NCBI RefSeq assembly: GCF_003217325.1 | Contig: NZ_QJTI01000008.1 | Location: forward strand, 1-44,287 | DNA length: 44,287 nucleotides | DNA from: Rhodopseudomonas faecalis | Lineage (GTDB): Bacteria > Pseudomonadota > Alphaproteobacteria > Rhizobiales > Xanthobacteraceae | Direction: 5' to 3' | Part shown: positions 1-44,287 of the stretch, one piece after another | Layout: each line of letters opens with the position of its first letter | Position numbering within the stretch: position 1 is the first letter of the stretch | The notes under the pieces: model-generated | What the model saw: only the letters and a program-made list of their open reading frames with translations | Told to the model about the DNA's origin: nothing | The model's database searches: none | Made by a program: the position numbers and the translations under genes

Positions 1-2
1 AC

Positions 3-83
3 AACTTCAGACCTCACCAGGCCCTCGGCGGCAAAACCCCCAAGGACTTCGCCACCAACAAAACCATTCGATCAACGAATTAG
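3..83 (+). CDS. IS3-family transposase, C-terminal fragment cut by window edge
   Basis: The open frame from base 3 encodes 26 residues ending at TAG 81-83. It contains the string FRPHQALGGKTPKDFA, which is the characteristic end of the DDE integrase (OrfB) of IS3-family elements, where the RPHxALG motif follows the catalytic core. Only the tail is visible, so I cannot tell whether the element is intact to the left. No terminal inverted repeat is evident after the stop, and the palindromic repeats begin about 13 bases later, so the right end of the element may be lost or disrupted. Confidence 0.75.
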   Translation, partial: NFRPHQALGGKTPKDFATNKTIRSTN

Positions 84-95
84 TGAACTCGCACA

Positions 96-454
96 GCAAT
101 GACGAATGAGAACCCACCCTCTGCCCTCACCGCGTCATTGCGAGGAGCGCAGCGACGAAGCAATCCAGTTGAACGGCTCGGCCCATGACGTGGATTGCTT
201 CGCTGCGCTCGCAATGACGAATGAGAACCCACCCTCTGCCCTCACCGCGTCATTGCGAGGAGCACAGCGACGAAGCAATCCAGCCAAAAGCACGGCCGCT
301 AACATGGATTGCTTCGCTACGCTCGCAATGACGGGGTAATGTTTTGTTGCGACATCCAAGCCAGCCACGTCATTGCGAGGAGCGCAGCGACGAAGCAATC
401 CAGTTGAACGGCACGGCCCATGACGTGGATTGCTTCGCTGCGCTCGCAATGACG
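96..454. repeat. Three tandem copies of a long palindromic intergenic repeat
   Basis: The stretch 84-534 has no gene. It holds three long inverted repeats, at about 133-219, 248-333 and 368-454. Each starts CGTCATTGCGAGGAGC and ends with the near-complement GCTCGCAATGACG, with a variable centre, so each can form a hairpin of about 85 bases. Copies 1 and 3 share nearly the same centre; copy 2 differs. Copies 1 and 2 lie in a roughly 115-base tandem duplication (starts at 96 and 211). A degenerate partial copy with a duplicated AATGACGG..ATGGTTCGCCC segment follows at about 449-502. This repeat type is common between genes in this bacterial group. Open frames called across it are repeat artefacts. 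Confidence 0.85.
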
Positions 455-534
455 GAGTAATGGTTCGCCCGCTTTGCAATGACGGGGTGATGGTTCGCCC
501 TGACCCGCCCTCACCCCTACGTCCGCGAAAGCGC

Positions 535-2034
535 CTAGCCCTCGTCGCTGGCCAAGAGCCCGCGCACGGCGGCGGCCCAGCCCTGTAGCTTGCGCTCGCG
601 GCTGGCGGCACTCATTGCCGGGCGAAAACGGTGTTGCAGCCGCCAATTGTCGGCGAATTTGTGCGGCTCGGGAAATAACCCGGCGGCGTAGCCGGCGAGA
701 TAGGCCGCGCCGAGCGCGGTGGTCTCCTGGATCACCGGCCGATCGACCGGCGCATTGAGCAGATCAGCGAGCCGCTGCATGGTCCAATCCGACGCGGTCA
801 TGCCGCCATCGACGCGCAGCACGATCGACGCGGCATCGGCGTCGGGCCAGTCAGCGCGCATCGCCGCCCACAGATCATAGGTCTGGTAACAGACGCTTTC
901 GAGCGCGGCATGCGCCAGCTCGGCCGGCGTGGTGTTGCGGGTCAGCCCGAACAGCGCGCCGCGCACCCGCGGATTCCAATAGGGCGCGCCCAGGCCGACA
1001 AAGGCCGGCACCAGATAGACGCTCTGCATCGGATCAGCGCGGTCGGCGAGCGGCCCGGTCTCGCTGGCATGCTGGATGATACCAAGGCCGTCGCGCAGCC
1101 ATTGCACCGCGCTGCCGGCGACGAAGATCGAGCCTTCCAGCGCATAGGTGCGGTGGCCATCGAGCTGATAGGCGATGGTGGTGAGCAGCTTGTTGCGCGA
1201 CGCCACCGGCGTCGCCCCGGTGTTGAGCAGCGCAAAGCAGCCGGTGCCATAGGTCGATTTCATCATACCCGGCGCAAAGCACGCCTGGCCGATGGTGGCG
1301 GCCTGCTGATCGCCGGCAATGCCGCGGATCGCGATCGCGCCGCCGAACAGATCGGGCACGGTGCTGCCGAAATCGGCGGCGGAATCCTTGACCTCCGGCA
1401 GCATCGAGCGCGGCACCCGCAGCAGCGCCAGCAATTCGTCGTCCCATTGCCCGCTATGGATATTGAACAGCAGCGTGCGCGAGGCATTGGTGGCGTCGGT
1501 GGCGTGCACCTGGCCGCCGGTCAGCCGCCACAGCAGATAGCAATCGACGGTGCCGAACAATAGTTCGCCGCGCTCGGCGCGTTGCCGCGCCCCTGGCACC
1601 TGATCGAGCAGCCAAGCGATCTTGGTGCCGGAAAAATACGGATCGATGATCAGCCCGGTCTTGTGCGTCACCATCGGCTCATGGCCGCCGGCTTTCAGCG
1701 CGGCGCAGGCGTCGGCGGTGCGGCGGTCCTGCCAGACAATGGCGCGGTGGATCGCGCGCCCGGTGACGCGGTCCCAGACCACGGTGGTCTCGCGCTGATT
1801 GGTGATGCCGATCGCCGCGATCTCGCCGGCCCGCAGTCCTGCCTGAGCCATCGCCGCGCGGCAGGTCGCCAGCGTCGATTGCCAGATGTCTTCGGGCTCA
1901 TGCTCGACCCAGCCCGAGGCCGGGAAATGCTGCGGAAATTCCTGCTGCGCCAGCGCGGCGATGGAAATGTCATCGCGAAACAGGATGGCACGTGACGACG
2001 TGGTGCCCTGATCGATAGCCAGCACGAAAGACAT
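535..2034 (-). CDS. glpK: Glycerol kinase
   Basis: ATP-dependent phosphorylation of glycerol to sn-glycerol 3-phosphate in the cytoplasm. The 499-residue product has the usual length of the FGGY family. The N-terminal phosphate-binding signature DQGTTSSR is at residues 8-15, followed by the FGGY N domain (about 1-250) and the C domain (about 260-450), with the STYGTGCF segment and the DGGMTASDW motif that are typical of glycerol kinases. ATG at 2034 is preceded by CCGGAG, a reasonable ribosome-binding site. No glpF or glpD is visible beside it. It lies downstream of pimD on the same strand with a 169-base gap, so co-transcription is possible but not shown. Confidence 0.95.
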
Positions 2035-2203
2035 GGCGTCTCCGGACGGTTGCTGCTTTGCGTTGCCGCAACACCATCCGATTGCGCAGCCGGGGTCAAG
2101 TTAGCCGCGCAAGGCCGGCCATCCTGCCCACAAGGCGCAGAGAGCTGCGTCGCCGAGTCGCTTCAATGATGCGCTCGGCGACGCCGCGTTTCAGATCACC
2201 GCG

Positions 2204-3346
2204 TCAGATCACGCCGCCGGCTTCGCCGACGCGTGCCAGATGATAATCGGCATCGCCAAAGGTGCGGTCGATCATGGTCAGCCGCTTAAAATAGTGGCCG
2301 ATCTTGGCTTCCATGGTGACGCCGATGCCGCCATGCAGCTGGATCGACTGTTCGCCGATGAATTTCAGCGAGCGACCGACCTGCACCTTGGCGGCGGCGA
2401 TGGCGTTGGCGCGTTGCTTGGCGTCCTCGAAATCGGAAGCCATGATGGCGAACATCGCCATCGACCGCGCCTGCTCGAGCGCCACGAACATGTCGGCGGC
2501 GCGATGCTGCAGCACCTGGAACGAAGCGATCGGCACGCCGAACTGAGTGCGGGTCTTGAGATATTCCACGGTGGTCTTGAGCGACTCTTCCATGGCGCCG
2601 ACCGCTTCGGCGCACAGCGCGGCGCGCGCATCGTCCACCACCCGCTCGATCAGCGGCAGGCCCTGCGCCGGATCGCCGATCGCGGCATCGGCACCAACCA
2701 CGACGCCGTTGAAGGAAATATCGGCGGCGCGCAGCCCGTCCTGGGTCGGATAGCCCTTGCGGCTGACGCCCTTGGCATTGGCCGGCACCAGGAACACGCC
2801 AATGCCGTCGCGGTCGCGCTGGCCGCCCTTGGTCCGCGCGGTGACGATCAGCACGTCGGCGCTATCACCATTCAGCACCACGGTCTTGTCGCCGTCGATC
2901 ACCCAGCCATCGCCCTGCGGCTTGGCGGTGGTGGTGACGTCGCCAAGATCATAGCGCGAGCTCTTTTCAAGCTGGGCGAACGCAAACAGCTTTGAGCCGT
3001 CAATCAGCCCCGGCAGATAATTTGCCTTCTGCTCGGCCGAGCCGGCGCGGCGCAAAAAACCACCGGCCAAAATCACGGTCGGCAGATAGGGCTCGAGCAC
3101 CAGCGCGCGGCCTAGCGCTTCCATGACGATCATGGTTTCCACCGACCCGGCGCCAAAGCCGCCATCGGCTTCCGCGAACGGCAGACCAAGCAGGCCCTGC
3201 TCGGCAAACTTGCCCCAGATCGCGCGGCTAAAACCATCCGGCTCGGCGCCATATTTCTTGCGGCTCTCGAAATCATAGGCGCTCTTCAGCAGCCCTTCGA
3301 CGCTGTCCTTGAGAAGCCGCTGCTCCTCGGAGAGATCAAAATCCAT
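2204..3346 (-). CDS. pimD: Acyl-CoA dehydrogenase, pimeloyl-CoA dehydrogenase small-subunit type
   Basis: Flavoprotein of the acyl-CoA dehydrogenase family, 380 residues, starting MDFDLSEEQRLLKDSVEGLL. It has the N-terminal helical domain, a middle beta domain and a C-terminal FAD-binding helical domain containing the QLHGGIGVTMEAKIGHYFKR segment. In Rhodopseudomonas the homologous PimD pairs with PimC as the two subunits of pimeloyl-CoA dehydrogenase, which makes the 2,3-enoyl-CoA. Assignment here rests on length and on the order pimF-B-C-D. ATG at 3346 has AAGGA upstream. It is the last gene of the operon, separated from pimC by a 210-base gap that carries a palindromic repeat. Near its stop there is a small duplicated TCAGATCAC. 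Confidence 0.82.
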   Translation of the reverse strand: MDFDLSEEQRLLKDSVEGLLKSAYDFESRKKYGAEPDGFSRAIWGKFAEQGLLGLPFAEADGGFGAGSVETMIVMEALGRALVLEPYLPTVILAGGFLRRAGSAEQKANYLPGLIDGSKLFAFAQLEKSSRYDLGDVTTTAKPQGDGWVIDGDKTVVLNGDSADVLIVTARTKGGQRDRDGIGVFLVPANAKGVSRKGYPTQDGLRAADISFNGVVVGADAAIGDPAQGLPLIERVVDDARAALCAEAVGAMEESLKTTVEYLKTRTQFGVPIASFQVLQHRAADMFVALEQARSMAMFAIMASDFEDAKQRANAIAAAKVQVGRSLKFIGEQSIQLHGGIGVTMEAKIGHYFKRLTMIDRTFGDADYHLARVGEAGGVI

Positions 3347-3399
3347 GTGATGCTTCCTTGAAAACCTGAGCTCTGCACTCGCAGATCGATGTCTCGTCT

Positions 3400-3531
3400 C
3401 CCTCTCCCCGCTTGCGGGGAGAGGGTCGGGGTGAGGGGTTGATGAGTCCGCGTGTGGCGATACGCCCCCTCACCCGTCCCGGCGTCGCTGCGCTTGCCGG
3501 GCCGACCTCTCCCCGCACGCGGGGAGAGGTG
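3400..3531. repeat. Palindromic CTCTCCCCGC-type intergenic element
   Basis: Between pimC and pimD. It contains two strong hairpins: CCCTCTCCCCGC/GCGGGGAGAGGG at 3400-3425 and ACCTCTCCCCGC/GCGGGGAGAGGT at 3505-3530. Between them, complementary arms (GGGGTGAGGGG near 3428-3438, CCCCCTCACCC near 3465-3476) can form a larger stem. This is a common dispersed element in alphaproteobacteria. In an mRNA it would form a stable structure between the two dehydrogenase genes and could attenuate or stabilise the transcript. Confidence 0.8.
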
Positions 3532-3556
3532 AAGGTGCGCGCGTCGCGCCTGCGCG

Positions 3557-4747
3557 TTACAGCCCCAGCACCGCCTTGCAGATGATGTTGCGCTGAATCT
3601 CGTTGGAGCCGCCGTAGATCGATACCTTGCGATTGTTGAAGTAGCTCGGCGCCACTTGCGCGGTCCAATCCATCGCCTCGTTGGAGCCGTCCTCGCCATG
3701 GATGTCATAGGGCGCCGCATAGGGCCCGATCACATCCATCAGCAGCTCGGTGGTGGCCTGCTGGATTTCCGAACCCTTGATCTTCAGCACCGAAGACGCC
3801 GGATTGGGCTTGCCCTTGCCGTGCTTGCCTTCATCGGCGACGACGCGCAGCTGCGTCATTTCCAGCGCCTTGAGTTCGATCTCGACCGCGGTCAGCTTGT
3901 CGCGGAACCGCGGATTGTCGAGCACCGGGCGGCCATCGGCCTGCACCTGCCCCGCCATCTGCTTGATGCGCTTGATACGCTCCTTGGACATGCCGACCCG
4001 GGCGATGCCGGTGCGCTCATTGCCGAGCAGGAATTTGGCGTAGTCCCAGCCCTTGTTCTCCTCGCCGACCAGATTCTCGACCGGCACCTCGACGTCATCG
4101 AAGAACACTTCGTTGACCTCGTGGCCGCCTTCGATGGTGATGATCGGCCGCACCGAAATGCCCTTCGACTTCATGTCGATCAGCAGGAACGAAATGCCGG
4201 ACTGCTTCTTGGCGGTGGGATCGGTGCGCACCAGACAGAAGATCCAGTCGGCATATTGCGCCAGCGTGGTCCAGGTCTTCTGGCCGTTGACGATGTATTT
4301 GTCGCCGCGCCGTTCCGCCTTGGTCTTCAGCGAGGCGAGATCGGAGCCGGCGCCCGGCTCGGAAAAGCCCTGGCACCACCAATCATCGACATTGGCGATA
4401 CGCGGCAGAAAGCGCTGCTTCTGCGCTTCATTGCCGAAGGTGTAGATCACCGGGCCGACCATCGACACGCCGAAAGCCAGCGGCTGCGGCGCCGGCGCGA
4501 GCTGCAATTCTTCGTTGAAGATGTAGTCCTGCACCGAGGTCCAGCCGGTGCCACCATATTGCACCGGCCAATGCGGCACGCCCCAGCCCTTCTTGTTGAG
4601 GATGCGATACCATTCCACCATTTCTTCCTTGGTGGGATGACGCCCCTCGATCATCTTCTGCCGCATCGCGGCCGGCACGGCTTCCTTGAAAAAGGCGCGG
4701 ACCTCGTCGCGGAATGCCAGTTCTTCCTTGCTGAAACTCAGATCCAT
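3557..4747 (-). CDS. pimC: Acyl-CoA dehydrogenase, pimeloyl-CoA dehydrogenase large-subunit type
   Basis: Acyl-CoA dehydrogenase family flavoprotein of 396 residues. The FAD/substrate region QGFSEPGAGSDLASL lies near residues 123-137, followed by the INGQKTWTT-like motif (here VNGQKTWTT). The C-terminal YGGSNEIQRNII segment is the standard FAD/tetramer motif. In Rhodopseudomonas PimC is the large subunit of pimeloyl-CoA dehydrogenase, acting with PimD on dicarboxylyl-CoA esters. The start at 4747 is supported by AGGGAGG seven bases upstream. It sits between pimB and pimD on the same strand. Confidence 0.85.
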   Translation of the reverse strand: MDLSFSKEELAFRDEVRAFFKEAVPAAMRQKMIEGRHPTKEEMVEWYRILNKKGWGVPHWPVQYGGTGWTSVQDYIFNEELQLAPAPQPLAFGVSMVGPVIYTFGNEAQKQRFLPRIANVDDWWCQGFSEPGAGSDLASLKTKAERRGDKYIVNGQKTWTTLAQYADWIFCLVRTDPTAKKQSGISFLLIDMKSKGISVRPIITIEGGHEVNEVFFDDVEVPVENLVGEENKGWDYAKFLLGNERTGIARVGMSKERIKRIKQMAGQVQADGRPVLDNPRFRDKLTAVEIELKALEMTQLRVVADEGKHGKGKPNPASSVLKIKGSEIQQATTELLMDVIGPYAAPYDIHGEDGSNEAMDWTAQVAPSYFNNRKVSIYGGSNEIQRNIICKAVLGL

Positions 4748-4854
4748 CGGATCCTCCCTAGATCTCTCGAATCAAATTGTAGCGCACGGCACGCTGCAGT
4801 GCAGCGCGCTGGCGCTCCCCGCATGGTGGGGGGGAACGCCTTAGCCGCGCCCGC

Positions 4855-6042
4855 TTAGTGTACGATTTCGAACAGCCCGGCCGAGCCCATGCCACCGCCG
4901 ACGCACATCGTTACCACCGCGTATTTCGCCTTGCGGCGGCGGCCCTCGATCAGCGCATGGCCGGTGAGCCGCGCGCCCGACATGCCGTAAGGATGGCCGA
5001 CCGCGATCGCGCCGCCATCGACGTTGATCTTGTCCGGATCGATGCCGAGCTTGTCGCGGCAATACAGCACCTGCACCGCGAAGGCTTCGTTCAGCTCCCA
5101 CAGGTCGATGTCATCGACGGTCAGGCCATGACGCTTCAAGAGCCGCGGCACCGCGAACACCGGGCCGATGCCCATCTCGTCCGGCTCGCAGCCGGCCGAG
5201 ACGAAGCCGCGGAAAATGCCGAGCGGGGTCAGGCCGCGCTTGGCCGCTTCCTTGTCGCTCATCACCACGGTCGCCGAAGCGCCGTCCGACAACTGGCTGG
5301 CGTTGCCGGCGGTGATGAAATAGCCCTCGCCGCGCACCGCCTTCAGAGCGGCCAGCCCTTCGGCGCTGGTATCGGGCCGCGGACCTTCGTCCTGGCTTAG
5401 CGTTACTTCCTTGAACGACACCGCGCCGGTCGCCTTATCAACCACCGCCATCTTGGTGGTGATCGGCGCCAGCTCGTCGTTGAAGCGGCCGGCCTGCTGC
5501 GCCGCGGCGGTGCGGCGCTGGCTTTCCAGCGCATAAGCGTCCTGCGCATCGCGCGAGATGTTGTAGCGCTTGGCCACCACCTCGGCGGTGTCGATCATCG
5601 CCATATAGACGTCGCCCTTGATCGCCTCGAGCGCCGGATCGACCGCGTGGAACATGTTCATCTTGTCGTTCTGCACCAGGCTGATCGACTCGCCGCCGCC
5701 GCCAACCGCGACCTCGACGCCGTCGAACAGCACGGAACGCGCCGCGAGCGCGATCGCCTGCAGACCGGACGCGCATTGCCGGTCAATGGTGGTGCCGGCG
5801 GTGGTCACCGGCAGCCCGGCGCGCAGTAGCGCTTTGCGCGCGATATTGCCGCCGGTCGCGCCCTGCTGCAGCGCGCAGCCCATCACCACATCCTCGATCT
5901 CGCGCGGATCGAGCTTGGCGCGCGCCACCGCATGTTCAATGGCATGGCCGAGCAGCGTCGCCCCCTCGGTGGCATTGAGCGCACCGCGATAGGCTTTGCC
6001 AATCGGGGTGCGTGCGGTGGAGACGATAACGGCATCGGTCAT
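4855..6042 (-). CDS. pimB: Acetyl-CoA acyltransferase (thiolase) of the pim operon
   Basis: Thiolase that releases acetyl-CoA in the last step of each beta-oxidation round. The start is placed at ATG 6042, giving 395 residues, because CAGGAG lies just upstream and the typical beginning [15 protein letters not shown] follows; the longer frame to 6165 has no family similarity in its first 41 residues. Catalytic residues are visible: nucleophile Cys90 in DRQCASGLQ, His350 in GGAIAVGHP and Cys380 in [11 protein letters not shown]. It lies 165 bases downstream of pimF, where pimA is found in the R. palustris operon as I recall it; here no ligase gene is present in that gap. Confidence 0.88.
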
Positions 6043-6207
6043 AAGCGGGCTCCTGTTGGGCGGATTGTTGGTTCTGTAGCGTGGTCGGTAGCTTGGTCTG
6101 TATCTTGGATCGTTGGCCGCGCGAGGCCCGCGCGAACCACGGCGTTGTGAGCACAGCGGCAGCAATCACCCGCCCCGCTCGGAGGCAGGCAAGCGATCGC
6201 CGCACCA

Positions 6208-8295
<2,088 letters not shown>

Positions 8296-8329
8296 CCGAG
8301 GCCTCCATGACTTGCGCTGTTTTTATTAG

Positions 8330-8397
8330 TTCCGCTGTGCGGAATTTAATTCCGCATCTTGACAGCGAGGGTTATTTTGAACAGCGTTCCTTGTCAA
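8330..8397 (-). promoter_or_regulatory. Candidate pim promoter and IclR operator
   Basis: The 124-base divergent gap between pimF and the IclR gene holds three alternating half-sites: TTCCGC (8330-8335), GCGGAA (8339-8344) and TTCCGC (8350-8355). They form two overlapping perfect palindromes, 8330-8344 and 8339-8355. A minus-strand promoter candidate lies just upstream: TTGACA at 8397-8392 and TAACCC at 8374-8369, spaced 17 bases. The palindromes would then fall in the early transcribed region, fitting a repressor that blocks pimF transcription. IclR-family repressors commonly bind palindromes of about this size. The operator is clear as sequence; its binding partner is inferred from position. 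Confidence 0.5.
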
Positions 8398-8419
8398 CGA
8401 AATCCAATATGGCACGGGA

Positions 8420-9289
8420 ATGAAACGCCCAGCTAAGAAAGTTGCGACTGATCGCAGCTTTGTGGTCGCACTGGCTCGCGGCCTCGATGTGTTGCGCGCG
8501 TTCCGTCCCAATGACGGCCTGCTCGGCAATCAGGAGATTGCCGCGCGCACCGGCTTGCCGAAGCCGACCATTTCCCGGCTCACTTATACGCTGTGTAAAC
8601 TCGGCTACCTGACGCAGGTGCCGCGCTTTGAAAAATACCAGCTGGCCCCGGCGGCGATGGCGATCGGCTACGCCGCGCTCGCCAATCTCGGCGTCCGTCA
8701 TCTGTCGGAACCATTCCGCGACGAACTGATGCGGCAGACCGGCGGCGCGGTCGCGATCGGCGGCCGCGATCGTTTCTCCATGATCTATTTCGGGCAGAGC
8801 CGGTCCAGCATGACCGTTGGCGTACAGCTCGATGTCGGCTCGCGCGTACCGATCGCCACCACCGCGATGGGGCGCGCTTACATCTGGGCACTGCCCGATG
8901 ACGAACGCGCGGCGTTGCTGCGGGAGCTGCGCGAGCATTATGGCAGCCGCTGGTCCAAGCTGAAGGATGGCATCGAGCGCGCCGGCGAGATGGTCGCCAA
9001 GCACGGCTTTGCGATCTCGGTCGGCGAATGGCAGCACGACGTCCACGCCGCGGGCGTGGCGCTGCGGCTGAACGACGGCACCGGCCCTTATGCGTTCAAC
9101 TGCGGCGCGCCGGCGTTTCGGTTCAGCGAAGAGTTGCTGATCAACGACATTGGACCGCGTCTGTTGGCGATGGTAAGAAACATCGAAGCCGCGCTCGGCG
9201 CGACTGCTGTGCCGCTCGATACAAGAACGATAACTAACAAAAAATCGAAAACAGGAGGAAAACTTGCCCGCGAGGTGGAGGAGATCTGA
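8420..9289 (+). CDS. IclR-family transcriptional regulator
   Basis: Protein of 289 residues with an N-terminal winged helix-turn-helix (about residues 14-75; segment NQEIAARTGLPKPTISRL) and a C-terminal IclR effector-binding domain (about 90-265). Such regulators sense small carboxylic or aromatic acids and often control the neighbouring degradation genes. It is divergent from pimF and upstream of the ABC transporter, so it is the likely regulator of one or both. The region upstream of ATG 8420 has only a weak GGGA directly next to the start, so translation may be weak or the true start slightly different. Confidence 0.88.
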   Translation: MKRPAKKVATDRSFVVALARGLDVLRAFRPNDGLLGNQEIAARTGLPKPTISRLTYTLCKLGYLTQVPRFEKYQLAPAAMAIGYAALANLGVRHLSEPFRDELMRQTGGAVAIGGRDRFSMIYFGQSRSSMTVGVQLDVGSRVPIATTAMGRAYIWALPDDERAALLRELREHYGSRWSKLKDGIERAGEMVAKHGFAISVGEWQHDVHAAGVALRLNDGTGPYAFNCGAPAFRFSEELLINDIGPRLLAMVRNIEAALGATAVPLDTRTITNKKSKTGGKLAREVEEI

Positions 9290-9343
9290 TCGTTATCGAA
9301 GGAGATCGAGCTCGCGCAGCGCTGATGTGATGCGGAGCCGCTA

Positions 9344-10141
9344 ATGCAGCAAACAGATGTGGCGCGGGCGAAGGCCCCGCTGCTTGCCGTGCGCGACGTC
9401 AGCGTCGTGTTCGGAGGAATCGTCGCGCTCAACGGCGTGTCGTTCGACATGCACCGTGGGCAGATCCTCGGTTTGATCGGGCCGAACGGCGCCGGCAAGA
9501 CCACGCTGTTCAATTGCCTGTCGCGGCTCTATCAGCCGAGCAAAGGCGACATTCTGATGGAGGGCGACAGCATCCTGGCGCGCCCGGCGCATCGCATCGC
9601 CGAGATCGGCATCGGCCGCACCTTCCAGAATGTCGCGCTGTTTCCCAATCTCAGCGTGCTCGACAATGCCCGGGTCGGCACGCATTCGCGCACCCGCTCC
9701 AATTTCATCACCGACTCGATCCGGCCGCCCTGGGTCGGCCGCGCCGAGGCCGCCACCACCAAGCGCGTCGATGACATCCTCGGCTATCTCGATCTGCGCG
9801 AGGTGGCGCATGTCCCGGTCGCCGGCCTGCCATTTGGCACGCAAAAGCGCGTCGAGCTGGCGCGGGCGCTCGCGGCCGAACCCAAAATTCTGCTGCTCGA
9901 TGAGCCGGCCGGCGGCCTCAACCATGAGGAGGTCTATGGACTTGGCGACCTGATCCGCAAAATCCGCGACGACCGCGGCATCACCGTGCTGCTGGTCGAG
10001 CATCACATGGGGCTGGTGATGTCGATTGCCGACCACGTGGTCGCGCTCAATTTCGGCCGCAAACTCGCAGAAGGCACGCCGGCGCAGGTGCAGTCCGACC
10101 CCGACGTCATCAAAGCCTATCTGGGGAGCAAGGACGCATGA
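9344..10141 (+). CDS. livG: Branched-chain amino acid-type ABC transporter ATPase LivG
   Basis: First of two cytoplasmic ATPase subunits of a HAAT-family importer. Of 265 residues, Walker A GPNGAGKT is at 46-53, the signature-like LPFGTQKR at 162-169 and Walker B LLLDEP at 183-188. The long insert between Walker A and the signature is typical of LivG. The stop overlaps the livF start (ATGA at 10138-10141), which indicates translational coupling. The substrate is not readable from the ATPase; the neighbouring pim genes suggest dicarboxylates, fatty acids or aromatic acids rather than amino acids. Confidence 0.92.
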   Translation: MQQTDVARAKAPLLAVRDVSVVFGGIVALNGVSFDMHRGQILGLIGPNGAGKTTLFNCLSRLYQPSKGDILMEGDSILARPAHRIAEIGIGRTFQNVALFPNLSVLDNARVGTHSRTRSNFITDSIRPPWVGRAEAATTKRVDDILGYLDLREVAHVPVAGLPFGTQKRVELARALAAEPKILLLDEPAGGLNHEEVYGLGDLIRKIRDDRGITVLLVEHHMGLVMSIADHVVALNFGRKLAEGTPAQVQSDPDVIKAYLGSKDA

Positions 10142-10848
10142 GCGCACTGCTGACCGTAACGGATCTGCGCGCCTATTACGGCCAGGTGCAGGCGCTGCAC
10201 GGCCTGCAATTCGAGATGAAGGAAGGCAGCATGACGACGCTGCTCGGCGCCAATGGCGCCGGCAAGACGACGACGCTGCGCGCGATCTGCGCCATGGTCC
10301 GTTCCACCGGCTCGATCCAGTTCGCAGGCACGCCGCTGCTCGGCCGCTCCACCGAGGCGATCGTCAAACTCGGCATCGCCCATGTGCCGCAGGGCCGCGG
10401 CACCTTCACCTCGATGACGGTGGAAGAGAATCTGCAGCTCGGTGCCATCACCCGCAAGGACAAAGAGATCGCATCCGACATCGAGCGGATGTATGCGCAT
10501 TTCCCGGTGCTGAAGCAGCGCCACACCCAGCAGGCCGGCACGCTGTCCGGCGGCGAACAGCAGATGCTGGCGGTGGCGCGCGCGCTGATGCTGCGGCCGC
10601 GCTTGATGCTGCTCGATGAGCCGTCATTCGGGCTGGCGCCGCTGGTGGTGCGCGATCTGTTTCGCATTCTCGGCAAGATCAACCGGGAGGACAAGGTGTC
10701 GATCCTGGTGGTTGAGCAGAACGCGCAGCTCGCGCTCGAACTCGCCGACCATGCCTATGTGATCGAGACCGGCCGCATCGTGATGTCCGGCACCGCGACG
10801 GACATCGCCAGCAACGAAGACATCCGCAAGTCCTATCTGGGCTATTGA
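10138..10848 (+). CDS. livF: Branched-chain amino acid-type ABC transporter ATPase LivF
   Basis: Second ATPase subunit, 236 residues. Walker A GANGAGKT is at 37-44, signature LSGGEQQ at 136-142 and Walker B MLLDEP at 157-162, followed by the SFGLAP motif characteristic of LivF. It overlaps livG by four bases and is followed after ten bases by livH. It would form a heterodimer with LivG at the inner face of the membrane. Confidence 0.93.
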   Translation: MSALLTVTDLRAYYGQVQALHGLQFEMKEGSMTTLLGANGAGKTTTLRAICAMVRSTGSIQFAGTPLLGRSTEAIVKLGIAHVPQGRGTFTSMTVEENLQLGAITRKDKEIASDIERMYAHFPVLKQRHTQQAGTLSGGEQQMLAVARALMLRPRLMLLDEPSFGLAPLVVRDLFRILGKINREDKVSILVVEQNAQLALELADHAYVIETGRIVMSGTATDIASNEDIRKSYLGY

Positions 10849-10858
10849 GGAACCGGCC

Positions 10859-11737
10859 ATGGAGCTGTTTACCAACCAGGTTTTGGCCGGCATCGCCACC
10901 GGCGCCATCTATGCCTGCATGGCGCTGGCGGTCGTCATGATCTATCAGGCGATCGACCAGCTGAACTTCGCCCAGGGCGAAATGGCGATGTTCTCGACTT
11001 TCCTCGCCTGGCAGATGATCCAGTGGGGCGTGCCGTTCTGGGGTGCGTTCGCGCTGACCTTGGTGATCTCGTTTGCCGGCGGCGTGATGATCGAGCGGCT
11101 GCTGTTCAAGCCGCTCGCCAACGCCCCGATCTTGACCCATGTCGCCGGCTTCATCGCGCTGTTTGCGATCCTCAACTCGGTCGCCGGCCTGACCTGGGAC
11201 TTCACCATCAAGCAATTTCCCTCGCCGTTCGGCTCGGCGCCATTCCTCGGCAGCCAATTGATCTCGACCCATCAGGCCGGGATGATCGCGGTGACGCTGG
11301 TGCTGCTGCTGGCGCTGTATTTCTTCTTCCAGTTCACGCGCATCGGACTTGCGATGCGCGCCGCAGCGGCGCAGCCGGAATCGGCACGGCTGGTCGGCAT
11401 CAACACCTCCTGGATGGTGGCGCTCGGCTGGGGCATGGCGAGCGCGATCGGCGCGATCGCCGGCATGATGATCGCGCCGGTGGTGTTTCTGGAGCCGAAC
11501 ATGATGGGCGGCGTGCTGATCTACGGCTTCGCCGCGGCCGTGCTTGGCGGGCTGACCAGCCCGTTCGGCGCGGTGATCGGCGGCTTTCTGGTCGGCATCT
11601 TCGAAAACCTGGCCGGCACCTACATTCCCGGCGTCGGCAACGAGCTGAAACTGCCGATCGCGCTGGCGCTGATCATCACGGTGCTGGTGGTGAAACCCAA
11701 TGGCCTGTTTGGCCGCTCTGTCGTGAAGCGAGTCTGA
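10859..11737 (+). CDS. livH: ABC transporter permease LivH
   Basis: Inner-membrane permease of 292 residues with about eight hydrophobic segments. It begins ELFTNQVLAGIATGAIYA, the usual opening of LivH proteins, and contains the conserved QLNFAQGEMAMF segment. GAGGAA lies upstream of ATG 10859. It is separated from livM by three bases, so the two permeases are in one operon and should form the membrane channel together. Confidence 0.93.
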   Translation: MELFTNQVLAGIATGAIYACMALAVVMIYQAIDQLNFAQGEMAMFSTFLAWQMIQWGVPFWGAFALTLVISFAGGVMIERLLFKPLANAPILTHVAGFIALFAILNSVAGLTWDFTIKQFPSPFGSAPFLGSQLISTHQAGMIAVTLVLLLALYFFFQFTRIGLAMRAAAAQPESARLVGINTSWMVALGWGMASAIGAIAGMMIAPVVFLEPNMMGGVLIYGFAAAVLGGLTSPFGAVIGGFLVGIFENLAGTYIPGVGNELKLPIALALIITVLVVKPNGLFGRSVVKRV

Positions 11738-11740
11738 GCC

Positions 11741-12754
11741 ATGAGCGCATTGCAGGACAGCGTCACCCGCCCCCCGGCCGTCGCCGCCGTCCCCAAGGGC
11801 AACATCGCGCTCGGCTACCTCACCTCCACCATGGTGGTGATCCTGCTGTTCGCGGTGCCGCTTTTTGCCAAAAACTTCGTGATCTTCCAGATGACGATCT
11901 GGCTGATCTACGCCATCGCGATTCTGGCGCTCAACATCCTCACCGGCGGTTCGGGACAGTTCTCGCTCGGCCAAAGCGCGTTTTACGCGCTCGGCGCCTA
12001 CACATCAGCCATCCTGATGGAGCATTTCGGCGTCAATTACGTGCTGACGCTGCCGGTTGCCGGTGCGCTGTGCTTTGCATTTGGCTTCTTGTTCGGGCTG
12101 CCGGCGCTGCGGCTATCCGGCATCTATCTGGCGCTCGCGACTTTCGCGCTCGCCACCGCCATGCCGCAAATCCTGAAGCTCGGCGTATTCGAACACTGGA
12201 CCGGCGGCGTGCAGGGCCTGGTGGTCACCAAGCCCGATGCGCCATTCGGATTGCCGATCTCGCAGGACGTCTGGCTGTATTACTTCACGCTGGTGATTTC
12301 GATCGTGATCTATGTGTTCGCGGTCAATTTGCTGAAATCACGCACCGGACGGGCGATGATGGCGATCCGCGACAATGAGATCGCCGCCTCGGCGATGGGC
12401 GTCAACGTCTCGCTGTACAAGACGCTGGCGTTCGGCATCTCGGCCGGCACCACTGGCGTCGCCGGTGGCCTCGGCGCGATCGCGGTGCAGTTCGTGGCGC
12501 CGGATGGCTACACCATCCAGCTCGCGATCGCGCTGTTTCTCGGCATGGTGGTCGGCGGGGTCGGCTGGCTGCCGGGCTCGCTGGTCGGCTCGGCCTTCAT
12601 CGTCTTCGTGCCGAACATCGCCGAAGAGGTCTCCAAGGGGTTGTCGGGTGCGGTATTCGGCGCGATCCTGATCGTGGTTATCTTTTTGGTGCCGCATGGC
12701 TCGCGCCAAGTAGCCTATAAGATTCAGGATATCGTCCGCAAAATAAGAAAATAG
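11741..12754 (+). CDS. livM: ABC transporter permease LivM
   Basis: Second permease, 337 residues, strongly hydrophobic, with the conserved LNILTGGSGQFSLGQSAFYA motif near residues 66-85 that defines LivM. It starts three bases after the livH stop. A clear intrinsic terminator follows at 12775-12805, so the livGFHM mRNA can end here and the binding-protein genes downstream are likely to have their own promoters. Confidence 0.93.
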   Translation: MSALQDSVTRPPAVAAVPKGNIALGYLTSTMVVILLFAVPLFAKNFVIFQMTIWLIYAIAILALNILTGGSGQFSLGQSAFYALGAYTSAILMEHFGVNYVLTLPVAGALCFAFGFLFGLPALRLSGIYLALATFALATAMPQILKLGVFEHWTGGVQGLVVTKPDAPFGLPISQDVWLYYFTLVISIVIYVFAVNLLKSRTGRAMMAIRDNEIAASAMGVNVSLYKTLAFGISAGTTGVAGGLGAIAVQFVAPDGYTIQLAIALFLGMVVGGVGWLPGSLVGSAFIVFVPNIAEEVSKGLSGAVFGAILIVVIFLVPHGSRQVAYKIQDIVRKIRK

Positions 12755-12774
12755 CCAAAGCAGCCTCGCGAGCC

Positions 12775-12805
12775 GCCCCCTGCCTGCCATCGCAGGGGGC
12801 TTTTT
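12775..12805 (+). terminator. Intrinsic terminator after livM
   Basis: Perfect nine-base-pair stem GCCCCCTGC (12775-12783) and GCAGGGGGC (12792-12800) with an eight-base loop, followed directly by TTTTT. It lies 20 bases after the livM stop. Confidence 0.85.
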
Positions 12806-12929
12806 CGTGCCCGCAGGGTCGCCGGCGGTGCTCCTCCAGGCGCGCACTGCCGCCCAGCGATTGGATCATGCCGCGGGCTGTGCAATCGGCGTATGCAGAG
12901 CATGAGCCGCCCCGCGGCGCCTTGATTTA

Positions 12930-14174
12930 ATGAGATCGCCGATGTTGTCCCGCGTTCCCCTCCGCCTGTCCTTCGCCGCGCTGCTGGCTGCCGCCATTGC
13001 CTTTAGCTGCGTCACGCCGAGCGCGGCGCAGAAAGCCTATGATCCCGGCGCCAGCGACACGACCATCAAGATCGGCAATCTGATGCCTTATAGCGGCCCG
13101 GCGTCGGCCTATGCGATCGTCGGCCGGATCGAGCAGGCCTATTTCCGCATGGTCAACGACCAGGGCGGCATCAATGGCCGCCGCATCGAATTCATCTCCT
13201 ATGACGACGCCTATAGCCCGGCCAAGGCGGTCGAGCAGACCCGCCGGCTGGTGGAGCGCGACGAGGTGCTGCTGGTGTTCAGCGCGATGGGCACGCCGTC
13301 CAACGCCGCGATTCAAAAATATCTCGACGCCAAGAAGGTGCCGCAGCTATTCGCCGCCACCGGCGCCACCCGCTTTGGCGATCCCGCGCACTTCCCCTGG
13401 ACCATGGGCTGGCAACCGCCCTATCAGACCGAAGGCCGGGTCTATGCCAAATACATTCTGGCCACCAAGCCCGACGCCAAGATCGCCGTGCTCTATCAGA
13501 ACGACGATCTCGGCAAGGACCTGCTCAAGGGCCTGCGCGACGGACTCGGCGCCAAGGCGGCGATGATCGTCGCCGAGGACAGCTATGAGATCGGCGAGCC
13601 GACCATCGACAGCCATGTGCTGCGGCTCAAGGCGTCGGGCGCCGACGTGTTCATCAGCATCACCACGCCGAAATTCGCGGCGCAGGCGATCCGCACCGCG
13701 GCCCGGATCGAATGGCGCCCGCTCTATGTGCAGACGCTGGTGTCGGCCTCGATCGGCGCGGTGATCAGCGTCGCCGGTTTTGACAATGCGCAGGGCCTGG
13801 TGTCGGCCGCCTACAACAAGGACGCCGCCGATTCGCAATGGCGCGACGATCTCGGCATGCAGCGATTCCACGCGTTCCTTGATGCCTACGCGCCGGACGT
13901 CAACCGCACTGACAATTCGGTGGTCTATGGCTATGGCGCCGCGCAGTGTCTGGTTGAAGTGCTGCGCCGCGCTGGCGACAATCTGACCCGCGCCAACATC
14001 ATGAAGCAGGCGGCGGCGCTGCAAGGCTATGCACCCGACACGCTGCTGCCCGGCATCACGGTCGATACCAGCCCCAGCGATTTTCACCCGATCGAACGGC
14101 TGCGCATGATGCGTTTTAGCGGTGACCGCTGGCAGCTGTTCGGCGATGTGATCGGCGGCGAACTCGACAAGTAG
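12930..14174 (+). CDS. ABC transporter substrate-binding protein (LivK-like), copy 1
   Basis: Periplasmic type-1 binding protein, 414 residues. An N-terminal signal peptide covers about residues 1-34 (hydrophobic core SFAALLAAAIAFS, cleavage near SAAQ). The mature part contains IKIGNLMPYSGPASAYA, FISYDDAYSPAKAVEQ and TMGWQPPYQTEG, typical of the Peripla_BP_6 family. ATG 12942 is a possible alternative start; neither has a strong ribosome-binding site. It is closely related to the next gene, so the two arose by duplication. It probably delivers ligand to LivHM. Ligand unknown; the setting suggests an organic acid. Confidence 0.9.
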   Translation: MRSPMLSRVPLRLSFAALLAAAIAFSCVTPSAAQKAYDPGASDTTIKIGNLMPYSGPASAYAIVGRIEQAYFRMVNDQGGINGRRIEFISYDDAYSPAKAVEQTRRLVERDEVLLVFSAMGTPSNAAIQKYLDAKKVPQLFAATGATRFGDPAHFPWTMGWQPPYQTEGRVYAKYILATKPDAKIAVLYQNDDLGKDLLKGLRDGLGAKAAMIVAEDSYEIGEPTIDSHVLRLKASGADVFISITTPKFAAQAIRTAARIEWRPLYVQTLVSASIGAVISVAGFDNAQGLVSAAYNKDAADSQWRDDLGMQRFHAFLDAYAPDVNRTDNSVVYGYGAAQCLVEVLRRAGDNLTRANIMKQAAALQGYAPDTLLPGITVDTSPSDFHPIERLRMMRFSGDRWQLFGDVIGGELDK

Positions 14175-14452
14175 TTCGGATCATGCCGCTCGCCGCAGCG
14201 CAGCAAGCGCGTGCGTTGCAACACGGCGCAGCGCATGAGTGCGCAACGAACAGCTGATCAGGTCAGGCTTACTGACTGGTCGCCACCCACTCATCACATT
14301 CGATCGAGCGATCGGCAGCAGACGCCTGCCCGCTCCGCTGCGCCTTGAAGATCAGCGGCGATCAGTATTCAATGCGCGCAGAAGCAACGCGCCCCATAGT
14401 GAATGCTTCCAAGAGTAACAACTCGACACGGCAAACAATAGGGAGAATGGAA

Positions 14453-15679
14453 ATGTCCATGGTCCGCAAGGTGGCCAGCATCTCGGCTGCCCTCCTGCTC
14501 TGCGCTGCCACCAGCACCACCGCCCTCGCCCAGAAGAAATACGGTCCCGGCGTTTCCGACACCGAAATCAAGATCGGCAACATCATGCCTTATTCGGGCC
14601 CGGCTTCCGCCTATGGCGTGATCGGCCGCACCGAAGCGGCTTATTTCAAGAAGATCAACGATGCCGGCGGCATCAACGGCCGCAAGATCAACTTCATCAG
14701 CTATGACGACGCTTATTCGCCGCCCAAGGCGGTCGAGCAGGCGCGCAAGCTGGTGGAAAGCGACGAAGTGCTGCTGATCTTCAATTCGCTGGGCACGCCG
14801 TCGAATTCGGCGATCCACAAATACATGAATGCCAAGAAGGTGCCGCAACTATTCGTGGCCACCGGCGCGACCAAATGGAACGACCCCAAGAACTTTCCTT
14901 GGACCATGGGCTGGCAGCCGAACTACCAGAGCGAGACCCAGATCTACGCCAAATATCTGCTGAAGGAGAAGCCGAACGCCAAGATCGGCGTGCTGTTCCA
15001 GAACGATGATTACGGCAAGGACTATCTCAAGGGCCTGAAGGACGGGCTCGGCGCCAAGGCGTCATCGATGATTGTGATGGAAGAGAGCTACGAGACCTCC
15101 GAGCCGACCATCGACAACCATATCGTCAAGCTGAAGGCCAGCGGCGCTGACGTGTTCGTCAATATCACCACGCCGAAATTCGCCGCGCAGGCCATCAAGA
15201 AGGCCGCAGAAATCGGCTGGACGCCGACCCAGTTCCTGAACAACGTCTCGGCGTCGGTCGGCAGCGTGATCAAGCCGGCCGGTTATGAGAACGCGCAGAA
15301 CATCATCTCGGCGGCCTATGTGAAGGACGTCACCGATCCGCAATGGCACGACGATGCTGGCATGAGGGAATTTCTGGCCTTCATGGAGCGCGATTTTCCG
15401 GAAGGCAACAAGCTCGACGGCAGCACCGTGGTCGGTTACGGCGTGGCGCAAACGCTGGTCCAGGTGCTCAAGCAGTGCGGCGACGACCTGACCCGCGACA
15501 ACGTGATGAAGCAGGCCGCCAATCTGAAAAGCTTCCGCACCGAAGTGCTGCTGCCCGGCATCTCAATCAACACTTCGCCCACCGATTTCGCGCCGATCAG
15601 CCAATTGCAGCTGATGCGCTTCAAGGGCGAGAAGTGGGAGCTGTTCGGCGACATCATCAGCGCCGATGTCGATGGCTAA
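14453..15679 (+). CDS. ABC transporter substrate-binding protein (LivK-like), copy 2
   Basis: Second binding protein, 408 residues from ATG 14453. This start is preferred over longer in-frame ones (to 14345) because GGGAG lies seven bases upstream and a signal peptide follows at once (VRKVASISAALLLCAATS, cleavage near ALAQ). It is highly similar to copy 1 across the whole mature region, sharing for example MPYSGPASAY, FISYDDAYSP and KKVPQLF, but is richer in lysine. The 278-base gap to copy 1 means it may have its own promoter. A strong terminator follows at 15707. Confidence 0.92.
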   Translation: MSMVRKVASISAALLLCAATSTTALAQKKYGPGVSDTEIKIGNIMPYSGPASAYGVIGRTEAAYFKKINDAGGINGRKINFISYDDAYSPPKAVEQARKLVESDEVLLIFNSLGTPSNSAIHKYMNAKKVPQLFVATGATKWNDPKNFPWTMGWQPNYQSETQIYAKYLLKEKPNAKIGVLFQNDDYGKDYLKGLKDGLGAKASSMIVMEESYETSEPTIDNHIVKLKASGADVFVNITTPKFAAQAIKKAAEIGWTPTQFLNNVSASVGSVIKPAGYENAQNIISAAYVKDVTDPQWHDDAGMREFLAFMERDFPEGNKLDGSTVVGYGVAQTLVQVLKQCGDDLTRDNVMKQAANLKSFRTEVLLPGISINTSPTDFAPISQLQLMRFKGEKWELFGDIISADVDG

Positions 15680-15706
15680 CCAGCCCTGATCAAGGCTGAC
15701 GCTCAC

Positions 15707-15742
15707 CACCTCCGCAGCGCTTGCTGCGGAGGTGTTTTTTTT
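15707..15742 (+). terminator. Strong intrinsic terminator after second binding protein
   Basis: Perfect twelve-base-pair stem CACCTCCGCAGC (15707-15718) and GCTGCGGAGGTG (15723-15734) with loop GCTT, followed by eight T residues (15735-15742). Confidence 0.93.
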
Positions 15743-15796
15743 CGGCGACCGGCCCCAGCTTGTCGATTGCGGCGCGGGCTGTCACAAGCTGGAGCG

Positions 15797-17101
15797 ATGA
15801 CCGATCCCCGTTCCCTGCTGCGCGCGATCTTCGATGCCGCGGTCGCCGCCGCCCATCCGGACCGCGTGCTGGCCGCGCAGCTGCCGCCGCCGCCCGCCGG
15901 CCGCATCATCTGTCTTGCCGCCGGCAAAGGCGCCGCCGCCCTGGCCGCCGCCGCTGAGCGGCATTATCTCGACACGCTCGGCCTCGCGCCTGCGCGGCTG
16001 TCCGGGCTCGCCACCACCCGCCATGGCTATGGCGTGCCGACCCGCCGCATCGAGGTGCTGGAAGCCGGCCATCCGGTGCCGGATCAAGCGAGCCTGGATG
16101 CCGCCGAGCGCAGCCTGGCGCTGGCAGCAAGCGCCGGCGCCGATGATCTCTTGCTGGTGCTGCTATCGGGCGGCGGCTCCGCCAATTGGATCGCGCCGGC
16201 CCCAGGCGTCAGCCTGGCGCAGAAGCAGGCGGTGACAAGGGCGCTGCTGCGCAGCGGCGCGCCGATCGACGCCATTAATTGCGTGCGCAAGCATCTGTCG
16301 CGCATCAAGGGCGGCCGGCTGGCGCGCGCCGGTGCCGCGGCCACCATTGTCACGCTGGCAATCTCCGACGTGCCGCATGACGACCCCGCGGTGATCGCTT
16401 CCGGACCGACCGTGCCCGACCCGACCACACTCGCCGATGCCCGCGCCATCGTGGCGCGCTATCAATTGCCGGTCGATGATGCGGTGGCGCGCGCGCTCGC
16501 CGACCCCAGCAATGAAAGCTGCAAGCAAGGCGATGCCGCCTTTGCCCGCGCCCATTATCGGCTGCTGGCGCGGCCGCGCGATGCGCTCGATGCCGCGATC
16601 GCGGTAGCTCGCGAAGCCGGCTATGCAATCAGCGATCTTGGCGCCGATCTTGAGGGCGAGGCCCGCGAGGTCGCCGCCAATCATGCCGCGCTGGCACGGG
16701 ACGCCGTCCAGGCCGGGCGCAAGCTCGCGATCCTGTCGGGCGGCGAACTCACCGTCACGGTGCGCGGCCAGGGCCGAGGCGGCCCGAACCAGGAATATGC
16801 GCTGGCGCTGGCCGGCCTGCTTGCCGATCTGCCGGGCATCGCGGTGCTGGCGGCCGATACCGACGGCGCCGATGGCGGCGGCGGCAATGCCGACGATCCG
16901 GCCGGCGCGCTGCTTGATCAGCAGACTTTTGCGGCGATGCGCGCGCAGCAGCTCGACCCCGCCGCCTATTTGGCCAACAACGACGCCACCGGCTTCTTTG
17001 CCAGGACCGGCGATCTGCTGGTCACCGGGCCGACCCGCACCAATGTCAACGACATCCGCGTGATCCTGGTCGATCCGATCGCCGCCGATCAGCGCGGCTG
17101 A
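15797..17101 (+). CDS. Glycerate 2-kinase (DUF4147/MOFRL family)
   Basis: Phosphorylates D-glycerate to 2-phosphoglycerate (GckA/TtuD type), 434 residues. The N-terminal DUF4147 domain contains CLAAGKGAAALA (about 37-48), LLSGGGSANWIAP and the SRIKGGRLA segment; the C-terminal MOFRL domain contains GGPNQEYALALA and the ADTDGADGGGGNADDPAG stretch. The start at 15797 is chosen over 15767 because TDPRSLLRAIFDAAV is the usual family beginning and GGAG lies just upstream. Alternative name: hydroxypyruvate reductase TtuD, a common mis-annotation of this family. It follows a strong terminator, so it is a separate transcription unit. Confidence 0.9.
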   Translation: MTDPRSLLRAIFDAAVAAAHPDRVLAAQLPPPPAGRIICLAAGKGAAALAAAAERHYLDTLGLAPARLSGLATTRHGYGVPTRRIEVLEAGHPVPDQASLDAAERSLALAASAGADDLLLVLLSGGGSANWIAPAPGVSLAQKQAVTRALLRSGAPIDAINCVRKHLSRIKGGRLARAGAAATIVTLAISDVPHDDPAVIASGPTVPDPTTLADARAIVARYQLPVDDAVARALADPSNESCKQGDAAFARAHYRLLARPRDALDAAIAVAREAGYAISDLGADLEGEAREVAANHAALARDAVQAGRKLAILSGGELTVTVRGQGRGGPNQEYALALAGLLADLPGIAVLAADTDGADGGGGNADDPAGALLDQQTFAAMRAQQLDPAAYLANNDATGFFARTGDLLVTGPTRTNVNDIRVILVDPIAADQRG

Positions 17102-17158
17102 TCAAGGTCAATGGCCGCCGCCCGCAGGCCTGCTTCAACGATGCCTCGAGGAATGATG

Positions 17159-17575
17159 ATGACCGGCGCTCTCGACAAAGCCGCGCTGCTGGCGCGGCTA
17201 CAGCAGCAATGCGACACGCTTGGGCTCAGCCGTGGCCAAGACGGCGCGCATGGCGTCAGCGGCACGATCGAGACCATCACCAGCAAATGGTGGCTCGGCG
17301 GCCGCACCGTCAACTATCGGATGTCGTGTGCGCTGACCGACGACCGGATCGCCCATTATCGCGACGCCATCATCGAACGGAGCTGGGGCCTGCCGCCGCC
17401 GACCCTGTCGATGGAAACCAGCAGCATCCGTGGCCGCAAGCTGAGCGGCCAGCGCCGCGACCTGTCGCCAGGCGGCGGCGGCACGATCGATTTTGGCGAG
17501 ATCCGCGACGCCTTTGAGGCGACCGTCAAAACCGCCGGCTGGCAGTTCCGCTACGAAGGCGGCCGCATGCCTTAA
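17159..17575 (+). CDS. Small protein of unknown function
   Basis: 138 residues from ATG 17159, chosen because GAGGA (17148-17152) lies six bases upstream; three ATG codons stand in a row here (17153, 17156, 17159). No family recognised. It is a soluble, mixed-charge protein without signal peptide or membrane segment; SKWWLGGRTVNYRMSC and SSIRGRKLSGQRRDLSPGG are the most distinctive stretches. It is 57 bases downstream of the glycerate kinase and probably co-transcribed. Confidence 0.65.
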   Translation: MTGALDKAALLARLQQQCDTLGLSRGQDGAHGVSGTIETITSKWWLGGRTVNYRMSCALTDDRIAHYRDAIIERSWGLPPPTLSMETSSIRGRKLSGQRRDLSPGGGGTIDFGEIRDAFEATVKTAGWQFRYEGGRMP

Positions 17576-17589
17576 CGCCCTCTCGTGAT

Positions 17590-17642
17590 CCCTCCCCCTC
17601 GCGGGGAGGGTCGGCCGAGCGTAGCGGAGGCCGGGGTGGGGG
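17590..17642. repeat. GC-rich palindromic intergenic element
   Basis: Hairpin CCTCCCC (17591-17597) / GGGGAGG (17603-17609) followed by the CGGCCGAGCGTAGCGGAGG and GGTGGGGG parts typical of a dispersed intergenic repeat; it is related in design to the 3400-3531 element. It lies between two convergent genes and could end transcription from both sides. Confidence 0.65.
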
Positions 17643-17652
17643 TCCTGCAGCC

Positions 17653-18192
17653 TTACTTGCCGCCGATCACCCGGATCGGCCGGCCCTGGCTGATGAAGGC
17701 AAAATGCCGGTTGGCGAGCGAGCCCATCATCAGTGCTTCGACCACTGGCTCCGCGATCTCGCCGGTCGCGGCCCAATCGACCACAAAATTGGCGCCGGTG
17801 CCGCCGCGGGAATCGGAGGCCGGCACGAACACTTCCACGGTCGAGAACGGTTTCAGCGCCACCGGCGCCTTCAGATAGTTTTCGACCAGCGCGCCCGCTG
17901 TGTCGAAATAGGCGATGCGCCGCACCACCAAGAGCTGGGTCTCGGAGGCGTTGTGCACACTCAACGTCACCGAGAAATCGGCGTGCAGCCGCCCTTCGCT
18001 CATCGACACGCTGGAATAGGCCGGCACGTAATAGGAGCCGGACACCGCGAGCGGTTCAGCCGGCAGCGGCGCCAGCGAATTGCGGAATGCCTCCTCGATC
18101 GGAACCGCCTTGGTGGCCTGCGCGTGTGCCGGCAGTGCCAGAGCCGCGCCCAGCACAACGCCGACGGACAGAATTATCGCTTTCGCCGACAT
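17653..18192 (-). CDS. Secreted DUF3124-family protein
   Basis: 179 residues from ATG 18192 with AAGGGGGC upstream; the longer frame to 18273 overlaps the divergent antiporter gene and is rejected. An N-terminal signal peptide is clear (AIILSVGVVLGAALALPAHAQA). The mature part carries the DUF3124 pattern: YYVPAYSSVSM, a SVHNASETQLLVVRRIAYFDTAGALV core and the end motif SRGGTGANFVVDW. The function of the family is not known. It is divergent from the KefB-like antiporter, with a 46-base gap that must hold both start regions. Confidence 0.75.
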   Translation of the reverse strand: MSAKAIILSVGVVLGAALALPAHAQATKAVPIEEAFRNSLAPLPAEPLAVSGSYYVPAYSSVSMSEGRLHADFSVTLSVHNASETQLLVVRRIAYFDTAGALVENYLKAPVALKPFSTVEVFVPASDSRGGTGANFVVDWAATGEIAEPVVEALMMGSLANRHFAFISQGRPIRVIGGK

Positions 18193-18238
18193 CGCCGCCC
18201 CCTTACTGTAATCACCCCGCAAGCTCACCGCCCGCCCC

Positions 18239-19972
18239 ATGCACGAACTCATCCGCGACATTACGCTCTGCATCCTGTTTGCCTGGATGCTCGGACTGCT
18301 CTCGCATTCGCTGCGACAACCGCTGATCCTCGCCTACCTTATCGCTGGCTTTGTGATCGGTCCATTCGGCTTCAAATGGGTGCACGCCCAGGAGTCGATC
18401 CAGGTCATTTCCGAGCTTGGCCTGATCTTCATGCTGTTCATGATCGGGCTGGAAATCGACCTGAAGAAGATCGTGCGCGCCGGCCCGGTGATCCTGTTCG
18501 GTGCCGCCGGGCAGTTGATCGGCTGCTGCGTGCTCGGGCTCGGCCTGTTCTCGCTGCTCGGCTTGCCGCTTGGCGGTGGCGGCTTTGATGCAGTCTATCT
18601 GTGCGTGGCCTGCGCGCTGTCCTCGACGGTGATCATCGTCAAGGTCTTGTACGAAAAGCGCGAGCTCGACACCCTGCCCGGCCGCATCACGCTCGGCATT
18701 TTGGTGCTGCAGGACGTGTTCGCCATTCTGTTCCTGGCGGTGCAGCCCAGCCTCGACAATCTGCAGCCCAGCGTGGTGCTGCTGTCGATCGCAAGGGTCG
18801 GCGTGCTGGTCGCGACCGCGATGCTGCTCAGCCGCTATCTGCTGCCCTGGCTGTTTCACCGCATCGCGCGCATGCCGGAACTGGTGCTGCTCGGCGCACT
18901 GGCCTGGTGTTTCCTGATCGGCGAGATCGCCGAACGGCTGCATCTGTCGCGCGAAATGGGCTCGCTGGTCGCGGGCGTGGCGCTGTCGACCTTCCCTTAC
19001 GCGCTCGACGTCACCGCCAAGGTGACGACGCTGCGCGACTTCTTCATTACGCTGTTCTTCGTCGGCCTCGGCATGACCATCCCAATTCCGACCTGGTCGG
19101 TGATCGGGCTGGCGCTGCTGATCGCGGTGTTCACGGTGGCGAGCCGGCTGGTGACCACCTTCGTGCCGCTCTATCTGATGCGCCAGGGGCTGCGCGCCAG
19201 CCTGCTGCCGGCGATCAACCTCGCGCAGATCAGCGAGTTCTCGCTGGTGGTGATCCAGACCGGCATCGTCGCCGGTCACATTCGCGGCGAAACCGCGAGC
19301 GCGCTGTCGTTCGCGTTCGTGCTGCTGGCGGTGCTGTCCACTTTCGCGATGGTGCGCAGCGACGCCATCACCCGCCGCGCCATCCCGGTGCTGAAGCGGC
19401 TCGGGCTGCGTGATCTCGATCAGCAAGCAGGCGGCGCCGGACCAGACGCCGACAGCGCCGCGCATGGCACTTCGCGCCGCATCCTGATCCTCGGCTTCTA
19501 CCGCGCGGCCAGCGCGCTGCTGGCCGAAATCGAACGGCGCAACAACTCGCTGCTCGAACAGATCACCGTGATCGACTTCAATCCGGAAGTGTTCAAGAAG
19601 CTGGCCAATTGCGGCGTGCACGTGATCTATGGCGACATCAGCAATGTCGACACGCTGCTGCATGCCGGCGCCGGCAAGGCCGAGATCATCATCCTGAGCG
19701 TGCCCGACGCGCTGCTCAAGGGCGCCACCAACGCCAAGCTGGTGCGCCATGTCCGTTCGCTCAATCCGAACGCCACCGTGGTCGCCACCGCCGATGTGAT
19801 CGCCGACGTCACTGAGCTTTATGAGGCTGGCGCCAGTTACGTCACCGTGCCGCGGCTCACCGATGCCGACGAGCTGTTCAAGGTGATCGAGGCCGCCGAC
19901 AACAGCCTGCTCGCCGACAAGCGTGCCGAACTCGACACGCTGCTCGCCGAGCGCCGCGAAGTGCTGCCGTAG
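18239..19972 (+). CDS. KefB-type monovalent cation:proton antiporter
   Basis: Inner-membrane protein of 577 residues. The CPA2 sodium/hydrogen exchanger domain fills about residues 5-385 with roughly 12 membrane segments (for example LILAYLIAGFVIGPFGF and ELGLIFMLFMIGLEIDL). A cytoplasmic TrkA-N (RCK) domain follows from about residue 412. In that domain the nucleotide-binding loop reads ILILGFYRAAS rather than the canonical GxGxxG, while the acidic residue of the second strand (VIDFNPE) and YGDISN are retained. Likely exports K+ or Na+ in exchange for protons. No KefF-like partner is visible. The region before the start has no strong ribosome-binding site. Confidence 0.88.
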   Translation: MHELIRDITLCILFAWMLGLLSHSLRQPLILAYLIAGFVIGPFGFKWVHAQESIQVISELGLIFMLFMIGLEIDLKKIVRAGPVILFGAAGQLIGCCVLGLGLFSLLGLPLGGGGFDAVYLCVACALSSTVIIVKVLYEKRELDTLPGRITLGILVLQDVFAILFLAVQPSLDNLQPSVVLLSIARVGVLVATAMLLSRYLLPWLFHRIARMPELVLLGALAWCFLIGEIAERLHLSREMGSLVAGVALSTFPYALDVTAKVTTLRDFFITLFFVGLGMTIPIPTWSVIGLALLIAVFTVASRLVTTFVPLYLMRQGLRASLLPAINLAQISEFSLVVIQTGIVAGHIRGETASALSFAFVLLAVLSTFAMVRSDAITRRAIPVLKRLGLRDLDQQAGGAGPDADSAAHGTSRRILILGFYRAASALLAEIERRNNSLLEQITVIDFNPEVFKKLANCGVHVIYGDISNVDTLLHAGAGKAEIIILSVPDALLKGATNAKLVRHVRSLNPNATVVATADVIADVTELYEAGASYVTVPRLTDADELFKVIEAADNSLLADKRAELDTLLAERREVLP

Positions 19973-20001
19973 CCAGTATTGCCGTAGCCAGTATTGCCGT
20001 A
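19966..20001 (+). repeat. 15-base tandem duplication across the antiporter stop codon
   Basis: GCCGTAGCCAGTATT occurs at 19966-19980 and again at 19981-19995, followed by GCCGTA at 19996-20001. The first copy contains the TAG stop of the antiporter gene (19970-19972). It looks like a recent slippage duplication in the short gap before the convergent ParA-like gene. Confidence 0.85.
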
Positions 20002-20026
20002 ATGAATGCGCCGGTGCCGCGCCCCG

Positions 20027-20767
20027 TTAAAGCGGGCCGCACGGCGCTTCGGGCCGCGCCGCCAGATGCGCGGAAGCCGCCGGCACGGCGGCGTCATCGT
20101 CCAGCGCGAACTCCGGCGTGTCGCGGCCGCAGCCGAGCCGCTGCTCGATCCAGCGCCACAGGCCGCGGATTTCGTCGGCCGATTTGCCGGCCGGCGCAAA
20201 TTCGCTGACCGCAAGGCCGGCCGCCATCGCATCCTGATGATCGTTGCGCAGCACGATGAACGGCCGCGCGATCAGCCCGTCGGCGGCCACCGCCGCCTGC
20301 TCGCCGAGCGTGTCGGCGGCATGCGCGATGCGCTGGCCGCGATGCGGCGCCTGGTTCAGCACAAAGGCAAATGGCCGCGCGCGCGAGCGGATTTCACCGA
20401 GCGTTGCCGCGCTGGCCTCGACATCGGCAATGCATGGCCGCGTCGGGATCAGGCACAGATCGGCGCGCTGCAACACCGCGGCGGTCATGGCGTTATCACC
20501 GCCCGCGGTATCGACCAAGGTCACGGTGACGCCAGCGCGCTCCAGCAGCAGCAAGCGCTGCTCGAAGGAAGCCATGTCGTGAATGGCATCGACCATGGGA
20601 TGGGTTTTGGGACGGCGCCGCAGCCAGCGCGAGAGCGTGCCCTGCGGATCGGTTTCGATTAGCCGCACCGCATGGCCGGCCTGCATGGCCGCCAGCGCCA
20701 GCCCGACCGCCAGCGTGCTCTTGCCGCTGCCGCCCTTCCGTGTGGTGAGAACGATAGTGTGCATCAT
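20027..20767 (-). CDS. Orphan ParA/MinD-like P-loop ATPase
   Basis: 246 residues from ATG 20767, with GAGGGG five bases upstream; the longer frame to 20818 lacks support. The deviant Walker A motif KGGSGKST with its signature lysine (residue 11) is followed by RLIETDPQGTLSRWL, where D-x-x-Q-G is the usual ParA switch region, and by VTLVDTAGGDNAM (Walker A' region). Such ATPases position DNA, chemoreceptors or other cargo. No parB-like or cargo gene is adjacent, so its cargo cannot be read from context. Confidence 0.85.
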   Translation of the reverse strand: MMHTIVLTTRKGGSGKSTLAVGLALAAMQAGHAVRLIETDPQGTLSRWLRRRPKTHPMVDAIHDMASFEQRLLLLERAGVTVTLVDTAGGDNAMTAAVLQRADLCLIPTRPCIADVEASAATLGEIRSRARPFAFVLNQAPHRGQRIAHAADTLGEQAAVAADGLIARPFIVLRNDHQDAMAAGLAVSEFAPAGKSADEIRGLWRWIEQRLGCGRDTPEFALDDDAAVPAASAHLAARPEAPCGPL

Positions 20768-21022
20768 GTGATCCCCTCGATGGTATTCGGTCACTACGTG
20801 TCCGCAACGCCACGCCATTCCCGACCTGTTCTGGGTTCACATCCTGAGCGGGAGGGACTCGCGATGCCCCGCACGGCCCTCCCGCCCGACTCACAGCCCC
20901 CAATCATCATGCGCGCAGGATTGGTACATTGCTACTCAGGGTGATTACTCGGCAGATAGCGCCGTGCTGCGCTGCAAAGCCCACTACACTCTCATCTTGG
21001 CGGCAGCGGGTGCCCTCGCCGA

Positions 21023-22894
21023 TCAGCGCACAGCGATCACGTCCGCCGGCGGCGGGTCGGCATAGAGCTGCGCGATCAGATCGCCGCGATGATCGCGCAC
21101 GGCGCGCTGGTTCACCGATCCTTTGTCGGTGAGTTCGCCTTTGTCGATCGACAGCGGCGTCGCCAGCAGCAGCGCGCGGGTAACGCGGTTCGACGAGCCG
21201 GTCGCTTCGTATGCGAAGCTGACAAAGCGCTGCCGGAATGCGGCCCGCACCTGCAGATCGGCGGCGCAGGCGGCGAGATCGTCGGCCGGCAGCAGCGGAT
21301 TGATGCGCCGGCAACCGTCGAGATCGAGCAGCGCCAAGGCCGCGACCTCGTCACGATCAAGGCCTGCGATCACCACATCGCGCACCAGCGGCGCGCAGGC
21401 GGCGATCAACCGCGCCCGCAGCGGACCGACGCTAACCCAGGTGCCCGACGCCAGCTTAAAATCTTCCGACAGCCGGCCGTCGAAATCAAAGCCGGCCGAC
21501 AGATCGTCCGGATCGGCGGGCTTGAGCGCATCGCCGAGCTGGTAGTAGCCCTCCTCGTCAAACGCGCGCGCGGTCAGCTCCGGCTGCCGCCAATAGCCGG
21601 GCGTGACATTGGGGCCACGCACCCGCACTTCCAGCTTGCCATGGCACGGCACCAGCTTGGCCTCATTGCCGGCGGCCGGCAGCCCGACATGGCCGGAGCG
21701 GCTGCTCTGCGGCGTCACCGCCATGAAGAACGGCGCGGTTTCGGTTGAGCCAAACCCGGTCAGCATCGGCACGCGCGCGCCGGTCTGCTCGACCGCGACC
21801 TGATCGAGCCCTTCCCAGACATGGGCGGCCAGGCTCGCGCCCGCAAAGAACATCGCCTGTAGCCGGCTGAAGAAAGTGCGGCGCAGGCCGGCGTCCTGGC
21901 GCAGCGCCGGCAGCAGCGCTTCAAAGCCCTTCGGCACATTGAAGTACAAGGTCGGCGCGATCTCGCGCAGATTGGCGATGGTGTCGCCGATCCCGGCCGG
22001 CGTCGGTTTGCCATGGTCGAGATACATCGAGCCGCCATTGAACAGCGTCAGCCCGATATTGTGATTGCTGCCAAAAGTGTGGCTCCATGGCAGCCAATCG
22101 ACGATCACCGGCGGCTGCTCGCCGAGAAAAGTCATCGCCTGCCGCAGCATCATCTGATTGGCGCACAGCATGCGCTGGGTATTGATCACTGCTTTCGGAT
22201 TGCCGGTCGAGCCCGAGGTCAGCAGAAAGCGCGCGATGTGATCGGGCGTGATCGCGGCATGGTGCGCCTCAAGATCAGCTCGCGGCGATGCCGCCAGCAG
22301 CTCATCGAAGGGCGTGAGCTTGCGGCCGGCAAGCGCACCGCGCGAGGCGACGATTTCGACATCCGGCGGCACGCGCGCCTGCAGCGCCGCGGCGAACAAG
22401 CTGGCGTCCTCGACAAACACCAGGCCCGGGGTCAGCAGCGAGATCACTTCGCCGAGCTTGGCGAAGTCGGTCGATAGCAATGAATATTGCGGCGACACCG
22501 GAACATGCGGAATACCGGCATAGAGCGCGCCGAACGCGAGCTGAGCATGATCAAGCGAATTGCCGGACAGCATCATCACCGGCCGCTCCGCCGACAGCGG
22601 CCGGGTCAGCAGCGCCGAAGCGATGCGCCGCGCGGCGTGCAGCATGTGCGCGTAGCTGAGGGTGCGCCAGCCACCATCGCGGCCCCGCTCCGCCAAAAAC
22701 ACCCGATCGGGCGCATGCGCGGCCCAATGCAGCAGGCAATCGGTGATCCTTGTCGGGTAGTCCGCCAGCGCCGCGGTCGGCCGCACATAGAGCGTGCCGT
22801 CGCGGCGCCGCTCGGTTTCGACCTGCAAGCGGGCAAAGGACAGCTCGCGCAGCGGCGCCGGCGCGGCCGCACTCGCGGCAAGCGGCCGTATCAT
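21023..22894 (-). CDS. Feruloyl-CoA synthase-like acyl-CoA ligase, copy 1
   Basis: AMP-forming ligase of 623 residues that would activate an aromatic or related acid to its CoA ester. The ATP-binding P-loop LLTSGSTGNPKAV lies near residues 222-234, with the later GFGSTETAPFF and the GYYQLGDALKP motif (A8 region). The family is annotated as feruloyl-CoA synthase in related bacteria because of similarity to Fcs, but substrate range varies, so ferulate itself is not certain. Start ATG 22894 has only a weak upstream ACGGA and overlaps the stop of a small upstream frame. It is divergent from the YkgJ-like gene. A second, diverged copy is at 31922-33796. Confidence 0.85.
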   Translation of the reverse strand: MIRPLAASAAAPAPLRELSFARLQVETERRRDGTLYVRPTAALADYPTRITDCLLHWAAHAPDRVFLAERGRDGGWRTLSYAHMLHAARRIASALLTRPLSAERPVMMLSGNSLDHAQLAFGALYAGIPHVPVSPQYSLLSTDFAKLGEVISLLTPGLVFVEDASLFAAALQARVPPDVEIVASRGALAGRKLTPFDELLAASPRADLEAHHAAITPDHIARFLLTSGSTGNPKAVINTQRMLCANQMMLRQAMTFLGEQPPVIVDWLPWSHTFGSNHNIGLTLFNGGSMYLDHGKPTPAGIGDTIANLREIAPTLYFNVPKGFEALLPALRQDAGLRRTFFSRLQAMFFAGASLAAHVWEGLDQVAVEQTGARVPMLTGFGSTETAPFFMAVTPQSSRSGHVGLPAAGNEAKLVPCHGKLEVRVRGPNVTPGYWRQPELTARAFDEEGYYQLGDALKPADPDDLSAGFDFDGRLSEDFKLASGTWVSVGPLRARLIAACAPLVRDVVIAGLDRDEVAALALLDLDGCRRINPLLPADDLAACAADLQVRAAFRQRFVSFAYEATGSSNRVTRALLLATPLSIDKGELTDKGSVNQRAVRDHRGDLIAQLYADPPPADVIAVR

Positions 22895-23131
22895 CGCTGA
22901 TCCGTCGCAAACGCCGCGGCGATGCTATCGGCATCGCAGATATCGGCGCACCGCGCAGCGGCCCTGGCGGCCACGGAGTTGGTGTCGATCATGGGCCCGT
23001 CCCACAGTCCCAAGCACTGAGCTGAGACTACCGGGACCGGGTACACTGTCAATGCGGCAACCCTGCCGGGTATTTTGGCAAAGCGGATCAACGCCGTTTC
23101 ACCGCCGGTCTCTTGGCGCTACAAGGCCGCG

Positions 23132-23455
23132 ATGACCCTTGCCACGCCCCACCTTGACGATTCCGCTTTGTGCCAAAGCTGCGGCGCCTGCTGCAGCTAT
23201 TCCAGCAATTGGCCGCGCTTCAGCACCGAGGATGACGAGGCGCTCGAGGCGATCCCGGCGCGTTATGTCAACGAGCGGCAATCAGGGATGCACTGCGACG
23301 GCGAACGCTGTTCGGCGTTGACCGGCACTGTCGGCCAGCTTACGGCCTGCGCAATCTATCAGCTACGGCCGGACGTGTGCCGCAGCTGCCTGCCGGGCGA
23401 TCCCGAATGCGCGATGGCGCGGCGCCGCTTCAAGCTGCCGGCGCTGCCTGACTAA
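23132..23455 (+). CDS. YkgJ-type cysteine-cluster protein
   Basis: 107 residues from ATG 23132 with AAGG upstream. The N-terminal CQSCGACC motif and further cysteines (HCDGERC, LTACAIYQLRPDVCRSC) form the pattern of the YkgJ/CxxCxxCC family, thought to bind zinc or iron. Function unknown. Its last 26 bases overlap the 3' end of the convergent gene on the other strand. Confidence 0.8.
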   Translation: MTLATPHLDDSALCQSCGACCSYSSNWPRFSTEDDEALEAIPARYVNERQSGMHCDGERCSALTGTVGQLTACAIYQLRPDVCRSCLPGDPECAMARRRFKLPALPD

Positions 23456-23864
23456 CCACCACGCTGGCGCACACCGGGGGCTCGTCCTCAAGGTCAAGAT
23501 CGAGATCGAGCGGCGGCAGCACGCTGAGCGGCTTGGTCGACAGCGTGATCGGTTTGCGGTGATTGGCATAGACCGGCACGCCGCGCGGCGAAGCGCTGTT
23601 GCGGGCCAGCGCGTACAGCGTGCTACCGGCACGGCCGCCGAGCTGGATCAGATCGCGCTCGTTGCAGCTGGCGGCGATCGCCAGTGCCAGTGAATGCAGG
23701 TGGCTTCGTCGGTAACAGAACAGCGCCAACATCGCCCGCACGTCGGACGAGACGCTTTCGACGAGTTGCGGCAGTCCGCTCTCGCTTGCGCGGTAGAGTT
23801 CACCGAGCAGTTCTTCGCGGACCGGGCAGAAATCGTTCTCGAACGCTTCGCGGCTGGACCACAT
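23430..23864 (-). CDS. Hypothetical protein
   Basis: 144 residues starting at ATG 23864 (MWSSREAFEND), with GGGAGAG upstream. No family recognised and no signal peptide or membrane segment. The middle is alpha-helical in composition (LVESVSSDVRAMLALFCYRR); the tail is acidic and contains a short DLDLDLED run. It overlaps the YkgJ-like gene tail-to-tail by 26 bases. Confidence 0.65.
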   Translation of the reverse strand: MWSSREAFENDFCPVREELLGELYRASESGLPQLVESVSSDVRAMLALFCYRRSHLHSLALAIAASCNERDLIQLGGRAGSTLYALARNSASPRGVPVYANHRKPITLSTKPLSVLPPLDLDLDLEDEPPVCASVVVSQAAPAA

Positions 23865-24114
23865 GGCTCTCTCCCTGATCGATAGGATGCCGAACAATTC
23901 GTTAACGAGACCTTAACCACGCCCTGCCCGCCCCTTGCCGCGCTGCGCAGCGTGGCAATGATGCCGCACAGGTGCGGCTGGGGTGAGCAGACGGGGTTTC
24001 GATCGCCTCGTCATGCGACAGCGAATCGTTAGCAGGACAAAGCTGCCCGAGACGTTAATTTTGGGGCTAGTAGTAGCACCCAAAGTTCGCTCAGCGAACC
24101 GTCGCTTATGCTCA

Positions 24115-24250
24115 AGGCAATTGATACCAACCACTCCGCACGTCTTGGCCGGGCTCGTCCCGGCCATCCACGTCTCTGAACTTGCTCTGCTTTTAAGACG
24201 TGGATACCCGCGACAAGCGCGGGTATGACGGTCTTTGATACGACCCGATG
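24115..24250. repeat. REP-like dispersed repeat in a 560-base gene-free gap
   Basis: The gap 23865-24427 shows no convincing gene. Its main content is a dispersed palindromic repeat: TTGATACCAACCACTCCGC, then CGTCTTGGCCGGGCTCGTCC/CGGCCATCCACGTCT, and a second arm GACGTGGATACCCGCG...CGCGGGTATGACG. The same element occurs as a shortened copy at about 30190-30270 and in opposite orientation at about 39405-39540. Nearby at 23936-23960 there is a small palindrome around TGCCGCGCTGCGCAGCGTGGCA. The rest shows nothing I can name. Confidence 0.75.
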
Positions 24251-24427
24251 CTATTACCACCAACTATCATCGCCAATGGCCCGCTTCGCGCCAAACCACC
24301 GCGCTCGTGATGGCAAGCGTCGGCCTGAGCTGAATCACCTGCTCACGGCTGCGGTTTTTGGAGCGCATTGCATTCGGCCGGCGCCAGAAAACGCCGCAGA
24401 CCATCAGGAGAGTGCTTGCAGCCCGCG

Positions 24428-25711
24428 CTAATACAGCAGCTTGAACTGGGCGATATACACCGCTGCGCCGGCGCCGTAGCCGACCAGCGCCAACAGGCTG
24501 ATGCGGCGCACGTACCAGAAGAAATCGATGCGCTCGATGCCCATCGCGGCCACGCCGGCGGCCGAGCCGATGATTAGAATCGAGCCGCCGGTGCCGGCAC
24601 AATACGCGATGAAGTGCCACAAAAAACTATCGGGCGGATAGAGCGCGAGGCTGTACATGCCCATCGACGCCGCCACCAGCGGCACGTTGTCGACCACCGC
24701 GCTAAGCAGGCCGAGCAGCAGCACGATGATGTCCTGGCGGCCGACCACCTGATCGAGCCACTTGGCGAGCGCCGCCAGCAGCCCGGCATGCTCCAGCGTG
24801 GCGACCGCGAGCAGAATGCCGAGGAAGAACATCACCGCGCTGAGATCGATCCGGGTCAGCGCATTGACCAGCGTCAGCCGCTGTTTGGCGTCCTGGTCCT
24901 TGTGGCGGTGCACGATCTCGCTGGTCACCCACAACAGACCGAGCCCGAACAGAATGCCCATGAACGGCGGCAGGCCGGTGACGGCCTTGAACGCCGGCAC
25001 CAGCGTGAGAATGCCGATGCCGAGCGAGAACACCAGCTTGCGCTCGAACGCGGCCGCCGGCGACGAGGTCACCGGCTCGGCATCGACGCTGACCCGGAAG
25101 GTCTGGCCGCGCAACTGCCGGGTCATCAGCGCGAGTGGCACCAGCAGATTAACGAAGGACGCCAGAAACAGCCCCTGCAGAATCGCCAGCGAGGTGATCT
25201 GACCGCCGATCCACAGCATGGTGGTGGTGACGTCGCCGATCGGCGACCAGGCGCCGCCGGCATTGGCCGCGATCACGATGTTGGCGGCGAATATCAGCCG
25301 ATCCTTGCGTTCACTGAGCAGCTTGCGCACCAGCGACAGCATCACGATGGTGGTGGTGAGATTGTCGAGCACCGCGCTCAGAAAGAACGTCACCAGCCCG
25401 ACCTGCCATAACAGCACGGTCAACCTGTTGGTGCGGATCTGCGAGGTGATGATCTCAAAACCGTCATGCGCGTCGATCACCTCGACGATGATCATCGCGC
25501 CCATCAGAAAAAAGATGATCTGCGCCGCAGCCGCGACCGACTGGTCGAGCTCGTGGATCACCGCACTGTGGTCGTGGCCGGACAGCGCGTACACAGTCCA
25601 CAGCAGCCCCGCCCCAAATAATGCGCTCGCACTCTTGTTGATGCCCAACGGATGCTCGAGCGCAATCGCGAGGTAGGCAGCAACAAAAATAGCGATGGTC
25701 GCAATCTGCAT
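24428..25711 (-). CDS. nhaD: NhaD-type sodium:proton antiporter
   Basis: Inner-membrane protein of 427 residues with about 12 hydrophobic segments. It carries NhaD/ion-transporter-superfamily motifs: ALEHPLGINKSA near the N terminus, IIFFLMGAMIIVEVIDAHDGF, LSAVLDNLTTTIVM and ANAGGAWSPIGDVTTTMLW. Exchanges Na+ (or Li+) for protons. The upstream region has GGGG about eight bases before the ATG, a modest ribosome-binding site. It is divergent from nhaA with a 148-base gap that contains the palindrome ATCACGTGAT at 25777-25786. Confidence 0.9.
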   Translation of the reverse strand: MQIATIAIFVAAYLAIALEHPLGINKSASALFGAGLLWTVYALSGHDHSAVIHELDQSVAAAAQIIFFLMGAMIIVEVIDAHDGFEIITSQIRTNRLTVLLWQVGLVTFFLSAVLDNLTTTIVMLSLVRKLLSERKDRLIFAANIVIAANAGGAWSPIGDVTTTMLWIGGQITSLAILQGLFLASFVNLLVPLALMTRQLRGQTFRVSVDAEPVTSSPAAAFERKLVFSLGIGILTLVPAFKAVTGLPPFMGILFGLGLLWVTSEIVHRHKDQDAKQRLTLVNALTRIDLSAVMFFLGILLAVATLEHAGLLAALAKWLDQVVGRQDIIVLLLGLLSAVVDNVPLVAASMGMYSLALYPPDSFLWHFIAYCAGTGGSILIIGSAAGVAAMGIERIDFFWYVRRISLLALVGYGAGAAVYIAQFKLLY

Positions 25712-25859
25712 GAGGAGGCCCCGATCAGCTCGTCACCCGCGTCGTGGCCGGGAACAAGGGAACACGTCAACCACTTATCACGTGATTTGGTGGACGAACC
25801 ATCCTCTTTGCTTCAAATTGCAAGGGTGAGCCCTTCATGACCATGACGCCCTCAAGCCA

Positions 25860-27245
25860 ATGCTGAGACAAACGCTGATCCGGCGCCGGATTTACGCGAT
25901 GCGTGACTTCCTGCGCAGCGAAACCTCGAGCGGGTTCATCCTGCTGCTGTCGGGGGCATTGGCGCTGGCTGTCGCCAATTCCCCGTGGGCGCCGGCCTAT
26001 CGGGGAACGTTGGAAACTACAATCTTTGGTCTCAGTGTGCTGCACTGGATCAACGATGGGTTGATGGCGCTGTTCTTCGTGATGGTCGGCCTCGAGATCA
26101 AGCGCGAGCTGCTGGTCGGGCATCTGCAGTCCAAGTCGGCCCGTATTCTGCCCAGCGTCGCCGCGCTCGGCGGCATGGCGGTGCCGGCGCTGGTCTATGT
26201 GGCGCTGAACTGGCACGAGCCGGTCGGCCTGCATGGCTGGGCGATCCCAGCCGCGACCGACATCGCGTTTTCGCTCGGTGTCTTGTCGCTGTTCGGCTCG
26301 CGGGTGCCGGTGTCGCTCAAAGTGTTTTTGACTGCGCTGGCGATCATCGACGATCTTGGCGCGATCATCATCATCGCGCTGTTCTACACCTCAAAACTAT
26401 CGCTGCTGATGCTCGGGCTCGCCGCCGTGGTGCTGGCGCTGCTCGCCGCGCTCAACCTCGCCGGTGTGCGCCGGCTGTGGCCCTATCTGCTGCTCGGCGT
26501 CGCGCTGTGGTTCTTCACGTTGAAATCTGGCGTGCATGCCACGATTGCGGGCGTTCTGCTGGCGCTGATGATCCCGCTGCAGGGCAAGGACGGCGACAGC
26601 GACGAAGCGTCGTCGCCGCTGCACCGGCTGGAGCACAATCTGCACCCCTGGTCGGCCTATCTGGTGCTGCCGGTGTTCGGCTTCGCCAATTCCGGCATCT
26701 CGCTGACCGGCGTGTCGTGGCAGAGCTTCTTTGCGCCGGTGCCGCTCGGCATTGCTGCTGGTTTGTTTCTCGGCAAGCAGGCCGGCGTGTTCGGCGGCGC
26801 CTGGCTGGCGATCAAGCTCGGCCTGGCGCGACGGCCGGCGCGCACCAGCTGGCTGCAGCTCTATGGCGTGGCGCTGGTGTGCGGGATCGGCTTCACCATG
26901 AGCCTGTTCATCGGGCTGTTGGCATTCAAGGGCCGGCCGGACCTTGAAGACGCCATGAAGCTCGGCGTGCTCGCCGGATCGATGCTGTCGATCATGGCCG
27001 GCGCGGCGGTGTTTGCATTGAGCGGTCGGCCGCCGTCAGGCGTACGCAGCGAGGTAGATCGCCAGCGCGAAGCCGGTCAGGTGGTGCAACCCCTGGTCGG
27101 TGCCGATCAGCCACCAGAACGCGGCGTTCTCGTAGCGCACGTCGAAGGTGGCGACGCAAAATCCCTTGGCGCGGTCGATCAACCAATGGATCGCGAAATC
27201 GATCAAGCCCAGGAACCAGAACCGCGGCGCGGTCGCCAGCATTAG
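25860..27245 (+). CDS. nhaA: NhaA sodium:proton antiporter with an abnormal C-terminal extension
   Basis: Residues 1 to about 392 are a complete Nha[14 protein letters not shown], the [13 protein letters not shown] segment and the paired aspartates Asp164-Asp165 (IIDDLGAI) that bind Na+ and protons. Normal proteins end soon after the last membrane segment (here [13 protein letters not shown]). This frame runs on for about 68 hydrophilic residues to TAG 27243-27245. That extension lies exactly antisense to the 3' end of the DUF3307 gene and has no family character, so it looks like loss of the original stop. Start uncertain: ATG 25899 is a possible alternative; neither has a strong ribosome-binding site. 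Confidence 0.88.
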
Positions 27246-27494
27246 CCCGGTGGTCAGCACCAGATGAACCGAGGTGTGGGCGAGCAGCGGCAACGCCCAG
27301 CCGGTCTTGCGGTCCTTGCCGAGTGCCATCCAGGAATTTTGCAGCAGGAAGTCGGCGGCGACATGCTTGATGGTCAGCAGCACCATCCACCAAACCAACG
27401 CGCCGACGGCGACCGACGACGACATGGCTGGAAACGACAACGGCTCTGGAAACGACAACGGCAGCCCCTGTGATGCCGCGACAAGGCTCGTCAT
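27036..27494 (-). CDS. DUF3307-family membrane protein
   Basis: About 152 residues if started at ATG 27494; 27587 and 27425 are also possible and none has a strong ribosome-binding site. The core [21 protein letters not shown] and the later [11 protein letters not shown] and [17 protein letters not shown] segments identify the DUF3307 family, a three- to four-helix inner-membrane protein of unknown function. The last 210 bases overlap the extension of nhaA on the other strand. Near the N terminus an 18-base tandem repeat (27429-27446 and 27447-27464) encodes two copies of PLSFPE/A. Confidence 0.8.
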
Positions 27495-27667
27495 CCCGGC
27501 AGCGCCGCAATGATGAGCGCCGCACGCAGCGCTTGGCCGGCGCGCTCCGGCGCCGGCGCCGCCGGCTGCCAGAATCGACCGGAACATCGAAACCGAGCAA
27601 GATTATCACAGCCGCGCCGCAGGACGCAGGCAAACGCAGGTTGCAGTAATCCAGACGTAAAGGGCGA

Positions 27668-28516
27668 TTATCCGGCCGCCGGCGCGGCCTGCTCGCGGAT
27701 TTGCGCAATCACGCGGCGCAGCGCCGGCTGCTGCGGGTCGTCACTGACCGTGCCGCGCGCGGTCTCGATCGCCCCGGCGAGATCGGGCAGCATCAGCGCG
27801 CCGTCAAACACCGGCTTGGCGAGGCCATCGATGATCAGGTGCCAGGCGGCCAGGCGCGCCCGATAGGCCGCGCCGCAGCCTTGCAGCAGCTGCGCGCTGG
27901 CGACCACCGCGCCTGCCGCCTGTGGCTGTTTGCTGAGGCAGCGGTCGATCATATGCAGCCAGCGCTCGGTCAAAGCGCGCTCGCGGGCATAGCGCGGCGA
28001 CAACAGCCGCCAGCGCCGCAGCGCCGCCTGCGCGCGCAGCCGCTGCCGGCCGAACGGGCTCGTGGCGCGAAACCGCAACGTGACCGGCCGGTGCTGCCAG
28101 CCGACCCAGTGCAGCGCCTCCAGCACCTGCTCGGAGATCATCGCCGGGCATGCCGCCAGCAGCTCATCGAGATCGAGGCAGTGGCGCTCGTCAGCGCGCG
28201 CGCCGTCGCCATGAGCCGCGAGCGCCGCCTGCGACAACGCGATCGGGTCGAGGTAGCTCATGCGCTGCGCCAGCAGCCGCGCGATCTCGGCAAACAGCGG
28301 CTCGCTGACCGTCTTGCGGCCGGCAAAGCGCCGCAGCCGGTCGAGATAAAGCTGCGCATAGTCCGGGCCCTGATAGCTGATCAGCTGGTGCACACCGGCG
28401 CTGACCACCGGCAGCACCGATGGCGGCAGCGTGCTGGGCAAAGCCGGTGGCGTGCGGCGCTGATCGCCGCTGAGCTCGGTCAAAGTGGCACGCATCGCCT
28501 CGATGAAGCCGGCCAC
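27668..28516 (-). CDS. DUF6537-like protein
   Basis: 282 residues starting at GTG 28516, chosen because AAGGAGG lies five bases upstream; the longer frame to 28720 reads through the preceding gene and is rejected. The segment LISYQGPDYAQLYLDRLRRF and the later helices resemble the DUF6537 region found at the C-terminal end of indolepyruvate ferredoxin oxidoreductase-type fusions, here standing alone. No iron-sulfur or thiamine-binding motif is present, so it is not an oxidoreductase by itself. It follows the cyclic-nucleotide-binding gene by 11 bases and must be co-translated with it. Family call is moderate. Confidence 0.65.
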   Translation of the reverse strand: MAGFIEAMRATLTELSGDQRRTPPALPSTLPPSVLPVVSAGVHQLISYQGPDYAQLYLDRLRRFAGRKTVSEPLFAEIARLLAQRMSYLDPIALSQAALAAHGDGARADERHCLDLDELLAACPAMISEQVLEALHWVGWQHRPVTLRFRATSPFGRQRLRAQAALRRWRLLSPRYARERALTERWLHMIDRCLSKQPQAAGAVVASAQLLQGCGAAYRARLAAWHLIIDGLAKPVFDGALMLPDLAGAIETARGTVSDDPQQPALRRVIAQIREQAAPAAG

Positions 28517-28527
28517 GGCGCCCTCCT

Positions 28528-29187
28528 TCAGGACGCAGCGCGCGCCGGCGGCGGCGGGCTGGCGCCCTGCTCGGCCAGCCGCTGCTCCAGCCGCTCGATG
28601 TTCTGGAACAGCCGGGCGCTGGCGAGCCGCAGGAAGTAGAAGCCGAATTCCGGATTCTGCACATACAGCTCCTCGACCTTGCGGTAGCTGCAACTCAGCA
28701 CCATGCCGGCCTCGATACATTCCAGGGTCTGGGTACGCTCATTGGCTGGCGACAGCATGCCAAGCTCGCCGACCAATATGCCGGTCGGAATTTCGATGCC
28801 GGACTCGACCAGCCGATAGCGGCCGCTGACGATGTAGTACAGATGCTCGGCCTTCTCGTTCTTGTAGAACAGCACTTCGCCACTCTCGCATTGTCGCTCG
28901 GTCATGAACGGCTTCAGCCAGTCCATCGACAGGTCGCCATTCACCGACTTTTTCACCTCGCGCACCAATTGCAGCATCTGATGAAGCCGATAGGCATTGA
29001 GCGGCAGCAGGATCGCGTGCAGCACCAGCGTCGGATAGGTGTGGCTGATCACCGACGTGACGATCAGAATGATGTTGGTGATGATCCCGAACACCCGCAG
29101 CGGAATCATGGTCCGCATGGTGGTGGTGGCGATCACGAAGATCGAAGCAAACAGGCTACCGGCTTGGTGAAACTGGGCGACATCCAT
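28528..29187 (-). CDS. Membrane-anchored cyclic-nucleotide-binding protein (Popeye-like layout)
   Basis: 219 residues from ATG 29187 (MDVAQFHQAGSLF). Two to three membrane segments cover about residues 11-65 (SIFVIATTT.., FGIITNIILIVTSVIS, LVLHAILLPLNAYR), followed by a cyclic-nucleotide-binding domain at about 88-200. The phosphate-binding cassette keeps Gly140-Glu141 and Arg151 (VGELGMLSPANERTQT), so nucleotide binding is plausible. There is no helix-turn-helix, so it is not a CRP-like regulator. The layout of short membrane helices plus this domain resembles bacterial Popeye-type proteins. Longer in-frame starts up to 29583 would run through the divergent start region and are rejected. Confidence 0.8.
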   Translation of the reverse strand: MDVAQFHQAGSLFASIFVIATTTMRTMIPLRVFGIITNIILIVTSVISHTYPTLVLHAILLPLNAYRLHQMLQLVREVKKSVNGDLSMDWLKPFMTERQCESGEVLFYKNEKAEHLYYIVSGRYRLVESGIEIPTGILVGELGMLSPANERTQTLECIEAGMVLSCSYRKVEELYVQNPEFGFYFLRLASARLFQNIERLEQRLAEQGASPPPPARAAS

Positions 29188-29371
29188 GGGGCAACCATCG
29201 ATCGAGTGAACCGGCCGGCCGCGGCGCTGCGGCCGGCTCGCCGCACTATAGCCAATCTCTGCCCGACTTGCCCGCGACGACGCAGAGCTGCGCACGCTGC
29301 ATAGCGCACCGCGTTGACGCCACGGGCCAACGGAGGCATGTGCTTGGCAAACGATCCGGAGGAATGACGTT

Positions 29372-30151
29372 TTGACGACAGCGGACAGCGACAGCGCCCC
29401 CATTCTCAGCCAACAGGGCGCCTGCGCCATTTTGCGCCTGAACCGGCCGCGCCATCTCAACCGGCTGCTGCCGGCCGACCTCGACACCCTGCAGCGCCAG
29501 TTCGACCAGATCGAGAGCGATCCCTCGATCCGAGTGCTGGTACTGACCGGCACCGGCCGGGCGTTCTCGGCGGGCTTCGACATCGGCGAAGTCGCCGAAC
29601 GAGCCGCGGACCCCGATCAGCAGGACGCCGGCTCGGCGTTCGAGCGGGTCGCCAACCGGCTGGAGGAACTGTCCAAGCCGACCATCTGCCGGCTCAATGG
29701 CGGGGTCTATGGCGGCTCGACCGACTTGGCGCTGGCCTGCGATTTCCGGATCGGCGCATCCGGCTGCGAGATGTTCATGCCGGCGGCGCGGCTCGGGCTG
29801 CATTATTACAAGAGCGGCATCCGCCGCTATGTGTCGCGGCTCGGCGTCGATAACGCCAAGCGCCTGTTCCTGACCGCGCAAAAGATCGACGCCAACGAGA
29901 TGCTGCGCATCGGCTATCTGACCGCGCTGGTGCCGCTCGACCGGCTCGACGCCGAGGTCGAGGCGCTGGCCGCGATCCTGGCCGGCAACGCCCCGCAGGC
30001 GATGGCCGGCATGAAGCGCGCCATCAACGAGTTCGCCCATGGCCAGCTCGACGAAGCCGCCACCGATCAGCGCGCCCGCGACAGCATGACCGGGCCGGAA
30101 ATCCGGGAAGGCATCGCCGCCTTTGCCGCCAAGCGCGCGCCGCGGTTTTAG
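29372..30151 (+). CDS. Enoyl-CoA hydratase/isomerase family protein
   Basis: Crotonase-fold protein of 259 residues: LVLTGTGRAFSAGFDIGEV and the oxyanion hole region RLNGGVYGGSTDLALACDFRIG are clear. At the position of the second catalytic glutamate the sequence is ARLGLHYYKSG, without an acidic residue, and the first position is also non-acidic (GGSTDLAL), so hydratase activity is doubtful; it may be an isomerase, thioesterase or other crotonase. The start is TTG 29372, ten bases after GGAGG. The better-placed ATG 29364 gives only Met-Thr-Phe-stop; one additional T in the run of four would join that ATG to the gene. It stands alone, divergent from the cyclic-nucleotide gene. Confidence 0.82.
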   Translation: MTTADSDSAPILSQQGACAILRLNRPRHLNRLLPADLDTLQRQFDQIESDPSIRVLVLTGTGRAFSAGFDIGEVAERAADPDQQDAGSAFERVANRLEELSKPTICRLNGGVYGGSTDLALACDFRIGASGCEMFMPAARLGLHYYKSGIRRYVSRLGVDNAKRLFLTAQKIDANEMLRIGYLTALVPLDRLDAEVEALAAILAGNAPQAMAGMKRAINEFAHGQLDEAATDQRARDSMTGPEIREGIAAFAAKRAPRF

Positions 30152-30156
30152 AGCTT

Positions 30157-30270
30157 TTCGGTTCTGATGGCATCAGAACCGAAGCTTTCATACCAACGGC
30201 GATTGATAAACACCTTTCCGCACGTCATGGCCGGACTGAACACTGGTCCCGGCCATCCGCGTCGCCCGAT
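30157..30270. repeat. Perfect 12-bp palindrome plus REP-like repeat
   Basis: TTCGGTTCTGAT (30157-30168) and ATCAGAACCGAA (30172-30183) form a perfect 12-base-pair stem with a three-base loop just after the hydratase stop; it may end transcription, although no T run follows. The same arms recur at 40000-40026 and a degenerate form at 39318-39337. It is followed by a shortened copy of the REP-like repeat seen at 24115 (CATACCAACG..CGTCATGGCCGG..CCCGGCCATCCGCGTC). Confidence 0.8.
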
Positions 30271-30275
30271 CATAG

Positions 30276-30989
30276 TTAGTCGCCGACAAAGGTCGCGACC
30301 TCGTCGATCGCGGCGCGGCTGGTGCGGTAGCTGTTGATCTTGTGATCATGGTCGGCATAGCCGAACGAAATGCCGCATACCACGCGGCGGTGTTCGCCGA
30401 GGCTAAAATGCTCACGGATCACCGCCGAGTGAAACGCCAGCGCCGCCTGCGGCACGGTGGCGATGCCGAGCGCCTGCGCCGCCAGCAGGAAGTTGTTGAC
30501 ATAGCCGCCGCAGTCGACCGCGCCATAGACGCCAAGCGCTTCATCGGTGGTGATGATCGCGACATGCGGCGCGCCGAAGAATTTGAAATTCTCCAGCGCC
30601 TGCTGCGCATAGGCGATCTTGTCACCGCGCGCGATGCCGAGCGTGTTGTAAAGTTGAAAGCCGCTTTCGCGGCGCCGCTCCAGATAGACGCCGCGATATT
30701 CGCGCGGGAATGCGAAGTCACCGCTCGCGGGCGCGCCGGAAGCCGCGACCGGATAGAGCGCATCGCGCAGCCGCTGCGTCGCTTCGCCGGAGGTGATCAC
30801 CACCTGCCAGGGCTGGCTGTTGCACCAGGACGGCGTGCGCTGCGCCGCGCGCAAGATGCGCTCGATGATGGCACGCGGCACCGGCTCCGGCTTGTAGGCG
30901 CGGCAGGAAAAGCGCTGCGCCAGCAGCTCCTCAAGCACCTCGATAGAGAATGGGGCGGCGGCGCTGGCGGCGGATGCGTCGGTGGTCAT
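30276..30989 (-). CDS. Nitroreductase-family FMN protein
   Basis: 237 residues from ATG 30989, preferred over the adjacent TTG 30992 because GAGG lies five bases upstream. The FMN-binding beginning QRFSCRAYKPEPVPRAIIERIL and RTPSWCNSQPWQVVITSG are standard for NfnB/NfsA-type nitroreductases, as is the middle QALGIATVPQAAL segment. It reduces nitro, quinone or related compounds with NAD(P)H; physiological substrate unknown. Possibly part of the same transcription direction as the acyl-CoA genes further right, but 126 bases separate it from the pseudogene. Confidence 0.88.
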   Translation of the reverse strand: MTTDASAASAAAPFSIEVLEELLAQRFSCRAYKPEPVPRAIIERILRAAQRTPSWCNSQPWQVVITSGEATQRLRDALYPVAASGAPASGDFAFPREYRGVYLERRRESGFQLYNTLGIARGDKIAYAQQALENFKFFGAPHVAIITTDEALGVYGAVDCGGYVNNFLLAAQALGIATVPQAALAFHSAVIREHFSLGEHRRVVCGISFGYADHDHKINSYRTSRAAIDEVATFVGD

Positions 30990-31115
30990 CAAAGCCTCGA
31001 TTCAACTGCGGGCACGCCGACCTGTCCGTCACAAGAGCAAGCGCATGTTCGATACGGCCCAAGACATCCCACCTTGTCCGACAACGACTGTGTCAGCAAG
31101 CGCGACGCGCGTTCG

Positions 31116-31715
31116 TCAGCGTCCTCGAGTCGGGATCTGATTGAACGGTACGTCCTTGTCGACGCGAATGTCGCCGGGCAGACCGAGCACCCGTTCGGCG
31201 ATGATGTTGCGCAAAATTTCATCAGTGCCGCCGGCAATGCGCATCGCGGGCGACGACAGCAGCATCGCCTGAAAGCGGCCGCCGGCGCCAGCCTCAGCGG
31301 GATCGCTGAGCACGCCGGCCGCGCCATCCAGCTCCATCGCGAACGCGGCGATCTCTTGCAGCATGCTGCCAGCGACCAGCTTGCCGATCGAATTCTCCGG
31401 ACCCGGCCGCTGCCCTTTCGACAGCGCCGACACCGCGCGATACGACGTGTATTTCAGGCCGCTGTCTTTCACCGCCCAATGCGCCAGCTTGGAGCGGACC
31501 GCCCGATCATCGAGCGCCGGGCCATCGGCAGTGATCAGCTCGCTGCAATAGTCGAACAGTTCTGGGAAGCCGGTGGCGAGCCGCGCGCCGATCGACAGCC
31601 GCTCATTCATCAGCGTGGTCAGCGACACATTCCAGCCATCGCCGACCGCGCCTAACCGCTGGCTATCCGGAACCCGGACATTAGTGAAAAACACCTCGTG
31701 GCCATAGGCCTTTGT
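31116..31715 (-). pseudogene. 5'-truncated acyl-CoA dehydrogenase
   Basis: Only the C-terminal half of an acyl-CoA dehydrogenase is present: the frame begins after an in-frame TAG at 31716-31718 with TKAYGHEVFFTNVRVPDSQR, which normally sits near the middle of a protein of about 380-400 residues, and runs to TGA 31116. The end contains AGGTDEILRNIIAERVLGLPG, the normal FAD/tetramer motif. The upstream 200 bases carry no dehydrogenase sequence in any frame I examined. The N-terminal substrate domain is therefore missing and the gene should be inactive. GTG 31692-31694 could start a 192-residue fragment. It lies downstream of the second acyl-CoA ligase, so it was probably part of that catabolic set. 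Confidence 0.82.
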
Positions 31716-31921
31716 CTAGGTCAGGCAGGCCCAGCCGCCCTCGGCCTTGGTCTTGTTGAACCCGGAATGACAGAGGTCGGCAAAGCGTGGCAGCGCCAAC
31801 AGGCGCGCCCCGGAATGACGTTGTGTGTGGCGAGCACGGCGATAGCGCCAATTGCGGCAGGCTCCCTCGCCCCGCTCGCGAACGCGCAGCGGGGAGAGGT
31901 TGCGCACGTTGACGTGCGCCG

Positions 31922-33796
31922 TCACTGCAGCACCATCACATCGTTATCGGGATGATCGGCATAAAGCCGCTCGACCAGAGCGGCGCGGCGTTCCAGCCCG
32001 GCGCGCTGATTGATGTAGCCCTTGTCAGTCAGCTCATTGCCGTCGATCGACGGCGGCTCGACCATCAGCATCACGCGCGCAATGCGCATCGAGCTCGCGC
32101 CCTCCACCTCGGCATTGTGAGCCTGCAGCCCCTGACGCAGCTTTTCGAGCACCGCCGGATGTTTGACGACATCCTCAAAACTGGCATTAGGGTTGCCGAC
32201 GATCTGCCGGCAGGCTTGCAGATTGGGCCAGGCCAGCAGCGCCACATAAGGCCGGTCCTGACCGGCGACCAGCGCATCCTGAATCACCGGCGAGGCCGCG
32301 GCGATCACATCGGTGCGCAGCGAGCCGACATGGACGAAAGTGCCGGTCATCAGCTTGAAATCCTCGGCAACCCGGCCGGCGAACACGATGCCCTGCTGCG
32401 GGTCCTGCGGATCGAGTAGCACGCCGGCATCGCCGATCTTATAAAACCCCTCCTCGTCAAACGCCGCCGCGGTGAGATCGGGGCGCTGATAGTAACCGGG
32501 CATGACGTGAATGCCGCGCAGCCGCAATTCGTATTTGTCGCCGATCGGCACCATCTTCAATTCGACGCCGGGGAATGGCAGCCCGATCAGGCCGACGCGC
32601 TCCGTGTCCCAATAGGTGCCGGTCGAGGTCGGCGCGGTCTCGGTCGAGCCCCAGCCAGTGTAGAACACGATGCGCTCGCCGGTGGCGCGCACCGCCAGCG
32701 CCTGCATGCGCTCATAGAGGTCGTCCGGCAGCCGCGCGCCGCCATAGGCCATCATGCCAAGATCCTTGAAGAAGGTGCGGCACAGCGCGTCGTCCTTCTC
32801 CATCGCCGCGGCGAGCGCCGCATAGCCGGCCGGCACATTGGCGTAATAGGTCGGCGAGATTTCCCGCAAGTTACGCAAGGTCTCGTCGAACATGCCCGGC
32901 AGCGGCCGGCCATCGTCGATATAGAGCGTGCCGCCCTCGGCAAGCGCGGGGTTGAACAGCGCGTTGCCACCCATGGTGTGATTCCACGGCATCCAATCGA
33001 GCAGCACCGGCGGCGGCTCGGAAGGATCGCGCGGCCGCACCTGGGTCATCATGGTGACGTTGGCGCACATCATGCGCTGGGTGTTGATCACCGCTTTTGG
33101 CATGCCGGTCGAGCCGGAGGTGAACAGCAATTTGCCAACCGTGTCCGGCGTGATCGCGGCGATCGACTGCGCAACCTCGTCGGTGACCGGCGTTGCTGCC
33201 AGCTCGGCAAACGACACGCTGTCGATGCCCTGCGGCGGGCTCGCGACATGCACCACCTTGACGCCGGTGAGATCGAGCGCCTGCAAGGCGCGGCCGAACA
33301 GAGCGCCGTCCTGCACCAGCACCAGAGCCGGCTTCACCAGCTCGAACAGATATTTCAGCTTCTGATGATCATGGCTCATCAGCGAATAGGCCGGCGACAT
33401 CGGCGCCGCCGGAATCCGGGCCTGCATCGCCGCCATGGTCATCAGCGCGTGTTCGATCGAATTGCCGGACAGGATCGCGATCGGACGGTCCGCTTCCAGT
33501 TTCAGATTGAGCAGCGCCTGGGTGAGCGCATCGACGGTGTGCTTGGCTTCAGCGTAGGACACTTTGCGCCATTGCCGCTCCGGGCCGCTGCGCTGCGCCA
33601 GCCAAATCCGCTGCGGCGCCTGCTCCGCCCAGCGCGCCAGCAGCGCCGGAATGTGCCGCTCATAGGGCTCGAGCGGCTGGTTCGATTTCAGCACCAGGCT
33701 GCCATCGGCGCGGCGATCAACCGCGATGTCGCGCGGCAGCCAGTTGATTTTGCGGAATGGCGGTTGGTCGAGGACTCGGGCCGCGCTCGATGTCAT
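31922..33796 (-). CDS. Feruloyl-CoA synthase-like acyl-CoA ligase, copy 2
   Basis: AMP-forming CoA ligase of 624 residues, clearly paralogous to the 21023-22894 gene over its full length but well diverged. The P-loop LFTSGSTGMPKAV lies near residues 222-234, with WGSTETAPTSTGTYW and EGFYKIGDAG later. It probably activates an aromatic or alicyclic acid. ATG 33796 has GAGGGAG upstream. It lies between the truncated dehydrogenase and the 3-hydroxyacyl-CoA dehydrogenase, so the surrounding genes would supply the later beta-oxidation steps. Confidence 0.86.
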   Translation of the reverse strand: MTSSAARVLDQPPFRKINWLPRDIAVDRRADGSLVLKSNQPLEPYERHIPALLARWAEQAPQRIWLAQRSGPERQWRKVSYAEAKHTVDALTQALLNLKLEADRPIAILSGNSIEHALMTMAAMQARIPAAPMSPAYSLMSHDHQKLKYLFELVKPALVLVQDGALFGRALQALDLTGVKVVHVASPPQGIDSVSFAELAATPVTDEVAQSIAAITPDTVGKLLFTSGSTGMPKAVINTQRMMCANVTMMTQVRPRDPSEPPPVLLDWMPWNHTMGGNALFNPALAEGGTLYIDDGRPLPGMFDETLRNLREISPTYYANVPAGYAALAAAMEKDDALCRTFFKDLGMMAYGGARLPDDLYERMQALAVRATGERIVFYTGWGSTETAPTSTGTYWDTERVGLIGLPFPGVELKMVPIGDKYELRLRGIHVMPGYYQRPDLTAAAFDEEGFYKIGDAGVLLDPQDPQQGIVFAGRVAEDFKLMTGTFVHVGSLRTDVIAAASPVIQDALVAGQDRPYVALLAWPNLQACRQIVGNPNASFEDVVKHPAVLEKLRQGLQAHNAEVEGASSMRIARVMLMVEPPSIDGNELTDKGYINQRAGLERRAALVERLYADHPDNDVMVLQ

Positions 33797-34298
33797 GGTC
33801 GTCTCCCTCTAAAATGATGGTCTCTTGCTGGACCGTGTTGTTCAGTGCCGAGTGTCGCCTCGCCGGCTGGCTTGGCAACCGCGCTGTCATTCAAATTCCC
33901 GCCACCACCGCCTTGGTTCCTGAACGCAGCAACGCGCCGCCGCAGGCGTCGCGGCGCCCGCTGGTCGGCGGTTCAATGATGGCGGATGGTGGCATCAAAA
34001 GTGCCCGGCGATGGGCGCGAGGCAGCGGGGCAAAGCGTCGGCAATGCGCTCGGCCGGGGCGACATGGCTGCCCCCGGGACACGCGCTCATGGTGTTGGTT
34101 CGGCCGAAACGCCGCCACGCCTTTTCTCCCGTGTCGTTTCCTTTGGCAGCGCCGCCTTGTGGCGGTCTTGCTTGCCCCTCACGCCGATGGCGTCAGGTCG
34201 AAATCGGGTGCGGCCGGTGCGCCGAGCGGCAGGCTGACGCCGCCCGGCGCTGGCCGGTCGCCGCTCTCCGCAAAGAGAGCGGCAGGCTCGGCCGGTTA
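33797..34298. other. 502-base gap without a recognised gene
   Basis: Between the second ligase and the 3-hydroxyacyl-CoA dehydrogenase. Frames of 75 to 181 codons exist on both strands but show no family character, no ribosome-binding site and a composition typical of GC-rich non-coding DNA. The only structure I can name is the hairpin CCGCTCTC (34261-34268) / GAGAGCGG (34275-34282), 16 bases after the dehydrogenase stop on the minus strand; it has no T run, so at best a weak terminator or RNA 3' stabiliser. Confidence 0.6.
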
Positions 34299-35057
34299 TT
34301 AGCGCGGCGCCATCCGGATCGCGCCGTCGAGACGAATGGTCTCGCCGTTCAGCATCGGATTTTCCACGATCTGCACCGCGAGCGCGGCGTATTCCGACGG
34401 ATCGCCGAGCCGCGCCGGATGCGGCACCTGCGCGCCGAGGCTCTTGCGCGCCTCTTCCGGCAGGCCCATCAGCAGCGGCGTCAGGAACAGGCCGGGGGCG
34501 ATGGTCATGACGCGGATGTTCATCGAGGCGAGATCGCGCGCCACCGGCAGCGTCATGCCGACAATGCCACCCTTGGACGCCGAATAGGCCGCCTGCCCGA
34601 TCTGGCCGTCATAGGCCGCAACGCTGGCGGTGTTGATGAACACGCCGCGCTCCTCGCCAATGGTCGGCGCGCTCTGCATGCGCTCGGCAACCAGACGGAT
34701 GCAGTTGAAGGTGCCGATCAGATTGACCTTGACGACATGGGCGAACAGATCGAGCGAATGCGCGCCGTTCTTGCTGACCGTCTTCACCGCGCTGCCGATG
34801 CCGGCGCAGTTGACCAGCACCCGCACCACGCCATGCGCGGCCTCGGCCTTGTCGATCGCTTCCTTGACCGAGGCTTCATTGGAGACGTCGCCGACGCAGG
34901 CCACGCCGCCGATCTCGGCCGCGACCTTCTCGGCATTGTCCTTGTTCATGTCGAACACCGCGACCTTGGCGCCCTTGGCGGCCATCGCCCGCGCCGTGGC
35001 GGCACCCAGGCCCGAACCTCCGCCGGTGATGAGCACGGAGACGTCTTGCAACTGCAT
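34299..35057 (-). CDS. Short-chain 3-hydroxyacyl-CoA dehydrogenase (HSD10-like)
   Basis: 252-residue SDR. The NAD-binding GGGSGLG is at residues 12-18, VLVNCAGIG near 81-89, the catalytic serine in [10 protein letters not shown] and the Tyr-x-x-x-Lys pair in [26 protein letters not shown] and the end [16 protein letters not shown] are typical of the type II 3-hydroxyacyl-CoA dehydrogenase / 2-methyl-3-hydroxybutyryl-CoA dehydrogenase group. It would oxidise 3-hydroxyacyl-CoA with NAD+. AAAGG lies nine bases before ATG 35057. Its 5' side is the repeat-hairpin region at 35173-35829, so its mRNA probably has a long leader. Confidence 0.9.
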
Positions 35058-35172
35058 CGTGAACTACCTTTCTTGAGCATGCCGGAGCTCAGAGGCCCCG
35101 TGTTGACGGCCTTCGAGGCTGGACGTCAGGTGTCCCCCCGTTGATCTCGCCTCGAAACCTTGATGGTGTTTG

Positions 35173-35829
35173 TGGCTTGCAGCCAGCGACCTGTGGCCTG
35201 GTCCTTGGGCGTTTCCCGAGTCTTGTTGATTCTTGTGTTCTCGAAGGTCTTGGAGTCGTGGGCCGCAGTCCCGGTCCAGGCGGGCCTGCTGCAAAAACGG
35301 TGCGTCGTATTCGCTGCTGCGCTCGACAAACTCCTTGGGCGTTTCCGTTAGCTCGTCTTGGTTGTCGTTATTATCGTTAGCCGAACTTGCAGAACTGGCA
35401 CGGCCGCTTGCGCGGCCGTGCCCTTGGGCGTTTCCTGATTCCTCACCCACTCTGACGGCGGGCTATGTGAGGACCTTTCGTTGCGGTTCGTCTTGGCAGA
35501 CGATACCGGGCGTCGATGACATCGACTGTTTTGGACCTTGGGTGTTTCCCCGTTTTTTCTTGCGCCGGCGAGTTGATCGCCTTGTTCGTTGGTGTCGTCT
35601 TGGGTGGCGGCCTTGTTGTTGTCGTTGGCTTACCGGTCCAATCCGAAAATTCGTTTCCTTGGGCGTTTCCGTAACTGATCTTTCGACTGTTGCAGTCCGT
35701 TTCCTTGGGCGTTTCCTGCGTCTTGTTTCTCGAAGTCTGCGCTTCTTGAAATGAGTTCCTTGGGCGTTTCCGTATCTTTGCTGACGGCTTCTTATCTGAA
35801 GCCTTTCAAACTGGTCCTTGGGCGTTTCC
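35173..35829 (-). repeat. Eight-copy 14-base repeat array alternating with hairpins in the leader of the SDR gene
   Basis: The 790-base gap 35058-35847 has no credible gene. On the minus strand it holds GGAAACGCCCAAGG at 35829-35816, 35771-35758, 35716-35703, 35670-35657, 35549-35536 (one change, CACCC), 35435-35422, 35346-35333 and 35216-35203. Start-to-start distances are 58, 55, 46, 121, 114, 89 and 130. The spacers share no sequence, but most fold: stems at 35786-35803 (GGCTTC/GAAGCC), 35726-35751, 35685-35697 (GACTG/CAGTC), 35567-35581 (GGCGA/TCGCC), 35512-35526 (GTCGAT/ATCGAC), 35488-35503 (TCGTCT/AGACGA), 35397-35422 (11-base-pair GGCACGGCCGC stem) and 35173-35185 (TGGCT/AGCCA). The spacer at 35217-35332 folds less clearly. 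The first copy is 19 bases after the tetR stop. Confidence 0.9.
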
Positions 35830-35847
35830 TGTTATCGTTCGCGGTCT

Positions 35848-36516
35848 TTAGGCCGGCGCTGTCGAAGGTGCTGACGACGTCAATATGCCGTGGAGAATGA
35901 GGTTCTCCATGTGCTGAATGTAGTCGCGACAGACCTGATCGGTGACCGGGCCGATGCCGATGGCACGCGCCATGGTGTGGCGACCGAAAAACAGATGATC
36001 ACAAGCGCCGATCAGGCTGGTGTAGAACAGCACCGGGTCGATCGGGCGGAATTCGCCGGTGGCCACGCCTTCCGCCAGCAGACGGCGGTGGAAATCGAGC
36101 AGCGGGCCGACAAAGAACTTCGACACTTCGTTGGCTGCCTCATTGCCGTTTTCATGCAGCAAATAGTGGATCAGCCGGTTCATGTAGGGGAACTGGTAAT
36201 AGGTCCGGATGATGCCGGCGATGTGCAGCCGCATCTTCTGCGTGGCGGACATCGGCTGCGCCATCAGGATTTCGAGATTGACCATCTCGGCGGCGGCGTC
36301 GCGCTCCAGCAGCGCCAGCAGCAGGCCATCCTTGTTGCCGAAGTGATACTTCACCAGGGCGGCGTTGACGCCAGCCTTATGCGCGATGTCGCTCAGCGAG
36401 ACATCGATCGAATTGCGCTCAATCATCAGCTCCCCGGCCGCGACCAACAACTTGTCGGCGGTCGAGTTCTTGCCAGCGGCGTGCCGATGAGGGGCGATGG
36501 TATTCAGGTGCAGCAT
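35848..36516 (-). CDS. TetR-family transcriptional regulator
   Basis: 222 residues. The N-terminal helix-turn-helix covers about residues 20-65 (KLLVAAGELM..VSLSDIAHKAGVNAALVKYHFGNKDGLLLALL), with the standard VKYHFGNKDGLL motif; the C-terminal ligand-binding domain follows. It is divergent from the thiolase gene, and an imperfect palindrome lies between them, so it probably represses that gene and itself in response to an acyl-CoA. The SDR gene lies 790 bases downstream on the same strand, beyond the repeat array. ATG 36516 has only GGAATC upstream. Confidence 0.9.
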   Translation of the reverse strand: MLHLNTIAPHRHAAGKNSTADKLLVAAGELMIERNSIDVSLSDIAHKAGVNAALVKYHFGNKDGLLLALLERDAAAEMVNLEILMAQPMSATQKMRLHIAGIIRTYYQFPYMNRLIHYLLHENGNEAANEVSKFFVGPLLDFHRRLLAEGVATGEFRPIDPVLFYTSLIGACDHLFFGRHTMARAIGIGPVTDQVCRDYIQHMENLILHGILTSSAPSTAPA

Positions 36517-36579
36517 CCCGATTCCAGGCAGTTTCAGCCTGACTTGCAGATACTACGAGGTTGACGGCGATTTCAAGAG

Positions 36580-36619
36580 TTAATTGACCGATTGACTAAA
36601 CTGTCAACCGACCGTTTAA
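36580..36619. promoter_or_regulatory. Candidate TetR operator between tetR and thiolase genes
   Basis: TTAATTGACCGATTGAC (36580-36596) and GTCAACCGACCGTTTAA (36603-36619) form an inverted repeat with 12 of 17 positions complementary, separated by TAAACT. The AT-rich composition in this GC-rich window and the divergent position fit an operator/promoter. A minus-strand TTGACA (within the right arm) followed 17 bases later by ATTAAC is a possible tetR promoter that the operator would overlap. Confidence 0.55.
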
Positions 36620-36663
36620 TCCGGCCGCTTTTCAGCCCAAACAACAACAAGGGAGATACCCCC

Positions 36664-37836
<1,173 letters not shown>

Positions 37837-37894
37837 GCACTCCAGCGATGCGCCGCCCCGCGCGGCGCCTCGCCGTCACCGCAAGCCCAATAAA

Positions 37895-37927
37895 AGAGAG
37901 GGCGGCAGTTACCCTGCCGCCCTCTCT
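37895..37927 (-). terminator. Terminator between thiolase and sodB genes
   Basis: A 14-base-pair stem AGAGAGGGCGGCAG (37895-37908) / CTGCCGCCCTCTCT (37914-37927) with a five-base loop. On the minus strand it is followed by TTTATT, so it works best for sodB; the two genes converge on it, so it may serve both. Confidence 0.85.
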
Positions 37928-37958
37928 GCGTTCTGTTGGCGCGTTCTGAGAGAGCCGA

Positions 37959-38555
37959 TCAGGCCTTCTCGAACAGCTGGTCGACGTAGTCCCAGTTCAC
38001 CAGATTCTCGACGAAGGCCTTCAGATAGTCCGGCCGACGGTTGCGATAATCGATGTAGTAGGAATGCTCCCAGACGTCGACGCCGAGGATCGGCGTGGCG
38101 CCGTGCACCAGCGGGTTCTCGCCATTGCCGGTCTTGGAGATTTCCAGCTTGCCGTTCTTGACCGACAGCCAGGCCCAGCCCGAACCGAACTGGCCGACGC
38201 CAGCGGCAATGAAATCAGCCTTGAATTTCTCGAAGCCGCCGAGGTCCTCGTCGATCTTCTTGGCCAGACGGCCCGGCAGCTTGTCGCCGCCACCATTGGG
38301 CTTCATCCAGTTCCAGAAGTGCATGTGGTTGTAGTGCTGGCCGGCGTTGTTGAACAACGGCACGTTCTTGCCAAACGAGTTCTTGACGATCTCTTCGAGC
38401 GACTGGCCTTCGAATTCAGTGCCCTTCAGCAGGTTGTTGCCATTGGTGACATAGGCCTGGTGATGCTTGTCATGATGATACTCCAGTGTCTCCCGGGACA
38501 TGTAGGGAGCCAGGGCGTCGTAGTCGTAGGGCAGTTCTGAAAGCGTGAAGCTCAT
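37959..38555 (-). CDS. sodB: Iron superoxide dismutase
   Basis: Cytoplasmic enzyme of 198 residues converting superoxide to oxygen and hydrogen peroxide. Metal ligands are visible: His27 in LEYHHDKHH, His77 in HYNHMHFWNW, Asp160 and His164 in DVWEHSYYIDY. Gln73 in NNAGQHYNH is the N-terminal-domain glutamine typical of iron-type enzymes. GGAATT precedes ATG 38555, a modest site. It ends at a strong hairpin terminator. Confidence 0.95.
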   Translation of the reverse strand: MSFTLSELPYDYDALAPYMSRETLEYHHDKHHQAYVTNGNNLLKGTEFEGQSLEEIVKNSFGKNVPLFNNAGQHYNHMHFWNWMKPNGGGDKLPGRLAKKIDEDLGGFEKFKADFIAAGVGQFGSGWAWLSVKNGKLEISKTGNGENPLVHGATPILGVDVWEHSYYIDYRNRRPDYLKAFVENLVNWDYVDQLFEKA

Positions 38556-38591
38556 AATTCCAGTCCGTCGTTGGGGATGACGTGTTCAACG

Positions 38592-38620
38592 GATTTAGAA
38601 TAACAATAGCTCCATTGCAA
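38592..38620 (-). promoter_or_regulatory. Candidate sodB promoter
   Basis: On the minus strand TTGCAA (38620-38615) and TAAATC (38597-38592) are spaced by 17 bases, about 37 bases before the sodB ATG, in a locally AT-rich patch. A TTTAGAA half-site overlaps the -10 region, which recalls iron-control elements of Rhizobiales, but the other half is missing, so I do not claim iron control. The rest of the 303-base gap 38556-38858 shows nothing I can name. Confidence 0.4.
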
Positions 38621-38858
38621 CTAAAGATCGCTTGCAACACCGCACGTGGCGAACGGCACGGTTCTCCCATACCGACCAGACGTTGCAGCGGGTCATGACG
38701 GCCTGATCATACCTCCCACCTGCGACGAATCTGCCGCGCCGATCGCGTTGCGCGAATCGATCAGTTTGCTATCCAGGCGCCTCAACTCGAACAGGTTGCG
38801 GCGCTGGGGGCGCTCATCAATGGCGGTGCGGCCCGGCTGCAGCGCGCTGGAGGGTATG

Positions 38859-39296
38859 ATGGTTCGCTTTGGTTTGGCCGCGGCATTGCTGGTGTCGCTC
38901 GCTGGCAGCTCGGCGATGGCGCAAACGGCCGGCACGCCGATCGGCACCTGGCTGACCCAGGCCGGCGACGCCAAGATCAAGATCTCAAAATGTGGCGCCG
39001 CGCTGTGCGGCAAGATCGTCTGGCTGCGCAACGAGATCGATCCGCAGACCGGACGGCCGGCGATCGACGACAAGAACCCGATCCCGGCGCTGGTCGGGCG
39101 GCCGGTGAAGGGCATCACCATTTTCAACGACATGCGGCCGAGCGCGCCCGGCAAATGGTCGGGGCAGATCTACAACGCCGACGACGGCAAGACCTATATC
39201 AGCAGCCTGCTGATGGCCGGCCCCGGCGTGCTGCGGGTCGAAGGCTGCGTCGGCGCGATCTGCGGCGGAGAAACCTGGAGCTTTGCCGGCAAGTGA
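38859..39296 (+). CDS. Secreted DUF2147-family protein
   Basis: 145 residues from ATG 38859, just after GGAGGG (38849-38854); the frame extends further upstream without a plausible start. A signal peptide is clear (VRFGLAAALLVSLAGSSAMAQ). The mature protein has the DUF2147 pattern: IGTWLTQAGDAKIKISKCG, LCGKIVWLRNEIDPQTGRP and YNADDGKTYISSLLM. Periplasmic beta-barrel-like fold, function unknown; two cysteine pairs (CGAALCG and CVGAIC) are present. Confidence 0.85.
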   Translation: MVRFGLAAALLVSLAGSSAMAQTAGTPIGTWLTQAGDAKIKISKCGAALCGKIVWLRNEIDPQTGRPAIDDKNPIPALVGRPVKGITIFNDMRPSAPGKWSGQIYNADDGKTYISSLLMAGPGVLRVEGCVGAICGGETWSFAGK

Positions 39297-39317
39297 TCGG
39301 CTGAATTTTGGAGCGTT

Positions 39318-39540
39318 GCGGTTCTGATCCGAACCGCACCTTCGATTGCAGACCCCCGCTTCTCGATGCGCCCGCTGGACGAGCAACGCCTCTTGTACCA
39401 TCGGGGCGTATCAATGATCGTCATGCCAGCGCTTGTTGCTTGTATCCACGTCTCAAAATCGGCTCAAGATCAAAGACGTAGATGGCCGGGGCGCGCCCTG
39501 CCATGACCTGCGAAGTGATTGGTATCAATCGCCCTTGTTA
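39318..39540. repeat. Degenerate palindrome and inverted REP-like repeat in a gene-free gap
   Basis: The gap 39297-39785 has no recognised gene. It holds GCGGTTC (39318-39324) / GAACCGC (39331-39337), a shortened relative of the palindrome at 30157, and at about 39405-39540 an inverted copy of the REP-like repeat at 24115 (reading on the minus strand GATTGATACCAATCAC...GGTCATGGC...CCGGCCATCTACGTC). Frames across 39541-39785 show no family character. Confidence 0.7.
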
Positions 39541-39785
39541 TCACCGGCGTATCGCCGCGCCCCGCGCTTGGCGATCGACACCAAGCGATCGAGATTTGGC
39601 GTTCGACCCTTCAATAAACGACGCGGCCGCGCCCCAAAATGGCAGCGCGGCCTGCAATCAAGATCGTCATTTTTTAAAACAGAGCGGCAGCCATGCGCCG
39701 CGGATCGACGCTGGGTGCCCGACCGGAGCACACTTGCGCCGCAAATGCGGGCCATCGGTCCGGCTTGATCAGAGCCGCATCAAGC

Positions 39786-39920
39786 TCAGTCGCCGTTGCT
39801 GCACAAACCGAGCATGGCGGTGACGGTGCCGCGGACGCAGCGCGTCATGGTGATGTCGGCGTACAGCCCATAGGCAAAAACTGCGAGCGCCAACAATATG
39901 ATCGCGCCGAGTGACTTCAT
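39786..39920 (-). CDS. Very small predicted membrane protein (44 residues)
   Basis: ATG 39920 to TGA 39786-39788. The protein starts MKSLGAIILLALAVFAYGLY, a lysine followed by a single hydrophobic helix, and ends in a short tail with two cysteines (TRCVRGTV and GLCSNGD). AAGGGA lies about nine bases upstream, so translation is plausible. It could be a small inner-membrane protein or a short secreted peptide. No homologue recognised. It lies in a repeat-rich gap and would be easy to miss because of its length. Confidence 0.55.
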   Translation of the reverse strand: MKSLGAIILLALAVFAYGLYADITMTRCVRGTVTAMLGLCSNGD

Positions 39921-39999
39921 CCGCGCGTTCCCTTACAGCATTGCAGCGAAGCGGCGGCCGGGTTGCGTCCAGCGACACGTCGGCCCGCGCCATTGGAGC

Positions 40000-40026
40000 T
40001 TCGGTTCTGATGTGATCAGAACCGAA
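40000..40026. repeat. Perfect 12-bp palindrome, second copy
   Basis: TTCGGTTCTGAT (40000-40011) and ATCAGAACCGAA (40015-40026) with loop GTG. Both arms are identical to the 30157-30183 copy; only the loop differs (GTG against GGC). This supports a dispersed repeat family rather than a gene-specific terminator. Confidence 0.85.
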
Positions 40027-40164
40027 CAACTCAGGCCGCCTGCTCACTGCGTCAATCTGTAGAGCAGCCATGCTGCTCTTCAAGCCGATCGGCGACCGGC
40101 TTGGTCACGAATCAGAGCGCGGCGGTAGACCAGACTCGCACGGCTTAAGCGTCACACTGCTCGG

Positions 40165-40272
40165 CTACGCCGCCGAGCGTGCCATTGCCGTTGCGATCGA
40201 TGCGCCCGCGCGCCGCGTCAGCATAACCGCGCCAAACCCCGCGGCAACGGCCGCGAGGACGGCGCTGGCCAA
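40165..40272 (-). CDS. Possible 35-residue membrane peptide downstream of HU gene
   Basis: Starts at TTG 40272, four bases after the HU stop, and ends at TAG 40165-40167. The translation has a hydrophobic stretch (ASAVLAAVAAGFGAVML) followed by basic residues, as in a single-pass membrane peptide. AAGGA inside the end of the HU gene is about 12 bases upstream. The start codon is weak and the gene is short, so it may be chance; composition of GC-rich DNA easily gives alanine-rich frames. Confidence 0.25.
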   Translation of the reverse strand: MASAVLAAVAAGFGAVMLTRRAGASIATAMARSAA

Positions 40273-40276
40273 TAGA

Positions 40277-40576
40277 TTACACCGCGTCCTTGGCAGCCTT
40301 GACCGGGCGGGCGCGAACGATCTTGCGCGCCGGCTTGGCCTTGAACACCATCGGCTCGCCGGTGAACGGGTTGGTGCCCTTGCGCGCCTTGGTGGCCGGC
40401 TTCTTGATGACGACGAATTTGGCGAAGCCCGGAACCAGGAACAGACCGTTCTTCTTCAGCTCCTTGTAGCCGATCTCGGCCATCGTCTCGAGCACGCCCT
40501 TGACGTCGCGCTTGGTCAGTTCGGTCTCGGTGGCGATCTTCTCGATGAGCTGCGATTTCGTCAGCTGCGTTGCCAT
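40277..40576 (-). CDS. HU-type DNA-binding protein
   Basis: 99-residue histone-like protein with the HU/IHF fold: TKSQLIEKIATETELTKRDVKGVLETM at the N terminus, LVPGFAKFVV, and the DNA-binding arm GTNPFTGEPMVFKAKPARK with the intercalating proline. A lysine/alanine-rich tail (VRARPVKAAKDAV) follows. AAGGAG is seven bases before ATG 40576. It bends and compacts DNA as a homodimer. Confidence 0.92.
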   Translation of the reverse strand: MATQLTKSQLIEKIATETELTKRDVKGVLETMAEIGYKELKKNGLFLVPGFAKFVVIKKPATKARKGTNPFTGEPMVFKAKPARKIVRARPVKAAKDAV

Positions 40577-40800
40577 TGTAGCTCCTTGAATTTTTGATTC
40601 GTGCCGCTGAACAATATTGGGAAAAATCGCAGGACGCGACGGAAACCAGTGTTTTCAAGCGATTCTTGGCGGCATCAGCGCGCGAATGCCTGATTCTATA
40701 GGGTTTGGCGACAGGCAAGCGCGCTGATCGCACGAAATTCCGCATTTTTCTGCGGTTAACGGCCCCCGCCCGGCGCGCGCCCCCTCGCAATTGTCCCAGA

Positions 40801-43800
40801 TCAGAACGGCACGGATGTGCGGCCCCGCAACGTCCAGATCTGCACATTGCTGCCGATGCCGCCGAGCTCCGCGCCGAACGCCACCGCGGCGCCATTGCCG
40901 AATCTGGCAGCGAGGCCTGAGGTGAAGCGGGCCGACCAGCCCTCCAGCAGCGGCACCGACGCCAGCGTCGCGCCCGGCAACGCCACGGTCTCGGCGCTGT
41001 CGCCCGTGAAATAGTAATCGCCGAACGCGCCGACATAGGGCGCGAGCGTGATGCCGTCATCGAGCTGCCAGGGATAGGTCATGCGCAGCCCGCCCGACGC
41101 CCGGCCGTTGAAGAAGTCGCGCGCGGTCTGCGCGGTGCCGAGCGTGTCGATATAGGCGTTCTGGCGCTCCCATAGCGCGTACACCTTGGCCGACGGTTCG
41201 ATCGCCACGCCATACAGCGTCGATGAGCCGATCAACCCGCCCGACAGCAGCCAGCGATGACCGTTGAACTGGCCGAGCGCGGCGCCCGACGAGCTGTCAT
41301 AGCCGAGCCCGGTATAGGCCACCGCCGTATCGAGCCGCAGATTCTGGGCAAACCGCCAGCCGAGATAGGAGCCGATGGTCCAGCCATCGCCCTTCAGCCG
41401 GCTGCTGAGCGTGTCGGATTTGTAGTCGAAGGTTTCGTAGCCGCCGACCATGCCGACCAGGAAGGTCGGCGACAGCTTGCGCGTCACGCCCGCCATGAAG
41501 TTGAGCTGATGCCCATAGAGCGGCGCGGCGGTGTTGCTGCCGCTCCACTGGCCGATGCCGCTGCCCTTGATATCGGCCCAGGCCAGCCAGTCCTTCTGTT
41601 CGACCAGCCGCGCCGCCGGCGCCTTCTGCGCCTTGACGGTGTCAATGGCCGCAAAGGCATCGTTGATGCGCGACGACGCCCCGCCGCTGCGATCGGAGGG
41701 CCTTGAGCGCCCCACCCCAAGCGAGTGCCAGCGCTCATTGACCGGCGCTTCCGCGCTCGTGTCCGGCTGCTGCTCGAGATCGGCGGCGAAGTTGAAACGC
41801 AGCCCGCCGCTGCTCGGCATCAACAGCGTGCCGCGCTCGCTAAAGCCCTCGCTGATCGCCAAATCGATCGCATTGGTGATGGTGGCGCCGGACACCTGCG
41901 CCACCGCGCGGCTACCGACGATCTGCATGGCGCGCAGCCGAAGACTTTCGGTCGGAGTGTTGACCGCCTGCACCAGCACCGCCGAGGTGCTGCTCGAGAA
42001 CGAGCCGCTGCCGCCATAGACCGCGGTGATGCTGTGGCTGCCTCGTTGCAGCGCCGCGGTGGTGAAGCTGGCGACGCCGCTCGCCAATGTCGCGCTGCCG
42101 AGCACCTGGCCGCCGTCGCTAAAAGTCACCGTGCCGGTCGGCGTCACGCCGCCGGAACTGACGGTGGCGGTGAACGTCACGGCCTGGCCGACCTCGCTCG
42201 GATTGAGCGACGAAGTCAGCGTGGTGGTGGTGCTGGTGATCACATAGGTGAACAGTCCGGCGCCGGTGGCAGAGCCGCCCGGCGTGGCGACCACCACGTC
42301 GACTGCACCCGCGGCATGGGCTGGCGTGGTCGCGGTGATGGTGCTGGCATTGATCACGCTGAAACTGGTGGCCGCGCTGCCACCGAAGGTGACGGCCGTT
42401 GCACCCGTCAAATTGCTGCCAGTGATGGTGACCGAGGTGCCGCCGCCGCCCGGCCCGGAATTCGGCGACACCGAACTGACCGATGGCCCGAGCACGTAGG
42501 TGTAGAGATTGCTGCCGGTACCGGTGCCGCCCGGCGTCGTCACGGCGATATCAACCGTGCCCGCCGCATGAGCCGGGGTGGTCGCGGTGATGGTGCTGGC
42601 GTTGACCACGGTGACGCCGGTCGCGGCGCTGCCGCCAAAGGCCACCGCGGTGGCGCCCGTAAAATTGCTGCCGGTGATGGTCACCGAACTGCCGCCCGCG
42701 GTCGAGCCCGAATTCGGCGACACCGACGACACCACCGGCCCCGCGGCATAGCGGAACACATTGCTGCCGGTGCCGGTGCCGCCCGGCGCGGTCACCACGA
42801 CATCGACGAAGCCTGCGGCATGCGCGGGCGTGGTCGCGGTGATGGTGGTGGCGTTGACCACGGTGATGCCGGTGGCGGCGCTGCCGCCAAAGGTCACCGA
42901 GGATGCACCCGTGAAACCGCTGCCGGTGATGGTCACCGACGTGCCGCCCGCGAGCGGCCCGGCATCCGGCGACACGGCCGTCACCGTTGGCGCCGCCGAA
43001 TAGGTGTAGAGGTTGCTGCCAGTGCCGGTGCCCGCGGCGGTGGTCACCGCCACGCTCACCGTGCCGGCGGCGTGGGCTGGCGTGGTCGCGGTGATCTGGG
43101 TCGCGGAATCGACCGTGTAGCTCGCCGCCGCGCTGCCGCCAAACGTCACCGCAGTGGCGCCCGTAAAATTGTTGCCGGCGATGGTCACCGAGGCGCCGCC
43201 GGCCAGCGGCCCGGCACTCGGCGACACCGAACTAACCACCGGCATTACCACATAGCTGTACAGATTGCTGCCGGTACCGGTGCCGCCGGCCGCGGTGACG
43301 ACCACATCGACCGTGCCAGCAACGTGAGCCGCCGTGGTCGCGGTGATGGTGGTGGCGTTGACCACGCTGACGCCGGTCGCGGCGACGCCGCCGATGGTCA
43401 CAGCCGACACCCCGATGAAATCGCTGCCGGTGATGGTCACCGAGGTGCCGCCCGCGGTGCTGCCGCTGCTGGGCGAGATCGCGCTGACCGCAGGCGCCGC
43501 CGCATAGGTGTAGAGGTTGACGCCGGTGCCGGTGCCGCCCGGCGCGGTCACCACCACATCGACCAGACCTGCAGCATGGGCCGGCGTGGTCGCGGTGATG
43601 GTGGTGGCATTGACCACGGTGATGCCGGTGGCGGCGCTGCCGCCAAAGGTCACGGCGCTCGCGCCGGTGAAATTAGTGCCGGTGATGGTCACCGAGCTGC
43701 CGCCCGCGGTCGGCCCGGCCGTCGGCGACACCGAACTGACGGTCGGCGTGGAAGCGTAGCTGTAGAGATTGCTGCCGGTGCCGGTGCCGCCCGCCGTGGT

Positions 43801-44287
43801 CACCACCACATTGACCAGCCCCGCCGCATGGGCCGGCGTGGTCGCGGTGATCTGGGTCGCGGAATCGACCGTGTAGCTCGCCGCCGCGCTGCCACCGAAG
43901 GTCACCGCGGTGGCGCCAGTGAAGTTGGTGCCGGTAATGGTCACCGAGGTGCCGCCCGCGGTCGGTCCGGCGCTGGGCGACACTGAACTCACAGTCGGCG
44001 CGGCCACGTATTCATAGATATTGCTGCCGGTGCCGGTGCCGCCCGCGGTGGTCACGACGACATTGACGGCGCCCGCCGCATGGGCTGGCGTGGTCGCGGT
44101 GATCTGGGTCGCGGAATCGACCGTGTAGCTCGCCGCCGCGCTGCCACCGAAGGTCACCGCCGTGGCACCAGTGAAATTGCTGCCGGTAATCGTCACCGAG
44201 GTGCCGCCCGCGGTCGAGCCTGCACTCGGCGACACGGAACTGACGGTCGGTGCAGCGGCATAGGTGTAGAGATTGCTGCCGGTGCCG
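40801..44287 (-). CDS. Large TIG-repeat autotransporter adhesin, 5' end beyond the window
   Basis: The frame stays open to the window edge (44287), so at least 1162 residues are seen and the N terminus, with any signal peptide, is missing. From the edge there is a series of 84-residue IPT/TIG domains with the core SxSPSAGxTAGGTSVTITGxNF, then one Ig-like Big_3_5 domain (TSSLNPSEVGQAVTFTATVS and later GTVTFSDGGQVLGSATL), a linker, and a C-terminal autotransporter beta-barrel of about 280 residues (from WLAWADIKGSG) ending in TSVPF, with the terminal phenylalanine needed for outer-membrane assembly. It is expected to be an outer-membrane anchored adhesin or surface fibre. TGA is at 40801-40803. 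The listed GTG at 44235 is not a real start. Confidence 0.88.
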   Translation of the reverse strand, partial: GTGSNLYTYAAAPTVSSVSPSAGSTAGGTSVTITGSNFTGATAVTFGGSAAASYTVDSATQITATTPAHAAGAVNVVVTTAGGTGTGSNIYEYVAAPTVSSVSPSAGPTAGGTSVTITGTNFTGATAVTFGGSAAASYTVDSATQITATTPAHAAGLVNVVVTTAGGTGTGSNLYSYASTPTVSSVSPTAGPTAGGSSVTITGTNFTGASAVTFGGSAATGITVVNATTITATTPAHAAGLVDVVVTAPGGTGTGVNLYTYAAAPAVSAISPSSGSTAGGTSVTITGSDFIGVSAVTIGGVAATGVSVVNATTITATTAAHVAGTVDVVVTAAGGTGTGSNLYSYVVMPVVSSVSPSAGPLAGGASVTIAGNNFTGATAVTFGGSAAASYTVDSATQITATTPAHAAGTVSVAVTTAAGTGTGSNLYTYSAAPTVTAVSPDAGPLAGGTSVTITGSGFTGASSVTFGGSAATGITVVNATTITATTPAHAAGFVDVVVTAPGGTGTGSNVFRYAAGPVVSSVSPNSGSTAGGSSVTITGSNFTGATAVAFGGSAATGVTVVNASTITATTPAHAAGTVDIAVTTPGGTGTGSNLYTYVLGPSVSSVSPNSGPGGGGTSVTITGSNLTGATAVTFGGSAATSFSVINASTITATTPAHAAGAVDVVVATPGGSATGAGLFTYVITSTTTTLTSSLNPSEVGQAVTFTATVSSGGVTPTGTVTFSDGGQVLGSATLASGVASFTTAALQRGSHSITAVYGGSGSFSSSTSAVLVQAVNTPTESLRLRAMQIVGSRAVAQVSGATITNAIDLAISEGFSERGTLLMPSSGGLRFNFAADLEQQPDTSAEAPVNERWHSLGVGRSRPSDRSGGASSRINDAFAAIDTVKAQKAPAARLVEQKDWLAWADIKGSGIGQWSGSNTAAPLYGHQLNFMAGVTRKLSPTFLVGMVGGYETFDYKSDTLSSRLKGDGWTIGSYLGWRFAQNLRLDTAVAYTGLGYDSSSGAALGQFNGHRWLLSGGLIGSSTLYGVAIEPSAKVYALWERQNAYIDTLGTAQTARDFFNGRASGGLRMTYPWQLDDGITLAPYVGAFGDYYFTGDSAETVALPGATLASVPLLEGWSARFTSGLAARFGNGAAVAFGAELGGIGSNVQIWTLRGRTSVPF
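42248..44287 (-). repeat. Exact 252-bp tandem repeats encoding TIG domains
   Basis: A landmark at the domain junction (CGGCGACACCGAACTGAC and variants) falls at 42461, 42713, 42965, 43217, 43469, 43721, 43973 and 44225: exactly 252 bases each time, with no insertion or deletion. At least eight units and part of a ninth are in the window. Units share long identical blocks in changing combinations: a block coding SYTVDSATQITATTPAHA occurs in some units and one coding GITVVNATTITATTPAHA in others. Confidence 0.92.

Follow-up and report, generated by a model that had tools for sequence, protein, structure and literature searches.

Sponges and mRNA traps are already known kinds of regulatory RNA. 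CsrB and RsmZ are sponges of the protein CsrA, with many short repeated sites per RNA, and animal microRNA sponges such as ciRS-7 carry many sites for one small RNA on each transcript. Other examples act on bacterial small RNAs (sRNAs). CrfA of Caulobacter crescentus is a proven sponge of SisA-D, which belong to the alphaR8 family (PMC12559287), and the chbBC intergenic mRNA of E. coli is a trap of ChiX that promotes ChiX decay (PMC7815308). In S. meliloti, the alphaR8 RNA MmgR lowers polyhydroxybutyrate (PMC8401924).

Here, we analyzed a window of 44,287 nucleotides from Rhodopseudomonas faecalis, in which the leader between a tetR gene and a short-chain dehydrogenase (SDR) gene carries a repeated motif. 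We think it rather likely that the eight tandem copies in the tetR-SDR mRNA leader capture alphaR8, a conserved Hfq-class small RNA, and that the array acts as a trap or sponge. It resembles CrfA in the pairing of an RNA with alphaR8 sRNAs as an antagonist and in its carbon metabolism setting, but CrfA is a separate small RNA with a G/A-rich second stem-loop facing the UUUCCUCCCU core (PMC12559287), whereas the window array consists of eight sites in an mRNA leader facing CCUUGGGCGUUUCC. In chbBC, too, an intergenic region of an mRNA sponges an sRNA; no array is described in the accessible part of that source (PMC7815308), whereas the window leader has eight tandem copies. Ordinary SisA target mRNAs are comparable to relatives of the window locus, where a site lies over the ribosome-binding region (PMC12559287). 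Unlike those targets, the window species has no copy at the ribosome site, and its eight upstream copies face mostly another part of alphaR8. The array shares repeated short sites in one RNA with CsrB and RsmZ, which, however, bind CsrA, a protein found in 0 of 16 genomes of the genus. With ciRS-7 it shares many sites for one small RNA, but the window case is a bacterial mRNA leader and a putative sponge. In the open-licence literature that we searched, no tandem array of sites for a single sRNA, here with up to ten copies, was found in a bacterial mRNA leader.

The features of the locus are as follows.

31922..33796, minus strand: acyl-CoA synthetase
34299..35057, minus strand: SDR gene, 3-hydroxyacyl-CoA / 3-oxoacyl dehydrogenase-like (Pfam adh_short; below the cut-off of each listed NCBIfam model)
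35058..35847, minus strand: tetR-SDR intergenic leader with the array, 790 nt
35816..35829, minus strand: alphaR8 antisense site 1 (GGAAACGCCCAAGG, exact)
35758..35771, minus strand: alphaR8 antisense site 2 (exact)
35703..35716, minus strand: alphaR8 antisense site 3 (exact)
35657..35670, minus strand: alphaR8 antisense site 4 (exact)
35536..35549, minus strand: alphaR8 antisense site 5 (one mismatch, GGAAACACCCAAGG; exact in sister genome G089)
35422..35435, minus strand: alphaR8 antisense site 6 (exact)
35333..35346, minus strand: alphaR8 antisense site 7 (exact)
35203..35216, minus strand: alphaR8 antisense site 8 (exact; ends 145 nt upstream of the SDR start)
35397..35422: perfect hairpin of 10 bp within the spacer, or 11 bp when the final base of site 6 is included
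35058..35080, minus strand: SDR ribosome-binding region, site missing in the window species
35848..36516, minus strand: TetR-family regulator (TetR_N, TetR_C_9), ending 18 nt upstream of site 1
36664..37836, plus strand: acetyl-CoA acyltransferase (thiolase), divergent from tetR

The preliminary description had the gene order and strands right (tetR 35848-36516 and SDR 34299-35057, both minus), and its claim of eight copies in one orientation on the SDR strand, seven of them exact, was borne out by our motif search. All eight copies of GGAAACGCCCAAGG lie between 35203 and 35829 on the minus strand, which is the SDR-coding strand, and one has a single mismatch. The copy-to-copy pitches of 58, 55, 46, 121, 114, 89, and 130 are also as it stated. 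Allowing up to two mismatches, the 790-nt leader holds 8 copies against a dinucleotide-shuffle mean of 0.023 (maximum 2, 300 shuffles); over the whole window, with up to three mismatches, there are 16 matches against a shuffle mean of 4.78 (maximum 10, 100 shuffles). The copies are distributed over all three reading frames, and we rejected a peptide repeat or hidden peptide because the copies do not keep to one frame, in agreement with the earlier view that this is not a peptide motif. An Rfam covariance-model search of 33800-36700 gave 0 matches at E<=1, and a search of 34900-36700 for sigma-70-like promoters found 0 against 0.3 expected. In a plasmid collection, the matches listed (10 of 406 records) cover the SDR-coding part only. 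Elsewhere in the window, two GGAAACGACAACGG copies, motif-like with three mismatches, lie 18 nt apart at 27430-27461. Between tetR and the divergent thiolase gene, we noted by eye an inverted repeat, TTGAC-N6-GTCAA, at 36592-36607, which is a candidate TetR operator.

The reverse complement of the array motif is exactly CCUUGGGCGUUUCC, which forms the heart of alphaR8 (MmgR / SisA / Rfam suhB, RF00519). In the window genome, the exact 14-mer occurs at nine places: the seven exact array copies plus a single place on each of contigs C15 and C21; one mismatch adds three more places, one of which is the fifth array copy. The places on C15 and C21 are alphaR8 genes (Rfam suhB/mmgR RF00519, 66.6 and 72.3 bits). 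Both genes read ...CCTTGGGCGTTTCCTCCCTAGACTT..., and therefore the array is antisense to alphaR8: the small RNA containing CCUUGGGCGUUUCC that the preliminary description proposed to look for is alphaR8/MmgR, present in two copies. Seven of the eight window copies are complementary to the alphaR8 core at 14/14 nt, and the antisense sites lie in the leader while alphaR8 itself is encoded elsewhere, on C15 and C21. Pseudo-copies of an alphaR8 gene were rejected, as the window copies share the 14 nt and an adjacent base or two with alphaR8 but not the rest. Of 248 family genomes, 240 contain the exact 14-mer, and alphaR8 is present at 8 of the 11 14-mer loci checked with Rfam. Within L036 (1489-2499, genome G084), three tandem alphaR8 genes lie within about 1 kb, and several other genomes of group g23 show a similar spacing of the 14-mer itself.

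Mapped onto the Rfam model of alphaR8, the motif lies opposite its first weak hairpin (part of the loop, and the 3' arm) and opposite the start of its single-stranded core. Among the alphaR8 sequences seen, this 14-nt stretch showed no variation against which covariation of the sites could be judged. The window sites reach only UUUCC, the first five bases of the published pairing seed UUUCCUCCCU. Predicted pairing with alphaR8 amounts to -27 to -40 kcal/mol per window site, as raw values with flanks included. From sequence, pairing between the sites and alphaR8 is well supported as a prediction. An Hfq gene is encoded in the window genome. The window leader has 0 ARN-type Hfq runs against a shuffle mean of 12.8, and G089 has none either; five other leaders of the genus carry more of them than nearly all shuffles, and the signal is weaker in three more. 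We gave these runs no weight as support.

We next compare the same locus in relatives, where g1 genomes are taken as Rhodopseudomonas, g25 as Bradyrhizobium, and g26 as Afipia (names inferred). The SDR gene was found at E<=1e-105 in 84 of 248 family genomes, giving 85 loci, and 63 of these with tetR directly upstream were kept for leader counts. The other 22 had no tetR directly upstream, or a gap of >1000; in 21 of them (g26, g43, g45), no site was present in the 1140-1527 nt searched, and the remaining one, a locus of the genus (L125) whose contig ends at 252 nt, has two sites. All 16 genus genomes have the SDR gene, and all 16 leaders have at least two copies in one orientation (<=3 mismatches), whereas 12 paralogous SDR loci have no copies. 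Among the 63 leaders, 52 have at least one site, 35 have at least two, and 46 have a site 24-45 nt upstream of the SDR start. Sites number 3-8 in g1 (15/15 leaders), 6 and 10 in the two g6 leaders, 8 in the single g46 leader, 1-4 in g27 (17/17 leaders, at least two in 16), and 1-2 in g20 (2/2); exactly one is present in 15 of 17 g25 leaders, and none in g40 (0/7) and g17 (0/2). The tetR-SDR gap of leaders with sites ranges from 54-89 nt (g25) up to 859 nt (g46), and gap length tracks site number over all 63 leaders (Spearman 0.85). When 14-mer tiles of alphaR8 were matched to the leaders (<=2 mismatches), matches were concentrated on one stretch: the tile CCTTGGGCGTTTCC gave 153 antisense matches over 61 of 63 leaders, a sum that leaves out two g20 leaders, and 0 sense-copy matches in all 63. 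The motif is thus kept in relatives, a point that the preliminary description had set out to be checked, as a graded series at the same tetR-SDR locus. With one to ten sites in related species, this natural series allows direct tests of dose, of site number, and of how a target turns into a sponge.

A tree of tetR does not resolve the order of site gain, and site losses in g25 are possible. In this tree, the window species and G089 group with G046 of another genus (L119, L120, L182; support 96/94) and apart from the other members of their own genus, which may reflect long branches or gene transfer. Just 3' of tetR, related CGAATAG / CTATTCGC-type elements were seen by eye in several g25 loci and one g20 locus (L235, L236, L237, L242, L245, L259, L266).

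The copy nearest the SDR start is at the ribosome-binding site in most relatives, with its own AAGG or AAAGG just after it as the usual likely Shine-Dalgarno sequence. In g25, the site, mostly a single one, overlaps the SDR ribosome-binding site, and 12 of 17 leaders carry it in an extended form with 21-23 of 25 nt antisense to the alphaR8 core (e.g. AAGTCTAGAGAAGAAACGCCCAAGGAAAGG); the other five have 11-18 of 25 nt, and shuffled leaders reach at most 18. The best g25 sites span the UUUCCUCCCU seed with two mismatches. Of 381 family genomes, 45, all of them g25, contain a 25-nt pattern of this type (with C or T allowed at one position), against 0 for its reversed control; the 8 of these genomes that are among the 85 loci have it at the SDR start. 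On sequence grounds, nothing speaks more strongly for alphaR8 as the probable partner than this independent extension across the remainder of its core. Within the genus, the SDR ribosome-binding region holds a site (<=2 mismatches, e.g. GCGCCCAAGGAAAGG) in 11 of the 14 genomes other than the window species and G089, and 10 of the 15 genus leaders within the 63 have such a copy at the same threshold; L122, L129, and L131 have more degenerate copies, seen by eye. The window species and G089 have no ribosome-site copy, and read CAAGAAAGGTAGTTCACG-ATG where other genus members have CAAGAAAGCGCCCAAGGAAAGGGATATCCA-ATG.

We infer transcription through the leader, pairing in the cell, a sponge effect, and its physiology along the following lines. 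In the ancestral state, a single alphaR8 site would have lain across the SDR Shine-Dalgarno sequence, with alphaR8 blocking translation; upstream copies would then have been added as the leader lengthened, and in the window species the ribosome-site copy would have been lost and the eight upstream copies kept. The comparison suggests that the ribosome-site target came first and the upstream copies later. When tetR-SDR is transcribed, the leader would titrate alphaR8, and perhaps send it to decay, which would free both the other targets of alphaR8 and SDR itself from repression. Control of the downstream SDR gene by alphaR8 is plausible because the last site in relatives covers the ribosome-binding site, a copy that is missing in the window species. 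A broader reading, which we hold to be about evenly balanced, is that the leader is a bacterial counterpart of multi-site microRNA sponges that evolved stepwise, titrates alphaR8 when the fatty-acyl/TetR operon is on, and so resets the carbon-storage network. As part of that same reading, the array would give alphaR8 a second pairing face (CCUUGGGCG) besides the known UUUCCUCCCU seed. The array could explain the conservation of the CUUGGGCG part of alphaR8, which lies outside the accepted seed, and would tie alphaR8 to fatty-acyl-CoA metabolism beside the known effect on polyhydroxybutyrate. If the broader reading is true, acyl-CoA degradation would reset the alphaR8 carbon-storage network.

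The main rival to a trap is repression in cis, in which alphaR8 on several leader sites represses SDR, by RNase E recruitment or by blocking the ribosome site, without meaningful titration. We regard this as possible but clearly the less likely account. It draws on the site that most leaders have at or next to the SDR ribosome site, which in 15 of 17 g25 leaders is the only one, and several sites could add up in repression. However, the window species and G089 have lost that copy while their eight upstream copies stay near perfect, sites that end at least 145 nt upstream cannot block the start directly, and eight sites would seem to exceed the need of cis repression. For the window species, the loss of the ribosome-site copy alongside eight retained, near-perfect upstream sites makes a trap the simplest reading.

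Alternatively, alphaR8 binding might activate or protect the message, for instance by shielding a long untranslated leader from RNase E or from Rho-dependent termination. Leaders are up to 859 nt long, and the window spacers are A/C-rich and T-poor (A 0.32, C 0.29, G 0.26, T 0.14). Yet C is barely above G in the window, so that no clear rut-like bias is present, and repression is the better fit to the ribosome-site copy seen in relatives; we consider activation or protection improbable. Still less probable is a transcript of the plus strand in which eight copies of the alphaR8 core mimic alphaR8. We found an excess of terminator-like stems in 34900-36700 (10, some overlapping, against 2.6 expected), most of which (7) lie on the plus strand. 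Against this, the copies do not have the CUCCC part of the alphaR8 seed, 33800-36700 has no Rfam match at E<=1, and the relatives' motif lies over the SDR ribosome site in the sense orientation, with a reverse-orientation site (<=2 mismatches) in 0 of 85 leaders.

If the copies were instead bound by a protein (CsrA, the neighbouring TetR, or some other DNA or RNA binder) and matched alphaR8 by coincidence, this would account for a repeated asymmetric motif beside a tetR gene, and its CAAGGA resembles a CsrA core, but we find this hardly credible given the 14/14-nt match to alphaR8 (up to 23 of 25 in g25), the copy at the Shine-Dalgarno position in 46 of 63 leaders, and the result for CsrA, the only protein candidate tested, which was found in 0 of 16 genus genomes (control genomes 3/14 positive). 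The preliminary description had proposed a multi-site target or sponge for either a small RNA or an RNA-binding protein; the small-RNA branch gained from the alphaR8 match, and the protein branch is the weaker one, since CsrA was not found in the 16 genus genomes and the full 14 nt match the sRNA.

The putative capture sites are generally better conserved than the spacers between them. This holds at p<0.05, uncorrected, in 10 of 14 ordered pairwise leader comparisons (for example, 0.95 in sites and 0.59 in spacers for G198 and G237); the other 4 were not significant, including the closest pair (p 0.35). The comparison leans toward conservation, since pairs were chosen, sites were picked in one sequence, and the motifs anchor the alignment. 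Substitutions in 114 upstream sites show no clear leaning towards changes that preserve pairing as G:U (31 of 141); among the other 110, G to A at positions 1-2 accounts for 45. The window sites are more accessible than the leader median in 8/8 cases with 8-nt windows and 6/8 with 14-nt windows, and site accessibility is ordinary in most of ten other leaders tested.

Hairpins had been described in most spacers, and this is partly so. Three of the seven inter-copy spacers fold clearly better than shuffles (35772-35815, z -3.6; 35436-35535, z -3.2; 35347-35421, z -3.5), whereas four are not more stable than shuffles (z -1.0, -1.3, -0.8, and +1.0); the whole-leader fold has a z of -2.2 against 40 shuffles. 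The hairpin described as 11 bp reaches that length only by counting the last base of the copy at 35422; its 10 bp within the spacer were reached in 0 of 300 shuffles. Compensatory change, proposed earlier as a check, was not seen in this hairpin: G089 has one pair broken and uncompensated, as judged by eye. The idea of structured, hairpin-bearing spacers is weakly supported.

Finally, we searched for the motif beyond this locus. A strict triple-array pattern matched 2 of 397 genomes of the whole order, the window genome and G026 (at its tetR-SDR locus); its backwards control also matched 2 of 397 (G248, G340), and therefore the count alone shows nothing. The strict spacing of this pattern misses most arrays known from the 85-locus comparison. 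An 11-nt pattern at the ribosome sites of the 16 genus genomes was found in 3 (one of them an alphaR8 gene) against 12 for the backwards control, and this search gave no further target common to the genus genomes and no shared regulon. In one genus genome (G223, L277), ACGCCCAAGGA lies at ribosome-site distance upstream of a metallo-beta-lactamase-superfamily gene. The exact motif stands 2-14 nt upstream of an ATG at 26 places in 25 of 248 genomes, against 0 for the control. Ten of the 26 read AAGGAGGGC, as in alphaR8 genes, and are probably alphaR8 genes with a chance ATG; five are g27 SDR ribosome sites, and in g40 (L194) the motif stands once ahead of a gene for an AMP-binding acyl-CoA synthetase. 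A motif copy also lies just upstream of an AMP-binding gene in g20 (L176). Four more of the 26, all in g23 (L195-L198), stand before zinc-ribbon genes of one kind (MPVYEYxCDxCGDFT-like; Pfam Zn_ribbon_8 in L195), which we take to be FmdB, and this gene is a probable further target of alphaR8.
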